Shown in pieces: positions 1 through 64,000 of a stretch of DNA of 64,000 nt. The notes beneath the pieces were generated by a model that worked only from the letters and a program-made list of their open reading frames with translations, had not been told where the DNA came from and made no database searches. The position numbers and the translations under genes are program-made. Source of the stretch: an uncultured Bacteroidota bacterium (lineage in GTDB: Bacteria; Bacteroidota; Rhodothermia; Rhodothermales; Salinibacteraceae); the NCBI GenBank assembly GCA_913055845.1, contig CAJXKO010000002.1, positions 1-64,000 on the forward strand, in the 5' to 3' direction. Numbering within the stretch: the stretch's first letter is position 1; every line of letters begins with the position of its first letter.

Positions 1-75
1 GAGGGGCTCAGGTTTGCGATTCGGGAGGGGGGGCACACGGTTGGCGCAGGCGTCGTTACCGATATCCTGGACTAG
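1..75 (+). CDS. tuf: Elongation factor Tu, C-terminal end (partial)
   Basis: Only the last 24 codons and the TAG stop lie in the window. They read EGLRFAIREGGHTVGAGVVT followed by DILD, which is the conserved end of EF-Tu domain III (the RxGGxTVGAGVV motif). EF-Tu is the GTPase that brings aminoacyl-tRNA to the ribosome. It lies 20 bases before tRNA-Trp, matching the common bacterial order tuf-trnW-secE-nusG, so co-transcription is likely. The 5' end is outside the window. Confidence 0.93.
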   Translation, partial: EGLRFAIREGGHTVGAGVVTDILD

Positions 76-95
76 AATTGCACCCCGATCGAGTT

Positions 96-169
96 GCGGA
101 CGTAGCTCAATTTGGCAGAGCAGCGGACTCCAAATCCGCCGGTTGGGGGTTCGAGTCCTCCCGTCCGTG
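96..169 (+). tRNA. trnW: tRNA-Trp (anticodon CCA)
   Basis: A full cloverleaf can be folded by eye. The acceptor arm GCGGACG pairs with CGTCCGT with a G-U closing pair. The anticodon loop reads CTCCAAA, giving anticodon CCA. The T arm is GGGGG-TTCGAGT-CCTCC with one G-U pair. The discriminator base is G and no CCA end is encoded. Its position between tuf and secE is the usual one for tRNA-Trp in many bacteria, which supports the identity. Confidence 0.96.
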
Positions 170-278
170 CTATAGGGGCCCGCCAGTGCCCTGAACTGGT
201 CCTTTTCGTGCGTGCCAGCGAGCGCCGCCGCAATGGTCGGCGCGAACCATGGCCTGATCATTTGACATCTTGCTGCTT

Positions 279-464
279 ATGACCTGGATCCGTGAGTATC
301 TACAGAACGTTGTCGCGGAGATGGAGAAGGTGAATTGGCCAAGCCGTGATGAACTGATTAGCAGCACGCTCATCACGATCGTAGCGACGCTCATGATCTC
401 CGGATTTATCTTCCTGGCTGACCAGGTCATTCAGCGGACACTGGAAATCCTCTACCGAGTATAG
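279..464 (+). CDS. secE: Preprotein translocase subunit SecE
   Basis: The 61-residue protein has the short single-membrane-span form of SecE typical outside enterobacteria. A short amphipathic cytosolic region with the motif EMEKVNWPSRDEL is followed by one hydrophobic segment at about residues 30-53. SecE clamps SecY in the Sec translocon of the inner membrane. ATG at 279 is preferred over an in-frame TTG at 270. The neighbours trnW upstream and nusG 50 bases downstream are the classic arrangement. Confidence 0.95.
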   Translation: MTWIREYLQNVVAEMEKVNWPSRDELISSTLITIVATLMISGFIFLADQVIQRTLEILYRV

Positions 465-514
465 CTCCACTGGAGACGAGCGCCGCCTTCCCATGCCCGC
501 GCATCTTTTGCTGT

Positions 515-1090
515 ATGCACTCGACGTCTGCCATGCCTGAAGCCACGGACTCTGATACATGGTATGTGCTTCGCACCTTCTCAAACCACGAGAAGAAGGT
601 GCGCCGGTACCTCGAAAGTGAGATTGAGCGGCTCGGGCTCGAGGACTTGGTCGAAGAAATCCTGATTCCAACGGAGACGGTTTTTGAGATGAAGGGCGGG
701 GAAAAGAAGACCAAGGAAAAGACGTTCTTCCCGGGATACATTCTCCTCAACTGTACGCTGACCTCGGAACTCCGAGACGTGGCGGAGGATCTTCCGTCGG
801 TGATTGGGTTCCTGACGGCAGGCACTGGCGACGAGCCGACGCAGCTTCGGGAGGAGGAGATTAAACGCATTCTCGGGAAGATGGACCGGGCCGAGGAAAT
901 GGGCGAGCAGCCTGAAATGCCATTCAAGGTGGGCGATCCAGTGAAAGTGGTAGACGGGCCGTTCGACAGCTTCAACGGAATTGTCGAGGACGTCTATCCG
1001 GACAAAATGAAGGTAAAGGTTATGGTCTCCATCTTCGGGCGGAAGACCCCCGTGGAGCTCGATTACCTGCAGGTAGAGCACGAAGAGTAG
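515..1090 (+). CDS. nusG: Transcription termination/antitermination factor NusG
   Basis: The 191-residue protein shows the NGN domain (WYVLRTFSNHEKKV near the start, FFPGYILL in the middle) and a C-terminal KOW domain (residues about 135-190: FKVGDPVKVVDGPF, VSIFGRKTPVELDY). NusG binds the RNA polymerase clamp and links it to Rho or ribosomal S10. The length is normal. An alternative ATG lies at 533, just before the conserved region, and could be the true start. It sits between secE and rplK as in most bacteria. Confidence 0.95.
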   Translation: MHSTSAMPEATDSDTWYVLRTFSNHEKKVRRYLESEIERLGLEDLVEEILIPTETVFEMKGGEKKTKEKTFFPGYILLNCTLTSELRDVAEDLPSVIGFLTAGTGDEPTQLREEEIKRILGKMDRAEEMGEQPEMPFKVGDPVKVVDGPFDSFNGIVEDVYPDKMKVKVMVSIFGRKTPVELDYLQVEHEE

Positions 1091-1198
1091 CGCCCCGGCC
1101 CCATGCATGGGCCAATAGTTCCTTCAACGATTCTCGCATCCTTCTAAAAAAGTGGCGGGAGTGGCCCCTGAGGCTACGTCCGAACCGCCTGTGTAGAT

Positions 1199-1642
1199 AT
1201 GGCAGCACCGGTTGAGCAAACCATTAAGCTCCAAATTAAAGGTGGACAGGCCAACCCTGCTCCGCCCATCGGCCCCGCCCTGGGCCAGCATGGAGTGAAC
1301 ATCATGGAATTCTGCAAGGCATTCAACTCACGCACCGAAGACCGGATGGGGACACTCTTGCCGGTCGAAATTACCGTCTACGCCGATCGGTCCTTTGACT
1401 TTATCGTCAAGAGCCCACCGGCGTCGGTCCTTCTGAAGCAAAAAGCTGAGATTGAGACGGCCGCTGGCGATCCGCTCCGGGAAGATGCGGGCACGGTGAG
1501 CTGGGACGATTGTCTCGACATTGCCGAGCAAAAGCTCGAGGACCTGAATGCTCATACGGTGGAGAAGGGGGCGAGCATGGTTGCCGGAACGGCCCGCTCA
1601 ATGGGGATCACTGTTGAAGGCAAGCCAGCCCACGAGCAGTAG
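1199..1642 (+). CDS. rplK: 50S ribosomal protein L11
   Basis: The 147-residue sequence starts with the L11 hallmark [24 protein letters not shown] and contains the rRNA-binding C-terminal domain with the late signature [13 protein letters not shown]11 forms the base of the GTPase-associated centre on 23S rRNA. The length fits the family (about 141-147). The ATG at 1199 follows GTGTAGAT with no Shine-Dalgarno sequence. It precedes rplA by 131 bases. Confidence 0.97.
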
Positions 1643-1773
1643 TACCATACTGCCTGGCACGGAACGGCGGCGGGGCTGTGTACCCCCGCTCCGCCCCTGT
1701 CGAGTCACTAACTGTTGTTCACGCGGGAGTCGCCTCCACGAGGGACGTTTGCACCGCACAATCGTACCCAATC

Positions 1774-2487
1774 ATGGCTAAGACCGAAGGAAAACGATAC
1801 AGAGACGCCCAAGAGCTCGTTGAGGATCAGGAGGAGCCCGTGGGGCTCCGGAAAGCCGCTGAACTGGCGAAAGAAACGGCCACCGCCGGCTTTGACGAGT
1901 CGATCGACTTGGACCTACGCCTCGGGGTCGATCCCCAGCACGCCGACCAGATGGTGCGTGGGTCCATCACACTGCCGAACGGCACTGGGCGAGAAGTGAC
2001 CGTACTTGTCCTCGCCAGCGAGGGAAAGCAAGAAGAGGCGGAGGCGGCAGGAGCCGACTACGTAGGCCTCGACGAGTACATCGACCGCATTCAGGAAGAA
2101 AACTGGCTTGACTTCGACGTGGTCATTGCGACACCGGACGTGATGGGACAAGTCGGCCAGCTTGGTCGCATTTTGGGTCCGCGTGGTCTCATGCCGAATC
2201 CGAAAAGCGGGACGGTAACAATGGATTTGGCCGAGGCGATTGAAGAGGTCAAAGCCGGGAAGATCGAGTTTCGAGTCGATCGGAGCGGAAACCTCCACAC
2301 CGCCATCGGGAAGGCCTCCTTTTCGCCGGAGGAGCTCTACGAAAATGCCCGGGCACTTCTCCAGGAAGTGATTCGACTCCGACCAGCATCCGCGGGGGGA
2401 TTGTATCTGCGCTCGATCACGATGTCGGCCACGATGGGACCGCCCGTGCGCATCGACCGCAGTTCCGTTCTCCGTGAGGCTCGGTAG
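1774..2487 (+). CDS. rplA: 50S ribosomal protein L1
   Basis: The start at 1774 gives 237 residues beginning [13 protein letters not shown] longer in-frame start at 1678 adds residues not found in L1. Conserved L1 features are [15 protein letters not shown], the [18 protein letters not shown] motif and a late GKASFS segment. L1 forms the stalk near the ribosomal E site and in many bacteria represses its own operon. The C-terminal region ([14 protein letters not shown]) is normal. Confidence 0.96.
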
Positions 2488-2538
2488 ACGCCCGCGTCCG
2501 GTCCACCGCCATTGAACGCCGACCAATTTTTACAGCCC

Positions 2539-3072
2539 ATGTCGAAGAATCGCGCCGAGAAAGCTGAGATCATCGACCAGATCGGGGAGAAGCTAAGCGA
2601 ATACCCGATCCTCTACCTTACCAATTTCGAAGGTCTGACCGTCGCCCAATCCAACGAGCTTCGTGGCCGCTTTCGCGAGGCAGGCGTCGACTATCAGGTC
2701 ACGAAGAACACCCTGGCCCGGATGGCCCTCGATCGGATCGAGGGGAAAGACGCCCTTGAGGAGTTCTTTGCCGGGCCCACGGCCGTTGCCTTCAGCGAAG
2801 ATCCGGCCAAGCCAGCCCGTGTAATCCAGGACTTCTTGGAAGAAGAGGACCTGGAGCGCCCCGAACTGAAGGTGGCTTGGATTGAGGGCGAATTGTATGA
2901 GGACCCGGAAGCACTCGATACGCTTGCGGACCTGAAATCTAGAGAAGAGCTCATTGGAGAAATTGTGGGGCTGCTTCTGGCTCCCTCCCAAAACATTGTC
3001 GGCAGCCTGCAGGGAACTGGGCAGCGACTGGCTGGCATTCTCCAATCGCTTGCGGAAGAAGACGACGAATAG
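2539..3072 (+). CDS. rplJ: 50S ribosomal protein L10
   Basis: The start at 2539 gives 177 residues beginning MSKNRAEKAEIIDQIGEKL. An earlier non-ATG in-frame start at 2512 looks unlikely. The N-terminal domain carries NFEGLTVAQSNELRGRFREA and VTKNTLARMA, typical of L10, and the C-terminal helix that binds L7/L12 is Glu-rich. L10 anchors L7/L12 dimers to the ribosome stalk. Only 51 bases separate it from rplA, so the long structured L10 leader known from E. coli does not fit upstream. Confidence 0.95.
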   Translation: MSKNRAEKAEIIDQIGEKLSEYPILYLTNFEGLTVAQSNELRGRFREAGVDYQVTKNTLARMALDRIEGKDALEEFFAGPTAVAFSEDPAKPARVIQDFLEEEDLERPELKVAWIEGELYEDPEALDTLADLKSREELIGEIVGLLLAPSQNIVGSLQGTGQRLAGILQSLAEEDDE

Positions 3073-3193
3073 CGCCCGCCGTCATCTGCGGTAAAGTCGG
3101 GCGTTTACTCCTTCACATTCACCTTAATTTGCGACGCAGTCTCGCCAGCAGGTGGGGCACAGACCGTCGCTGGACCAACACACCTACGAACCT

Positions 3194-3577
3194 ATGGCTG
3201 ACATTGAAGAACTTGCGGAACAGCTTGTTGGACTCACAATCAAGGAGGCCAACGAGCTTGCGAATCATCTTGAAGAGGAATACGACATCCAGCCGGCATC
3301 GGCGGGCGTTGCCGTAGCCGCCGATGGCGGAGGCGGAGCCGACGGCGAAGCCGAAGAAGAGGAGCAGACAGCGTTTGACGTTGTGCTCACCGGCATTGGA
3401 GGTAACAAGATTCAGGTCATCAAGGAGGTCCGCTCCATTACCGGCCTGGGGCTGAAGGAGGCGAAGTCCCTTGTGGATGAGGCCCCGAATCCGGTGAAGG
3501 AAGGCGTCTCCCGGGAAGAGGCCGATGATCTAAAGGCCCAGATCGAAGACGCCGGCGGTGAGGTGGAGCTTCAGTAG
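3194..3577 (+). CDS. rplL: 50S ribosomal protein L7/L12
   Basis: The start at 3194 gives 127 residues ([20 protein letters not shown]). The order is N-terminal dimerisation domain, a Gly/Glu-rich hinge, and a C-terminal factor-binding domain with [20 protein letters not shown] and the [15 protein letters not shown] motif. L7/L12 recruits translation GTPases. The hinge is strikingly acidic, fitting a halophile. In-frame residues upstream of 3194 do not belong to the family. A 575-base spacer follows before rpoB. Confidence 0.96.
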
Positions 3578-3643
3578 CCCTCGTCGATCGGGCGATGGGG
3601 ACCCGTCTAAGGCCTGTCGCTCGACCATACCGCCGTTCAAGAG

Positions 3644-3675
3644 AGGCCGATCCCGGCTTTGTCCGGGATTGGCCT
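3644..3675 (+). terminator. Hairpin after rplL, possible attenuator
   Basis: Thirteen consecutive pairs (one G-U) form between AGGCCGATCCCGG and CCGGGATTGGCCT around a six-base loop. No T-run follows, so this is either a partial attenuator between ribosomal protein and RNA polymerase genes or an RNA processing or stability element. It is not a clear intrinsic terminator. Its position 67 bases after the rplL stop matches where attenuators lie in other bacteria. Confidence 0.45.
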
Positions 3676-4099
3676 TCGGCGTCTTGGGTTAGTGCTGGAG
3701 CGGAAGGCGTCCGTAGCCCTGAAACAACCCTATAGGGCCGATCGTAGACCGATTCCTGTCTGAGTGTGTTTCTTTGGGCGAACCCCCGGCCCTGCGAACT
3801 TCTGTTGCTCGACAGGCACGCCCTATCCGATGCCGGAGCGTGTCCTCCGGCGGTCATCCCCTCCATCCTGAGCCTGACCGGTGGATTCTCGCGAATGAGC
3901 CTGTACATCTGTGCACAGGGGAATACTGCGCTCGTTATCAGCACGCCGAGCGCACTGGGCAACCCCAGTATCTTGAAGGGGGCACACGCGCCGTCGGGAA
4001 GAATCGTCCCGCCGCGCAATCCCTGACGAGGCGCCGCCCTCGGCGCGCACGTCTACAACCACGCGCACTCCGGCCATCCTGGGTCCTTCCGGACGAAAA

Positions 4100-4129
4100 T
4101 TGGGAGGATCTCTGCGAACGTAGTATACT
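4100..4129 (+). promoter_or_regulatory. Possible rpoB promoter
   Basis: TTGGGA at 4100-4105 and TATACT at 4124-4129 are separated by 18 bases, close to a housekeeping sigma -35/-10 pair. The -10 is good and the -35 is weak. Transcription would start about 17 bases before the rpoB ATG, giving a very short leader. This is inference from pattern only. Confidence 0.35.
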
Positions 4130-4152
4130 CACGCCAGCGATTTCTACAGCTT

Positions 4153-7100
4153 ATGCCGACCTTCCTGAACGGGGACATTTCCACGCCTGGACACCTTGAA
4201 GATGCGAAGCCGCGAAAAAGCTTCGCAGACATTCCGCAGGTGTGGGACTATCCAGACTTTCTGGACGTTCAACTGAAAACCTTCCATGACTTTGTGCAGG
4301 ATGATGTCCCGCCTGCTGATCGAGAAAACGAAGGGCTCCAGGCCGTCTTCAACGAGCACTTCCCGATCAAGGACAATCGTGACCGATATACACTCGAATT
4401 TGTAAGCTACGAGCTTGACGCTCCGAAGCACACGGTGCAGGAGTGCATCGCGCAGGGATTGACGTATTCCGTCCCGTTGAAGGCGACGCTTCGCCTGTCG
4501 AGTAAGGAAGAAGAGGGGGGCGAGGAGGCCATTGAGGCCATCGAGCAGGAAGTATACCTCGGCACGCTCCCGTTCATGACGGACCGAGGAACATTCATTG
4601 TGAACGGGGCCGAGCGTGTGATCGTCTCACAACTTCACCGGAGTCCGGGGGCCTTCTTCGAGAAGGAAATCCACTCGAACGGCACGGAGCTCTTCAGCGC
4701 CCGCGTCATCCCGTTCCGCGGCTCCTGGATGGAGTTCTCCACGGATGTCCGCGACGTGCTCTGGGCGTACGTGGACCGGAAGAAGAAGGTGCCGGTGACC
4801 ACGCTGCTCCGCGCGCTGGGCTACTCCAGTGACGAGGAGATCGTAAAGATGTTTGACCTGGCCGACGCGGTCGACATCGAGGATGAGGAGGAGTTCGAGG
4901 ACTACCTCGGCCGTGAGTTGGCCACCAGCGTCACGATCGAGAAGACAATTGAGATTGTTGACGAGGACACCGGAGAGGTGGTCGACGAAGAGACGGAGCG
5001 AGAGGTGCTTCTTCCCGCCGAGCACGAACTGGAAGAAGGTGACTGGGAAGACCTTGAAGAGTACGATGTGAGTCGCCTCTACCTCGTTCGCGAGGACGTA
5101 GAAGACGAGGCACTTGACAAGAGCACGCTCGTGGAGACCCTGCAGAAGGACTCCTCGCACACCGAGGAAGAGGCGCTTGATGTCATCTATGAGAAGCTTC
5201 GTGGCAGCGAAGCGCCCGATCTGGACTCGGCCCGGGAAGCCCTGAACCGGCTCTTTTTCAATGAGGATCGCTACGACCTTGGCGACGTGGGGCGGCACCG
5301 CATCAATGCCCGGCTGGGCCTGGATGTGGACGATGATGTGAAGGTGCTCACGAAAGAAGACGTGGTGGGGATCGTCCGAGAGCTCATTCGGCTTCAGAAC
5401 GGTGAGAGCACGGCCGACGACATTGACCACCTGAGCAACCGTCGCGTGAAGACGGTGGGCGAGCAGTTGGGCTCGCAATTCTCTCTTGGTCTGGCCCGTA
5501 TGGCGCGCACCATCAAGGAGCGCATGAATCTGCGGGACGCCGATAAGTTTACCCCGAAGGACCTGGTGAATGCCCGGACCATCGAGAGCGTGATCAACAC
5601 GTTCTTCGGGACGAACCAGCTCAGCCAGTTCATGGATCAGACCAATGCCCTGGCCGAGATGACCCACAAGCGCCGCATGTCGGCGCTGGGCCCGGGAGGG
5701 TTGACCCGCGAGCGTGCTGGCTTTGAGGTGCGTGATGTCCATCACACGCACTACGGACGGCTCTGTCCCATCGAGACGCCAGAGGGGCCGAACATTGGCC
5801 TCATGCTTTCGCTTTGCGTGCACTCTACCATCAACGACTTTGGATTCCTCGAAACGCCGTACCGCGTCGTCGAAGACGGGCGGGTGACCGACGAGGTGGA
5901 ATACCTCTCGGCTGAAGAGGAAGACCAGGCCATGGTGGCGCAGGCCAACGCGCCAATCGACGACGACGGCAACTTTGTGGGCGACGAGGTGCGCTGCCGG
6001 TTCCAGGGGGACTTCCCAGTCGTGGATCCAGAGGAGGTGCAGTACATGGACGTGGCGCCGAACCAGATCGTGTCCCCGTCGGCCAGCCTCATCCCGTTCC
6101 TCTCACACAACGATGCCAACCGGGCGCTCATGGGGTCGAACATGCAGCGCCAGGGCGTGCCGCTTCTGCGGAGCGACTCTCCGATTGTGGGTACCGGGCT
6201 GGAAGGCCAGGTGGCCAAGGACTCACGCTCCTGTGTGGTGGCCGAAGGCGACGGCGTTGTCGAATACGTCGACGCCGAGCGCATCGTCGTGCGCTACGAT
6301 GAGGAGCAGGACAAGACGGATCTCACCTTCGGCGAGCCGGTGCAGGAGTATGAGCTCACCAAGTTCCGCCGCACCAACCAGGACACTTGCATGAACCAGA
6401 AGCCGATCGTCCAGGCGGGCGATCGCGTGGAGGAGGGCGAGGTGCTCACGGACGGCTTCGCGATGGAGAAGGGCGAGTTGGCGTTGGGCAAGAACGTCCT
6501 CTGCGCGTTCATGCCCTGGCACGGCTACAACTACGAGGACGCCATCGTCATCAGCGAGCGCCTCGTGGCCGACGACGTGTACACCTCGGTCCACATTGAA
6601 GAGTTTGAGCACGAGGTGCGCGACACGAAGCGTGGAGAGGAGGAGCTCACCCGTGAGATTCCAAATGTCAGCGAAGAGGCCACGAAGGACCTCGACGAGC
6701 GCGGCATTATCCGCGTGGGGGCAGAGGTGACGCCGGGCGACATCATTGTTGGCAAGATTACGCCGAAGGGCGAGACCGACCCGACCCCTGAGGAGAAACT
6801 CCTCCGGGCCATCTTCGGCGACAAGGCCGGCGATGTGAAGGATGCCTCGCTCAAGGCGAAGCCGGGGATGGAAGGCGGTGTCGTAATTGACACGAAGCTC
6901 TTTAGCCGCCGTGAACTCGATCCCGCCTCCAAGAAGATGGAGGAGAAGCGCCTCGAAAACATTGAGAACGAGCACGAGCGTAAGCTCAGCGACCTCAACG
7001 AGCGCCTCTGGGAGAAATTCTTTAGTCTCGTTGAGGGAGCCACCACCGTCGGGATCGAAGACCGCGACGGTGAGGTTATTCTCAGTGAGGGGGCCGAGTT

Positions 7101-8016
7101 TGAGGAAGAGGCCTTCGACGACGTGGACCCGGCCGACCTGAGCACACGGGACCCGTACACCGAGGATGAGGAGCTGAACAATCAGATTCACACGCTCCTG
7201 CGCAACTATAAGTCGCGCCGCCGCGACATCGAAGGGGCGACCAAGCGCCAGAAGCATCAGGTGGAAATGGGGGACGAGTTGCCCTCTGGCGTCGTGCAAC
7301 TGGCCAAGGCGTACGTGGCGCGCAAGAAGAAAATTGAGGTCGGCGACAAGATGGCCGGCCGGCACGGTAACAAGGGGGTGATCGCGAAGATTGCCCCGGT
7401 CGAGGATATGCCGTTCCTTGACGACGGGACGCCGGTGGACCTGGTACTGAACCCGCTCGGTGTACCGTCGCGCATGAACCTCGGGCAGATCTACGAGACG
7501 CTGCTCGGATGGGCCGGAGACAAGCTCGGCGTAAAGTACTCCACGCCCATCTTCGACGGCGCCTCACTTGAAGACGTGGGCGACGAGCTGGAGAAGGCCG
7601 GTCTGCCCCGCGACGGGAAGGCGCAGCTCTACGATGGCCGCACTGGTGAGCCCTTCGATGAGAAAACCACGGTGGGCCAGATCTACATGATGAAGCTGGA
7701 ACACCTCGTGGAGGACAAAATGCACGCCCGCTCCATTGGGCCGTACAGCCTTATCACCCAGCAGCCGCTCGGCGGAAAGGCACAGTTCGGCGGGCAGCGG
7801 CTCGGCGAGATGGAGGTATGGGCGCTCTACGCCTATGGTGCCTCCAATACGCTGCAGGAGATGCTCACCTACAAGTCGGACGATGTACAGGGCCGCTCCG
7901 AGGCCTACGAGTCCATCGTGAAGGGCGAGAACTTGCCCTCGCCCGGCGTACCGGAGAGCTTCAACGTGCTCGTCCGTGAGCTCCAGGGGCTCGGGCTCGA
8001 GGTGACGCTCGACTAA
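4153..8016 (+). CDS. rpoB: DNA-directed RNA polymerase subunit beta
   Basis: The 1287-residue protein carries the beta-subunit landmarks. The rifampicin region starts near residue 484 (FFGTNQLSQFMDQTNAL), followed by SALGPGGLTRERAGFEVRDV and CPIETPEGPNIGL. Later come GRHGNKGVI and the C-terminal GGQRLGEMEVWALYAYGA. It forms half of the polymerase active-site cleft with RpoC. An acidic insertion lies around residues 250-310. Asp and His of the rifampicin pocket and SALGP are intact. The segment DQTNALAEMTH differs from E. coli DQNNPLSEITH at four sites. rpoC follows after 101 bases. Confidence 0.98.
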   Translation: MPTFLNGDISTPGHLEDAKPRKSFADIPQVWDYPDFLDVQLKTFHDFVQDDVPPADRENEGLQAVFNEHFPIKDNRDRYTLEFVSYELDAPKHTVQECIAQGLTYSVPLKATLRLSSKEEEGGEEAIEAIEQEVYLGTLPFMTDRGTFIVNGAERVIVSQLHRSPGAFFEKEIHSNGTELFSARVIPFRGSWMEFSTDVRDVLWAYVDRKKKVPVTTLLRALGYSSDEEIVKMFDLADAVDIEDEEEFEDYLGRELATSVTIEKTIEIVDEDTGEVVDEETEREVLLPAEHELEEGDWEDLEEYDVSRLYLVREDVEDEALDKSTLVETLQKDSSHTEEEALDVIYEKLRGSEAPDLDSAREALNRLFFNEDRYDLGDVGRHRINARLGLDVDDDVKVLTKEDVVGIVRELIRLQNGESTADDIDHLSNRRVKTVGEQLGSQFSLGLARMARTIKERMNLRDADKFTPKDLVNARTIESVINTFFGTNQLSQFMDQTNALAEMTHKRRMSALGPGGLTRERAGFEVRDVHHTHYGRLCPIETPEGPNIGLMLSLCVHSTINDFGFLETPYRVVEDGRVTDEVEYLSAEEEDQAMVAQANAPIDDDGNFVGDEVRCRFQGDFPVVDPEEVQYMDVAPNQIVSPSASLIPFLSHNDANRALMGSNMQRQGVPLLRSDSPIVGTGLEGQVAKDSRSCVVAEGDGVVEYVDAERIVVRYDEEQDKTDLTFGEPVQEYELTKFRRTNQDTCMNQKPIVQAGDRVEEGEVLTDGFAMEKGELALGKNVLCAFMPWHGYNYEDAIVISERLVADDVYTSVHIEEFEHEVRDTKRGEEELTREIPNVSEEATKDLDERGIIRVGAEVTPGDIIVGKITPKGETDPTPEEKLLRAIFGDKAGDVKDASLKAKPGMEGGVVIDTKLFSRRELDPASKKMEEKRLENIENEHERKLSDLNERLWEKFFSLVEGATTVGIEDRDGEVILSEGAEFEEEAFDDVDPADLSTRDPYTEDEELNNQIHTLLRNYKSRRRDIEGATKRQKHQVEMGDELPSGVVQLAKAYVARKKKIEVGDKMAGRHGNKGVIAKIAPVEDMPFLDDGTPVDLVLNPLGVPSRMNLGQIYETLLGWAGDKLGVKYSTPIFDGASLEDVGDELEKAGLPRDGKAQLYDGRTGEPFDEKTTVGQIYMMKLEHLVEDKMHARSIGPYSLITQQPLGGKAQFGGQRLGEMEVWALYAYGASNTLQEMLTYKSDDVQGRSEAYESIVKGENLPSPGVPESFNVLVRELQGLGLEVTLD

Positions 8017-8117
8017 ATTTGCGGAGTGCGAAGCCACCGGGCCATTGGGTCCGGTAACTGCTTCGTTTGCTTCCGCCCCCCCACTCCGCACGCTAACTTC
8101 CAGATTCCCAACCGCAT

Positions 8118-12467
<4,350 letters not shown>

Positions 12468-12495
12468 CGCCCGCAAGGTCATCCACAGCATTCTG

Positions 12496-12535
12496 TCGCC
12501 CCGGCCCGCCCACCTGGCGGGTCGGGGCGATGGTA
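12496..12535 (+). terminator. Hairpin terminator after rpoC
   Basis: A 15-bp stem (TCGCCCCGGCCCGCC with GGCGGGTCGGGGCGA, one G-U pair) closes a five-base loop 28 bases after the rpoC stop. The following TGGTATTTGG is only modestly T-rich. The stem strength and place argue for termination of the tuf-rpoC region. Confidence 0.6.
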
Positions 12536-12579
12536 TTTGGGGGGTACGCCGCGTGCTCAGCAGAAAAGGCCCGCCGTCT

Positions 12580-14046
12580 ATGCCAAACAACGTGTTGTCT
12601 ATCGGGGACGGGACAACTGCCCTGCTGGCCCTAATTGGGCTTGGGGGGTTGATCGGATTGGGGGAAGGCCTTCGGCGCTGGGGGGCTCCGGCCGCGACGA
12701 CGCGACGCCTAGTACATGTGGGCGTGGGACTGTTCGTCGCAGTGACGCCGCTGGTCTTCACGCGGCCGCTGCCGGTGTACGGGCTCGCCGTGGTGTTCAT
12801 ATTCGTCAACATTACCGCGCGAACCAGACACTGGTGGGCGGGCATCCACGAGGCGCGCCCGGAGAGCTGGGGCACTGTGGCCCTTCCCCTCTCGGTACTG
12901 CCCGCGATGGCGCTCACGTGGTCCGCGGACCCCGATCGCCTCGTCGCGTTCCAGGTGGCCTATCTTGTTCTCGCCCTGGCCGATCCGGCGGCGTCGTGGG
13001 TCGGGGAGCGACGCGGTCCTGAGGCCTCGTTAGGAAGCAGCACCGTGCGGGGAAGCCTTACCTTCGCGGCAATCGCGTTCGGTGTCGCCGCGTCGATGCT
13101 CCTGGGAAGCCGGGAGTGGGCCCTGCCGTACGGGTTTGCGGTGGCTACGGGGACGACACTGGTGGCCACCCTCGTGGAGACCATCAGTCGGCAGGGATGG
13201 GATAACTTCTTCGTGGTCATTGCCATCATTCTTGTGATGGTGCCCATTCAGGAGGGGGTTCTGTCGATCATGGGATTGGGAGGGGGACTTGTCCTCGGGG
13301 CCGGCTTTGGCGGGCTCGCGTACTGGTCGGAGGCGTTGGACGCCCGTGGGGCCGTTGCAGGAGGACTCTTTGCGGTGTCGCTCGTGGCACTAGGCGGTAG
13401 TCCGTGGGTGGTGCCGGGTGTTGTCTTTTTTGGATTATCGAGCCTGCTCACGGGTCTGACGGAGCGCGGCCAGTCGACGGAAACGATGCGTCGGACACAG
13501 GGACAGGTGTTGGCGAATGGTGGAGTGGCGTGGGTGGCACTTGCCGTTGCCGCGGCGGCGCCCTCCCTAAAGGTGTACAGCTACGTGGCTTTCGTAGGGG
13601 CCTTGGCTGCCGCCGCGGCCGATACCTGGGCCACGGAGCTGGGTCAGTGTTCTTCCCGACCCCCATGGTCGCTCCGAGAGGGGCGGCGAGTGCCGGTCGG
13701 GACCTCGGGGGCCGTGTCGGTCGCTGGCACGGCGGCCGCACTGGCCGGGGCCGGGAGCGTGGTGGGGGCGGCACTCTGGATGGAGGGACCGTTGACGGCA
13801 CCGACGGGCTCTACGGTTCTGCTTCTGCTAGGGGCGGGACTGGCCGGCATGGGGGCGGACAGTGCGGCCGGAGCGTTTTTGCAAGCTCGATACCGCATGC
13901 CCGGTTCCGATGCGCTTGTCGAGAATCCTCCCTCAGAGAGGCGTCCGGTTCAAGGGTGGTCGGGCATCCACAACAACGTCGTCAATGTCATTGGTACGAC
14001 TACGGGGGCCGTCGCGGCGCTTCTGGGCTTCGGGGCCATGGGGTAG
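12580..14046 (+). CDS. Fused phytol/dolichol-kinase-like and DUF92 membrane protein
   Basis: This 488-residue integral membrane protein has two halves. Residues about 1-220 resemble the CTP-dependent polyprenol/phytol kinase (VTE5/SEC59-like) family, with the ADPAASWVGERRG motif followed by an SSTVRGSLTF segment. Residues about 250-488 match DUF92 (TIGR00297), the family that includes plant VTE6 phytyl-phosphate kinase, with QVLANGGVAW, AAAADTWATELG, VGTSGAVSVAGT and HNNVVNVIG. Together the halves could phosphorylate an isoprenoid alcohol twice to the diphosphate; this is inference. The start at 12580 is chosen because the longer frame overlaps the end of rpoC. It follows the rpoC hairpin and precedes a symporter. 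Confidence 0.75.
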   Translation: MPNNVLSIGDGTTALLALIGLGGLIGLGEGLRRWGAPAATTRRLVHVGVGLFVAVTPLVFTRPLPVYGLAVVFIFVNITARTRHWWAGIHEARPESWGTVALPLSVLPAMALTWSADPDRLVAFQVAYLVLALADPAASWVGERRGPEASLGSSTVRGSLTFAAIAFGVAASMLLGSREWALPYGFAVATGTTLVATLVETISRQGWDNFFVVIAIILVMVPIQEGVLSIMGLGGGLVLGAGFGGLAYWSEALDARGAVAGGLFAVSLVALGGSPWVVPGVVFFGLSSLLTGLTERGQSTETMRRTQGQVLANGGVAWVALAVAAAAPSLKVYSYVAFVGALAAAAADTWATELGQCSSRPPWSLREGRRVPVGTSGAVSVAGTAAALAGAGSVVGAALWMEGPLTAPTGSTVLLLLGAGLAGMGADSAAGAFLQARYRMPGSDALVENPPSERRPVQGWSGIHNNVVNVIGTTTGAVAALLGFGAMG

Positions 14047-14176
14047 TTGCGGATGGTGGTGCGTTGAGGCTGAACCCCGGTCGTGGAAGAGGGGTTGTGG
14101 AGGAGGGGGATGAGCCTTTAGTTTAGGCGTGGTGTGTGCCGTGCGTGGGCACCGCCCGGTCTGTTTCTTTGCCCAA

Positions 14177-15541
14177 ATGGACGTGCTTATGCCTTGGTAC
14201 AAGAAGCTCCACTGGCAAATTATCATCGGCCTCGTGCTGGGTCTCATCTACGGGATCATCGCCGCGTCGGCGGGATGGGGACAGTTCACGAGTGACTGGA
14301 TTGCTCCGTTCGGGACCATCTTTCTGAACCTGCTGCAACTGATTGCCGTCCCGCTGATCATCGCGTCGCTCATCGTGGGGGTTGCCTCTCTCGGGGATTT
14401 AGAGCAACTCTCTCGTATCGGAGGAAAAACGCTCGGCATCTACGTGATCACCACGACCGTAGCGCTCGTCGTAGGTCTGGTGCTCGTCAACAGTCTGGAG
14501 CCGGGCACGACGGTCCCGCAGGAGATGCGCACTCAGTTGGAGCAGACGTACCAGGGCGACATTGAAGAGAGCATGGAGATGGCCAAGCAGGCGGAGGGCC
14601 GAGGGCCCTTGCAGCCGCTGGTGGACATGGTGCCCTCCAACTTCTTCGCGTCGGCCTCGGACAATGGCAACATGCTCCAGGTCGTCTTCGTCGCCATCTT
14701 CTTTGGCATCGGGTTGCTCCTGCTGCCGAAAGAGGACGCGCGGCCGTTGTTGAACATTTTTGAGAGCTTGTTCGAGCTGATTATCAAAGCGGTGGAACTG
14801 ATCATGCTCACCGCACCGGTGGGCGTTTTTGGACTCCTGGCGGATGCTATTACCTCCATTGCGGCGGGAAGTCCGACGGATCTGGCCAGTCTGCTTGGGG
14901 CACTGGGGCTTTACTGTCTGACGGTGGTCATTGGGCTGGCCGTGATGGTATTCGGGGTCTATCCCCTGTTTATGTCCCTCTTCACCTCCATCTCCATTCC
15001 CGACTACTTCCGAGCCATCGCCCCGGCCCAACTCGTGGCTTTTTCCACCTCCTCCAGTGGGGCCACGCTGCCGGTAACCATGGAGGTGTCCGAGAAAAAC
15101 CTCGGGGTTTCGGAGGAGGTGTCGTCGTTTGCCCTCCCGCTCGGGGCCACGATTAACATGGACGGCACAGCACTTTACCAGGCCGTCTCGGCCGTCTTTA
15201 TTGCGCAGGTGCTGGGCATCAGCCTCGCCTTCACGCAACAGCTTAACATCATTCTCATTGCGGTCCTGGCCTCCATCGGCACCGCGGCAGTGCCCAGCGC
15301 CGGCATTGTGATGCTGGTGGCCATTTTGGAGTCGATTGGCGTGCCGAGCGCGGGCCTTGCCTTGATCCTCGGGGTCGATCGCCCGCTCGACATGTTGCGC
15401 ACCGCGAACAACGTGACCGGCGATACCATGGTCGCGTCCGTGGTCGCGGCCTCTGAAAACCAGCTTCGCTTTCCGACGGACGGAGTGAGTGTCGCAACCT
15501 CGGACGTGCAGGGGGCCATCCATCAGGAGACTGCCGGGTAG
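14177..15541 (+). CDS. Dicarboxylate/amino acid:cation symporter (DAACS family)
   Basis: The 454-residue polytopic membrane protein has the family signatures: the serine-rich loop AFSTSSSGATLP, then LPLGATINMDGTALYQ (the NMDGT motif), and RTANNVTGDTMV in the last helix. These build the substrate and sodium/proton sites of the GltP/GltT/DctA group. Substrate is probably glutamate, aspartate or a C4-dicarboxylate, which cannot be told by eye. The start may be ATG 14177 or 14189. The soluble loop around residues 100-150 is acidic. Confidence 0.88.
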   Translation: MDVLMPWYKKLHWQIIIGLVLGLIYGIIAASAGWGQFTSDWIAPFGTIFLNLLQLIAVPLIIASLIVGVASLGDLEQLSRIGGKTLGIYVITTTVALVVGLVLVNSLEPGTTVPQEMRTQLEQTYQGDIEESMEMAKQAEGRGPLQPLVDMVPSNFFASASDNGNMLQVVFVAIFFGIGLLLLPKEDARPLLNIFESLFELIIKAVELIMLTAPVGVFGLLADAITSIAAGSPTDLASLLGALGLYCLTVVIGLAVMVFGVYPLFMSLFTSISIPDYFRAIAPAQLVAFSTSSSGATLPVTMEVSEKNLGVSEEVSSFALPLGATINMDGTALYQAVSAVFIAQVLGISLAFTQQLNIILIAVLASIGTAAVPSAGIVMLVAILESIGVPSAGLALILGVDRPLDMLRTANNVTGDTMVASVVAASENQLRFPTDGVSVATSDVQGAIHQETAG

Positions 15542-15656
15542 GCCGGAGGCACGAAACGATTCGGTCACGTCTGGTTGGGCGATGGTGCTGCGGGGATATC
15601 ACGAGCGGTCGTGTCGTTTTGGAAAGTGGACTCATTTCCCACGGCACTCCACCGTC

Positions 15657-17048
15657 ATGTCCGCTCTTCTTCCCGACCGCGTCCAGTCCCTCAACAACCA
15701 GGGGACTGCCGAGCAGGCCGACTACATTCTGTACTGGATGCAGCAGTCGCAACGGGCCCGCCACAACCCGGCGCTTGAACGAGGGGTGCAGTATGCAAAC
15801 GAGCACAGCCTGCCGCTGCTCGTGGTATTTGGCCTCATGGACGACTATCCAGAGGCCAACTGTCGTCACTACACGTTCATGCTGGAGGGACTGCGCGACG
15901 CCCAGCAGCGGCTCGAGACGCGGGGCCTTCGGATGATTGTGCAGCACGGTCCCCCGGTCGAGGTGGCCCTGCAGTACGCCGACGACGCGGCCGTGATTGT
16001 GACCGATCGCGGGTACCTCCGCCATCAGAAGCAGTGGCGCACCCGCGTGGCTGAGGCGGCGCCCTGCCGGGTGGAGCAGGTAGAGGGGGACGTAGTGGTG
16101 CCCGTTGAGACGGCTACGGATAAGGCCGAGTACGCCGCCCGCACCATCCGCCCGAAGATCCACGAGCATCTGGAGCGGTGTCTGCAGCTTCCTCCCCGAC
16201 AGCCCGTCGAATTCCCCTCGCTTGGGCTCGATGTGGATCGGGGGCTGGACCTGAGCGACATCGGGGCGGTCGCGGATCAGCTCGACCTCGATCGACGTGT
16301 GTCCCCCGTGTCTTCGCTGTACCGTGGCGGGGCCTCCGAAGCGGAGCAGATCATGGAGGGGTTCCTGGCCGAGCACCTCTCGGGCTATGACGGAAACCGC
16401 AATCAGATTCATACGAATGCGGTCTCCCACATGAGCAAGTACCTGCACTTTGGACAGGTCTCCCCCGTGTGGCTGGCCCAGCAGGTCCGGCAGGCCGACG
16501 GGCCTGAGGCCGACATCGAGTCGTACATCGAAGAGCTTGTGGTTCGGCGCGAACTCGCGATAAATCACGTACACTTCCGACCGGACACGTACGACGCCTA
16601 CGAGTGCCTACCGGAGTGGGCACGCGAGAGCCTCGCCGAGCACGCCGATGACGAGCGCGAGCACGTTTATAGCCGTGCCGAACTGGTAGAGGGGGGGACG
16701 CACGATCCCTACTGGAACGCCGCGATGAAGGAGATGCGCGAGACCGGATACATGCACAATTACATGCGCATGTACTGGGGAAAGAAGATTTTGGAGTGGT
16801 CGCCCGATCCCCAGACCGCCTACGAGCGTACACTCCACCTCAACAACAAATATTTTCTGGACGGCCGCGACCCCAATTCCTTCGCCAACGTGGCGTGGGT
16901 ATTTGGTCTCCACGATCGGGGATGGAAGGAGCGTCCTGTGTACGGTAAAGTGCGCTACATGAGCCAGGGAGGGCTTGAGCGGAAAGCCGATCCCGACGCC
17001 TACGTGGAGAAGGTGGATCGTCTTGCGGCAGAGGCACGAGCCACATAG
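15657..17048 (+). CDS. Class II CPD photolyase (deoxyribodipyrimidine photo-lyase)
   Basis: The 463-residue protein fits class II photolyases. An N-terminal alpha/beta antenna domain (ADYILYWMQQSQRARHNPAL) is followed by a FAD-binding helical domain ending with MRMYWGKKILEWSPDP, LNNKYFLDGRDPNSFANVAW and GLHDRGWKERPVYGKVRYM. The enzyme splits UV-induced cyclobutane pyrimidine dimers with light, useful in sunlit brine. The start at 15657 is chosen because upstream in-frame residues overlap the previous gene and do not fit the family. Confidence 0.92.
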   Translation: MSALLPDRVQSLNNQGTAEQADYILYWMQQSQRARHNPALERGVQYANEHSLPLLVVFGLMDDYPEANCRHYTFMLEGLRDAQQRLETRGLRMIVQHGPPVEVALQYADDAAVIVTDRGYLRHQKQWRTRVAEAAPCRVEQVEGDVVVPVETATDKAEYAARTIRPKIHEHLERCLQLPPRQPVEFPSLGLDVDRGLDLSDIGAVADQLDLDRRVSPVSSLYRGGASEAEQIMEGFLAEHLSGYDGNRNQIHTNAVSHMSKYLHFGQVSPVWLAQQVRQADGPEADIESYIEELVVRRELAINHVHFRPDTYDAYECLPEWARESLAEHADDEREHVYSRAELVEGGTHDPYWNAAMKEMRETGYMHNYMRMYWGKKILEWSPDPQTAYERTLHLNNKYFLDGRDPNSFANVAWVFGLHDRGWKERPVYGKVRYMSQGGLERKADPDAYVEKVDRLAAEARAT

Positions 17049-17086
17049 CCCATCTGCTTTCGTTCACTGCCATTTCTCACAGTCGT

Positions 17087-17323
17087 ATGACGGACGAGAC
17101 GAAGCAAAGACTCTTTCCTTGGGTCTTTACGGGGGCCGCTCTCTTCTACGGGTGGGCCGTAATCTCCCTTTGGTTGGGGCCTTCTTGGGGCCTCTCGGGA
17201 AGGGCGTACATGGTCATCGGGGTGCTGCCAGCCTTTTTCGGGGTCTTGTCTACCGTGGCGGCGCTCCTCTTGCACATGGACATCCAGGACAGCGACTCTT
17301 CCGGCCGCCGATCCGATCGGTGA
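17087..17323 (+). CDS. Small two-span membrane protein, unknown function
   Basis: This 78-residue protein has two hydrophobic segments, at about residues 10-30 and 40-62, and a charged tail. I do not recognise the family. It lies 38 bases after the photolyase on the same strand and may be co-transcribed. Confidence 0.6.
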   Translation: MTDETKQRLFPWVFTGAALFYGWAVISLWLGPSWGLSGRAYMVIGVLPAFFGVLSTVAALLLHMDIQDSDSSGRRSDR

Positions 17324-17534
17324 TGGCCCGCGAGAGGACCTGGCTCTTCCGGATCCGCGGTCGTCTAAGCCTACAGGTTCCCTTCGGCGCTGGTATGTCG
17401 AGACGCGCCGAAGTCCACGACAGTCTTGGAGGGAAGTCTCCCTGCAGCCAATATAAGGCCGCCGTGCACATTCGTGCCGGGGCGCGAGAGTGAGAGGGAG
17501 TCGCCGACGCTCCTGGGGCCTCGGCTCAGAGACC

Positions 17535-17768
17535 TCACTCCACCGAAATCCCCAGGAGTGAGGGGGAGAAGTGTAGTACATGGCCACAATACTTGCAGGC
17601 CACGTTGATCAGCGGCTCCGACGTAGCGTCCTCATCGGGAGTACTGAGGAGGGTAAGGTGTTCCCGAATCACCATATTGGCGGCCCCGCAAACTGGACAC
17701 TGCGGCGGCTGTGCCCGGGATTTGAGATGGTTCGCGACGGCCTGTTGCTGATCGGGGGTGAGGGGCAT
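17535..17768 (-). CDS. Small zinc-ribbon protein, unknown function
   Basis: The 77-residue protein has two CxxC pairs, CPVCGAAN near residue 24 and CKYCGHVLHF near residue 58, which should bind one zinc ion. No signal peptide is seen, so it is probably cytosolic. It could be a small nucleic-acid-binding or adaptor protein. It is convergent with the small membrane protein before it, and the 211 bases between them hold no further recognisable feature. Confidence 0.7.
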   Translation of the reverse strand: MPLTPDQQQAVANHLKSRAQPPQCPVCGAANMVIREHLTLLSTPDEDATSEPLINVACKYCGHVLHFSPSLLGISVE

Positions 17769-18014
17769 GGGCGGGGGAGGTCGATGAATGAAAAATGAAG
17801 TGGGCGTGACAGGCTTTCAGGAAGGGCGGGAGTGGTCCGGCAAAATCGCCCCGATTCACAGCGTGTTATCCTGCGTCCTGTCAATTGGGCAGGCTGACGG
17901 GCCTGGCACTCTTTTCGCGAAAGGTATGGGCGTGCACGCCGGGTGGTTGGCGGGCACGGCGAAATATTTGACGTTTTTCGCTCCTCTCGTTCTGCACAAC
18001 CTCTTCGTCCCAGC

Positions 18015-18524
18015 ATGGTTGCTCACGACCACTACCAGCGCCTGAAGCACCTGTACGCGGCGGAGTCCGGGGAATCCGTAACCGGCCCCGTAGAGATCTC
18101 ATACGGGCACGCCGAACTCGTCGGCATTGTAGGCGGCGATGTGCAGACACCGATGTTGAACCAGATGCCCTTCCAGCGGCTTTTGACCGACGCGTCGTCG
18201 CTGGCTGCCGGCTCGGTCGAGAAGGAGGGCCTGCTTACAATGGATCGATTTAGCCTGAGTGTGCAGCGTCCCGACTACCAGGGCTCGGTGCGGGCGACCG
18301 CAGAGATTGTCTTCGCCGAGCCGCCGCGGTACCACGTTCGTGCCGCGCTGGTGGGGGAGGAGGGGGAGCCCATTGCGGAGTCCCTATCCCTCTTTGAGCC
18401 CAGCGGGGAAGAGCTTCCCCCCGATCCGGCGCCCGAGGCGTCCGAGGACGAAGCCCCGGCTCCGCCCCCAGTTCCCTTCATGCCAGTGCACGTAACTCCT
18501 CACGGGGTGCTCTGTCTCAACTGA
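18015..18524 (+). CDS. Uncharacterised protein, possibly hotdog-fold thioesterase-like
   Basis: The 169-residue protein has a central pattern (QRLLTDASSLAAGS, then LQRP-like VQRPDYQGSVRATAEIVF and PPRYHVRAALVGEEGEPIAE) that resembles the strands of PaaI-type hotdog thioesterases. This is a weak, by-eye match. The tail is rich in Pro, Glu and Ala and ends PVHVTPHGVLCLN. ATG 18015 is the first start that fits. The divergent 245-base space upstream should hold its promoter, but no clear motif was seen. Confidence 0.5.
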   Translation: MVAHDHYQRLKHLYAAESGESVTGPVEISYGHAELVGIVGGDVQTPMLNQMPFQRLLTDASSLAAGSVEKEGLLTMDRFSLSVQRPDYQGSVRATAEIVFAEPPRYHVRAALVGEEGEPIAESLSLFEPSGEELPPDPAPEASEDEAPAPPPVPFMPVHVTPHGVLCLN

Positions 18525-18553
18525 GCCGGGAGCAAGAAAACGCCCGGGGCGCA

Positions 18554-20296
18554 TCACGTCTGCTCGGTGGCCTCAGGAGACGACGACGTGTACCGCTCGA
18601 ATAGCGAAGAGCGATCCTCCGCCCGAGCCAGCTCCGGAGTGCCTGTGGCGTTGTGCTCCCTAATGAGGTCGACGGGCTGTGCGGCCAGCCGCTCGGCCGC
18701 CGCCGCGGACCGCCCATCCTCCTCGGCGTGCAGTGACCACTGTGCGTGCTGGGCTGTGTAAGCGAGCTCCAGGGCCCGACCTAGCGTGAGGGCAAAGCGC
18801 CGCGCCCCAGCCTGGAGCGCATCGGGCCCTTTCGACCGGGCGTCACGGAACCACTCGGCGGCGTGCTGGAAGGCCTCCTGTGCCGTTTGGGCAGCGCGTT
18901 GTAACCGGGCGTCGCGAACCGAGGTCCGGCACTGCTCGAACTCCGTGCTGAGTGGCGCCAGCCCCTCCACTGCCTCTACACGTCGCAGTAGATCGAGCGC
19001 CAGAACATTCGTGGTGCCTTCCCAGATGGGCAGCACCTGGGCGTCGCGGTGGAGCGGGGGAAGGCCCGTGTCCTCGACGTACCCGGCCCCCCCGAACGCC
19101 TCAATCACCTCGCTGGTGCCCGCCACCGCCTGCTTCGCGGTTGTGAGCTTTGCGATGGGCGTGAGCAGGCGGAGCGACGCCCGGTCTTTCGAGTCCGCCT
19201 GGTCCGTCTCGCGGCGGCCAAGCAGTGCGGCCACCCGGAATGAGAGATGGACCATGCCTTCCAGTCGGGCCTGGAGGTCGGCGAGGGTTTCCTGGTGGAG
19301 CGGGTGGTCGAGGAGCCGTTTGCCGAAGGCCGTGCGCTTGCGGCCGTAATCGCGGGCCAGCGCCAATCCGCGGCGCAGATAGGCCGCCGCGGTGACGGCA
19401 TTCCACAGGCGCGTAACGGTGAGCATGGGGGCGATATGTCGCGTGCCGTGCCGGAGCTCCCCCGTCACCGGAGAGGCCTCTACGCCGTCTAGTTGGAGCT
19501 CGGCGGTGGGAAGTTTTCGGGTGCCTAGTTTGTCTTTGAGCCGGTGCACGCGGAGGCCCTCGACCAGGGTATCGTTCTCGCGAACGGGGACGTAAAACAG
19601 TGCGAGCCCCTCGCTTCCGTCCGGGTTGCCTTCAGGGCGGGCCAGGGCGAGGGCCATGTTGGCCGTGACGGCGCTGGTAAACCACTTGCGGCCGTAGAGG
19701 CGCCAGGTCCCGTCGTCGGTGCGGCGGGCGGTGGTGCGGGTGTTGCTCACATCCGAGCCCCCCGATACCTCCGTCATCCACTGGCCGGAGGTCCAGAACG
19801 CGTCGGGGTCGCGGGTCGTGAGGTGGGGCACCGCTGTTTCCACGAGGGGATCCTGCCCCTTGTCGAGCAAGGTGCGGGCGGCGCCGTCGGTCATGGCCAG
19901 CGGGCATCCGTACATGTCCGTGGACGGAATAAACAGGTACGCGAGCGCCATCTGGTGCACGCGGCTGTGGCGTCCATGCGTTTGCTCGTAGGCCGTGGCC
20001 ACCACTCCGTCTTGGGCAGCCACGGTTTCGGCGCGTTGCCACACCCTTGTCACCTCGATCCGATCCACCCGGTCGCCCCACGGGCCCCATCGCGTGAGGG
20101 TGGGTTCGGCCCGCACGTCTTCCTGTTGGAGGGCGTAGAGATCACCGCCGGCCCGCTCGCCCATCGCGCGCAGTCCTGGTTCGATGGCGGCGTGTACGTC
20201 TTCGGGAAGCAGGCGGTGGAGGGCGCTTCGCAGGACCCGGTCGGTGTCATACTGGTTGGCCAGGGTCGGCGGGGGTTGTACGGCATCGGGGGACAT
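18554..20296 (-). CDS. AidB-like acyl-CoA dehydrogenase
   Basis: The 580-residue flavoprotein resembles the AidB/DNA-alkylation-response branch. Features are CPLAMTDGAART, WMTEVSGGSDVSNT and YGRKWFTSAVTANMALALAR in the FAD-binding barrel, RVHRLKDKLGTRKLPT, and GAGYVEDTGLPPLHRDAQVL then IWEGTTNVLALD near the C-terminus. It should oxidise an acyl-CoA-like substrate with FAD; AidB itself protects against alkylation damage. The C-terminal extension beyond residue 450 is Ala/Glu-rich. It is divergent from the M20 peptidase gene across 150 bases. Confidence 0.85.
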   Translation of the reverse strand: MSPDAVQPPPTLANQYDTDRVLRSALHRLLPEDVHAAIEPGLRAMGERAGGDLYALQQEDVRAEPTLTRWGPWGDRVDRIEVTRVWQRAETVAAQDGVVATAYEQTHGRHSRVHQMALAYLFIPSTDMYGCPLAMTDGAARTLLDKGQDPLVETAVPHLTTRDPDAFWTSGQWMTEVSGGSDVSNTRTTARRTDDGTWRLYGRKWFTSAVTANMALALARPEGNPDGSEGLALFYVPVRENDTLVEGLRVHRLKDKLGTRKLPTAELQLDGVEASPVTGELRHGTRHIAPMLTVTRLWNAVTAAAYLRRGLALARDYGRKRTAFGKRLLDHPLHQETLADLQARLEGMVHLSFRVAALLGRRETDQADSKDRASLRLLTPIAKLTTAKQAVAGTSEVIEAFGGAGYVEDTGLPPLHRDAQVLPIWEGTTNVLALDLLRRVEAVEGLAPLSTEFEQCRTSVRDARLQRAAQTAQEAFQHAAEWFRDARSKGPDALQAGARRFALTLGRALELAYTAQHAQWSLHAEEDGRSAAAAERLAAQPVDLIREHNATGTPELARAEDRSSLFERYTSSSPEATEQT

Positions 20297-20446
20297 GGCA
20301 CGGAGGCGAATTGTGGGCCGAGTGCAGAAAATAGATTACGCATGGCGCAGGCCCCCGTTCGGCACGTCGGCGTGGGGGACCACCGCGGGAGCCGTCGCGT
20401 ACTTCCCTCCGTGTGATTCTCGCTCCACGCACGATCGGTCTCTACG

Positions 20447-21949
20447 ATGCGTATCTGGTCGATCGGCTGGCGCCTCCTCGTCGGGGCCCTCGCCCTTCTC
20501 ATCGTACTCCTCGGGATAATGGGCATCCGGGCCTGGCAGGTCGACACGCGCCAGGTGCAGACCGATGCCGTGGAGTTGCGCGTAGCCCCTGAGGCGCCGC
20601 AGCGGCTCGCAGAGGCCCTTCGGATGCAGACAATCACAAACCGCAATCCGGCACGGCTCGACTCGTCGGCATACCGCGCCCTCTACCGCCATTTTGAGGC
20701 GACTTTCCCACGGGTGCACGCTCGTCTTGACACGACCCACGTGAACGGCCTCAGCCGGACGTACACATGGATGGGGCGTGATTCCACCCTCGCCCCGATC
20801 GTCCTGATGGCGCACGTCGACGTGGTGCCGGTAGAGGATTCGTCTGCCTGGCGTCGCCCGCCCTTTGGGGGACGTATTGAAGCGGGGTCCATCTGGGGGC
20901 GTGGGGCGCTCGACGACAAGTCCAGCGCGGTGGGGATCTTGGAGGCAATCGAGACGCTTCTCCGGCGCGGCGAGCGGCCGCAGCGCACCGTGCATGTGGC
21001 CCTGGGGCACGATGAAGAAGTGGGGGGTACTCGGGGCGGCCGCGCCATGGCGGAGCGGATTACGGCGGACGGAGGCTCGCCTGCCCTCGTGGTGGATGAG
21101 GGCGGGGCCATTACGCGGGGGGCATTGCCGGGGCTCGACGACCCGCTCGCGGTCGTGGGCGTGGCGGGAAAGGGGTACCTAAGCCTTCGACTTACGGCCC
21201 AGCAGCCCGGTGGGCACTCGTCGGTCCCTCCCAATCGGACCAGCATTGAGGTCTTGAATCGGGCACTCACCCGTCTCCGCACCGAGCCCTTACCGTCCCG
21301 GCTCTCGGGGGTGGCCGGGACCATGTTCGACTACCTTGCCCCGGAGATGCAGTGGCCGATGCGCGCGATGCTGGCAAATCGATGGCTTACCGCGCCCGCG
21401 CTTCGTTGGCTCCTGAATCGCCGCCCGCCCACCCGCGCCGCCATCCGTACCACGACCGTGCCGACACGGCTCACGGCTGGCGTGAAGGACAATGTGATTC
21501 CGAGCACCGCCCGGGCCGTGGTAAACTTTCGCATCCTGCCCAGTCAGTCGGTCGAAGGCGTCGTCAACCATGTGCGCACCACGCTGGAGGGATTGCCCGT
21601 AAAGCAAAAAATACTTCGGTCCACGGCGCCGCCCGCAGTGTCGAGCGTCGACGGGCCCGCCTTCCAAACGCTCCAGCGCACCATCGGGCAGGTGACGGCC
21701 GACTCGGTGGTGGTGGCGCCCTACTTAGTGCCCGGCCGCACCGACAGCGGCTACTACGCCGATGCGACCGACGCGGTGTACCGCTTCGTCCCGTACCAAC
21801 TCACCCCCGCCGATCGGAGCCGCATTCACGGCCCCAACGAGCGCATTGCCATAGAGGACTACAAGACGGTCGTCCGCTACTACATGCAGCTCATTCGCAA
21901 TGCCGAGCAGTTGCCCGCAGACGCAACGACTGAGGCCGCGGAATCGTGA
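20447..21949 (+). CDS. M20 family metallopeptidase (PM20D1/carboxypeptidase S-like)
   Basis: The 500-residue protein begins with a membrane anchor or signal helix (residues 6-28) and then has the M20 metal ligands: H123 and D125 in VLMAHVDVVP, D156 in GRGALDDKSS, and the catalytic Glu pair in GHDEEVGG near residue 190. A dimerisation domain lies in the middle (GGHSSVPPNRTSIEVL). The long PM20D1-like form hydrolyses N-acyl amino acids or peptides at the cell surface. It runs directly into the PBP4-type gene, so the two are probably one operon. Confidence 0.88.
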   Translation: MRIWSIGWRLLVGALALLIVLLGIMGIRAWQVDTRQVQTDAVELRVAPEAPQRLAEALRMQTITNRNPARLDSSAYRALYRHFEATFPRVHARLDTTHVNGLSRTYTWMGRDSTLAPIVLMAHVDVVPVEDSSAWRRPPFGGRIEAGSIWGRGALDDKSSAVGILEAIETLLRRGERPQRTVHVALGHDEEVGGTRGGRAMAERITADGGSPALVVDEGGAITRGALPGLDDPLAVVGVAGKGYLSLRLTAQQPGGHSSVPPNRTSIEVLNRALTRLRTEPLPSRLSGVAGTMFDYLAPEMQWPMRAMLANRWLTAPALRWLLNRRPPTRAAIRTTTVPTRLTAGVKDNVIPSTARAVVNFRILPSQSVEGVVNHVRTTLEGLPVKQKILRSTAPPAVSSVDGPAFQTLQRTIGQVTADSVVVAPYLVPGRTDSGYYADATDAVYRFVPYQLTPADRSRIHGPNERIAIEDYKTVVRYYMQLIRNAEQLPADATTEAAES

Positions 21950-21990
21950 CACCTGAGAGCCGCCGTTTTAACCGCATCATTCTTCGCTCC

Positions 21991-23535
21991 ATGCCCGCCG
22001 TTTCTGCCCGCCCCGCACGCCTGCTCATCATTCTGCTGCTCGGTATGGCAGGCCTGGGGCCCCCGGCGCACGCTCAGCTCGCCCCGGCGGTAAAGTCGGC
22101 CCAGGGGCACATCCAGCGGGCGGTGCAGGACACCATCCACGGCACGGCCTATAGCGGCGCCCACTGGGGGATTGAGGTGAGGAACCTGCGCACCGGCCGC
22201 CGCCTGTTCGGCCACAACCCTCGGTTCCTCTTTACCCCCGCCTCCAACGTCAAGCTCCTCACCGCGGTCGCGGCGCTCCGACGCCTCGGGCCCACCTTCC
22301 GCTACGACACAGGGCTCTACGTGGATGGTCCCGTGCGCAATGGCGTACTGCAGGGCAATCTCATCGTGCGTGGCCGCGGCGATCCTACGCTCGGCGGCTA
22401 CCGGCAGCGCGAAGACCCTACGGTCGTCTTCCGGAATTGGGCCGATTCGCTTCGGGCCGCGGGCATTACCCGCATTGCAGGCGACATCATTGGCGACGAC
22501 GATCCCTTCAGCGACGTGCCGCTGGGAGAGGGGTGGAGCTGGAACGATGTCCCGTACGCCTATGCCGCCGAGAGCAACGGGCTCGTGTTCAACCGGAATA
22601 CGATTGACCTGACGGTTCGGGGACGAGAGGTTGGGGCCCCGGGGACGATCAGTTGGGTCCCCTTCGAGACCGACTTCGTGCGTGTCCGCAACCAGAGCCG
22701 GACCGTGCCGCGAGACTCGGCGTCGGAGGAGGAATACGATCGCCCCTTTGGGCAGAACCGGTTTACGGTACGCTCGCGCCTCCACCCGAACGAGATTCAG
22801 GAAGAGTCCCTCTCGATCACCGAGCCTACGCGCTACTTCACCCACACGCTGCGGGCAGTGCTACAAGAGGAGGGCATCGCCGTGGCGGGGCAGGGCGTAG
22901 ACGTAGACCAGATGCCCATCGCCCCCACCTACGCGGCAGACACGGTGCGACGCGTGGCGACCTATCGCTCGCCGCCCCTCCGCCAAATTGTGCGCACCAT
23001 GAACCACGAAAGCGAAAACCTCTACGCCGAGCAGCTGCTCCGCACACTCGCCGTCGTAAACCGCCCCGATACGACCGGGGAGGAGCTTACGGTTGGGTCG
23101 GCGGCCCTCGGCGCCCTGGCGGTCAAGACCGAGCTGGCAGCAATGGACGTGGATACGAGTCGGGTGCAGCTAGTGGATGGGTCGGGTCTCTCCCGGAAGA
23201 ACTACCTGCGCCCGCAGGCCCTGACGCGGGTGTTGGCGCACATGTGGACCGATGCCTCGTCTGCCCAGCGCACCGCGTTTGTCGAGTCGCTGCCGCGGGG
23301 GGGAGAAGAGGGAACTCTCGAATACCGCTACGCGAACGGGGCCCCTGCTCGCGGCAATGTCCGCGCCAAAACCGGGACGCTCTCCAGCGTGAGCGCCCTC
23401 AGCGGCTATGTGACCACCGCGCAGGGCACGCCGCTTTCCTTCGTCATCGTCTCCAACCACCACATGGCGGAGAGCGATGAGGTACGGGTGGCCCAGGACG
23501 CAATCGTGAATGCGCTGGCACGGCTGTCGATCTAG
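21991..23535 (+). CDS. dacB: D-alanyl-D-alanine carboxypeptidase/endopeptidase (PBP4 family)
   Basis: The 514-residue protein opens with a signal peptide (residues 1-28, ending AHA). It carries the three S13 active-site motifs: S85-N-V-K88, SEN in NHESENLYAE, and KTG in RAKTGTLSSVSALSGY. PBP4-type enzymes trim or cut peptidoglycan cross-links in the periplasm. ATG 21991 places the signal peptide at the start; an in-frame GTG at 21946 overlaps the M20 stop and is less likely. Confidence 0.9.
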   Translation: MPAVSARPARLLIILLLGMAGLGPPAHAQLAPAVKSAQGHIQRAVQDTIHGTAYSGAHWGIEVRNLRTGRRLFGHNPRFLFTPASNVKLLTAVAALRRLGPTFRYDTGLYVDGPVRNGVLQGNLIVRGRGDPTLGGYRQREDPTVVFRNWADSLRAAGITRIAGDIIGDDDPFSDVPLGEGWSWNDVPYAYAAESNGLVFNRNTIDLTVRGREVGAPGTISWVPFETDFVRVRNQSRTVPRDSASEEEYDRPFGQNRFTVRSRLHPNEIQEESLSITEPTRYFTHTLRAVLQEEGIAVAGQGVDVDQMPIAPTYAADTVRRVATYRSPPLRQIVRTMNHESENLYAEQLLRTLAVVNRPDTTGEELTVGSAALGALAVKTELAAMDVDTSRVQLVDGSGLSRKNYLRPQALTRVLAHMWTDASSAQRTAFVESLPRGGEEGTLEYRYANGAPARGNVRAKTGTLSSVSALSGYVTTAQGTPLSFVIVSNHHMAESDEVRVAQDAIVNALARLSI

Positions 23536-23583
23536 TGCGCAGCGTGTCTTTTGCGGAACCCCCTCCGCAGCGTACACTTCACC

Positions 23584-24129
23584 TCAGCCGAAGAGCAGCT
23601 GCACCACGTACACCGAGGCCAGAAAGCCCACGAAGTCGGCAAACAAGCCGGCGGGGACGGCGTGGCGGGTGTCGCGGATGTTGACGGCCCCGAAGTAGAC
23701 AGCGATCACGTAGAAGGTGGTCTCAGTGGAGCCGAACATCGTTGCGGCCATCTTTACCACCAGCGAGTCCTCGCCGTATTGGTTGATCATGTCGGCCACG
23801 AGGCCGGCCGAGCCCGAGCCGGTGAGGGGGCGCACGATGCCCATTGGCAATACCTCGGCCGGGACGCCGATCATTCCCAGGACCGGGTCGAGGGCGTTGA
23901 CCAGGTAGTCCATGGCGCCGGACGCCCGAAACATCCCGATGGCGAAGAGGATGGCGATGAGGTACGGAATGATCGTCACGGCCACGTCGAATCCTTCCTT
24001 GGCCCCCTCCACGAATACCTCGTAGACGCGCACGCCTTTGATGAGGCCGTAGAGTGGAAAGCCTACGATGAGGGTGGGGAGTACGAAGGCCGACAGGACG
24101 CTGACGACCGAGCGGATGGTTTCAATCAT
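23584..24129 (-). CDS. spmB: SpmB-like nucleoside-recognition membrane protein
   Basis: The 181-residue protein is hydrophobic with the SpmB/Gate-domain pattern: PLYGLIKGVRVYEVFVEGAKEGF, PYLIAILFAIGMFRASGA, the RPLTGSGSAG motif and ATMFGSTETTFYVIAVYFG. SpmA and SpmB act in spore core dehydration in Bacillus. In non-sporulating bacteria their role is unclear, perhaps transport. It follows spmA by 42 bases on the same strand and is convergent with the PBP4 gene. Confidence 0.85.
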   Translation of the reverse strand: MIETIRSVVSVLSAFVLPTLIVGFPLYGLIKGVRVYEVFVEGAKEGFDVAVTIIPYLIAILFAIGMFRASGAMDYLVNALDPVLGMIGVPAEVLPMGIVRPLTGSGSAGLVADMINQYGEDSLVVKMAATMFGSTETTFYVIAVYFGAVNIRDTRHAVPAGLFADFVGFLASVYVVQLLFG

Positions 24130-24171
24130 AGCAGCACGAACAATGAACGTAGCGGCGGCGAAGAACGACGA

Positions 24172-25170
24172 TTACGCAGACGGAGTCTCGGACGCGTCGT
24201 CGCTGCGGTGTGGAGACGTCGCGCGGAAGTACGGCACGCGGTGCAGAGCCAAGGTGCCTAGAATGCCAGCGATGGTGGAGAAGAGCGTGGCCAGCGTGAT
24301 GGAGAAGAACAGCTGGTTGATCTGCAGGCCCATGATGGCCACCAGGAGCGATGGCGGCACGAGCTGCACGCTGGAGGTATTCAGGGCCAGCAGCATCACC
24401 ATGTCGTCGGTTGCGGTGTCGTCCGACGGGTTGAGGTCCTGAAGGTCCTCCATGGCCTTGATGCCGAGGGGCGTGGCGGCGTTGCCGAGGCCGAACACGT
24501 TGGCCAGCAGGTTGAGACTGATGTTGGCGAGGGCCGGATGATCACGGGGCACGTTGGGGAACAGCGGGTTCAAGAGGGGCTGAACGATTCCCGTCAGCGC
24601 CTCAATGAGTCCGGCTTCCTCACCGATTTTGACCAGCCCCAGCATGAGGCCGAGGATTCCGATGAGGCTGAGGGCGAGCGAGGCGGCCGTCTCGGCGAAG
24701 TTGAGGGCGGCCTGTGCGATGTTGCGCAGCTTTCGGAAGCGGACGGGCTCAAATTGCACGGCGGCCCGGAGCTGCTCGGTGCCGGGAGAGGCCGTAAGGG
24801 ACGACAGAGTGCCCCGCAGTGCTGGGTTGTCGTCGGTGGCATGGTAGGACTGGATGGTGGCCAGCGGCTCGGGGAGGTCGGCGTCCGTCGAAAACTCTAT
24901 CTTCCTCCCCTCTCGAGTCTGCACCAGCGTGCCGGAGTAGGTTCCCTCTGGGACCGCGTCCCCACCATACATCTGAGCGTAGGGGGTCGAGTCGATCCGG
25001 ATCCTTACGGGCTGGCGTCGCGCATCCGGCGCGTAGCCCTCGTCAATTTCCAGGGCCACAGGAAGGGGCGTGTCGTTCCGGAACCGGTTCTCCACCAGTT
25101 CCTGAGTGTCCACGGTGAGGGCGAAGAGCAGGCTCCCGATGATGAGCCCGCTCCAGATATAGTTGAGCAT
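24172..25170 (-). CDS. spmA: SpmA-like nucleoside-recognition membrane protein with large insertion
   Basis: The 332-residue protein starts with MLNYIWSGLIIGSLLFALTV and ends with the SpmA/Gate block (GLMLGLVKIGEEAGL, NVFGLGNAATPLGIKAME, LALNTSSVQLVP). Bacillus SpmA is about 200 residues. Here a charged soluble stretch of about 130 residues (about 30-160) sits between the first helix and the rest. The start at 25170 is chosen because upstream in-frame residues are not conserved. It is the first gene of a pair with spmB. Confidence 0.82.
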   Translation of the reverse strand: MLNYIWSGLIIGSLLFALTVDTQELVENRFRNDTPLPVALEIDEGYAPDARRQPVRIRIDSTPYAQMYGGDAVPEGTYSGTLVQTREGRKIEFSTDADLPEPLATIQSYHATDDNPALRGTLSSLTASPGTEQLRAAVQFEPVRFRKLRNIAQAALNFAETAASLALSLIGILGLMLGLVKIGEEAGLIEALTGIVQPLLNPLFPNVPRDHPALANISLNLLANVFGLGNAATPLGIKAMEDLQDLNPSDDTATDDMVMLLALNTSSVQLVPPSLLVAIMGLQINQLFFSITLATLFSTIAGILGTLALHRVPYFRATSPHRSDDASETPSA

Positions 25171-25352
25171 GGGAGGCGGGGTCGCTTCGCAGGGACGACG
25201 CCCCACATCATACGGACTGCCGGTCGAAAGAAAAACGAGCGGGACGGACGGCGAAAAATGCCGGCGCGTGTCTCGTGAACAAGGTGGGGCAGCCCCAAAG
25301 GAGGGAGGAACACTCCGCAAAAATCTGGGGTTGCAGGCCGGAGTGTCATCCC

Positions 25353-26354
25353 ATGGTTCAGTCCCCAATCCACGTGCCCGACCCTTCGACCCCTCCGCCT
25401 GCCCTCGAAGCCCCGCCTCGCGTCGTCTTCAAGTTTGGGGGCACCAGCGTCGGGCAGCCGGAGCGATTCGAGACGGTGATCTCGATTCTGCGGGAGGCCG
25501 CCGCCACGGGGCCGGTGGTGGCCATTGTGTCGGCCCTCTCGGAAGTCTCGCGGCAACTGTCGGCGGCCGTAGAGAAGGTCGCGACCCAGACCGATGGGGA
25601 AGGGGTGGGGAAGTCGGTGATTGATACGCTTCGGACCCGCCACCGCCACCAGGCCGCGACGGTCCTCAGTCCGAAGCGACAGGATGCGTACACTGCGGTG
25701 CTCGACGAGCGCCTCGAGGCCCTACGGCAACGCTTCACCGAGGTCGAGCAGTCCGGGTTTACACCGGCCGCCCGCGACGCTGTGTTGGCCACGGGCGAGC
25801 AACTCGCTGTGCCCATGGTGGCCCTCGCGCTGCGCGATGCAGGCCTCCAGGCCCCGCACTGCCACGCCACGCATCTGGTGGTGACCGACGACACCCACGG
25901 GGCGGCCACCGTGAATCGGGCCGCCACAGCCCAGCGGGTCCGTGACTGGTATCAGGGCCTCGCCCCGGAGGCCGTGCCGGTCGTGGCCGGCTTCGTTGGG
26001 GCCACGGCGAACGGCACGACGACCACACTTGGATTCGAGGGGAGTGACTACTCGGCTGCCCTGTTTGCGCGCATCCTGGACGCGCAGTGTCTGACCCGCT
26101 ACACGGATGTGGACGGCCTCTACACGGCCGATCCTTCGGCCCACGCCGACGCCCAGCGGCTCGATTGCTTGTCGATGGAGGAAGCCTTCGCGATGACCGA
26201 GTCGGGGGATCTCGGCATGCACCCGAAGACCCTCCGCCCCCTCGTAGACGCCGACATCCCAATGCAGGTGCGCTCGATTCTCCACCCCGATCGGCCGGGG
26301 ACCCACATTCTTCCGGCCGGCGTTTCGTCTGAGGCGCTCTGGCCCGCCCCCTAA
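25353..26354 (+). CDS. Aspartokinase-like amino acid kinase without ACT domains
   Basis: The 333-residue protein has the aspartokinase catalytic domain: VVFKFGGTSVG (residues 25-35), VAIVSALSEVS, GFVGATANGTTTTLGFEGSDYSA and TDVDGLYTADPS, then HPKTLRPLVDADIPM. Ordinary aspartokinases are 400-470 residues with two C-terminal ACT domains for feedback by lysine or threonine. Here the protein stops right after the kinase domain. It would phosphorylate aspartate, or a related acid, without known feedback. The next gene, 37 bases on, encodes a DapB-fold dehydrogenase, suggesting a shared pathway. Confidence 0.82.
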   Translation: MVQSPIHVPDPSTPPPALEAPPRVVFKFGGTSVGQPERFETVISILREAAATGPVVAIVSALSEVSRQLSAAVEKVATQTDGEGVGKSVIDTLRTRHRHQAATVLSPKRQDAYTAVLDERLEALRQRFTEVEQSGFTPAARDAVLATGEQLAVPMVALALRDAGLQAPHCHATHLVVTDDTHGAATVNRAATAQRVRDWYQGLAPEAVPVVAGFVGATANGTTTTLGFEGSDYSAALFARILDAQCLTRYTDVDGLYTADPSAHADAQRLDCLSMEEAFAMTESGDLGMHPKTLRPLVDADIPMQVRSILHPDRPGTHILPAGVSSEALWPAP

Positions 26355-26391
26355 GGCCAGCGTCCCCTCCTGCCCCCAATCCCCCTTCCCG

Positions 26392-27432
26392 ATGCCCGAC
26401 TCGCCACTCCGCGTCGTGCAGTACGGCCTCGGCCCCATCGGTCAGGCCGTCACCCGTACCGTGCGCGCTAAGCCCGATGCCCTCACGCTCGTCGGCGCCA
26501 TCGACATCGCCCCCGACAAGGTGGGCCGCGACGTGGCCGACGTGGCCGGCATGGACCAGGAAACCGGCATTCAGGTGTCCGATGATCCCGACACGGTCCT
26601 GGCCGACACCGACCCGGACGTGGTGCTCCACACCACCACCTCGTTCCTGGACGATGTGGCCCAGCAGCTAGAGCGGTGCGCCCGTGCCGGGAGCCACGTA
26701 ATCTCCTCGACCGAGGAACTGTCGTTTCCCCATGAGCGGGCGCCCGAAACGGCCAGCCGGATCGACCAGGTCGCCCGAGAAGAGGGCATCGTGATTGTTG
26801 GGACCGGGGTGAATCCGGGCTACGCTATGGACACACTGCCGCTGGCGGTGACGGGGGGCTGTACGGAGGTGAAGGCGATCCGGGTCGAGCGCGTGGTCGA
26901 TGCTGGGGCTCGCCGTGCACCGCTGCAGAAGAAGGTGGGGGCGGGACTTTCCGTCGAGGCGTTCGAGGAAAAAGCTGCGGGCGGTACGATCGGGCACGTC
27001 GGTCTCCGTGAGTCGCTGCAGATGGTGGCCGACGGGCTTGGGTGGCCCGTCGACCGCATCGAGGAAGACCTGCATCCTGTGACCGCTGAGACGCCGGTTG
27101 ACACCGGTGTCCGAAGCGTGGCGGCGGGCGAGGTTGCTGGCATCCACCAGACCGCCATCGGCATCGTTGCGGGCGCGTCCCGCCTCAGCCTCGATCTAAA
27201 AATGTACGTAGGAGCGGAGGCGTCCTCCGACGCCGTGGAGGTGGACGCCTCGCCGCCGATTGACCTCCGCGTGCACGGAGGAGTTTTCGGGGACACGGCC
27301 ACCGTGGGCATGTTGGTGAATACCGTACCGCTGGCCGCCGCGGCCGCACCGGGACTGCGCACCATGGCCGAGTTGCCCGTCCCCCGTGCATTTGCGACGA
27401 GGCCGAGCACCGCTTCGGCCGCCACTTTCTAA
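26392..27432 (+). CDS. 2,4-diaminopentanoate dehydrogenase-like / DapB-fold oxidoreductase
   Basis: The 346-residue protein has an N-terminal dinucleotide fold (VVQYGLGPIGQAVTRTV, then AIDIAPDKVGRDV) and the family blocks HTTTSFLDDV, VISSTEELSFP, GTGVNPGYAMDTLPL, VVDAGARRAPLQKKVGAG and DLKMYVGAE. These recall 2,4-diaminopentanoate dehydrogenase of ornithine degradation and its dihydrodipicolinate-reductase-like relatives. Substrate is uncertain. It is downstream of the ACT-less aspartokinase and 63 bases before the RluA-family gene. Confidence 0.75.
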   Translation: MPDSPLRVVQYGLGPIGQAVTRTVRAKPDALTLVGAIDIAPDKVGRDVADVAGMDQETGIQVSDDPDTVLADTDPDVVLHTTTSFLDDVAQQLERCARAGSHVISSTEELSFPHERAPETASRIDQVAREEGIVIVGTGVNPGYAMDTLPLAVTGGCTEVKAIRVERVVDAGARRAPLQKKVGAGLSVEAFEEKAAGGTIGHVGLRESLQMVADGLGWPVDRIEEDLHPVTAETPVDTGVRSVAAGEVAGIHQTAIGIVAGASRLSLDLKMYVGAEASSDAVEVDASPPIDLRVHGGVFGDTATVGMLVNTVPLAAAAAPGLRTMAELPVPRAFATRPSTASAATF

Positions 27433-27495
27433 CGAGAGCCCCGCGCCGTACACCACCGTACGTGACGGCTCTACTCCCTGACATTCCTCGCTCCC

Positions 27496-28182
27496 GTGGA
27501 GGTTCTGCACCGCGACAAATACCTGCTGGCCATCAACAAGCCGCCAGGGCTTTTGGCACAGCCCGATCACACCGGCGCCCCGGACGTGGTGACGCGCGGG
27601 AAGCGCCTATTGAGCGAGACGACCGACGCCCCCTTTCTCGGGCTCGTCCACCGGCTCGACCGGCCCACGTCGGGCATCATGGTGCTGGCGCGAACCTCGG
27701 AGGCGGCCGCGACCCTGTCGCAACAGTTCCGGGAGCGCACTGTCGAGAAGCGGTACCTGGCGCTGGTGGAGGGCACGCTGCGCGGCCTCGGCACGTGGAC
27801 CGACTACATCGCCAAACCCGGCCGTACGCCCCGTCTGGTGGACCCGGACCATGCGAAGGGCAAGCGGGCCGCACTCGACTGGCAGGTGCTGGCAACGGGC
27901 GAAGACCGTACCCTACTGCAGGTTGAACTCAAAACTGGCCGTCCCCACCAGATTCGTCTTCAGGCCACCAGTCGGGGGCATCCCGTGGTGGGCGACCAGC
28001 GGTACGGCGCCGCGTCGACGCTGGAGAGGCGTGCACTGGCCCTGCATCACGCCCTACTGCGCGTCGAGCATCCCGCCGACCCTCGGCGGATCACCGTCTC
28101 CGCCGGGCCGCCTGCGCTCTGGTCGGCGGTGCTGACCGACACGATGCACGCGGCCATCGAACGGATGCTGCGCCACGCCTGA
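27496..28182 (+). CDS. RluA family RNA pseudouridine synthase
   Basis: The 228-residue protein has the catalytic Asp55 in GLVHRLDRPTSGIMVLA, and later KRYLALVEG, LKTGRPHQIRLQ and GHPVVGDQRYG. It converts uridine to pseudouridine in rRNA or tRNA. No S4 domain is present, as in the short RluA-type members. The start is GTG at 27496, just before the conserved LHRDKYLLAINKPPGLL block. Confidence 0.9.
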   Translation: MEVLHRDKYLLAINKPPGLLAQPDHTGAPDVVTRGKRLLSETTDAPFLGLVHRLDRPTSGIMVLARTSEAAATLSQQFRERTVEKRYLALVEGTLRGLGTWTDYIAKPGRTPRLVDPDHAKGKRAALDWQVLATGEDRTLLQVELKTGRPHQIRLQATSRGHPVVGDQRYGAASTLERRALALHHALLRVEHPADPRRITVSAGPPALWSAVLTDTMHAAIERMLRHA

Positions 28183-28304
28183 TCAATCTGGGGAGAGCGG
28201 GGAGAAAACGAAATGAGTCTGGGAGACTGAACGGCTCGCAGTAGCGGTTCGTATCAGCCTTCCACCCGTTCGTTGTTCAGAAAACCAAACTCACTAGACC
28301 GCCC

Positions 28305-29288
28305 ATGGGCGACGACTTCGAGCGTCTTGAAACCCTCCATGAGAACCCGCGCGACGACATTCCGATGGCCCACCGCATGAAGCGGTTCGTCGAGGCCCTC
28401 CAGATCCGCATCACTCGCGCCTTCGATGATCTCGACGACGGGGCCTCATTCCGGGTCGATCGCTGGTCACGCGAGGAAGGAGGTGGTGGGATCACGGCGG
28501 TCATTGAAGGGGGAGATGTTTTTGAGAAAGGAGGTGTGAACACGTCGGCCGTGCACGGCATGCTACCGGAACGCATGGCACACGAGTTTGGGGTGGACGA
28601 GGCTCCGTTCTACGCCACTGGTCTCTCGCTTGTCATCCACCCTCGGTCCCCGCACGTCCCCACCGTCCACGCCAACTTCCGGTACTTTGCTCTTGGCGAT
28701 GACCTCATGGAACCCACAGGGCAGTGGTTTGGTGGGGGGGCCGACCTGACGCCCTACTACCCGCGCCTGAGCGATACCCAGCACTTTCATCGGGTCTGGA
28801 AAGAGGTCTGTGATCGGCACGAGGTCGCCGACTACGACGCATTCAAGCAGGAGTGTGACGACTACTTCTATCTCGATCATCGCGACGAGGCCCGAGGCGT
28901 CGGTGGGATTTTTTACGACTACTTGGAGGAAGATCCGGAGGGGCTGTTTTTCTTCACCCGCGAGGCGGGACGAGCCTTTCTGGAATCGTATATTCCCATC
29001 GTGAAGCGGCGGAAGGAAATCTCCTACGGTGAGCGGGAGAAGGCTTATCAGCGAATCCGGCGCGGGCGATACGTGGAGTTCAATCTGGTATACGATCGCG
29101 GGACCAAGTTTGGGTTGGAGTCCGACGGCCGGACCGAGAGCATTCTCATGAGCATGCCGCCGCAAGTTCAATGGCCGTACGACTTTACGCCCGAGTCGGG
29201 GACACCCGAGGCCAATGCGCAGTGGTACTTTGCGGCCCGAGACTGGCTCGAACTCACCGAAGAAGAGGTCCCGGATGGAACGGAATGA
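28305..29288 (+). CDS. hemF: Oxygen-dependent coproporphyrinogen III oxidase
   Basis: The 327-residue protein carries the HemF signatures VHGMLPERMAHEFG-type region, VHANFRYFAL, GGGADLTPYYP and EFNLVYDRGTKFGL. HemF oxidatively decarboxylates coproporphyrinogen III to protoporphyrinogen IX using oxygen, in the cytosol. It begins a heme cluster with hemH 129 bases downstream and hemL beyond. The length is normal. Confidence 0.96.
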   Translation: MGDDFERLETLHENPRDDIPMAHRMKRFVEALQIRITRAFDDLDDGASFRVDRWSREEGGGGITAVIEGGDVFEKGGVNTSAVHGMLPERMAHEFGVDEAPFYATGLSLVIHPRSPHVPTVHANFRYFALGDDLMEPTGQWFGGGADLTPYYPRLSDTQHFHRVWKEVCDRHEVADYDAFKQECDDYFYLDHRDEARGVGGIFYDYLEEDPEGLFFFTREAGRAFLESYIPIVKRRKEISYGEREKAYQRIRRGRYVEFNLVYDRGTKFGLESDGRTESILMSMPPQVQWPYDFTPESGTPEANAQWYFAARDWLELTEEEVPDGTE

Positions 29289-29417
29289 GGCCCTGCTGAG
29301 AGGGGGTTTTAGGGGAAAGTTCAACGCGGTTCAGGAACGGGATAGCGGGGGGCGTCGCACAATTTTACCCCGCCTCCTCTAAGCTGTACTTCTGCGTCGA
29401 GCCCCGCTTGGCCTCGT

Positions 29418-30761
29418 ATGAGTCCTCTCGACTTTCTCCGTGCCTACGATCCCGACCGCCAGGCCCTCCTGGATGGTGCTCTTCCGGCATCGCCCCTACG
29501 GATCGAGGACGGAGACTGCGTGGGGGTCGTCCTGTTTAATCTTGGGGGACCGGCCTCTCTGGACGAGGTTGAGCCGTTTCTGTACAATCTGTTGATGGAC
29601 CCGGCCCTCCTCGACGTCCCTGTTGGCGGTCGCCTTCGTCATTGGCTGGCCAAATCGGTGGCGCGCCTGCGTGCCGGCACGCTGCGGCAGGAGTACGAGA
29701 TGATTGGCGGGGGGGCTCCCGTCACGCGCCTCGCGCGCGAACAAGCGGAGGCACTAGAAGGGCACTTGAACGCCCGGTACGGCGAGCCGATCGGGGCTCG
29801 GTTCCGTACCTTTCCGGCCATGCGGTACGGGCAGCCGTCCATCGAGACGGCGGCTTCAAGGATGGCGGCGGACGGGGTGGACAAGGTCGTGTTGCTGCCG
29901 TCTTATCCCCAGTATTCAACCGCTACCACCGGCTCTGCCTTTGCGTACTGGATGGCCCTGGCCGACGCTGCAGAGCGCCCGTCCTGGCCCACGACGGCGG
30001 TGCAGGAATACGCGGCCAATCCGAAGTACCTGCAGGCCGTATCGGAGCGGATTGATGAGGCGCTGCAGCGGTTTCCGCAAGATGTTCGCGACGAGGCGGT
30101 GCTCGTTTTCAGTGCCCACGATACGGCCCTTAGGGCGCGTAGCATGCAGTCGGATCCATACTGCTGTCACGTGCACTCGACGGTAGAGCAGGTCATGCGC
30201 CTGCGGGGGCGTGACCGTCCCTTCTATACGGCGTTCCAAAGCCTGATAGGACCGAACCGTTGGCTCTCGCCTGCCACCCCCACTCTTCTCGAGACCCTCG
30301 CCGAGCAGGGACGCCGCTCGGTGCTGGTCGTGCCCATCAGCTTTGTGACCGACCACGTGAACACCACCTACGAGCTCGATATCGCGGCACGGGCCGAGGC
30401 TGAGCGACGGGGCGTGGAGCACTTTGAAGTCACGGCGGGCCTCAACACGCACCCGCTCTTCATCGAAGCACTCGGGGAAGCTACCATCGCGCAACTTGAC
30501 CTATCGGTCGACGTAGACCAGGCGCGGCGAGACCAGGACGGACAGCCACCGGCCTATCCGCTTCGTTCCCTCCAGGAGCTGCCCCGGCACGACCTGAACG
30601 GGTCGTCCGCCCAGTGTCCCACCTGTGGGCGCACAACCGGTGCACGGCAGTGGGCCCGCCCCGATGGCCGCGAACCGAACGTGTCGACCGAGCGCCCAGC
30701 CGCCCCCCCGAACGACCCGTCCGGTCCGGCTCCCGACGCCCGATCCCGAAAACGCTCCTAG
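29418..30761 (+). CDS. hemH: Ferrochelatase with C-terminal extension
   Basis: The 447-residue protein has VVLFNLGGPASLDEV, YEMIGGGAPVTRL, the catalytic-His segment VFSAHDTALRARSM and QSLIGPNRWLSPAT. HemH inserts iron into protoporphyrin IX. Two oddities are visible. The late block reads TDHVNTTYELD where the family normally has DHIETLYELD, so the first acidic residue is Asn. The C-terminus has an extra tail of about 80 residues with a CPTCG motif and a Pro/Arg-rich end. Its neighbours are hemF upstream and a methyltransferase downstream. Confidence 0.9.
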   Translation: MSPLDFLRAYDPDRQALLDGALPASPLRIEDGDCVGVVLFNLGGPASLDEVEPFLYNLLMDPALLDVPVGGRLRHWLAKSVARLRAGTLRQEYEMIGGGAPVTRLAREQAEALEGHLNARYGEPIGARFRTFPAMRYGQPSIETAASRMAADGVDKVVLLPSYPQYSTATTGSAFAYWMALADAAERPSWPTTAVQEYAANPKYLQAVSERIDEALQRFPQDVRDEAVLVFSAHDTALRARSMQSDPYCCHVHSTVEQVMRLRGRDRPFYTAFQSLIGPNRWLSPATPTLLETLAEQGRRSVLVVPISFVTDHVNTTYELDIAARAEAERRGVEHFEVTAGLNTHPLFIEALGEATIAQLDLSVDVDQARRDQDGQPPAYPLRSLQELPRHDLNGSSAQCPTCGRTTGARQWARPDGREPNVSTERPAAPPNDPSGPAPDARSRKRS

Positions 30762-30811
30762 TCTACAGGCTGGGTGTCCTCAGGCATATTTCCAGCCCGA
30801 CCGATTCCCCC

Positions 30812-31414
30812 ATGAGCACAACTTGGCCGACCGACACCCCCTCCGATTCGCTCTTGCGAACGCTGGCGTCGGTTCCCGTATCGACGCCGGTCCTTGATCT
30901 AGGCTGCGGCCCGGGCCACCACGCCGAGGCCCTGCTGCGGCTCGGATTCCCCATGCACGCCACCGACCCGCGCCCTGAGGCGGTCGACGCCACACGGGCC
31001 GTCGTACGCGATCTGGTCGACGACGAAACGGCCCAGTCCTGCGTGCGTCAGGCCTCGCTCGAGGCCCTCGATGCCATCGACGCCACCTTCGACTGGGTGA
31101 TTGCCGATCGCACTGAGGCGTATCTCGATACGAAGGCCGATCTACAGGCGCTCATGGCGCAGGCCCGCACGCTCCTTGCGCCCGGTGGGTGGCTCTACCT
31201 CACCGTGCCTGCCGCACCGGAGGCCAACACGGCGACCGATGGGGAAAGAGAGGGCTTCGACGATGTTGCAATTCTCTTCACACCTTCGGACCTAGAGGCG
31301 CCCGCACTTGATAGCAGTTATATGGAGTCTCAGTCCCCAGCGCGCGTCGACGAACACGGAGAGGTCCGTCTGCACGGGTTGTATCGACGCGTGAAGGAAT
31401 CGCCCCTCCGCTGA
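30812..31414 (+). CDS. Class I SAM-dependent methyltransferase
   Basis: The 200-residue protein has motif I VLDLGCGPGHHAEALL and ATDPRPEAV (motif II), and a later LLAPGGWLYLTVP segment. The substrate is unknown. It lies between hemH and hemL, 50 bases from the first and 62 from the second, so it is likely co-transcribed with heme genes. ATG 30812 is chosen because the longer frame overlaps the end of hemH. Confidence 0.8.
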   Translation: MSTTWPTDTPSDSLLRTLASVPVSTPVLDLGCGPGHHAEALLRLGFPMHATDPRPEAVDATRAVVRDLVDDETAQSCVRQASLEALDAIDATFDWVIADRTEAYLDTKADLQALMAQARTLLAPGGWLYLTVPAAPEANTATDGEREGFDDVAILFTPSDLEAPALDSSYMESQSPARVDEHGEVRLHGLYRRVKESPLR

Positions 31415-31476
31415 CTCCTCCGGTGGGCGAGCCCACCCTGGTCGAGAATACATCCCACGGATTCGACGATATACTC

Positions 31477-32793
31477 ATGGACGTTGCTCCCTCTGACCTC
31501 GCACTCCAGCACAGCCGACGCTTCTACGAACGCGCCCAGCACACCATTCCAGGAGGGGTGAACTCGCCCGCCCGCGCTTTCGACAGTGTGGGCGGCACGC
31601 CCCTCTTCATTGAGAGTGGAGAGGGGGCGTATCTCCAAGACAGCGACGACAATGAGTACCTCGACTACGTCGGTTCTTGGGGCCCCATGATCTTTGGCCA
31701 CGCCCATCCCGACGTGGTGGAGGCCGTGCAGGACCAGGCGGAGAAGTCTACGTCCTTCGGGGCCCCTACGGAGATCGAAATTGAAGTGGCCGAACTGGTC
31801 TGCGATCTCGTGCCCTCCGTCGAGAAGGTGCGCATGGTAAATTCCGGTACGGAGGCCACCATGAGTGCTGCCCGCCTTGCCCGCGGCTACACCGGGCGCG
31901 ACAAGATTATCAAGTTCGAGGGCAACTACCACGGGCACGGCGACTTCTTCCTCATCGCGGCGGGGAGCGGTGCCATGACACTCGGTGAGCCGGACTCGCC
32001 GGGTGTGACGAAAGGGAATGCCAAGGACACGCTGCTGGCTCGCTACAACGATCTCGACCACGTCCGGCACCTGGTGGAGGCCAACGACGACGAGGTGGCC
32101 TGTATCATCGTGGAGCCGATTGCGGGCAACATGGGGTGCATCCCCCCGGAGCCCGGGTTCCTGGAGGGACTCCGCGAGCTCTGCGATGCCCACGACATCG
32201 TTCTTATCTTCGACGAGGTGATGACGGGCTTTCGGGTCGCCCCGGGCGGCGCGCAGGAACGATTCGGCGTGATCCCCGATCTTACCTGCCTCGGCAAAAT
32301 CATCGGCGGCGGTCTCCCGGTGGGGGCCTACGGTGGGCGGAAAGAGATCATGGATTACGTCTCGCCCACGGGCCCGGTCTATCAGGCTGGGACCCTGAGC
32401 GGTAATCCGCTGGCCATGCGAGCGGGGCACGCTATTCTCTCGAAAATTGCGGCAGAGAAAGACCACATCTACGACCGGTTGGAAGACTACGCCGAGGCGC
32501 TCCAACGTGGTACAGAACACAACCTCGACGCGCTGGGACTCGACTACACGACCCATCAGGTGGGCGCCATGGGGAGTCTCTTCTTCACCGACCAGGAGGT
32601 CGTGGACCAGGAGACAGCACAGACGGCCGACACTGATCGATACGCGGCCTACTTTCACGCCATGCTGGAGGAGGGAATTTACCTGCCTCCGTCTCAGTTC
32701 GAGGCCATGTTTTTTGGCACCTGCCACGGGGAGGAGCAGCTCGACAAGACTCTGGAAACCCAGCGCCGGGTTCTGCGGCGTGTGCACTCGTAG
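31477..32793 (+). CDS. hemL: Glutamate-1-semialdehyde 2,1-aminomutase
   Basis: The 438-residue PLP enzyme has IPGGVNSPARAF, RMVNSGTEATMSAARLARG, FEGNYHGHGD, FDEVMTGFRV and the PLP lysine K274 in CLGKIIGGGLPVGAYGG, then QAGTLSGNPLAM. It makes 5-aminolevulinate, the first committed heme precursor, in the C5 pathway. ATG 31477 is preferred to an in-frame GTG at 31423. It closes the heme cluster. Confidence 0.95.
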   Translation: MDVAPSDLALQHSRRFYERAQHTIPGGVNSPARAFDSVGGTPLFIESGEGAYLQDSDDNEYLDYVGSWGPMIFGHAHPDVVEAVQDQAEKSTSFGAPTEIEIEVAELVCDLVPSVEKVRMVNSGTEATMSAARLARGYTGRDKIIKFEGNYHGHGDFFLIAAGSGAMTLGEPDSPGVTKGNAKDTLLARYNDLDHVRHLVEANDDEVACIIVEPIAGNMGCIPPEPGFLEGLRELCDAHDIVLIFDEVMTGFRVAPGGAQERFGVIPDLTCLGKIIGGGLPVGAYGGRKEIMDYVSPTGPVYQAGTLSGNPLAMRAGHAILSKIAAEKDHIYDRLEDYAEALQRGTEHNLDALGLDYTTHQVGAMGSLFFTDQEVVDQETAQTADTDRYAAYFHAMLEEGIYLPPSQFEAMFFGTCHGEEQLDKTLETQRRVLRRVHS

Positions 32794-32897
32794 GGCCCTT
32801 CTAGTGTGAGCATGGCGAGGCCTCACCGTGCTCCCCTATCCCGGCCGGTTCCGTCCAAGCTGGGTCTAGCTCCCGTCCCGCTCCATGACTCCGAAGA

Positions 32898-34175
32898 ATG
32901 GCTTCCAATTCCTCCGCGCCTGAAATGCTCTTTGGGGTCGACCGCCGCGTCTTGGCGCTCGCCCTGGCCCGCATGGCGGACGCTGTAGGGAACTCGTTCC
33001 TTATTATCGTGCTGCCCCTCTACGTGGCCAGCGACGCAGTGGGTGGGGCTGTGTTTGGGCTGCCCTCCTCGATGGTGGCAGGCGTGGTGCTAGCCGTTTT
33101 TGGGATTGCGAGCAGCATTGCGCAGCCGCTGGCCGGCCGCTTTTCCGACCGGGTGGGACGCCGCAAGGTGTTCGTGCTGGGTGGGCTTGTGGCGCTGGGG
33201 ATCGTGAACCTGACATTTGTCGGGGCCACGGCCTACTGGCACCTATTCGTCCTGCGCATTCTGCAGGGACTTGCCGCGGCATTTACCATCACTGCGAGTC
33301 TCGCCATTGTGAACGAGATGAGCGAACCGGGGAGTCGGGGCGGCAATATGGGGGTTTACAACTCCTTCCGCCTCATTGGCTTCGGCGCCGGGCCCCTCTT
33401 GGCCAGTGCACTGCTCGAACTAGGGCCGTTTTCGCTACCAGGGGGCGTCCACGTCACGGGGTTTGAGGCAACCTTTGGCGTAGCGGCCGGGACGGCGATT
33501 CTGGGCACTGGGCTCGTGGCCTTGCTGGTGCAAGACCCCGACGGCACCGCTCCCACCTCACGCCGACTGGCACTGCGTCTTTGGGACCGAGCCGGACGCG
33601 GCCTGGACACCATCTTTACGCTCGGCGTGGCCACCCTCGTCATGGCGACGTGCCTGGCGCTCCTGTCCGCCATCGAGCCCGAGGTGAACGCGCGGTTGGG
33701 GCAGGGACCGTTTCTGTTCGCCGTCGAGTTTGTGGCGCTCATCGCCGTTTTGGCGGCGTTGCAACCGCTCGTGGGCCGCGCCAGCGATGACTGGGGACGC
33801 AAGCCGTTCATCGTGATCGGCCTCTTGGCGCTGATCCCCACCACCTTGCTTCAGGGACTGGTCGAGGCGCCCTGGCAAATGGTCGGGGCCCGAATGCTGC
33901 AGGGCGCCGCTGGCGCTCTCATCTTTGCCCCAGCCCTCGCACTCGCCGGCGATCGCACCGCCCGGGGGCAGTCGGGGGCCCAACTCGCCGTGCTTACCGT
34001 GTCGTTCGGGCTCGGCATCGCGGCGGGTCAGCTCACCGCGGGCTTCTTTGTGCAATACGCCTTCGTCGTCCCGTTCGCGATTGGGAGCGGGCTTGCGGCG
34101 GGGGCGGCCTTGCTGGTGGGAACGCAGGTGAGAGAGCGGGAGGATACGCCCGAACCGGCGACGGACATCGCCTAG
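32898..34175 (+). CDS. MFS transporter, probable drug or metabolite exporter
   Basis: The 425-residue protein has about 12 hydrophobic segments. The intracellular-loop motif appears as GRFSDRVGRRK after helix 2 and a degenerate repeat GRASDDWGRKP after helix 8, typical of MFS carriers. The substrate is unknown. It follows hemL by 104 bases on the same strand. Confidence 0.85.
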   Translation: MASNSSAPEMLFGVDRRVLALALARMADAVGNSFLIIVLPLYVASDAVGGAVFGLPSSMVAGVVLAVFGIASSIAQPLAGRFSDRVGRRKVFVLGGLVALGIVNLTFVGATAYWHLFVLRILQGLAAAFTITASLAIVNEMSEPGSRGGNMGVYNSFRLIGFGAGPLLASALLELGPFSLPGGVHVTGFEATFGVAAGTAILGTGLVALLVQDPDGTAPTSRRLALRLWDRAGRGLDTIFTLGVATLVMATCLALLSAIEPEVNARLGQGPFLFAVEFVALIAVLAALQPLVGRASDDWGRKPFIVIGLLALIPTTLLQGLVEAPWQMVGARMLQGAAGALIFAPALALAGDRTARGQSGAQLAVLTVSFGLGIAAGQLTAGFFVQYAFVVPFAIGSGLAAGAALLVGTQVREREDTPEPATDIA

Positions 34176-34221
34176 CAAGACCGGACGTGCAGGGGGGCGA
34201 GGAGCAGGGCCATCACGATGC

Positions 34222-34258
34222 AAAAAGCCCGTCCCGGAGCGATAACCCCGAGACGGGC
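34222..34258 (-). terminator. Intrinsic terminator for the 34283-34603 gene
   Basis: On the minus strand, GCCCGTC pairs with GACGGGC (with a further internal CGGG/CCCG pairing) and is followed by TTTTTG. This is a good rho-independent terminator. It lies 25 bases beyond the stop of the small acidic protein gene. Confidence 0.8.
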
Positions 34259-34282
34259 CCGAATGCCACGGGGTACCGTAGA

Positions 34283-34603
34283 TTATTCGTTCGTCTCTTC
34301 TTCTTTGCTCTGCAGAAGAAGGTCCTTCAGTTTCTCGAACTCCTCCCGTTCAAAAGACAAGCTGTATTTTCCAGGCTCCTCCTCATCGCCCACCTCCGTG
34401 AGCGGCTCGACGTCCGAATTCTGAACGACATCGATGAAGTCTTCGGGGGCCATCTCAAAGGCACCGGCGAAGTCCTCCGCCGTAGCGGCGTAAATGCCCC
34501 CGTACGATTTGATTTCACCGGTCGAGAAGTCTTCGGCGTCCTGGGGCTTAAAGCTAACTCCACGCATGTTGGGGGGTGGGTTTGTTGAGGTCGAGGCAAG
34601 CAT
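34283..34603 (-). CDS. Small acidic protein, unknown function
   Basis: This 106-residue Glu-rich protein (MLASTSTNPPPNMRGVSFKP) has no signal or membrane segment and no family I recognise. An ATG at 34567 (MRGVSF) could be the true start. A clear terminator follows, which supports the gene. It is divergent from the universal stress gene, with about 196 bases between them. Confidence 0.65.
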   Translation of the reverse strand: MLASTSTNPPPNMRGVSFKPQDAEDFSTGEIKSYGGIYAATAEDFAGAFEMAPEDFIDVVQNSDVEPLTEVGDEEEPGKYSLSFEREEFEKLKDLLLQSKEEETNE

Positions 34604-34799
34604 GTACCGCAACTCTCCGGTATTTCCGGCGCACAAAAAAGTTCCTACACACGAGTTTGCTCATCTCTGGTTCGGCCCTTCTCTTTGCACTTGCCCGCGA
34701 AGCCCCTTCGTGGATTGCCGCCGGCTGCTGCGGTTCACATTTTATCGCAGGGCCTTTACATTTAGAACAGCTCATCTTCATCACTGACCGCAGACGCCT

Positions 34800-35723
34800 A
34801 TGCTCTCGATCCGCCGGATTCTCTGGCCCACGGACTTCTCCACCGGCGCCGCTCAGGCGTTCCCGTACGCCGCGGCGCTTGCGTCCTGGCACGAGGCCGA
34901 ACTTCACGTGCTTAACGTCAAGGAGGGGGGGCACCCCTCCGCGACCGGCATGGATACGTCATTTCCCGTTTCCCAAGATACGCTCCAAGAGCTGTTGGCC
35001 GCGGAGGGCGATCCGCCGCAGCACGTGGATTTGGACGCTCTCACTATCGCACAGGAGCAGCGCGAGGGGGGGGCGCCGCCAGAAACCATTGTGGCGTACG
35101 CCGACGATTACGACATCGATCTCATTGTGGCCGGCACGCACGGCCGACGCGGCCTACAGCGTCTTCTCATCGGCAGTGTCGCGGAAGAGGTGCTCCGCAC
35201 GGCGTCGTGCCCGGTGCTGACAGTACGGGGCGAAGAGGAGGTGGCGCCGGCCTGGGCCGTCCGAAACATCCTGGTGCCCATCGACTTCTCGGACGCTTCG
35301 CTGGAGGCACTCCGCCACGCCAAAGAGTTGGCTCTCACCTACGGGGCACAAATCACGCTCCTTCACGCCGTGGAGGAGGTGGTGTATCCGTCCGCCTACG
35401 GCATCGAACCAGCGAACATGCCCGGACCGCAGGTGATCGATCGCGTGGAGGAGAACCTGGCCGAGCTTGCACGTACCGAGTTAGGATACGAGCACATCGT
35501 CGTGCAGGCCAGCGTCGGGTACGCGCCTTCCACCATTCTCGACTACGCCAACAGCCATGAGGTGGACCTCGTCGTGATTGCCACCCACGGCCGAACAGGC
35601 CTCGAACGCATGCTTCTGGGCAGCGTGGCAGAGCGGATCGTGCGTCGGTCGCCGGCCCCTGTGTTCGTCGTAAAGTCGTTCGGCAAATCACTGCTCCCGG
35701 ACGCCGCCGAGAACGCGTCGTAG
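34800..35723 (+). CDS. Tandem universal stress protein (UspA family)
   Basis: The 307-residue protein is two Usp domains in tandem. The first has the ATP-binding motif GTHGRRGLQRLLIGS and ends ASCPVLTVR. The second starts NILVPIDFSDASLEALRHA and has ATHGRTGLERMLLGS. Usp proteins bind ATP and act in stress survival. A second, similar gene follows 45 bases on, so they probably form an operon. Confidence 0.9.
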   Translation: MLSIRRILWPTDFSTGAAQAFPYAAALASWHEAELHVLNVKEGGHPSATGMDTSFPVSQDTLQELLAAEGDPPQHVDLDALTIAQEQREGGAPPETIVAYADDYDIDLIVAGTHGRRGLQRLLIGSVAEEVLRTASCPVLTVRGEEEVAPAWAVRNILVPIDFSDASLEALRHAKELALTYGAQITLLHAVEEVVYPSAYGIEPANMPGPQVIDRVEENLAELARTELGYEHIVVQASVGYAPSTILDYANSHEVDLVVIATHGRTGLERMLLGSVAERIVRRSPAPVFVVKSFGKSLLPDAAENAS

Positions 35724-35768
35724 TCCCGTCGTTCATCCGCGACTGCCCACCGATTTGCCTATCCCGGT

Positions 35769-36707
35769 ATGACCCCACAACACATTCTTGTTCCCACCGA
35801 TTTTTCTGTGCATGCCGACGCGGCGCTGAGCCACGCCCTCTCGTTGGCCAACCGGTACGAGGCCACGCTTCATCTCCTGCACGTCGTCAACGATCCGGGG
35901 GCGGGCTGGTACGGCCTCGGGGACGCGGAGGTGCAAATAGATCGGCTAAAATCCCAGGCCGAATCGGAGGCTCGGGAGCGACTGGAGGGAATGGCCCGTG
36001 CGACCGAAGCGCCCGAGGTGCGCACCACCGTCGTGCAGCGGGTGCACCTCGATGTGGCCGACGCCATTGAGGAGTATGTGGATAGCCACGAAATTGACCT
36101 CACCGTGACGGGCACCCACGGGCGGCAGGGCCTGGGACGGCTGGTCCTGGGCAGTGTGGCCAACGCCCTCATCCGCCGTGCGGCGTGTCCGGTCATGACG
36201 GTTCGGGACTCGGAGAATGAGGGCGACTCGCCGCCAACTGTGGCGTACGAGGAGATCCTCGCGCCCATCGATTTCTCGGAGCATTCTCGGCGCGCCCTAC
36301 ATGCGGCCAAGGACATTGCCGGGCAGTATGGGGCCACCCGCCACTTGCTCTTCGTGGCGGAAAAACGTGTACTTCCCACCTTTAGTGACACTGGCATTCC
36401 GGGGGTTGGGGTGGTCGAGATGGATCCCGAGATTGTAGAAAACGCCGGCGCGGCCCTCGAAGCATTCGACGACAAGGTGAGTGGCCCGTCCGGAAAACGG
36501 GCCTGTCATGTGGAGAAGGGGGAAGTGGCCGGGAGCATCGTGGATTTTGCGGCGACGAACGCCGTGGATCTTATCGTCATGGCTACGCGTGGGCTCACGG
36601 GCATCGACCGATTTGTGCTCGGCAGCAATACCGAGCGCGTGGTGCGCAAGGCCCCATGTCCCGTGCTCACTGTGCCGCCTATTTCCGGAGAAGACGGCGA
36701 CGAATAA
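35769..36707 (+). CDS. Tandem universal stress protein (UspA family)
   Basis: The 312-residue protein has two Usp domains: domain 1 (HILVPTDFSVHADAALSHA, later GTHGRQGLGRLVLGS) and domain 2 (ILAPIDFSEHSRRALHAAKD, later ATRGLTGIDRFVLGS). It is a close neighbour and likely a paralogue of the previous gene. The first site matches the ATP motif G-2x-G-9x-G(S), while the second begins with Ala in place of Gly. Confidence 0.9.
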   Translation: MTPQHILVPTDFSVHADAALSHALSLANRYEATLHLLHVVNDPGAGWYGLGDAEVQIDRLKSQAESEARERLEGMARATEAPEVRTTVVQRVHLDVADAIEEYVDSHEIDLTVTGTHGRQGLGRLVLGSVANALIRRAACPVMTVRDSENEGDSPPTVAYEEILAPIDFSEHSRRALHAAKDIAGQYGATRHLLFVAEKRVLPTFSDTGIPGVGVVEMDPEIVENAGAALEAFDDKVSGPSGKRACHVEKGEVAGSIVDFAATNAVDLIVMATRGLTGIDRFVLGSNTERVVRKAPCPVLTVPPISGEDGDE

Positions 36708-36750
36708 GGGCCTCGTTCGCTGACTCCACGACGTCTCACTTCTACGCCCC

Positions 36751-37137
36751 ATGCTTTCCGATGACCGCATCGACACCCTCAAATCCGCCGTTCAGGATTG
36801 CGACGCGGCCCGCGAGCAACTTGAGGAGGCGCTCGACACCGCGGCGGCGCACGACGGCGACGCCAAAGCCGACACGTCGGTCCTGAAACCGGTGGGGACC
36901 GCCCTTGCGGACTGGCGCGATGCGCAGCGGCGCTTCATGAACGCCGTGGACGGATCGGGGGCCCCGGACCCGGCCACGGCCGCTCTTCTCCTGAAAACCA
37001 ATCACGGCGTGGACGCGACGAATGCGCGGTGCGGCCTTCCCGGCACAGACGTAGACGGAGCCGATCAGCCGTCGGGGTTGGATCTGAGTGGCGGGCGCGG
37101 AAGTGTGCTCACCACTGTTGCCACGGAGTACCTCTAA
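36751..37137 (+). CDS. Hypothetical protein, unknown function
   Basis: The 128-residue protein has an N-terminal helix with heptad-like charge pattern (IDTLKSAVQDCDAAREQLEE) and a polar C-terminus. I do not recognise it. It lies 43 bases after the second Usp gene on the same strand and 21 bases before a small coiled-coil gene, so the three may be co-expressed. Confidence 0.6.
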   Translation: MLSDDRIDTLKSAVQDCDAAREQLEEALDTAAAHDGDAKADTSVLKPVGTALADWRDAQRRFMNAVDGSGAPDPATAALLLKTNHGVDATNARCGLPGTDVDGADQPSGLDLSGGRGSVLTTVATEYL

Positions 37138-37158
37138 CGAATACTAGCCTAAGGCCCG

Positions 37159-37329
37159 ATGAGCGATCTCGACATTCCGAAGGAGGCCTACGACCAAATC
37201 AAGAAGGCCATTGAAAGTGACGAGAGCCCGGTGGGCATTGACGCCCAAAAGGCGCACGTTATGATCCTACACAAGTTGATTGAGATGGAACGGCGACTCG
37301 ATCGGCTTGAAGCCCGGCTCGACGATTAG
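37159..37329 (+). CDS. Small coiled-coil protein (56 residues)
   Basis: ATG at 37159 and TAG at 37327-37329 give 56 residues beginning MSDLDIPKEAYDQIKKAIES. The second half (HVMILHKLIEMERRLDRLEARL) has leucines at heptad spacing and should form a coiled coil. It is acidic and has no signal. It is short but has good coding character and a sensible position after the preceding gene. Confidence 0.6.
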   Translation: MSDLDIPKEAYDQIKKAIESDESPVGIDAQKAHVMILHKLIEMERRLDRLEARLDD

Positions 37330-37353
37330 CTGGAGGCGTGCGTAGGCCGTGCC

Positions 37354-38175
37354 TCAGATGCGCAGCGCATCACGGAGGGCCTTGGCGGCCTCACCCGCCG
37401 CCTCGGCGTAGTCCGGGCCGTCCGAGGCGTAGAGGATGCTGCGGCTGGAATTGACCATTACGGGCCCGTCTTCGGTCGCGGCTGCGTCCATGACCGCCCC
37501 GGGATCGCCGCCCTGTGCCCCTACGCCTGGTATCAAGAAGGGGAGGGTGGGCGCGTCGGTACGGAGGTCGTTCAGGGCGTCGGGTGCGGTAGCCCCCACC
37601 ACGAGTCCAGCCTCGCCGTCCGTTCCGTCTGCCCACTCACTTGCCTTCTGGGCCACGTGACGGTAGAGCGGCGTCCCGTCGCAGGCACATGCCTCCTGCA
37701 GGTCCGCGGCCCCGTCGTTCGACGTACGCGTGAGGACGAAAGTGCACGTGTCTTCGTGGGCCAAGAAGGGCGCTACGCTGTCGTTGCCCAGGTAGGGCGA
37801 CACCGTGCAGGCGTCGAGTCCCAGGGCATCGTAGAGGGCCTGAGCATAGAAGCGGCTGGAGTGTCCGGTGTCGCCCCGCTTGGCATCGCCGATGATGAGG
37901 CAGTTGTCCGGCACGAGGGACAAGAGCTGATCGAGGACAGTGAGACCCGCTGGCCCCAGCGCCTCAAAGAACGCGAAGTTGGGCTTGAAGGCGCAGGCGT
38001 AGGGGGCCGTCGCCTCGATGACGGAGGAGCAGAAGGCGCGTACGGCGTCGGTGCGGAGGCGCCCGTCCTGAAGGCTGGCAGGAAAGCGGGTGGGCACAGG
38101 GTCGAGCCCCACACAGACGACCGTGTCCTTGCTGGACTGAATCTGTTGGAGACGACAGGAAAAAGAGTCGGGCAT
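37354..38175 (-). CDS. pyrF: Orotidine 5'-phosphate decarboxylase (PyrF type 2)
   Basis: The 273-residue protein has VVCVGLDPVPTRFP and CLIIGDAKRGDTGHSSRFYA, the DAKRGD catalytic segment, then PYLGNDSVAPF. It makes UMP from OMP, the last step of pyrimidine synthesis. The longer type 2 form is normal in Bacteroidota. ATG 38175 was chosen since upstream in-frame residues are not conserved. It is convergent with the small coiled-coil gene. Confidence 0.93.
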   Translation of the reverse strand: MPDSFSCRLQQIQSSKDTVVCVGLDPVPTRFPASLQDGRLRTDAVRAFCSSVIEATAPYACAFKPNFAFFEALGPAGLTVLDQLLSLVPDNCLIIGDAKRGDTGHSSRFYAQALYDALGLDACTVSPYLGNDSVAPFLAHEDTCTFVLTRTSNDGAADLQEACACDGTPLYRHVAQKASEWADGTDGEAGLVVGATAPDALNDLRTDAPTLPFLIPGVGAQGGDPGAVMDAAATEDGPVMVNSSRSILYASDGPDYAEAAGEAAKALRDALRI

Positions 38176-38536
38176 ACTGGGGGAGAGGAGGGCAGGGATC
38201 AAAGAGATCCGTGGCGGAGCCTTCAAACGTACCGGACCCACCGTTCAGCTGCAAATCCCGGCCGAGATGGGAGCCCCATGCCATGGCCAATTGGAGGCCG
38301 GACGAAAGCAGGTGACGGCGTAGCGAATTCTGTGGGAAGCGGCGGGCACGCGGAACTGAGTTGGTCTATTTTGCCTACAAGAAATCGCCGTTGTCGGAAG
38401 CCCTTCCAACGGCACACGGCCCGCGTTCGTCCGTTTGTATTCCTAGTCGAATTCCAGATCGTCCAAGAGCAGCCGCGCTTCTCTCCGCGGCCTAAGCATT
38501 TCACGTTCCCCGTCCACAAACTGCACGCACAGTACG
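38176..38536. other. Divergent pyrF / acyl-CoA dehydrogenase spacer
   Basis: The 361-base space between divergent pyrF and the long acyl-CoA dehydrogenase must contain both promoters. I see no gene in it and no convincing -35/-10 pair. Confidence 0.5.
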
Positions 38537-40660
38537 ATGGCAGATCGAGGTCTCAGTGATATCAAGGGGGTCTCTAAGGAAGACAAGAAGATGATCGAGA
38601 ACATCGAGACCATGATGGGTCCTGAGCCCGAGGACATGGGGTTCATGAAGAACGCCTTCTGGGGACGTCTTCGGGAAGACCTGATTTTTCCATACCCCGA
38701 GGAGGGAGAGGAGGAGCGCGAGAAATGTGATGCGCTGCTCGAAGAGCTCGAAGAATACCTCGAGAATGAGCATCCTCGCGTCGAGATCGACCAGGAGCAG
38801 TACATTCCGCAGTCGGTCATCGACCGCCTGTTCGACATGGGCGTGATGGGAATGATCATCCCGGAGGAGTATGGAGGCCTCGGGCTGGGCGTGACCAGCT
38901 ACAACCGCGTGCTGGAGATGATTGGACGCTACTGCGCCTCGACCGCCGTCATGGTATCGGCACACCAGTCGATTGGGTGCAAGGCGCTCGTCATGTTCGG
39001 CACCGACGAGCAGAAGGAGCAGTACCTGCCCATGGTGGCGCAAGAGAAGCTGAGTGCGTTCTGCCTGTCGGAACCGAACGTGGGGTCCGACGCCGCGGCG
39101 CAGGAGTCCTTCTCGGTGAAGACGGAGGAGGGGGACTACATCCTGAACGGGGAGAAAAAGTGGTCGACGTCTGGCGCCATGAGCGGGCTCTTTACCGTGA
39201 TGTGCAAAAACATGGTGCCCAATCCTGACACCGGTGAGCTGGAACAGCAGGGAGTCAATGCCCTCATCGTGACGCCGGACATGGAGGGTGTAGAGGTATT
39301 CGAAAACAACCGCGCCAAGACGGGCATCCGGGGGACGTGGCAGGCGCGCTTCCGATTCAACGATGTGCGTGTGCCCCAGGAAAATATACTCCATGAGGAA
39401 GGCAAAGGCCTGAAGGTGGCGCTCTCCTGTCTTAACTACGGGCGCTGCACGCTAAGTGCGGGCGTGACCGGTGCCGCCAAGGCCGCCAAGGAACAGGGCA
39501 TCAAGTGGGCACAGACGCGCTATCAGTTTGAGCGCCCGCTGGCCGACTTTGAGCTCGTCCAGCAGAAAATCGCCCGGATGTCGGCCGTCACCTACGCGAT
39601 GGACGCTATGCTCTACATGATGACCGGCCTGCTCGATCAGGGCGAGAAGGACATCATGGTGGAGACGGCCATCACCAAGGTCTTCTGTTCCGAGTATGGC
39701 TGGCAGGTGATCGACGAGGCCATGCAGGTAATGGGCGGAGAAGGGTACATGACCGAGCACGAGCTGGAGCGCTCCTGGCGCGACAACCGGATCCACAGCA
39801 TTGTCGAGGGCTCCAACGAGGTTATGCAGTCCTTTATCTTCGCGTACGGCGGGAAGCAGCTGGCCGAGAAGATGGTCTCGATCCAGGAGGCGTTGCTCTG
39901 GGACACCGACGAGTCCATTGGCGACAACGTCTCGCGCATCTTCAAGGCCGCCACCACGCCTGCTGTACTGAAGAAGGCCGTACCCATGGGCGCACAGCTG
40001 TTCCTGGGACTCAAGCCGAGTGCGCCGGAGATTCGAGGCGTCCACCCGGCCCTTCAGGAGCAGGCCGATACCCTTACGACCCTCATCCAGAAGCACTCTC
40101 ACTACTTCAAGCTCGTCAGCAAGTGGGAGCGCGAGGACGTGGTGAAGCACCAAGCCCAGCAGGCCCGCGTGGCCGACAATGCGATCTTCCTGTTCGCTCT
40201 TGCGTCCTCACTCTCGAAGATGGACGATCAGCTTCGGTCCGGTGAGTACGGCCCCGAGTTCGAGCGCGACCGGGCCGCGTTTGAGTATCTGTTCGACTGG
40301 TTCGAGCGCAAGATCTACCAGAATTTCGGTGAGATGCGTCAAAACGCCGACGAGAGCATGCGTGAGGCGGCCGAGGCTGCCCGGGCCTACAACGACACAC
40401 TGCCCAACGAAGACTTTTACATCCACGAAGGCAGTCCCCTCGGGCGCGACGCCGGGAAGGAGCCCCCCACGGAGCACATTCCACAGTTCGACGGAGAGGG
40501 CCAAGATCCCCGAGAGGTAAACCGCAAGCCGGGCGAGACACAGGACCTTGACGTTGACGAAGTAGTGGAGGAGATGACCGGAGAGATGTCCCAGCCCGCG
40601 GAACGCGGCGACGGCGCGCCCGAGGAGCCGACACCCGCCTCAGACACCGACAACACCTGA
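38537..40660 (+). CDS. Long acyl-CoA dehydrogenase (VLCAD/ACAD9-like)
   Basis: The 707-residue flavoprotein has a normal dehydrogenase core (SEPNVGSDAAAQE, NGEKKWSTSG, QVMGGEGYMTEHELERSWRD, and IVEGSNEVMQ with the probable catalytic Glu) plus a C-terminal extension of about 250 residues like VLCAD and ACAD9. It should oxidise long-chain acyl-CoAs in fatty-acid breakdown. The C-terminus is a disordered acidic tail. It stands alone on its strand. Confidence 0.9.
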   Translation: MADRGLSDIKGVSKEDKKMIENIETMMGPEPEDMGFMKNAFWGRLREDLIFPYPEEGEEEREKCDALLEELEEYLENEHPRVEIDQEQYIPQSVIDRLFDMGVMGMIIPEEYGGLGLGVTSYNRVLEMIGRYCASTAVMVSAHQSIGCKALVMFGTDEQKEQYLPMVAQEKLSAFCLSEPNVGSDAAAQESFSVKTEEGDYILNGEKKWSTSGAMSGLFTVMCKNMVPNPDTGELEQQGVNALIVTPDMEGVEVFENNRAKTGIRGTWQARFRFNDVRVPQENILHEEGKGLKVALSCLNYGRCTLSAGVTGAAKAAKEQGIKWAQTRYQFERPLADFELVQQKIARMSAVTYAMDAMLYMMTGLLDQGEKDIMVETAITKVFCSEYGWQVIDEAMQVMGGEGYMTEHELERSWRDNRIHSIVEGSNEVMQSFIFAYGGKQLAEKMVSIQEALLWDTDESIGDNVSRIFKAATTPAVLKKAVPMGAQLFLGLKPSAPEIRGVHPALQEQADTLTTLIQKHSHYFKLVSKWEREDVVKHQAQQARVADNAIFLFALASSLSKMDDQLRSGEYGPEFERDRAAFEYLFDWFERKIYQNFGEMRQNADESMREAAEAARAYNDTLPNEDFYIHEGSPLGRDAGKEPPTEHIPQFDGEGQDPREVNRKPGETQDLDVDEVVEEMTGEMSQPAERGDGAPEEPTPASDTDNT

Positions 40661-41049
40661 GCATACTCCCACCCGGTCTATCTACTCGTCGTCCCAGAGT
40701 TGAGACGTGAGACCGGCCATGATCAGGTAGAGGAGACGATGAAAAGAAATCCCCTCGTGGCCCTCCCTCACGGAGGGCGAATGTTGCGCAGCGTCAGGAG
40801 CTCCATGGCGCTGCGCTTTTTCTTTGTCCCTCTGAAAACGCCCAGTCTGGACGAGAAACTCCCTTTTCTTCAAAGTATTGAATATAACGTAACCAAAGTT
40901 GCGACCCACCCGGAAGATAGTCGTTCTGAACTTAATTCAGAATCTCAATGGACCAATCTGCCTGTTCGGAGGAGATTCCACATCGGAGTGCGGAATGACA
41001 CGCAACTTGGGTTAACGTAATGCTCTGACGGACATTCGAACTGTTCGAC
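40661..41049. other. AT-richer spacer before cfa
   Basis: This 389-base gap is visibly more AT-rich than its surroundings around 40860-40960. It contains a perfect inverted repeat at 40924-40942 but no credible gene. An antisense frame of 75 codons at 40682-40909 was considered and not accepted. Confidence 0.5.
40924..40942. promoter_or_regulatory. Inverted repeat upstream of cfa, possible operator
   Basis: TTCTGAA and TTCAGAA form a perfect 7-bp palindrome around a 5-base spacer. It lies in the AT-richer part of the space before the cyclopropane synthase gene, about 108 bases before the start. It could be a transcription-factor site or a weak hairpin. Only the symmetry is seen. Confidence 0.4.
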
Positions 41050-42195
41050 ATGGCGACGAGGGGGGGTTCGAAGGTCGATGTTTCGGGATCCAGGCAGGGC
41101 CTTGAGCACCTGCTCCAGAAAGTGGATGTCCAGTTGGACGGCGATCGGCCCTGGGATCCACAGGTGCACGACGATCGGCTCTACGACCGCGTACTGTCCG
41201 AGGGGTCTCTCGCCCTGGGGGAGGCCTACATGGACGGCTGGTGGGATTGCCGGCGCCTCGATCAACTGTTCTACCGGGTGCTGCGGGCGCGGCTCGACCA
41301 GCAGATTGGATGGTCGTGGTGGATGCTGTGGAGCATCGTGAAGGCCTTTCTTCTGAACCGACAGAGCGCGTCCCGCGCCTACGAGGTCGGAGAAGAGCAT
41401 TATGACCGGGGCAACGACCTCTTCCGCCACATGCTTGATGACCGGATGATCTATAGTTGTGGCTACTGGCGCCGCGCCAATGCCCTCGATGCTGCCCAAG
41501 AGGCCAAGCTCGACCTGATTTGTCGCAAGCTCACACTGGAACCGGGAACGCGTGTCCTCGACATTGGGTGTGGGTGGGGCGGGTTCGCGGAGTACGCCGC
41601 GTCGAAATATGGCGTGGAGGTGGTGGGGGTAACCATCTCCGAAGAACAGGTGTCTGCCGCCCGCGACCGGTGTGCCGACCTGCCGGTGCAGATTCGACTT
41701 CAAGACTACCGGGACGTTGAAGGGACCTTCGACCGGATCGTGTCCATCGGTATGTTCGAGCACGTGGGGCACAAGAACCACCGCATGTACATGGAGACCG
41801 TGCGGGAGCGTCTCGCCACCGATGGCCTCTCAATGCTTCACACCATCGGCAGTGATGCCTCCCACGCCGTCACGGATCCGTGGATCGACAAGTACATCTT
41901 TCCCAATGGACTTCTCCCCTCGGCACAGCAGATAACTCAGGCCGCCGAGGGACTTTTCGTCATCGAGGACTGGCACAACTTTGGCCCCGATTACGACCGA
42001 ACCCTCATGGCATGGGCTCGCAATTTCGAAGAGAGCTGGGAGGTGCTGTCGGATCGCTACAGCGATCGGTTTTTCCGGATGTGGCGTTATTATCTCTACC
42101 AGTGCGCGGGGGCGTTTCGGGCACGTCGCAACCAGCTCTGGCAGGTCGTCCTTGCTCCACAGGGGGTAGACGGACGGTACGAAAGCGTCCGGTGA
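41050..42195 (+). CDS. cfa: Cyclopropane-fatty-acyl-phospholipid synthase
   Basis: The 381-residue protein has the N-terminal CFA region (GSLALGEAYMDGWWDC), SAM motif I VLDIGCGWGGFAEYAASKYG, GVTISEEQ, and IVSIGMFEHVGHKNHRMY, then WIDKYIFPNG. It adds a methylene from SAM to unsaturated acyl chains in the membrane, often as a stress response. ATG 41050 gives the full family length. Confidence 0.94.
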   Translation: MATRGGSKVDVSGSRQGLEHLLQKVDVQLDGDRPWDPQVHDDRLYDRVLSEGSLALGEAYMDGWWDCRRLDQLFYRVLRARLDQQIGWSWWMLWSIVKAFLLNRQSASRAYEVGEEHYDRGNDLFRHMLDDRMIYSCGYWRRANALDAAQEAKLDLICRKLTLEPGTRVLDIGCGWGGFAEYAASKYGVEVVGVTISEEQVSAARDRCADLPVQIRLQDYRDVEGTFDRIVSIGMFEHVGHKNHRMYMETVRERLATDGLSMLHTIGSDASHAVTDPWIDKYIFPNGLLPSAQQITQAAEGLFVIEDWHNFGPDYDRTLMAWARNFEESWEVLSDRYSDRFFRMWRYYLYQCAGAFRARRNQLWQVVLAPQGVDGRYESVR

Positions 42196-42360
42196 CCAGG
42201 GGGCTGCTCTACGCCGGGAACGATCGTCCGGAATGCGCAGAGACGGACAAGATGGACGCGTGGTCGAATCGTTCGGGCGACTCGTGAATTGATAGAAGGG
42301 CGCCAAGTCGCGACCTCGGCTGGGCCCTGTCGCTTGATCGCTGCTTTGATCCCCGATCGC

Positions 42361-43089
42361 ATGCAAGACCTGTACGTCGTCTATCTCGACCGCCATCACC
42401 TGGGAGACGATTTGTTTCTAAAGTCCCTCGCCCAGCACTTTGCGGATGCCGGGACCCAGGGGCCCCCTTGCATTCTGGTACACGGCAGTGGCGAGAAGGT
42501 AGAGCGCACGCTCGAGGCCCAGGGATACTTTCCCGATCGAACCGGCGGGGTGCTCGACGTAGAAACGGACGAGCAACGTCGACTGGTAGAACGGGCTGTT
42601 CGGGAAGTGAATCAGGACATTGTGGCGGCCCTCACCGACGAGGTGGTTCCCACCGTGGGGATTCAAGGGGTTGATCGCGGCCTGTTTCACCAAGACGCCG
42701 ACGGAGCGCTCAAGGCAGCGAACGTGGGATGGGTGTCGGCGCTTCTCAAGCAGCACGTGGTGCCCGTTGTCTCAGCTCTCGTGGAGGTGTCGGAGGCAGG
42801 CGTCGTGCGGGAGGTTCCGGCCGTGGAGGCAGTGCGGGCGCTTGCGCAGGCACTTGAGGCCTCCTTCGATCCGGTGGTCTGTGTGCTTTCGACCGGCGAC
42901 GTGCCGGGAGTCTTCGGGGACGAGGAGGAGAGAGAGGAAACAGTTCAGGCCGGTGCTGTCACAGAAGACGATGTGCCGGACCCAGCGGTCATTCGTCGAC
43001 TGACGGAGGCCAGTCTGCCGGTGTTGGTTACGAATCTTCAGGGGCTGTTGTCGGGGCCCGAAGTCACGGGTACATACGTGAAGGAGTGA
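42361..43089 (+). CDS. Acetylglutamate-kinase-like protein with degenerate active site
   Basis: The 242-residue protein has the amino-acid-kinase layout: CILVHGSGEKVERTLE, RRLVERAVREVNQDIVAAL, VPTVGIQGVDRGLF, LLKQHVVPVVSALVEV and VVCVLSTGDVPGVF. However, the N-terminal Lys-Gly-Gly of true kinases is replaced by VVYLDRHHLGDD, the Asp of the NADQ segment reads Val (VPAVEA), and the C-terminal Lys site looks like Arg. These are by-eye alignments to E. coli ArgB (K8, D162, K217). It may be a pseudokinase or regulator. ATG 42361 is the likely start. Confidence 0.65.
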   Translation: MQDLYVVYLDRHHLGDDLFLKSLAQHFADAGTQGPPCILVHGSGEKVERTLEAQGYFPDRTGGVLDVETDEQRRLVERAVREVNQDIVAALTDEVVPTVGIQGVDRGLFHQDADGALKAANVGWVSALLKQHVVPVVSALVEVSEAGVVREVPAVEAVRALAQALEASFDPVVCVLSTGDVPGVFGDEEEREETVQAGAVTEDDVPDPAVIRRLTEASLPVLVTNLQGLLSGPEVTGTYVKE

Positions 43090-43178
43090 GTTCGTTGGAT
43101 TGAACGGCCCCAACTCTTGAACCTTTTGACAAATTGGAGTCGGAGTGAGGGTGGGGGGCTGTCCCCGTCAGATCCGGC

Positions 43179-43207
43179 TTGACAGGGGCTGAGGGTCCTA
43201 TTATGTT
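43179..43207 (+). promoter_or_regulatory. Promoter of the Hc1-like gene
   Basis: TTGACA at 43179-43184 is followed after 17 bases by TATGTT at 43202-43207. The -35 is perfect for a housekeeping sigma and the -10 is four of six. The RNA would start near 43214, about 40 bases before the ATG. Confidence 0.5.
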
Positions 43208-43254
43208 CGTGCTGCACGATCGACAGATCACACTCAACCCACACAGGTGACCAT

Positions 43255-43446
43255 ATGAGCACGTTTGAAAAACGCTACAGCCAACTGACCGAGACCCTCG
43301 ATGAGACCGAAGAGGACCTCATGAAGTTCTATGAGAAGGGCAACAAGGCAGCCGGCACCCGCGCCCGGAAAAGCCTCATGCAGCTCAAGAAGCTGTCCCA
43401 CGAAATCCGTCAGGAAATTCAGGACATCAAGAACAACGAGCTGTAA
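43255..43446 (+). CDS. Histone H1-like protein, Hc1 family
   Basis: The 63-residue protein has the block EKGNKAAGTRARKSLMQLKK followed by an alpha helix, which matches the short Hc1-like (PF07432) proteins of Bacteroidota. These small helical proteins are thought to bind DNA. It is less lysine-rich than chlamydial Hc1. AGGTGA lies 4 bases before the ATG, one of the rare Shine-Dalgarno-like sites here. It has its own promoter and a terminator downstream, so it is probably monocistronic and strongly expressed. Confidence 0.8.
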   Translation: MSTFEKRYSQLTETLDETEEDLMKFYEKGNKAAGTRARKSLMQLKKLSHEIRQEIQDIKNNEL

Positions 43447-43552
43447 CCTCGTTTTGGAGCCGGTCCGTTGCCTGATTTCCCAACGACACTCTTGAGGGCC
43501 TCCTACCTCTTTCAATTGAGTTTCTTCGGATCGGTGCTTCCATGTGCGGAAG

Positions 43553-43584
43553 AAGCCCTTGCTCTTCGTGGGCAAGGGCTTTTT
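43553..43584 (+). terminator. Intrinsic terminator after the Hc1-like gene
   Basis: AAGCCCTTGC and GCAAGGGCTT form a perfect 10-bp stem around a 9-base loop, followed by TTTT. It lies 106 bases past the Hc1 stop and 89 bases before the next gene. Confidence 0.8.
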
Positions 43585-43673
43585 GCGTTTTGGGGTGTTC
43601 CAGGGTCGAACCACGGACTCGGCCCCGCTGTCCCATTTCCTGCAAGCACTTGCTCGGAATCTCCCACGTCTGC

Positions 43674-44609
43674 ATGACAGTCCGCGGCATCTCGTGTTTT
43701 CTCGTCGTTCTTTGTGTTGCCTGTGTTGGGGTGGGGCATGCCCAGCCCGATCTCCCGTCGGCCGATCCCACGGAGAGCCCAATCTCGGACACCGCCGACG
43801 CGGAGTGGGACACAGCACTTACCGGTAAATTTTCGGCCTCCCAGGCTGCGTACAAGGATTGGCAAGAGGGAGGGCTCAATTCGTTGGCCTTCACGACCAT
43901 GCTTAATGGGGCCGCCGAGCGGAAAGGAGAGCGGTGGGCGCAGGCATACAAAATGCGCCTCGTGCTCGGATTTTTGGATCAGGAAGGGCGGGAAATCCGA
44001 AAATCTGAGGACCTCATTCGCCTGCACTCGGATCTCCAATTTCGAGGAGAGGGGTTTTTCAGGCGCTTCAATCCGACCGTCGCTTTAAACCTCCGAACCC
44101 AGTTTGCCTCGGGGTTCGACTATTCCGAGAATCCCTATCCGGGAGATCATCCCAGGGGAGGAGAGGAACCGCCCGTGCAGACCTCTTCCTTCTTCGCCCC
44201 CGCCACGATTACCGAGTCGCTTGGCCTGACCTACGAGCCGTTTGGACCCCTTTCGGTGTTGTTGGGGATTGCTTCCAAACAAACAATCGTGGCGGAGCGA
44301 GACTTTCGGGTCCTTTACGGCGTTGAAGAAAATAACCTGGTCCGCAACGAGGGTGGAGGGCAACTGGTCGCGACCTTTGACCACGACTTCACTGAGAATA
44401 TTCGGTATCGGTCGCAGATGGACCTGTTTTTTGCGGCGAGCCAACTCGATGTCCCCCCAGACGTGATTTTTGAAAACGTCGTAAACCTCGAGGTGAACAG
44501 CTGGCTCTCCACCGACCTGGAGTTTGTGGCACTCTACGACAAGGATACGACCCGGGCTGTTCAGATCAAGGAGGTGATTTCTGTGGGCATGTCGTTCACC
44601 CTTCTTTAG
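43674..44609 (+). CDS. DUF3078 outer-membrane-like protein
   Basis: The 311-residue protein begins with a signal peptide (MTVRGISCFLVVLCVACVGV, cut after HAQ). The mature part has alternating beta-strand patterns with a conserved opening WDTALTGKFSASQAAYKDW and NSLAFTTMLNGAAERKG, and ends in a Phe/Leu-rich strand (VISVGMSFTLL), as in DUF3078 proteins of Bacteroidota. It is probably an outer-membrane beta-barrel. The start at 43674 puts the signal peptide first. Confidence 0.75.
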   Translation: MTVRGISCFLVVLCVACVGVGHAQPDLPSADPTESPISDTADAEWDTALTGKFSASQAAYKDWQEGGLNSLAFTTMLNGAAERKGERWAQAYKMRLVLGFLDQEGREIRKSEDLIRLHSDLQFRGEGFFRRFNPTVALNLRTQFASGFDYSENPYPGDHPRGGEEPPVQTSSFFAPATITESLGLTYEPFGPLSVLLGIASKQTIVAERDFRVLYGVEENNLVRNEGGGQLVATFDHDFTENIRYRSQMDLFFAASQLDVPPDVIFENVVNLEVNSWLSTDLEFVALYDKDTTRAVQIKEVISVGMSFTLL

Positions 44610-44648
44610 GGAACCTGCGTTCACTAACTGTCCGTCGGTGTGGCGTCG

Positions 44649-46871
44649 ATGCGTCGCGTTCTGACTACGTACCTCGGGCTTGGCCTGCTGCTGGCGCCTG
44701 TCCCACTGCTCAACGTGCTACAGGTGGAGTCCGCGGCGGTCGTAGCTCTCGCCTCGTTCTTTGTCGCCGGACTGTCCGCGGTCGGGACGTTTCGCGACGA
44801 GACCGTATCATGGGTTGGGGTGCTGGGGCGGCAGGAGGCGGCGCTCCTCGTTCCCCTCTTCATCCTGCTGTTCGCGCAGTTCTGGGCGCCCAACTGCACG
44901 GTTGCGCAGGGACTCCTCTTCTATGCGCTCTTCCCGGGCGTCACGGTTGTGCTCGCGGTGGCGCTGGCATACGCCCTGCAGGGACTGGACGTGCCGCGGC
45001 CGGGGCTCGTGCTGGGTGCAATGGGGCTCGGAATTGTTGTCGCCGGACCGCTCTACGACCTGGGATTGCACCCCCAATTTTATACCTATAACCATGTGTT
45101 CGGAGGAGTTTTGGGGCCCATCTACGATGAACAACTGGCGGTGCGGCCCGGCCTATTCGCCTTTCGGGGGCTCACGCTGCTCTGGGCCGGCGTGGCGATC
45201 TTAGGGGGGCGCTGGGGACGAGGACAGAGGCATCCGTGGCTTTTGATGGTGGGTGTGGGGGCTATCGTTGCCGTTTATACATTCGCGGGCCCACTGGGAA
45301 TCAACACCCCCGCATGGGTCCTCCAAGAGCGGCTGGGCGGTCACACGCGCACTGCGCACTTCGATCTGTACTACGATCCAGCACGGGTAGACACGGCCAC
45401 GGCACGGACGCTGGCCCAAACTCACGAGGCCCAGTACGATTGGGTGAGGGGCCGTCTTGGGTTGTCTCGGGATTCGACGGGGCCTCGCATTCAGAGTTAC
45501 ATCTACCCAAACCCGGACGTGAAGGGGCGTCTTACAGGAGCCCGTACCACGAGCGTGAGTCCGGTTTGGCTGGCGACACCACAGGTGCACATGCTCCGGA
45601 GCGAAGTGTCCCGGAGCCTGGGGCACGAGCTTGCCCATGTCGCGAGCCGTCCCTACGGCCTTCCGGGGATCAACGCCTCGTGGGCCCCCGGTCTCGTGGA
45701 GGGGTGGGCCGTGGCCTTAGAGCCGCCGTCTCCCGGTCCGGTCCCCGACGATCTGGTCCTTACCGCTGCCACCTCCGACACGACAACCTCGTTGCGTGCG
45801 GAGGCGGAGGCGATTGCCAATCGACTGTCGCCTCTAGGCTTCTGGACGGGGCGGGGTGCAGTCTCCTACGCGACGATGGGGTCGTTCGTGGGCTTTCTGC
45901 TCGACCAGTACGGACCGGACAAACTGAAGGAGGTCTACGCTTGGGGGAGCTTCGACACCGTCTATGGACGGTCGATTCAAGAGCTTGCCCACGAGTGGGC
46001 GTCCCACTTGCATCGCCGTCCGGCGGTGGCCCGAGACGCTCACGATGTCGTGAGGCGCCAGTTTACACGTCCCTCGATTTTTGAGGCCGAGTGTCCCCAT
46101 TACGTTCCGGCGGCACAGCAGCACCTCCAGCAAGCACGGCGGGCGGCCCGGGAGCGTGACACCACCCGGATGGTGGAGCACTTAGATCAGGCGCTGGAGC
46201 TTCGGCCCCAATTGGCGGAAGCCCACGAGGCGCGCGCTCGAATTCGGCTCGCGCGGGGACAAATCGAGGCGGTCCGGAAGCAACTTGATACGCTCGCCGC
46301 CCCGATCCGCACCCCATCGCTCCGGAGAGCCCTGGCCGATGCTCGGGTGCTTGGAGGGGCCGTCCAGGCCGCCCGGGCACACTATGCCGAGGCTCGAGCG
46401 CACCTTCCCGGATTTGCCCACGGCAGGCGGGCCCGGCTACTGCTTCGCGACGCGGTGGCCGATCGTCCAGGGGTCGTCCGGGTGTTGGTAAGCAGCGATT
46501 CCGCAGCGACCCAGGCGCGTCGCTTGGAGGCAGGGCAGCCGTCCGCGCCGGCCGTTCGAGTTTGGCGTGGGCTGCGCTGGATGGATGCCCATCGGTATGG
46601 TGCCGCCTTTTCCGTGTGGAAGGCCCTGAGCGCGTCGCCAGTGCGGACTGCACGGCCGCAAGAATGGCATCGGGCGTGGCGGCTCCAGCAGGTCGCCTGG
46701 AGCGCTGAGTCAGCCTTGGCGGCCGGGAGGACAGACGAGGCCCGGCGCTGGGCTACGCGTGCCGCCCAGCAGGCCCGGCGGCTGGGCGATCTGGGCCGTA
46801 CGGCCCTCTTTGCGTGGTGGAGCACCCGAGCGGAGGAGGGCCCGTCGGGCGTCCCAGAACCGCCACCGTAG
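44649..46871 (+). CDS. Membrane-anchored gluzincin metallopeptidase with TPR-like tail
   Basis: The 740-residue protein has about six hydrophobic segments in residues 1-215, then an extracytoplasmic domain with HELAH at residues 326-330 and a third zinc ligand in VEGWA (E351), the gluzincin pattern of the peptidase MA fold. Residues about 480-735 are Ala/Arg-rich helical repeats like TPRs (EHLDQALELRPQLAEAHEAR). It should be a membrane zinc peptidase of unknown target. The ATG at 44649 is preferred to GTG 44640. It lies 39 bases after DUF3078. Confidence 0.7.
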   Translation: MRRVLTTYLGLGLLLAPVPLLNVLQVESAAVVALASFFVAGLSAVGTFRDETVSWVGVLGRQEAALLVPLFILLFAQFWAPNCTVAQGLLFYALFPGVTVVLAVALAYALQGLDVPRPGLVLGAMGLGIVVAGPLYDLGLHPQFYTYNHVFGGVLGPIYDEQLAVRPGLFAFRGLTLLWAGVAILGGRWGRGQRHPWLLMVGVGAIVAVYTFAGPLGINTPAWVLQERLGGHTRTAHFDLYYDPARVDTATARTLAQTHEAQYDWVRGRLGLSRDSTGPRIQSYIYPNPDVKGRLTGARTTSVSPVWLATPQVHMLRSEVSRSLGHELAHVASRPYGLPGINASWAPGLVEGWAVALEPPSPGPVPDDLVLTAATSDTTTSLRAEAEAIANRLSPLGFWTGRGAVSYATMGSFVGFLLDQYGPDKLKEVYAWGSFDTVYGRSIQELAHEWASHLHRRPAVARDAHDVVRRQFTRPSIFEAECPHYVPAAQQHLQQARRAARERDTTRMVEHLDQALELRPQLAEAHEARARIRLARGQIEAVRKQLDTLAAPIRTPSLRRALADARVLGGAVQAARAHYAEARAHLPGFAHGRRARLLLRDAVADRPGVVRVLVSSDSAATQARRLEAGQPSAPAVRVWRGLRWMDAHRYGAAFSVWKALSASPVRTARPQEWHRAWRLQQVAWSAESALAAGRTDEARRWATRAAQQARRLGDLGRTALFAWWSTRAEEGPSGVPEPPP

Positions 46872-47018
46872 AGAAGCGTGCTCTTGTCCCATCCTGTAGC
46901 GCAGCAGCATCGGACCATGCCTTCCGACTGTTGGTTGAGGGAGGTCCGCCCCGTAAGGACCTTGGGGGCCACGTCCTACGCCCTGCACTCACATCCTCTG
47001 GCTCGTGTACGCCGTAGT

Positions 47019-48332
47019 ATGCCTCTCCCCGTTCGCTCTCTCGTCGGGTTCTGTTTGTGCGTCGTGCTATTGAGTCTCCCGGCTGGTTGCAAGTCAGTCG
47101 AGGAACAGGCCGACGATAGTGAGGCACAAGCCCAGTCTGGCCCTGCGAGCGTGCAGCCCGAGTTCGTGGCTCCGCGCGCCTCAGTGCGCACGGTGCAGCT
47201 GTACTCGGGCTCCGATGAGCAAAGTCTGCCGGTGGTCACGCTTAATGGCAACGACGCGCTGACACTCGAATTTGACCTGATGGTTGACGAGGGGCGCCCC
47301 CTGTCGATCTACTTTGAACATGCGGACCGTACGTGGACGCGCGATCTCTCGCCGAGCCAGATTCTGCGGTCGTACCAGGATGATCGGCTCTTCGAATACC
47401 AGTCGTCGCGGGGCACCGAAGTGCCCTACGTGCATTACGAGTACCGCTTCCCCAACGAGGACATTCGTTTCCGCGTGAGTGGCAACTATATTTTGCGGGT
47501 GACCGAGCGTGGACGCCGGGACTCGGTGCTCTTTGAGCAACCCTTCTTCGTAACCGAAGAGAAGGGCGGACTCCGCCTTGGGGGGGAACGGCTGAATATT
47601 CCAGGACAGCGAGCACCGTCGCTCCGACCGATCGCCCGGTTTACCCCGCCGGCAGAGATCCAAGGAGATCCCTTCGGACACACGGTCTGCTTTGTCCGCA
47701 ACGGGCGGCTTAACGAGCCCCGCTGCGAAGATCGCCCCGTATTGGCGCAGCAGCCCGAATTGGAGTTTGAGTTGGGGCGGGACCGGGCCTACGCCCCCCT
47801 CGCAGCCGGCTACGAGGTCGATTTGAGCACACTGCGCGCCTCGTCCGAAATCGCCGAGGTGGACCGCACGCGTTCTCCGTTTCGGGTGGTGCTAGATGCC
47901 GACTATGCCCGCTTTGGCGAGGGGGCTGCTCGCGCGCGGAATGGCAATGGCCAACCCGTGGTGCGCGGGGCGCTCTCCGACCAACTTGATCCCGCTGTAA
48001 GTGCCGAGTACGTGGAGACGACGTTCGCCTTCGTTCCTGCAGAGCAGCGTCCCTACGGAAGCCCCCTGACCGTGGGGGGGAGTTTTCAGGGAATGGATCC
48101 ATCTCGGGGAACGCGGATGGAATGGAACTCGACCCGGACCCAGTATGAAGGCAGCGTGCTTCTGAAGCAGGGGGTATACGAGTACTTCTATTCGACGTCC
48201 GATCCGGCCCTTACAGAACAGATTCGAGCCACACAGCCTCGCATCTCGGGCAGTTACACGGCTTTTGTGTATTACCGAGATGCGCGTCGCAACACCGATC
48301 GACTGCTTCAGGTGAACCGATTCTCCCCGTGA
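47019..48332 (+). CDS. DUF5103 lipoprotein, type IX secretion plug-like
   Basis: The 437-residue protein has a lipobox (LPAGCKSVEE) after a signal peptide. The body has the DUF5103 pattern: VRTVQLYSGSDEQSLPVVTL, HYEYRFPNEDIRFRVSGNY, and near the end QYEGSVLLKQGVYEYFYSTS. DUF5103 members include the Plug subunit that closes the type IX secretion translocon of Bacteroidota. It would act at the outer membrane. It ends just before a hairpin facing the cold-shock gene. Confidence 0.75.
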   Translation: MPLPVRSLVGFCLCVVLLSLPAGCKSVEEQADDSEAQAQSGPASVQPEFVAPRASVRTVQLYSGSDEQSLPVVTLNGNDALTLEFDLMVDEGRPLSIYFEHADRTWTRDLSPSQILRSYQDDRLFEYQSSRGTEVPYVHYEYRFPNEDIRFRVSGNYILRVTERGRRDSVLFEQPFFVTEEKGGLRLGGERLNIPGQRAPSLRPIARFTPPAEIQGDPFGHTVCFVRNGRLNEPRCEDRPVLAQQPELEFELGRDRAYAPLAAGYEVDLSTLRASSEIAEVDRTRSPFRVVLDADYARFGEGAARARNGNGQPVVRGALSDQLDPAVSAEYVETTFAFVPAEQRPYGSPLTVGGSFQGMDPSRGTRMEWNSTRTQYEGSVLLKQGVYEYFYSTSDPALTEQIRATQPRISGSYTAFVYYRDARRNTDRLLQVNRFSP

Positions 48333-48358
48333 GTCAGGCCCCTAGTTCTGCATATAGA

Positions 48359-48390
48359 AACGCCCCCATCCTGTACTGGAAGGGGGCGTT
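48359..48390 (-). terminator. Terminator for the cold-shock gene
   Basis: AACGCCCCC and GGGGGCGTT form a 9-bp stem. On the minus strand it is followed by T-rich TTCTATATG. It lies between the convergent DUF5103 and csp genes and may serve both, but the T-run favours csp. Confidence 0.65.
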
Positions 48391-48415
48391 CAGTCCTCGA
48401 AAGTAAAGGCCGGGG

Positions 48416-48631
48416 CTAGCCGATGACACGCACATCCTGGGCGTTTGGACCCTTGTCGGTGTGACCAACCGTGAACTCCACCCGGTCATTTTCCTCCAGG
48501 CTCTTAAAGCCCTCGGCGTCGATTTCACTGTAGTGTACGAAGAGATCCTCGTCCCGCTCCTCTGCGACGATGAATCCGTAGCCCTTCTCGTTGCTGAACC
48601 ACTTAACGGTCCCGGTTTCGCGCTCTGCCAT
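48416..48631 (-). CDS. Cold-shock protein (CspA family)
   Basis: The 71-residue protein has RNP1 KGYGFI and RNP2 DLFVHYSEI of the cold-shock domain (MAERETGTVKWFSNEKGYGF). It binds single-stranded RNA or DNA and helps translation in the cold or under stress. A near-consensus promoter at 48746-48774 gives a leader of about 108 bases, like cold-shock genes elsewhere. Confidence 0.95.
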   Translation of the reverse strand: MAERETGTVKWFSNEKGYGFIVAEERDEDLFVHYSEIDAEGFKSLEENDRVEFTVGHTDKGPNAQDVRVIG

Positions 48632-48745
48632 GGTGCTGCTGGAAGTTCAGAAAAAGAACGTATGCTATGTGGCAGGGCATCCCGATCCGCTGCACACACC
48701 CCGAGGGAGCGGCGCAAAATGTCGGGGATCCGCCACATGATCGGC

Positions 48746-48774
48746 ATTATACAATTTTCAAAACTGGAAGTCAA
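48746..48774 (-). promoter_or_regulatory. Near-consensus sigma-70-like promoter of csp
   Basis: On the minus strand TTGACT is followed by a 17-base spacer and TATAAT. Transcription would start near 48739, leaving a leader of about 108 bases before the ATG at 48631. Confidence 0.7.
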
Positions 48775-48893
48775 TCTTTCTTGCAACTTCTGAGGACTGC
48801 CCTGTTCTTCCGGCGGTGGATTGCGACCTCCCGGGCTACGTGGGGTAGTGCCTTGCCCCTTCGGTCCGTTCCGCGTACCCCATACGACTGCTC

Positions 48894-49955
48894 ATGGCTC
48901 TTTCGCTAACCAGTCTCGTTCAGGATTCTCCCTCGTTCCGCACCCAGGAGGCGATCCGGGAATCCATCCAGGCCGCTTGTGCGCGGCATGAGGACATCGC
49001 GTCGTTCCGGGAACTGGGGACGAGCGAGGAGGGGCGTCCACTATACGGAGTAGCACTGGGCACCGGATCGGTAACGGTCAGCCTCATCGCCGGGAACCAT
49101 GCCGACGAGCCGGTGGGCCCCGAAACGCTTCGGGCCTTTGTCCTGAATGGACTGGCGCGTCGTCGAAAGATGGAACCGTGGCTGCGGCGGTTTCGGTTTG
49201 TCATAGTGCCCCATACCAATCCCGACGGCGAGGCCCGCAACCAACCGTGGATTAAGCAGTGGCCTGATCCGGAGGCCTACCTCCAGCACGTGGTGCGCGA
49301 GCCGCCGGGCCGCGATCTAGAGTATGGCTTTCCTGAGATGCGTCCCGAGAACAAGCACGTCTCGTCGCTTCTCCGCGAGTATGGTCCGTTCGACCTCCAC
49401 GCCAGCCTGCACGGCATGTCGGCGGGGGAAGGGGCCATGCTCCTCATCAATCGGCCCTGGACCTTCCGCACGCAGCGCCTCCGGGACGACTTTGTGGCGG
49501 CGGCCGCCGCCCATGATTTGCCGATGCACGACCACAACCGGAAGGGGGAGAAGGGCTTCTTTTGGATTGAACCGGGCTTTCAAACCACCCCGCGGGGCGA
49601 TGCCATGCGTGCCTTCTTTCGGGCGCAGGGCGATAGGGCGATGGCCCAGCGGTTCCACGACAGCTCGATGGAGTTTGTGGCCTCTCTGGGGGGCGATCCG
49701 CTGGCGCTTGTAACGGAGCTCCCGCTGTTCTGGCTCTCCAAGGCCCAGGCACACCCCGAACATCGACCGACCCAGTATTTAAAGCTGCGCGAGCGATTGC
49801 CTGAAATGAAGGCGCGGCTCGAACGAGGGGAAAATATTGACGCGCTGCTCGCGCCGTTTGACCTTCGTCCTGTGTCACTCCGCACCGCAATGCACCTCCA
49901 GTTTCGGGCTTTGGAGTTGGGGTGTCGGGCCATCGCTCCCGACGCCACGCCGTAA
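48894..49955 (+). CDS. M14 family zinc carboxypeptidase-like protein
   Basis: The 353-residue protein has the M14 pattern: IAGNHADEPVG for the HxxE zinc site, HTNPDGEARNQ, FDLHASLHGM for the third zinc ligand, and a late TELPLF with the catalytic Glu. These enzymes remove C-terminal residues or similar groups. There is no signal peptide, so it is probably cytosolic. The substrate is unknown. Confidence 0.82.
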   Translation: MALSLTSLVQDSPSFRTQEAIRESIQAACARHEDIASFRELGTSEEGRPLYGVALGTGSVTVSLIAGNHADEPVGPETLRAFVLNGLARRRKMEPWLRRFRFVIVPHTNPDGEARNQPWIKQWPDPEAYLQHVVREPPGRDLEYGFPEMRPENKHVSSLLREYGPFDLHASLHGMSAGEGAMLLINRPWTFRTQRLRDDFVAAAAAHDLPMHDHNRKGEKGFFWIEPGFQTTPRGDAMRAFFRAQGDRAMAQRFHDSSMEFVASLGGDPLALVTELPLFWLSKAQAHPEHRPTQYLKLRERLPEMKARLERGENIDALLAPFDLRPVSLRTAMHLQFRALELGCRAIAPDATP

Positions 49956-50010
49956 ATACGGCGCGTTCTGGTGTCGTTGTCGCTCCTTTCCATGATTGCT
50001 CAGATGTCCC

Positions 50011-51075
50011 ATGTCTGTTCTGCTTTACGGCGCCTACGGCTACACTGGACGCCTCATTGCCCAAGAAGCCGTTGACCGCGGACTCCGTCCGGTCCTGGCG
50101 GGGCGGAACGCCGAGGCACTAGGGGAAATGAGTGACGCCCTGGACTGTCCGGTCCGGGTCGTTTCCCTTTCGGCCCCGGAGCGTCTCCGAGAAGCGATCG
50201 GCGACGCGACCGCGGTGCTGCACTGTGCAGGACCGTTCGTGCGCACAGGGCCACCGATGGTGGAGGCCTGTCTGGACGTGGGGGCGCACTACCTCGATCT
50301 GACCGGAGAGATGGATGTCTTTCGGCGCCTGGCGGGACGGGACGCGGACGCCACGGCGGCGGGTACGATGTTGTTACCCGGCATTGGGTTTGACGTGGTG
50401 CCCAGTGACTGCATGGCGAGCTTTGTGGCAGACCAGGTGCCTGAGGCCACCACGCTGGAGGTGGCCCTCTTTGCCCAGGGCGATGTTTCGCGGGGGACTC
50501 TCAAGACCCTCATCGAGCAGATGGGTCGGGGAGGCCTCGTGCGGCGGGCAGGATCCCTGCGTGAGGTTCCGCCCGGGTGGGCGAGTCGAACGGTCGACTT
50601 CGGGGATCGGGAGCGGCGTGTGATCTCGGTCCCGGAGGGCAGTGTCGTCACGAGTGGATACTCTACGAGCGTGCCCAACGTCACGGCCTACCTGGCCCTG
50701 CCGTCCATTGTCCGCGCGCTCCTCCGCGCCAGTCGGTACGCACGGGGGCTGCTCACCTGGCCGCCCCTCAGGCAGTTGCTGCATCGCCTCGTGGAACAGC
50801 GACGGCCCGGCCCCACGCCCGAGCAACGACACCGTGGGCGGACTGTGGTTTGGGCGTCCGCCCGGAAGCCTGGCGACGGGAGGGCGACGGCCCGCCTCCA
50901 GGGCCCCGAGGCCTATACGTTTACGGCCCGGGCCGCGGTTGAGGCTGTGCAACGTGTCCTGCAGGGCACTGCGCCTCCTGGCTACCAGACGCCCTCGACG
51001 GCGTTCGGTACCGATTTTGTGCTCGACGTCCAGGGTACGAAGCGGACGCTCGTTGACTCCTCCACGTCCAGGTGA
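50011..51075 (+). CDS. Saccharopine dehydrogenase-like / trans-acting enoyl reductase family protein
   Basis: The 354-residue protein starts MSVLLYGAYGYTGRLIAQEA, a nucleotide-binding fold of the saccharopine dehydrogenase/trans-enoyl-reductase group, with VLHCAGPFVRTGPPMVEACL, HYLDLTGE and LPGIGFDVVPSDC. Such NAD(P)H enzymes act on lipids or amino acids; the substrate is not known. An in-frame TTG at 49996 is a less likely start. The next frame on the same strand is a small membrane protein. Confidence 0.8.
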   Translation: MSVLLYGAYGYTGRLIAQEAVDRGLRPVLAGRNAEALGEMSDALDCPVRVVSLSAPERLREAIGDATAVLHCAGPFVRTGPPMVEACLDVGAHYLDLTGEMDVFRRLAGRDADATAAGTMLLPGIGFDVVPSDCMASFVADQVPEATTLEVALFAQGDVSRGTLKTLIEQMGRGGLVRRAGSLREVPPGWASRTVDFGDRERRVISVPEGSVVTSGYSTSVPNVTAYLALPSIVRALLRASRYARGLLTWPPLRQLLHRLVEQRRPGPTPEQRHRGRTVVWASARKPGDGRATARLQGPEAYTFTARAAVEAVQRVLQGTAPPGYQTPSTAFGTDFVLDVQGTKRTLVDSSTSR

Positions 51076-51124
51076 GCGGGCCTGCCTGATCTTTGCTCCT
51101 CGTTCCTCAACGCTCCGTGCTCCC

Positions 51125-51418
51125 GTGCCTGCCTCGTCGCCCGACCGTTCCGCCGAGCCCCCAGATTGGCCCGTCGTATCCGCCCTGTACGCCGCCCTGC
51201 TCCTCGGGATTGGGGGCATGCTCTACTGGGGGGACTACCGCAATGCTGCCTGGCTCACGCTGATTGGTACGGGCGGCGGGCTCACGGCTTACGGACGGCT
51301 GCTCGACTCTCAGGAGGCGCCGGAGGCAGGACGCCGCTGGAAGTGGGCCGCCGGGGTCGTGTACGGCGTCTTTTTTCTCTGGGCGGGCGCGGTACTGGCC
51401 CGTGTGCTTCTTCGTTGA
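51125..51418 (+). CDS. Small three-span membrane protein, unknown function
   Basis: From a GTG at 51125 the frame gives 97 residues. Hydrophobic segments are near [36 protein letters not shown] and [21 protein letters not shown] later ATG at 51218 is a possible start. No family recognised. Confidence 0.5.
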
Positions 51419-51579
51419 CGGCGGAGAAAGGAAGAGAGATTTGCGGACCGCAGAACAGGCAGTCTGGGGACGAGAACTTCCCAGGAACCGAAAAACAAAG
51501 ATCCGAGCTTTGTCGTTCGATCTGTCGCCAACACGGAGAAACATCTCAGACTATTCACCCACAAATCCCCGACTTGACT

Positions 51580-52197
51580 ATGGCTTTTGAACTTCCCGAT
51601 TTGCCCTACGACTACGACGCCTTGGAGCCGCATATCGACGAGCGCACGATGCGGATTCACCACGACAAACACCATGCGGGTTACACCCGAAAGCTGAACA
51701 ACGCCCTTGAGGGCCACGACGACCTGCAGAAGCACTCCATTGAGGAGCTACTTGCGGGCATCGACTCGCTCCCTGCCGACGTGCAAACCCCGGTGCGCCA
51801 GAACGGCGGCGGCTTTTACAACCACCGCCTGTTCTGGACCACTATGTCCCCCGACGGCGGTGGCACGCCGAGCGGCGATCTTGCCGATGCCATTGACGAC
51901 ACGTTTGGCTCCTTCGAAGACTTCCAGGAACAGTTCGCGAACACCGCGACCGGCCAGTTTGGAAGCGGCTGGGGCTGGCTCATCGCGGACCCGAGTGGCG
52001 ACCTCTCGCTGACGAGCACGCCCAACCAGGACAACCCCCTGATGGAGGGGCACACCCCTATCCTCGGGGTGGACGTCTGGGAGCACGCCTACTACCTCCA
52101 TTACCAGAATGAGCGCGGCCGGTACGTGGACGCGTGGTGGAACGTCGTGGATTGGAATGCTGTCGCCGACAACTACGACGACATCGTCACGGCGTAG
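51580..52197 (+). CDS. Superoxide dismutase (Fe or Mn)
   Basis: The 205-residue protein has the Fe/Mn-SOD ligands and motifs: [39 protein letters not shown] and [21 protein letters not shown] (the DVWEHAYY signature). It removes superoxide in the cytosol. Whether Fe or Mn is used cannot be read with confidence. ATG 51580 matches the family. A terminator follows. Confidence 0.96.
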
Positions 52198-52248
52198 TCA
52201 GTTTTCGTGTCTCCGTCAGCCCATAGGGGCTGGCATTCGGTTATGCAC

Positions 52249-52279
52249 GAGGGGATGGCCACGCGGCCATCCCCTCTTT
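52249..52279 (+). terminator. Intrinsic terminator after the superoxide dismutase gene
   Basis: GAGGGGATGGCC and GGCCATCCCCTC form a 12-bp stem with a four-base loop, followed by TTTGTG. It lies 51 bases past the SOD stop and faces the DJ-1 gene. Confidence 0.8.
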
Positions 52280-52312
52280 GTGTTGAAGGAATATCTGAAT
52301 CTGAGCGTCGGT

Positions 52313-52837
52313 TTAGGCTTCCTTCAGCGCCTGGATGAGGGTTCGGCAGAAGGCTGGAATGTCTTTCACGACACGGCCCCACACCAGGTGGTCTTCCTGA
52401 AAGGCCGGTTCGTCCACCCACTCGGCACCGGCGTTTACCAGATCGTCTCTGATTCCCTGACTCCCTGTGGCGCGGCGTCCCTCCACGATGCCTGCGGAAA
52501 TGCCCACCAGTCCTGCATGGCAGATTTGCGCCACAATCTGTTTCTGGGCATCCATTTGGGCCACGAGTGTCGTTACGCCTTCGTCGCGACGCAACTTGTC
52601 GGGGGCCCAGCCGCCCGGCACGACCACCGCGTCCAGACGGTCTGGGTCAAGGGTCCGGGCGGCGACCTCGGTCGTGGCGGTCAGGCCGTGCTTGCCCGTG
52701 AAGGTGGTGTTGGCTTCGCGCCCAGCCACGACGACGTCGGCACCTTCTTCGCGGAGTCGCATCGTGGGCACCCAGAACTCAAGGTCTTCGAAGGACTTGT
52801 CGACGAGGACGGCAGCGCGATGGTCGGAAAGATCCAT
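52313..52837 (-). CDS. DJ-1/PfpI family protein
   Basis: The 174-residue protein has FEDLEFWVP with the helix Glu, LDAVVVPGGWAPD, and the nucleophile Cys106 in AQICHAGLVGISAG. Members act as proteases, deglycases or chaperones in stress response. It is convergent with the SOD gene, and both may serve oxidative-stress defence. Confidence 0.92.
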   Translation of the reverse strand: MDLSDHRAAVLVDKSFEDLEFWVPTMRLREEGADVVVAGREANTTFTGKHGLTATTEVAARTLDPDRLDAVVVPGGWAPDKLRRDEGVTTLVAQMDAQKQIVAQICHAGLVGISAGIVEGRRATGSQGIRDDLVNAGAEWVDEPAFQEDHLVWGRVVKDIPAFCRTLIQALKEA

Positions 52838-53005
52838 GGTGTGCAGAGCAGACGGTTGGTTTTTGGAATGAGTTGATTCTGTTATTGCAAATCGTCAGTG
52901 CTGTTCTTGTTGGTAGGAACAGGAGGGGCAACCCTCAATCATTGGGCGCATGGAGGAGTTTGCGCTGGGACAGGAAAAAGACGCGGTTCGTCACTCACAG
53001 GAAAC

Positions 53006-54310
53006 CTACCGGTCAATGATCGGGGTGATGAGGCTGGAGGGCTGTGCATTGGGCACGAGCACGACCACATCGAAGGCCCAGAGCATGCGTTCAAGGGCTG
53101 GAGGTGGGTCCAGCGGGCCCTCATGCAGGAGCGGGTGAATGGCGGTGAGGTTGAACAGCATGGGCTCGTCGTCCAGCACTTTCGCGAACGGAGCTTGTCT
53201 CTCCTGCCAGCAGTCCACCGTGCCCGCGGGAAAATCGCGCGCCGTCGAATTGGGCCCGCAAAAGACGGCCACGTTCAGCGCCGTTCCGCCCGATTGCTCC
53301 GCAAGCGCCACGGCGAGATTCCCAACATCCAGTACATTGTTGGGGGTAAGTCCTTTGTACGCATGCCGGCCACCGACTTTGATCACCACCTGGGGGGCAT
53401 CGTCACGTTTCGCATCGGACCGATGGAACTCCCGTTGCAAATTGCGTCGAAGGTAGCGGGCTCGAAGCTGGTTCGATCGGTAGTTTTTGGTGTCGTTTAT
53501 GCGGTAGATTTCAGTACTTGTCGCCAACTCGTCGAGAATCCGCTGGGCTTCGTCCACGCCCTCGAAGTAGGACCCAAGTGAATCAAAGGCGGTTCGAGGG
53601 TACCTCATCAGTGGGAAGGGCATGCTTGATGGAATGTGGCGTAGGGCCGGGTCGGTAGTCGAGTCGGATCGGCCGGCGGTTCGAGTAGCGGCGAGCGCCC
53701 GCCGGGCTTCAGCGGTCGGGGCCCGTTTGGCCAGTCGGTCCATCGCAAGCTCTGTGGCGAAGGCAAAGATCTGGTCTAAGCCCCAGAGAGGGCGCTCTGA
53801 CGCGCTATTCCGGACAAAATTCCGAATCAGGTCCCGTTCTGGCTGCAGGGCATAAAACGGAATCGACGCGGGCCGTCGCTCGATAAAAGTCGTGTAGGTG
53901 GAATCCAAGGCCCGGAGAGAATCAGTCATGAGATCTGCGGTCCAGGGGCTTACCTCCAGGGCCAGATGGTCCACTTCGCCGGTGGTTTGCAGGTCTTCCA
54001 AGAGCGCACCCATGATGGCCGGAATCTCTTGCGTGCCATGCATCTCGCCGAGTGTGATCAGTGTCGCTGCCTTCGCCTGTTCTCGAAGCCACCTTCCGCC
54101 ACTGCCGTGGAGCGATCCGTTTCGAGTGCGGAGCGGATAGCTGTGTTCTCGGAGCGCCTCCTCAAGAGAAATCGATGAGGTGTCGGTGTCCGAAGGGGTC
54201 TGCGCGCGGGAGAGTCCCGGTTGGAAGACCCCGACAAGAACCGCGAGTAAAAGGACTCTGAGTGGGGAACGGAGACTGAATTCTGGATTTAGGAGGCAAT
54301 CATATCTCAT
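53006..54310 (-). CDS. Exported ChaN/EreA-like protein
   Basis: The 434-residue protein starts MRYDCLLNPEFSLRSPLRV and has a signal peptide to about residue 35 (LSRAQ). The motif TLITLGEMHGTQEIPAIM and LALEVSPW resemble the haem-binding/EreA-like ChaN fold, with later VVIKVGGRHAY. These are exported proteins of uncertain catalysis. ATG 54310 was chosen to place the signal peptide first. Confidence 0.7.
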   Translation of the reverse strand: MRYDCLLNPEFSLRSPLRVLLLAVLVGVFQPGLSRAQTPSDTDTSSISLEEALREHSYPLRTRNGSLHGSGGRWLREQAKAATLITLGEMHGTQEIPAIMGALLEDLQTTGEVDHLALEVSPWTADLMTDSLRALDSTYTTFIERRPASIPFYALQPERDLIRNFVRNSASERPLWGLDQIFAFATELAMDRLAKRAPTAEARRALAATRTAGRSDSTTDPALRHIPSSMPFPLMRYPRTAFDSLGSYFEGVDEAQRILDELATSTEIYRINDTKNYRSNQLRARYLRRNLQREFHRSDAKRDDAPQVVIKVGGRHAYKGLTPNNVLDVGNLAVALAEQSGGTALNVAVFCGPNSTARDFPAGTVDCWQERQAPFAKVLDDEPMLFNLTAIHPLLHEGPLDPPPALERMLWAFDVVVLVPNAQPSSLITPIIDR

Positions 54311-54406
54311 GGGCGCACTGAAGCTGGGACGGGACTGGGTGCATCGCGAGGTGTAGCAGATGGCGGCCTGTACGGTTTGACGGCTGACCACCGATGGGCT
54401 CCGCCG

Positions 54407-54931
54407 TTATGGACGGTCGTACACGTCGTCGATGAAGTCCTTGAACCAGCGGGGCCGTGCAAGCAGCACATACGCCACCAAGAATGGAACAATGGGCACC
54501 ATGAACAGCGTGAGGTCCAGGGCGATGAGGCCAAAGGCAATCAGCCAAATCTGTTGCTTGGAAATGGCAGGAAGATAGACCGTTAGCAGTGCACGGACTA
54601 AGTAGACGTGTCTCCGCGGCGAACGTTGCGCGACGGCTTCCGGTGTGGGGGCGCATGGCTCGGAAAGCCTTAACTTGGCCACCGACGCAACGCTTCCGAC
54701 CGGAAGGTACAACTTGGCCGCCTCGTACGCCTCCGATGGTCCGCTGATCTCGCCCGCCTGGACCCGGTCCAGCGCGACCTTCCACACGGGAATGACCTCC
54801 CGCATGTGGTCGGCGTGGGTCTTGCCAGGGGGGAGCCGACCAAGGGGGATTCCGTGAAACTGCTCGCCCCTGTTGTTCAGCCGGAAGGTCACCCAGCCGG
54901 AGGGAATTGTATCGGGGGCGACGGCCGCAAA
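54407..54931 (-). pseudogene. Cupredoxin-like remnant plus short membrane segment
   Basis: On the minus strand, the open frame from 54931 reads FAAVAPDTIPSGWVTFRL then NNRGEQFHGIPLGRLPPGKT, the middle of a periplasmic cupredoxin-like domain. An in-frame TAG at 54932-54934 sits directly before it, so the N-terminal part (signal and first strands) is missing. A GTG at 54892 is the only nearby start. Further on, residues such as LIALDLTLFMVPIVPFLVAY form a membrane segment unlike the first part. It looks truncated and joined by deletion. Confidence 0.45.
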
Positions 54932-55013
54932 CTAAGCGGATCCCGTCCCTACGTTTTCGGGGATGAAGGATGAGGTTTCTTCCCCTCCAGCCGCCCAGAT
55001 AAGATTTAGGCAG

Positions 55014-55329
55014 ATGTCGAGAGCGCCGACGAGGCCGCCTGTGGATTGGGCCCGGACCGTCGAGCGCTCCGACGGCCAGACCCCGCCGCTGTCTCTGGAC
55101 GGCCTTTGGGGCACTGGGCCGTCCTTCGGAGGAATGGACGGCATACCTGGCGGAGATCTGTGACGACCCGTGCATTCGTCCGGAGGTGCAGTCGCTTCTC
55201 GATTCGGCCGAGAACGCCACCGCGTTCTTCAAAGACCTGGGGGCAGGGATGCTCGAGCGGTCCGCAGCGGCCTTCCGTCGGTCGTGGCGGCGTCGGCGGG
55301 CTCGGGCGTTGGAGGCAACTGCGGAGTAA
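55014..55329 (+). pseudogene. Shifted N-terminal remnant of a Ser/Thr kinase gene
   Basis: In one frame (ending at TAA 55327-55329) the sequence gives EEWTAYLAEICDDPCIRPEV then QSLLDSAENATAFFKDLG. This lines up with residues 20-60 of the intact kinase at 57186-59972 (KRAAYLEEACEEEAIRKEVR, SLLDTETQAEEFFGRL). An upstream ATG at 55014 is in another frame (VDWARTVERS), as if a frameshift occurred. The kinase catalytic domain is absent after it. It appears to be a decayed paralogue. Confidence 0.5.
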
Positions 55330-55505
55330 CGCTCCTCCCGGCACTCGTCGCGCAAGCGATTGAGAGGGATCCCGAGACCAAACAGGGACGGAGTAGAAAT
55401 TGCCCGCTGGTTCCGATGAGGCTAGGCTTGACGCAGGATGTGGAAGCTGTATGGATCGGCCCATCCCAGCGACGAGCCCCGATCCACGCGTCGCGAGGTC
55501 TCGCG

Positions 55506-56969
55506 TCACGATGCACTGCCCACCGCCGCACTCCGATGGGCCCGGCTGATAAGCTTCCATTTTTCAGTCCGAAACCGATAGTAAATGACCGCCGCGGGCA
55601 CGGCCGTTTCCACGAACAGCGTGCCGTAGAGGCCCCAGATGCCGAGGGGGGTGACCGCCCCGAGGTAGGCCAAGGGAAGGGCAAACCCGAAAAGCCCCAG
55701 GAGTTGGCCGTAGAAGGGCCAGGTCGTGTCGCCACTGGCGCGGAGCGGGCCCATGGCCCCGTTCATCACCCCCCAGAGGAGCACGCTCACGCAGGCCGCC
55801 CGGATGAGCGCGGTGGTTGTATCTCGTACTACCGCCTCAGACACGAAGAGGCCGCTCACGGGATGGGCCACCAGGAAGACAGCTACGGCGACCACCACGT
55901 ACGCGGCCACCGTGAAACGAAGCGTATCGCGGGCATAGGCGTCGGCCGCCGGCTCGCGCCCGGCTCCCAGCGATTGCCCGACGAGGCTGCTGGAGGCGAG
56001 CCCGAAGCCCCAGCCGGGCGTGTTCATGAGGGCCCGCACGCGGAGTGCCACCACGAAGGCCGCCACCACGTCGGCCCCGAACAGGCCCACGATGGCGAGA
56101 AGCGGAAACTGCCCGCCGTTCTGTGCGACCTTTCGCAGCGCTAGGGGCGTCGAGATGCGGGCCAGGTGCCGGGCGTCCGGCCGGTTCCAGTAGGGGGCCC
56201 GCCAGTTGATCTGGACCGGGAGGGGCCCGATGCCCGGCAGTCGGCCCTGTGCCAGGCCCCAACCCAGGATGACCACCCCACCGATGCTACCAATTACGGT
56301 CCCCAGGGCCGCGCCGACTACCCCGAGGTGAAAGACAAAGATCAAGACCGCGTTCACCCCGACATTCACCACCGCGCCCCCGGCCCGCACAATCATCGGG
56401 GTCCACGCGTCGTCCGCCCCAATGAGGGTGCGGCTGCCGATCAGGTTGAGCGCCGAGAAGGGCATTGCCAGGCTTGCCACTTGAAGGTAACGGGTGCCGT
56501 AGGCGATAGCCTCGTCGCCCGTCCCGATGAGCCGGATCAGCGGCTCCGGGAGGGTCCAGAACACGACGACCAGCGGCAGGGTGACCAGGAGAGCCGCCAC
56601 CACACTTACCCGCACCGCCCGCCCAATCTCGTCGTAACGCCCCGCCCCGTATCGTTGCGACACGAGGCTGATGGTTCCACCGGCAATGCCCCCCCCAAGC
56701 ATGAAGGTCATCGTCCAGTACGGGACGCCGTAGCCCACGCCTGCAATGGCGGCCGGACCGAGGGCAATTCCCACCATGCCCACGTCGGCGGTGGCCTTCG
56801 ACATCCGGGCCAGGCCCGTCACAATGCGGGGCCATGCGAGTTCGGCGATGCGACGGGCCCGCGATCGGTCGATGAGGTCTAGGCGAGCGAGCAGGCGCCC
56901 GATCTGTTCAATGATGGCGCGGACCGGGTTGAGCAAAGGCGCAAGACGGTGACCGATGAGGGGAGTCAA
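55506..56969 (-). CDS. MATE family efflux transporter
   Basis: The 487-residue protein has about 12 hydrophobic segments. Typical features are GTISLVSQRYGAGRYDEIGR and the repeat-like GLASSSLVGQSLGAGREPAA later, both matching the MATE pattern of internal duplication. It should export organic cations or drugs using a sodium or proton gradient. Substrate unknown. An N-terminal cytosolic region of about 40 residues is longer than usual. Confidence 0.9.
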   Translation of the reverse strand: MTPLIGHRLAPLLNPVRAIIEQIGRLLARLDLIDRSRARRIAELAWPRIVTGLARMSKATADVGMVGIALGPAAIAGVGYGVPYWTMTFMLGGGIAGGTISLVSQRYGAGRYDEIGRAVRVSVVAALLVTLPLVVVFWTLPEPLIRLIGTGDEAIAYGTRYLQVASLAMPFSALNLIGSRTLIGADDAWTPMIVRAGGAVVNVGVNAVLIFVFHLGVVGAALGTVIGSIGGVVILGWGLAQGRLPGIGPLPVQINWRAPYWNRPDARHLARISTPLALRKVAQNGGQFPLLAIVGLFGADVVAAFVVALRVRALMNTPGWGFGLASSSLVGQSLGAGREPAADAYARDTLRFTVAAYVVVAVAVFLVAHPVSGLFVSEAVVRDTTTALIRAACVSVLLWGVMNGAMGPLRASGDTTWPFYGQLLGLFGFALPLAYLGAVTPLGIWGLYGTLFVETAVPAAVIYYRFRTEKWKLISRAHRSAAVGSAS

Positions 56970-57185
56970 AACAGTTCCCGGGAGATGACCTCTCGTTCTT
57001 CTGGCTCTATCTCCCGACCACAGAGACTCGCACGAAATTGGGGTTGTTCGCTCTTAGAGGACTACACGGCAGGGAGCGACCGAGGAATAACCAAGTTCTG
57101 GCATTCCGCTCACGTGGTCTTGATGGAGGATGCGGAGAAGGGAAAGCCGGTACGCCCTTACGAGATCTTTTTCCCGATCACGCAG

Positions 57186-59972
57186 TCATGGGTCCACGAT
57201 CTGTTGGAAGCGAGGATGGCTGCGGAGCGCTTCGAACCAAGGGTCCTTGGCCGCCGTGGCCCGGTACTGCGGCTTCTGTCGTACTGCCCGACTCAAAAGA
57301 TCCAGCGCCTGCGTCTCCTCACCGAGTAGCAAGTACGCATGCGCCCGCTGGTAGGAGACGAGCGGGTTGGCCTCGCGGATGCGACGGAGAACAGCTCGTG
57401 CGCTGTCAGGATGTCCGGCGCGGGCGAGCACGGCGGCGACTTTGGCATGAGAGAGGGCCTCGTACAGGGCCTGCTTAGCCGGGCCAGTGCGCTCCCGAAT
57501 TTCCTCCACGAGCGTCCACGCACGGTCTACATTGGGGGCGGCCGCGCCGGCTGTTGCCAGCAGTGTCAACTCGCAATTCTGGAACTCAACCAGTTTGGGG
57601 TACAGTCGTTGTCCGGTCCGGCACTGTCGTGCTGCGTCCGCAAAGTGTCCCGTGTTTAGGGCCGCGTAAAACAACTGGTGGTGCGTATCGGACGGAATGC
57701 GGAGGTAGGCGTCGGCCTCGTGGGCCCGTTCCGCGTAATAAAATGCTTGTTGAAAGTCGCCCCGGTTCTCAAGCAGCAGTCGACTCAGGGTATACATGGC
57801 CCGGGCCGCTCCCGACGACTCCCGAATGGCGCGGTGGAGGTCCTGTTCTGCTTGGCGCACCAGCATTCGGCTGCGTTCTGGATCGTCAACATGCTGGGCG
57901 AGCCAGAAGCGAAGTTGACCGCGCGTGGTGCGGGCCCCGCTGTCGGCAGAATCCCGCCGGAGGGCCTCGTTGGCGTATGCAATCCGCCGGCGCACGATGT
58001 CTCGTTCCCGCTCCCCCCAGTCCAGCGCGTATGGGTCTACCTGCACGGTGGCGAGTCGGGCCCGAAGGGCAGGGGGCGCACTCCAGTCTGGATCGAGGGC
58101 GCCCGCCTGGTCCAACAGCGAGTCCGCCTGCGCGGCCAGATCAAGCGCCGCGGCCAGTTGGTCTTCGCGCTCCAGCTGCCTGGCGTCCGCATGGAGCCGA
58201 TCGGCACGCTCGACGAGGCGCCACGCCGTGACGCTTTGGGTCTCGGCCTGCCACGAGTCGAGTTGTATTTCCCGCCCCAGGCGTTTTCGGAACAGTCGCG
58301 ACACCTCGCGGGCGAGGTCCTTCTGCAACGCAAAAACCTCCGCCGCAGGCCGCCGGATCATCTCACTCATCAGGTGCGACTGGGTCTCCCCGTCAATCAG
58401 TTCCACATGGACCGCGAGGGAGTCCGCCACCGGCTGTACGCTACCCGTAATCAGGCTTCCTGCCTGTAGGCGCTGGGCAATGCTATCGAGTGGAGGCGAG
58501 GCCTCGCGATATGGCTCCACGCCGTGTTGAGAAATGACCTGGAGGCCGTCGACCGTTGTCAGGCGGTGGTTGAGATGTTCAGTGAAGCCGTCGGCAAAGG
58601 CGGTGAGGGTGTCTCCGGGGCTATTGTCTTCGAAGTAGAGCACGGCCACCGTCGTTGGGGCAAGCCTCTCAGGTCGTTCGCCCGCGTTGTCGAAGTGGGT
58701 CACGTCTTTGCGCGGACTGGGGCCACCAGGGCCTGCAGAGAACAATCCGGAAGGGGAAACCAGTCCCAGGGCCCACGCGAGCCAGGCCACCCCTGCGGCC
58801 CCCACCACGAGGAGCGCCAGGAAGCCAAGCGATGACAGTGACTCCGGAATCCAGGCTCGTGGACGCCGTGGGATCGGGGCGTGAGGCGGTCCCGACTCTG
58901 TTCGGACTGCCTGAAGCGCTTGGAGAAGGCGCGCGGCGGACGCCGGGCGATTCTCGGGCGCCTTTTCCAGGCATTGACCCACGAGCTGGCTGAGCTCGAG
59001 GGGCACGTCGTCCCGCTGCTCATGGAGGGGCGGAGGGGCCTCCTCGAGAATTGCACGGAGAACCGCAGGGGCGCGCTCGCCCGTGAAAGGACGCGTGCCG
59101 GTAAGCATTTCGTAGAGAACCACCCCCACGGCCCACAAATCGGACGGCGGGCCCACCGGCTTGCCTGTTGCCTGCTCCGGACTCATGTAGGCAGCCGTTC
59201 CTAATTGATGTCCCGGCTCCGTCAGGCGCGTGTCGGCGGCCGCCTTCGCAAGCCCAAAATCCAGAAGTTTCACCTCGTCGGAAGCCGTCACCATCATGTT
59301 TGCGGGCTTTACGTCTCGGTGGACGATGTCAGCGTCATGAGCCTGGGCCAACGCCGCGGCGATCTGCTTCGCATAGCGAATTGTCTCCTCCACCGGGAGC
59401 GTGCCTTCCCGCGCCAGGGTTTCCTTCAGCGTCTCGCCTTCGTAGTACGCCATCGCAATAAAGCGGTGGCCTGCCTCCGAGGTGGCAATCTCGTAGATGG
59501 TCGCGATGTGCGGGTGGTCGAGGGCCGAGGCTGCCCGAGCTTCCCGGACGAATCGCTGCTCGCCTTCCTCGCTCGCGGCCAGGTGTGGCGGCAGAAACTT
59601 CAGAGCCACCGGGCGGTCGAGTTCCGGGTCGCGCGCCTTGTAGACTACGCCCATGCCGCCCCCGCCAAGATGTGTCTCCACGACGTACCGTCCCACCGTT
59701 TCCCCCTCCAGATCTAGGGGATCGGGGGTTCGGAGGCCTTGCGTCGGCGGATCTCGACTAGAGGGCTCTTCGTCACCGGCATCGGGCAGCGCCGCGGCCA
59801 GGCGTCCAAAAAACTCTTCAGCTTGCGTCTCTGTGTCCAACAGAGAGCGGACCTCCTTCCGAATCGCTTCCTCCTCACAGGCTTCTTCGAGGTACGCCGC
59901 ACGTTTCTCAGGAGGCATCGCACGTGCCTCCTCAAAGTGCTTCCCAATCTTGTCCCAGCGATCTTCGGCCAC
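57186..59972 (-). CDS. Ser/Thr protein kinase with membrane span and TPR tail
   Basis: The 928-residue protein has an N-terminal helical region (residues 1-60), a protein kinase domain with glycine loop GGGGMG (103-108), K125, HRDVKPAN (218-225) and DFG (238-240), and a single transmembrane segment at about 381-403. The periplasmic part has a FlgO/TolB-like segment (VAVLYFEDNSPGDT to about 570) and TPR-like repeats to the end. It should phosphorylate Ser or Thr on a signal sensed outside. It follows the ECF sigma gene by 53 bases and is probably co-transcribed. A decayed relative lies at 55014-55329. Confidence 0.9.
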   Translation of the reverse strand: MAEDRWDKIGKHFEEARAMPPEKRAAYLEEACEEEAIRKEVRSLLDTETQAEEFFGRLAAALPDAGDEEPSSRDPPTQGLRTPDPLDLEGETVGRYVVETHLGGGGMGVVYKARDPELDRPVALKFLPPHLAASEEGEQRFVREARAASALDHPHIATIYEIATSEAGHRFIAMAYYEGETLKETLAREGTLPVEETIRYAKQIAAALAQAHDADIVHRDVKPANMMVTASDEVKLLDFGLAKAAADTRLTEPGHQLGTAAYMSPEQATGKPVGPPSDLWAVGVVLYEMLTGTRPFTGERAPAVLRAILEEAPPPLHEQRDDVPLELSQLVGQCLEKAPENRPASAARLLQALQAVRTESGPPHAPIPRRPRAWIPESLSSLGFLALLVVGAAGVAWLAWALGLVSPSGLFSAGPGGPSPRKDVTHFDNAGERPERLAPTTVAVLYFEDNSPGDTLTAFADGFTEHLNHRLTTVDGLQVISQHGVEPYREASPPLDSIAQRLQAGSLITGSVQPVADSLAVHVELIDGETQSHLMSEMIRRPAAEVFALQKDLAREVSRLFRKRLGREIQLDSWQAETQSVTAWRLVERADRLHADARQLEREDQLAAALDLAAQADSLLDQAGALDPDWSAPPALRARLATVQVDPYALDWGERERDIVRRRIAYANEALRRDSADSGARTTRGQLRFWLAQHVDDPERSRMLVRQAEQDLHRAIRESSGAARAMYTLSRLLLENRGDFQQAFYYAERAHEADAYLRIPSDTHHQLFYAALNTGHFADAARQCRTGQRLYPKLVEFQNCELTLLATAGAAAPNVDRAWTLVEEIRERTGPAKQALYEALSHAKVAAVLARAGHPDSARAVLRRIREANPLVSYQRAHAYLLLGEETQALDLLSRAVRQKPQYRATAAKDPWFEALRSHPRFQQIVDP

Positions 59973-60025
59973 GGCCTCTGTCGGTAGTATGAACGCTGTT
60001 GGCGGGATCGGGGCGGGCAGGTGCC

Positions 60026-60739
60026 CTAAAAAGAGGATTCTGGGGCCGAGAAGGCATCGTCGGACTCGGGATTGCGTTCGGCGTCAGTGTCGTTATCGGG
60101 GGGCGTTCCTCCGCTGCGAATCCGTTGCATCTCGCGGTAGAGCCAGGCCTTGGCCTGTTTCCAGTCTCGGCTCACCGTAGCCGTGGACACGCCTAGGGCC
60201 TCGGCGGTCTCTGCGATGGTCATGCCGCCAAAAAACCGGCACTCGACCCCACGGGCCGCGCGGGGATGTGTCTCTTCAAGTCGCTCCAGGGCATCGTCAA
60301 GGACGAGGAAGGCCTCCGCGTCCTCCTCGCTCATCGCCGCCTCTTGTCCTAGCTTCTCCCGGAGCGCCTCCAACGAAAGACGAGGGGCATCGCCCCCACG
60401 CTTCTCAGCCCGCGTCCGGCGAGCGTGGTCAATCAGGACCTGTCGCATCGCCATCGCGGACACTGCAAAAAAGTGCGACCGGTTCTTCCACGATCGGTCG
60501 TCCTGCCCAACGAGTTTGAGATATGCTTCGTTGACCAACGCTGTGGTTTGGAGGGTTGGGTCTCCCTTCCACCGCCGCCGTTGTCCACGGGCTCGCTTTC
60601 GCAACTCCCCATAGACGCGCCCAAAGAGAGCCTTCTCCGCCGCATCACTGCCCTCACGCAGGCGGTCCAGAATGCCCGTGATGTCCCACGGAGACTGCGA
60701 CTGTCCCGATGCCTTTTCGTGAGAGGGACGATCCGTCAT
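60026..60739 (-). CDS. ECF sigma factor, TIGR02999-like (ECF43-like)
   Basis: The 237-residue protein matches the ECF group often found with Ser/Thr kinases: LQTTALVNEAYLKLVGQ, FFAVSAMAMRQVLIDHARR, and sigma region 4 RFFGGMTIAETAEALGVSTA then TVSRDWKQAKAWLYREM. The N-terminal and C-terminal ends are acidic and disordered. It heads the two-gene operon with the kinase. An upstream in-frame GTG at 60748 is possible but ATG 60739 is preferred. Kinase-dependent control is known for related pairs and is inferred here. Confidence 0.9.
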   Translation of the reverse strand: MTDRPSHEKASGQSQSPWDITGILDRLREGSDAAEKALFGRVYGELRKRARGQRRRWKGDPTLQTTALVNEAYLKLVGQDDRSWKNRSHFFAVSAMAMRQVLIDHARRTRAEKRGGDAPRLSLEALREKLGQEAAMSEEDAEAFLVLDDALERLEETHPRAARGVECRFFGGMTIAETAEALGVSTATVSRDWKQAKAWLYREMQRIRSGGTPPDNDTDAERNPESDDAFSAPESSF

Positions 60740-60935
60740 GGCAACCACCCGTTCTGTGAGGAAAGAGTGAAGAAGGTGGTACGCGTCACTCCTCGTGATA
60801 AACGCGGGTGTGATCTCCCGTGGCTAGCAGATGAAGGGCCGATGGAAGAAAGAACAGGCGAACCGAACGCTTCCCATTTTGACCCCGGCCTTCATCCTCG
60901 TCAGAACCCATTACTTTAAAGCAAAGGTGAACATT

Positions 60936-61514
60936 ATGTTCGCAAAACCCAGGAATCACGCCCTCATTCGCTCCCTCACGAACTCCCCACGCGCACTCCG
61001 ACTTCTGCTTCTGGCCGCTGTCCTTCTCGCAGGAATGGGCTTCGGTTCAGCAGTGCCGGTTTGGGCGCAGGCCGACGGCGAGTCGGCGGTGCCAGCCTCC
61101 GTCCTTGAGAATGCTCCGGCGTCCTCGGCCGATGCCTGGACCGTCATGAATGCCTCCCGACGGGTTGGTTTTGGCACCTACGCTGCAATGGTCCTTCGCG
61201 GGGCCGACCCAATCACCAAGCAAGCAGCGATGCGGGATCTCATTGTCGTGGCTGGTTCCAATCGGGGACGGGTGAATCTATCGCCCACTCTGTCGCCGCT
61301 TCTGAACATTGTGGAGCATGGTCGAGGCGTTGAACACCGTCTCATGGCGCTGCAGACCCTCCACCTCATCGGGACAGATCATGCCTCTGAGGCGCACTAC
61401 CGACGCACGATGGAGAAGCTTTACCGGATTACACGAGAGGCGTCTCCGAGTCGGGTCCGGCGGACCGCCGTCGCAGTCCTCACCGACTTCTATGGAACCG
61501 TGGGTGACAACTGA
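60936..61514 (+). CDS. Exported helical-repeat protein, unknown function
   Basis: The 192-residue protein has a signal peptide (about residues 1-45, ending VWAQA), then helices like HEAT repeats (PITKQAAMRDLIVVAG, VEHRLMALQTLHLIG, PSRVRRTAVAVLTDFYG). The Shine-Dalgarno-like AAAGGTGA lies just before ATG 60936, which decides the start. It is divergent from the ECF sigma gene across about 196 bases and may be its target. Confidence 0.65.
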   Translation: MFAKPRNHALIRSLTNSPRALRLLLLAAVLLAGMGFGSAVPVWAQADGESAVPASVLENAPASSADAWTVMNASRRVGFGTYAAMVLRGADPITKQAAMRDLIVVAGSNRGRVNLSPTLSPLLNIVEHGRGVEHRLMALQTLHLIGTDHASEAHYRRTMEKLYRITREASPSRVRRTAVAVLTDFYGTVGDN

Positions 61515-61583
61515 ACATGCTGTGCCCAACGGTGCTTCGATCTACGGACTGGGCGTCTGTTGGATGCTTCGCAGAAGGGCTTG

Positions 61584-61615
61584 AAGGGGACTGGCATCAT
61601 GCCAGTCCCCTTTCG
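61584..61615 (+). terminator. Hairpin terminator after the exported repeat protein
   Basis: AAGGGGACTGGC and GCCAGTCCCCTT form a 12-bp perfect stem with a five-base loop, followed by TTCGG. It lies 69 bases past the stop of the + gene and also faces a - gene, so it may serve both strands. Confidence 0.65.
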
Positions 61616-61685
61616 GCCGTTGGGGATCCACGGAAAGGCCGTCGCGAATCGGGAAAGAACGTTCCTTTACGATCGGCGACCAATC

Positions 61686-62024
61686 TCAATCGTGAACGAT
61701 CAGAATCGGGTCGATGAGTCCCCCGGCATGGGCTTCGATCTCGTAACGGTGTACACTATTAGGGGCGGCGTCGCGCCGAACCGTAATGCGTGGAGGGCGA
61801 TCCGGCGCTACTGCGATTTCCTCGCCGGCCGGAATGGACCGGAAGAGGTCCGTCTCGGGACAGATCGTGAACTTGGCTTGGTCGCCCGCCACGACGAACA
61901 ACACCCCGTCGCCGGGCCGTACAGGAAGAACGTCTGGGGTTGCGAAAGGAGACTGCTCCGCTTCGTTTACGATAAAAACGTGATGCTCATCGGTTGAGTG
62001 GGTCATGGGCTCGTTGATGGTCAT
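61686..62024 (-). CDS. Small cupredoxin-like protein, unknown function
   Basis: The 112-residue protein starts MTINEPMTHSTDEHHVFIVN and has a short beta-rich pattern (DVLPVRPGDGVLFVV, RITVRRDAAPNSVHRYEIEA) suggesting a small beta-sandwich. I cannot see copper ligands and no signal peptide is present. Alternative ATGs are at 62006 and 62057. Function unknown. Confidence 0.5.
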   Translation of the reverse strand: MTINEPMTHSTDEHHVFIVNEAEQSPFATPDVLPVRPGDGVLFVVAGDQAKFTICPETDLFRSIPAGEEIAVAPDRPPRITVRRDAAPNSVHRYEIEAHAGGLIDPILIVHD

Positions 62025-62404
62025 GGGGCGAAGTGAAGGCGGACGAGGGGACTCCACCCGGCGCGGATGACCCTCAAAGCCAGTGTTCTAAGGGCGACGT
62101 TTCCGGAGAGATGCGCGAGTACAGTCGCTGAGTAACGCCCGCACATTTCATTTAATGGTATCTTCGATAAAGGTTCGCTCTGGGGCAGAGTACCGCCACG
62201 GTTCTCTCGGCGCGCGCTCAGTGGGCGTTAGAGAGATCCGTGGTAGGGCCCAGCCCCAGGGAGGACTGGGCAAATCCAGCCCGCCTTACGGGCAGGCCTG
62301 TTACGTTTTGCCTATTCTGCCGCGCCAGGCCGCGTCCGCCGAAAGACCTCCGCGTCCGGTGCGTTAGGTCCCCAAGAAAAAATCTCCAAAGTGCACAGGT
62401 TCGC
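62025..62404. other. Spacer before the SPFH gene
   Basis: The 380-base space between the divergent cupredoxin-like gene and the SPFH gene holds no gene I can support. An AT-rich patch near 62145-62175 may include a promoter, but no clear motif is visible. Confidence 0.45.
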
Positions 62405-63178
62405 ATGCTCACCGTCTACGCCTTCGTAGCCCTCACACTGGCTGTTGCAGGCCTTCTCGCCCGTACCTTTAAGGTTGTGAAGGAGTACGAGCGGGGCGTC
62501 AAATTCACGCTCGGCCAGTTCGAGGCCGTCATGCAGCCCGGGTTGCGCACCGTCATTCCATTTGTGCAATCCTGGGAACGGGTGGACATGCGCGTGAAGG
62601 CCGTGGATGTGCCCCGCCAGGAAAGCATCACCCGCGACAACGTGACCGTGGAGATCGATGCAGTGATCTACTACCGGGTCCGCGATGCCAAGCGGGCCAT
62701 CTTGGAGGTCGAAGAATACATGTATGCGGTGCAGCAACTGGCCCAGACCACCATGCGGAATATCGTTGGGGAGGTAGACCTCGACGCACTGCTGGCCGAG
62801 CGGGAGCGCATCTCACGACAGATCCGCGAGATCATTGACGAGGCCACCGATCCGTGGGGAATTGAAGTGCAGTCCGTGGAGCTGAAGGACATCATTCTGG
62901 CGGAAAACATGAAGCGCGTGATTGCCCGGCAGGCGGAGGCCGAGCGGGAGCGCCGTGCCGTTACGATTCAGGCGGAGGGCGAATTGGAGGCAGCCCAGAA
63001 CATGGCCGATGCGGCCAGCATCCTGAACGCAGAGGAGGGGGCTCTGCACCTACGTACGCTGCAGACCCTCAACAGTCTAAGCAGCGACGACTCCAACACG
63101 GTCATTTTTGCGGTGCCGGCCGAAGCACTCCGAGCCCTGGAACGCATCGGTGCAGCGTCCTCCGACGCAGCCGCATAA
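62405..63178 (+). CDS. SPFH/band 7 slipin protein
   Basis: The 257-residue protein has an N-terminal hydrophobic hairpin (residues 1-20), the SPFH core ([40 protein letters not shown]) and a coiled-coil tail ([20 protein letters not shown]). Slipins form ring-like membrane scaffolds in lipid microdomains. No NfeD gene is next to it in this window, unlike many slipin operons. ATG 62405 was chosen since upstream residues are not of the family. Confidence 0.9.
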
Positions 63179-63209
63179 GACCCCTCGCCGTCCCCCGTTC
63201 GTTTCATTC

Positions 63210-63752
63210 ATGCGTTCCCGTTCCATGTCCGCCGTCGCCCTACTCCTGACCGTCTTCTTCGTACTGCCTCCCGGCAGTTCCGGCACCGACCCCGCCCCAT
63301 CTGCCGCCGTCCACTCTCGGCCTCCACTGCTTGTCATGTCCGACTCGCTTCCCGAGCCCAGCCCTGACCTCTCCCCACAGGAAGTCGTGCGTCTGCAGGT
63401 AGATGCCCTAGGCACCAACGACGTGCCCCACGAGGACGCAGGCATTGAGGCGGCCTTTAATTTTGCCTCGCCCGCCAACAAGCGCTCTACTGGTCCCCTG
63501 CGTCGCTTCCGCCGGCTCTTTGAGACCCCTGCGTACCGCCCCATGATTGACCACCGCAGTGCCCAATACAGCGAGCCTCAGGTGGAGGGCAAAATGGCTC
63601 GGATTGGTGTCATTCTGCTGACAGACCAGGGTAGGCAGGTTGGGTATCTGTTTCGCCTCTCCCAGCAGCCGGGTCCCCCAAACGAGGGCTGCTGGATGAC
63701 CGATGGAGTGCGTCGGGTGCCTGTTCAGGATGCTGGTCGCCGCGAAATCTGA
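63210..63752 (+). CDS. DUF4864-like exported protein
   Basis: The 180-residue protein has a signal peptide ([20 protein letters not shown]) and the family pattern [39 protein letters not shown], then PAYRPMIDH and [12 protein letters not shown], like DUF4864. The function is unknown; it is probably secreted or periplasmic. It follows the SPFH gene by 31 bases and may be co-transcribed. Confidence 0.7.
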
Positions 63753-64000
63753 TGGCTCTCAGTTAGGGCTACACGTACCCTCAGTCTTTTGCTCCCTAGA
63801 AGGCCGGGATAAAGCGCAGTAACGTCTATGCAACGCAGGGAACTACTAAAACTTTAGGTTCTACTGACCCTTGTTGAAAACGGAAGTCAGAGGGTGTCCT
63901 TTTTGCCTTTGGCGGGCCCCTTTTCGGGACTGGAGCTGTGGCGAAGCGCCTGTCCGCCGCTCGTCAGGACGACATCCTGACACCCATCTCAGCACAGGTC
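63753..64000. other. Downstream spacer with palindrome at window edge
   Basis: No protein gene is visible in the last 248 bases. A perfect 7-bp inverted repeat, GTCAGGA and TCCTGAC around a five-base spacer, lies at 63963-63981. A T-rich stretch at about 63898-63907 (TCCTTTTTGC) is not preceded by a clear stem. The region may be the start of another feature cut by the window edge. Confidence 0.4.

What the first reader, a model, noticed from the sequence alone, without database searches (positions are those of the whole stretch)
12580..14046. Fusion of a phytol/polyprenol-kinase-like domain with a DUF92 (VTE6-like) domain
The two plant enzymes of phytol salvage, VTE5-like and VTE6-like, appear in one protein here. 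One protein could turn an isoprenoid alcohol into its diphosphate in two steps. This organism seems non-phototrophic for chlorophyll, so the substrate may be another isoprenoid alcohol feeding quinone, carotenoid or retinal production.
Basis: partly seen in the sequence, partly recalled or inferred. Interest (0 to 1): 0.55.

Follow-up and report, generated by a model that had tools for sequence, protein, structure and literature searches.

The report
Two fused membrane lipid-kinase-like domains
This gene encodes a membrane protein made of two joined lipid-kinase-like domains, an arrangement already known and widespread in related bacteria; the unusual point is that in this salt-loving genus the first domain has lost a lysine of its nucleotide-binding motif yet still evolves under constraint.

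Summary
Window 12580-14046 (+) is one 488-aa ORF. Its C-half is a clear DUF92 domain (PF01940, 163 bits). Its N-half matches no library model by itself, but through relatives it belongs with the phytol/dolichol-kinase-like CTP enzymes.

The fusion is not new. A 2015 paper describes it in Methanosarcina, and 79 of the 80 relatives fetched carry it in one frame (Marinimicrobia, KSB1, Chlorobi, Ignavibacteria, Calditrichota, Rhodothermales); these were the best-scoring 80, so not a frequency.

The Lys of the CTP motif is K or R in 81 of 82 fusions outside the genus (1 X) and Ala/Ser in 10 of 10 inside it. The other near-invariant N-half catalytic residues are kept, and both halves show similar purifying selection, so decay is not indicated. 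The genus's separate single-domain kinase-like paralog lacks the same Lys.

A reciprocal family, with Lys-bearing kinase half and degenerate second half, occurs in 9 genomes.

Best reading: a two-step isoprenoid-alcohol kinase whose halves are separable modules and whose first half has an altered nucleotide site here. No activity or substrate is shown. I tested a K+-for-lysine idea and found no support.

The parts
12580..14046 (+). Fusion ORF, 488 aa plus stop
   Evidence: homologues start at query residues 1-16 and end at 477-488 in 18 of 41 relatives
12607..13263 (+). N-half (about residues 10-228), kinase-like CTP-enzyme domain of the VTE5/dolichol-kinase type
   Evidence: model of the N-half alone pLDDT 90.8; top solved matches are CdsA, 4q2g Z 7.5 rmsd 4.2 over 148 residues
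12703..12717 (+). R42-R43-x-x-H46, basic clamp (R42 and H46 in 92 of 92 fusions)
   Evidence: an Arg-Lys-His clamp is proposed by docking for the Plasmodium prenol kinase (PMC10849223, passages)
12982..13005 (+). D135-x-x-A138-x-x-x-G142, first part of the CTP-enzyme motif, kept
   Evidence: D135 and G142 in 82 of 82 outside and 10 of 10 inside the genus; motif from PMC5853391 (passages)
13036..13053 (+). Residues 153-158, where the CTP-enzyme motif K-K-T-x-E-G reads without Lys or Glu; the near-invariant Lys is Ser154 (13039-13041)
   Evidence: position 154 is K 78, R 3, X 1 of 82 outside the genus; A 7, S 3 of 10 inside
13177..13206 (+). E200 ... D208-N209, kept
   Evidence: 82 of 82 outside and 10 of 10 inside the genus
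13303..14010 (+). C-half, DUF92 (PF01940), VTE6-like
   Evidence: whole-model match of residues 320-488 to CdsA 4q2e, Z 5.5, rmsd 3.3 over 132 residues
13618..13644 (+). A-D348-T-W-A-T-E-x-G, DUF92 core motif
   Evidence: D348, T349, T352, E353, G355 invariant in 92 of 92
13699..13728 (+). G-T-S-G-x-V-S-x-x-G motif of DUF92, aligned by hhalign with the Lys motif of the N-half; it bears no Lys
13858..13884 (+). D427-S-x-x-G431-x-x-x-Q435, second DUF92 acidic motif
   Evidence: Invariant in 92 of 92
13972..13986 (+). N465-x-x-x-N469, end motif of DUF92
   Evidence: Invariant in 92 of 92
8118..12467 (+). rpoC, directly upstream on the same strand; the fusion follows rpoC in all 8 genus members of the class sample

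Best explanation
The protein is a membrane enzyme of two related intramembrane CTP-enzyme domains. The N-half (VTE5/dolichol-kinase type) would phosphorylate an isoprenoid alcohol, and the C-half (DUF92, VTE6 type) would add a second phosphate, giving a prenyl diphosphate that returns to quinone, carotenoid or retinal synthesis. Shown here: the two domains, their folds by prediction, the conserved residues, the fusion's spread, and similar constraint on both halves. Inferred: both activities, CTP as donor, geranylgeraniol/farnesol-type substrate, and that the N-half still works here with an altered nucleotide site, since its Lys is replaced by Ser while every other near-invariant catalytic-type residue stays.
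For: DUF92 at 163 bits. N-half relatives match CTP_transf_1 and a single-domain kinase-like family. Confident models whose CdsA matches cover both halves (Z 5.5-7.5, under the level the tool calls clear). R42, H46, D135, G142, G158, E200, D208, N209 and the DUF92 motifs kept in 10 of 10 genus sequences. dN/dS: N-half 0.19-0.43 over 8 pairs, C-half 0.17-0.44 over the 7 pairs where it could be computed. The superfamily tolerates this site without Lys: DUF92 itself has none there, and the single-domain paralog lacks K/R in 27 of 70 genomes. Literature seen as passages: VTE5 and VTE6 as phytol and phytyl-phosphate kinases (PMC9782597); DUF92 fused to a dolichol-kinase-like domain and linked to uppS in archaea (PMC5898192).
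Against: The Lys of the CTP motif is absent, and mutations of conserved residues in that region of dolichol kinase reduce or abolish activity (PMC11542857, passage). The halves are often apart: 8 of 10 tested genomes of families f17, f18, f19 and f21 have DUF92 but no detected N-half relative at E <= 1, and six f3 genomes have the single-domain kinase-like gene without DUF92. The gene is a remnant in one genus member, G006. No isoprenoid gene neighbour recurs in the clusters as read. No activity or substrate was measured.
Confidence: 0.45

Rival explanations
1. In this genus the N-half is a non-catalytic partner: it binds or delivers lipid to the DUF92 half, which alone is active and works on a phosphorylated substrate made elsewhere.
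For: The CTP-motif Lys is lost in 10 of 10 genus fusions. In sister genus g3 the gene at the same place behind rpoC (G014) is DUF92 alone. DUF92 occurs without a detected N-half relative elsewhere in the class. A reciprocal family keeps the kinase half and has a C-half without DUF92 motifs.
Against: Only the one near-invariant site changes while R42, H46, D135, G158, E200 and D208-N209 all stay, and the N-half is under similar purifying selection to the C-half. The genus's single-domain paralog lacks the same Lys, so the genus would have no Lys-bearing copy at all outside G007.
Confidence: 0.27
2. The protein acts on other lipids, for example as a CTP-dependent diacylglycerol kinase or CDP-alcohol-type enzyme in phospholipid metabolism, and not in isoprenoid salvage.
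For: Both halves resemble CdsA in fold, and diacylglycerol, phytol and farnesol kinases are treated as linked membrane kinase classes in one paper (PMC13397572, passages; EC names recalled). No isoprenoid neighbour was recognised.
Against: DUF92 is characterised only as the phytyl-phosphate kinase VTE6 (PMC9782597, passages). Each of the 30 relatives examined has its own CdsA with the signature region intact or nearly so.
Confidence: 0.18
3. The missing Lys is replaced by a K+ ion in a potassium-rich cytoplasm, so the first kinase is K+-dependent here.
For: The genus has the most acidic RpoC of 54 genomes (0.037-0.054 net acid fraction), and the Lys is gone in both paralogs. Lys/K+ exchange precedents (pyruvate kinase, membrane pyrophosphatase) are recalled only.
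Against: Across 28 genera, Lys/Arg at this site in the single-domain paralog does not follow RpoC acidity (Spearman 0.036, p 0.86), and it is also lost in non-acidic families f5, f2 and f15. The CdsA Lys of the same motif is kept in 30 of 30.
Confidence: 0.05

Closest known systems
arCOG02245 / COG1836 proteins with an N-terminal dolichol-kinase-like domain (Mbar_A3310, Methanosarcina barkeri; PMC5898192)
   Same: Same order of domains: dolichol-kinase-like N-half followed by DUF92 C-half
   Different: The paper says the two catalytic aspartates are kept in both halves there; here the aspartates are also kept but the motif Lys is Ser. I had no Methanosarcina sequence to compare
Plant VTE6 phytyl-phosphate kinase (COG1836)
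   Same: DUF92 C-half; A-D-T-W-A-T-E, G-T-S-G, D-S and N-x-x-x-N motifs
   Different: Only 58 bits of TIGR00297's 205.85; no chlorophyll-type pathway established here; substrate unknown
Plant and cyanobacterial VTE5 phytol kinase, farnesol kinase, dolichol kinase (CTP enzymes with D-x2-A-x3-G-x3-G-x8-K-K-T-x-E-G)
   Same: D, A, G, T, G of the motif, basic R-R-x-x-H clamp, late E and D-N
   Different: Both Lys and the Glu of the motif are absent here; no characterised VTE5 sequence was available to compare directly
CdsA, CDP-diacylglycerol synthase (4q2e, 4q2g)
   Same: Best solved-structure match of the N-half, and one match of the C-half
   Different: Low Z (5.5-7.5); CdsA signature absent; CdsA is a separate gene in the same genome

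Membership tests
DUF92 / COG1836 (VTE6-like) | Match to PF01940 over its curated cut-off | tested here: met
   163.3 bits against 27.5, profile 5-251 of 251
DUF92 / COG1836 (VTE6-like) | Invariant acidic and Asn motifs of the family | tested here: met
   D348, E353, D427, N465, N469 in 92 of 92 fusions
DUF92 / COG1836 (VTE6-like) | TIGR00297 equivalog cut-off | tested here: not met
   58.2 bits against 205.85
DUF92 / COG1836 (VTE6-like) | Prenyl-phosphate kinase activity | not testable with these tools
   No assay possible
VTE5 / dolichol kinase type CTP kinase | D-x2-A-x3-G ... T-x2-G and late E, D-N | tested here: met
   Kept in 10 of 10 genus fusions (8 T, 2 S at the T site); motif from PMC5853391 passages
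VTE5 / dolichol kinase type CTP kinase | Lys of the K-T-x-E-G loop that is thought to be part of the CTP site | tested here: not met
   Ser154 here; A or S in 10 of 10 genus fusions, K/R in 81 of 82 others
VTE5 / dolichol kinase type CTP kinase | Match to a curated family model | tested here: not met
   No Pfam match up to E 1 for the N-half; 5 of 17 N-half relatives match PF01148
VTE5 / dolichol kinase type CTP kinase | Direct similarity to a characterised VTE5 | not tested
   No characterised VTE5 sequence was in reach; nearest is a profile match to an uncharacterised single-domain family
CdsA fold | Structural match to a solved CdsA | tested here: inconclusive
   N-half Z 7.5 and 7.4, C-half Z 5.5, below the level that excludes a common helical arrangement; Foldseek found nothing at E <= 0.001

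The most novel reading that the evidence does not exclude
The two halves are reciprocally dispensable catalytic modules that persist as partners: in this genus the N-half has become a constrained, non-catalytic lipid-handling partner of an active DUF92 kinase, while in a reciprocal family (9 genomes) the DUF92 half has become the non-catalytic partner of an active, Lys-bearing kinase half.
Probability: 0.2. Interest if true: 0.5.

Novelty: new variant of a known kind. Interest (0 to 1): 0.32.

Why it matters
Genes for prenol salvage are known in few organisms, and reviews call the second kinase poorly characterised outside plants (PMC9782597, passages). A single bacterial protein carrying both candidate steps, with a natural series of Lys-bearing, Lys-less, DUF92-only and kinase-only relatives in one order, would make it possible to ask which half does what. 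The fusion itself is not a discovery; the genus-wide Lys loss and the reciprocal family are the parts worth an assay.

Tried and rejected
K+-for-lysine idea: I proposed that a potassium-rich cytoplasm lets K+ replace the Lys (note). A 70-genome survey of the single-domain paralog gave R 27, K 16, A 13, S 7, C 4, H 3. My first acidity proxy, neighbouring ORFs, was poor. RpoC acidity over 54 genomes in 28 genera gave no association (rho 0.036, p 0.86). One search had read two RpoC genes (G058, G131) in the wrong frame and gave rho 0.094 by genus and a genome-level Mann-Whitney p 0.046; one search corrected the two rows and repeated only the genus-level test, and genomes are not independent. The idea is kept only as a weak rival.

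Decay of the N-half: rejected as a simple account because the two halves have similar dN/dS.

Functional neighbours: clustering of 473 flanking ORFs from the 80 loci gave no cluster I could read as isoprenoid; I did not run family searches on the clusters, so this is from reading sequences and recall.

Database dead ends: first genome-contig scan with the single protein found nothing; no PDB sequence match to the whole alignment and only E 0.67 for the C-half; no plasmid match; Foldseek gave only E > 0.001. VIA-align also listed K+-dependent Na+-pyrophosphatases for the N-half region of the whole model (Z 7.5); these did not recur with the N-half alone and I treat them as a helical-bundle resemblance. 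Haloarchaeal relatives, the best independent test of the K+ idea, were out of reach.

Literature: searches showed no bacterial description of this fusion or of the Lys loss; the only fusion statement seen is for archaea. Papers not held: the VTE6 paper, PlantSEED, Shridas and Waechter 2006; what I say of them is recalled or second-hand.

Full report
What is there. The window holds one open frame of 488 codons at 12580-14046 on the + strand, starting 112 bases after the stop of rpoC (8118-12467). The frame is open further upstream (624 codons), but relatives begin at residues 1-16 of the 488-aa form. The C-half is DUF92 by a curated model: E 8.6e-48, 163.3 bits, cut-off 27.5. The N-half by itself matches nothing in Pfam or usefully in NCBIfam.

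Relatives. In 41 genomes (own plus 40 relatives) 30 have a match, and 18 cover nearly the whole query in one frame; a nineteenth, G034, does so in two pieces of one frame. The genus is Salinibacter-like: G003's chromosome has 3,551,823 bases, which I recall as that of S. ruber, and contigs of G011, G005 and G031 have the sizes of PXTN01000028.1, CAJXLV010000022.1 and CP030158.1. A scan of named genomes confirmed 525 relatives and kept the best 80; in 79 of these one frame of at least 482 aa holds the match, L057 being split. They come from Marinimicrobia, KSB1, Chlorobi, Ignavibacteria, Calditrichota and Rhodothermales records. As these were the best-scoring, they over-represent fusions. In a class sample, 98 of 146 genomes have DUF92, 22 of the 98 in frames of at least 440 aa; I confirmed the N-half in those frames only where or 43 covered them. 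Families f17-f19 and f21 carry DUF92 alone.

Prior art. Section 11 of PMC5898192 (read) describes the same fusion in Methanosarcina barkeri, places both domains in the cytidylyltransferase superfamily, and suggests an isoprenoid step that needs a kinase. A table row of PMC3223725 (passage) lists COG1836 under phytol-phosphate metabolism. PMC9782597 (passages) reviews VTE5 and VTE6. So the architecture and the functional idea are known.

What the N-half is. An N-half alignment of 17 (A3; window plus 16 of the 80 loci) has 5 members matching CTP_transf_1, best E 1.1e-5, the window's not among them as the first member had no match. A3 aligns with a single-domain family found in the same genomes (A4) at 97.7%, E 2.3e-12, with R-K-x-x-H, D-x-x-A, T-x-E-G-S, E and D-N in register. 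Calling that family COG0170 is from recall. The N-half model alone (pLDDT 90.8) has CdsA as its first two solved matches, 4q2g Z 7.5 and 4q2e Z 7.4, and the C-half of the whole model matches 4q2e at Z 5.5. These Z values are below what the tool considers clear. The two halves' profiles match each other weakly, 15%, E 0.0017, but with the expected motifs in register.

The missing lysine. CTP enzymes of this kind carry D-x2-A-x3-G-x3-G-x8-K-K-T-x-E-G (PMC5853391, passages). In 92 fusions aligned (10 of the genus, 82 others; 13 short or split sequences and 7 duplicates left out), position 154 is K in 78, R in 3 and X in 1 of the 82, and A in 7 and S in 3 of the 10. Position 158 G, D135, G142, E200, D208, N209, R42 and H46 are kept in all 10 and all 82. 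The genus also departs from the others at other conserved places, including C-half positions 301 (K) and 306 (D), so the N-half Lys is not the only change. A partial N-half of G012 also lacks the Lys. The genus fusions form one branch in the tree of 53 N-halves, support 95/74, which fits one loss.

Decay or not. Over 8 pairs dN/dS is 0.13-0.43 for the N-half and, for the 7 computable pairs, 0.16-0.44 for the C-half; restricted to the genus pairs the ranges are 0.19-0.43 and 0.17-0.44. Many dS values exceed 1, so ratios of distant pairs are rough. There is no sign that the N-half is free of constraint. Yet one genus member, G006, keeps only residues 7-90 and 389-484 with a stop, and in G014 of genus g3 the gene behind rpoC is DUF92 alone. 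The whole protein evolves fast: 60-64% identity inside the closer genus members where RpoC has 94-95%.

The single-domain paralog. In 70 genomes its corresponding site is R 27, K 16, A 13, S 7, C 4, H 3; in the 11 genus genomes A 9, S 2. CdsA, which has the same motif, keeps the Lys in 30 of 30 genomes. This shows the site can change in enzymes that keep their other motifs. I tried to explain it by K+ replacing the Lys in a salt-in organism; RpoC of the genus is the most acidic of 54, but over 28 genera the site does not follow acidity (rho 0.036, p 0.86).

The reciprocal family. Weak single-domain hits in long frames led to nine proteins of about 460-500 aa (one in an 873-aa open frame) in G068, G081, G083, G085, G111, G117, G124, G145 and G007. 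Their N-half has the Lys motif; their C-half lacks A-D-T-W-A-T-E, G-T-S-G and the rest by inspection, and shows a weak DUF92 trace (E < 0.01) in 5 of 9. Pfam finds no DUF92 in the 4 scanned. They form one branch (98/97) apart from fusions and single-domain proteins. That their C-half descends from DUF92 is therefore likely but not proven.

Are the steps coupled? Not tightly. Eight of 10 tested genomes of f17, f18, f19 and f21 have DUF92 but no detected N-half relative at E <= 1; G132 has one (6.1e-6) and G053 a chance-like one (0.317). Six f3 genomes have the single-domain gene and no DUF92.

Verdict. What is added is the genus-wide loss of the CTP-motif lysine under continued constraint, the position behind rpoC in 8 of 8 genus members of the class sample, and a reciprocal family with the opposite half degenerate. 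All statements about catalysis, donor and substrate are inference.

Noticed in passing
window 12493-12533: The rpoC-fusion gap holds an 18-bp stem with a 5-base loop (whole gap -55 kcal/mol, z -2.03 against shuffles), with no T-run after it; it may be an rpoC terminator or attenuator.
   Followed up: partly
L156 (G000:C64) and CdsA loci: CdsA of the genus has D or E where the CDP-DAG-synthase signature has K before the Asp (K-D to D-D/E-D): D/E in 13 of 30 genomes (10 of g1, 1 of g2, 2 of g6), K in 17 of 30.
   Followed up: partly
L115 (G007:C61), L297-L304: Family of Lys-bearing kinase-like half plus a C-half with only traces of DUF92, in nine genomes; one member weakly matches DUF2339 (E 0.00059, below cut-off).
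   Followed up: partly
L122 (G006:C16:296644-297199): In one genus member the fusion is a remnant: two end pieces 22 bases apart with about 300 codons missing and a stop; a draft-assembly error is not excluded.
   Followed up: partly
window 14129-15541: A GltP-type dicarboxylate symporter-like ORF (name from recall) follows the fusion; a homologous ORF follows it in 5 of 80 loci, all from Rhodothermales-type or Bacteroidetes records.
   Followed up: no
G034:C154, L023/L123: The fusion of G034 lies in an 836-codon open frame and its DUF92 half is matched in two pieces, suggesting an insert in the C-half or a long N-terminal extension.
   Followed up: no
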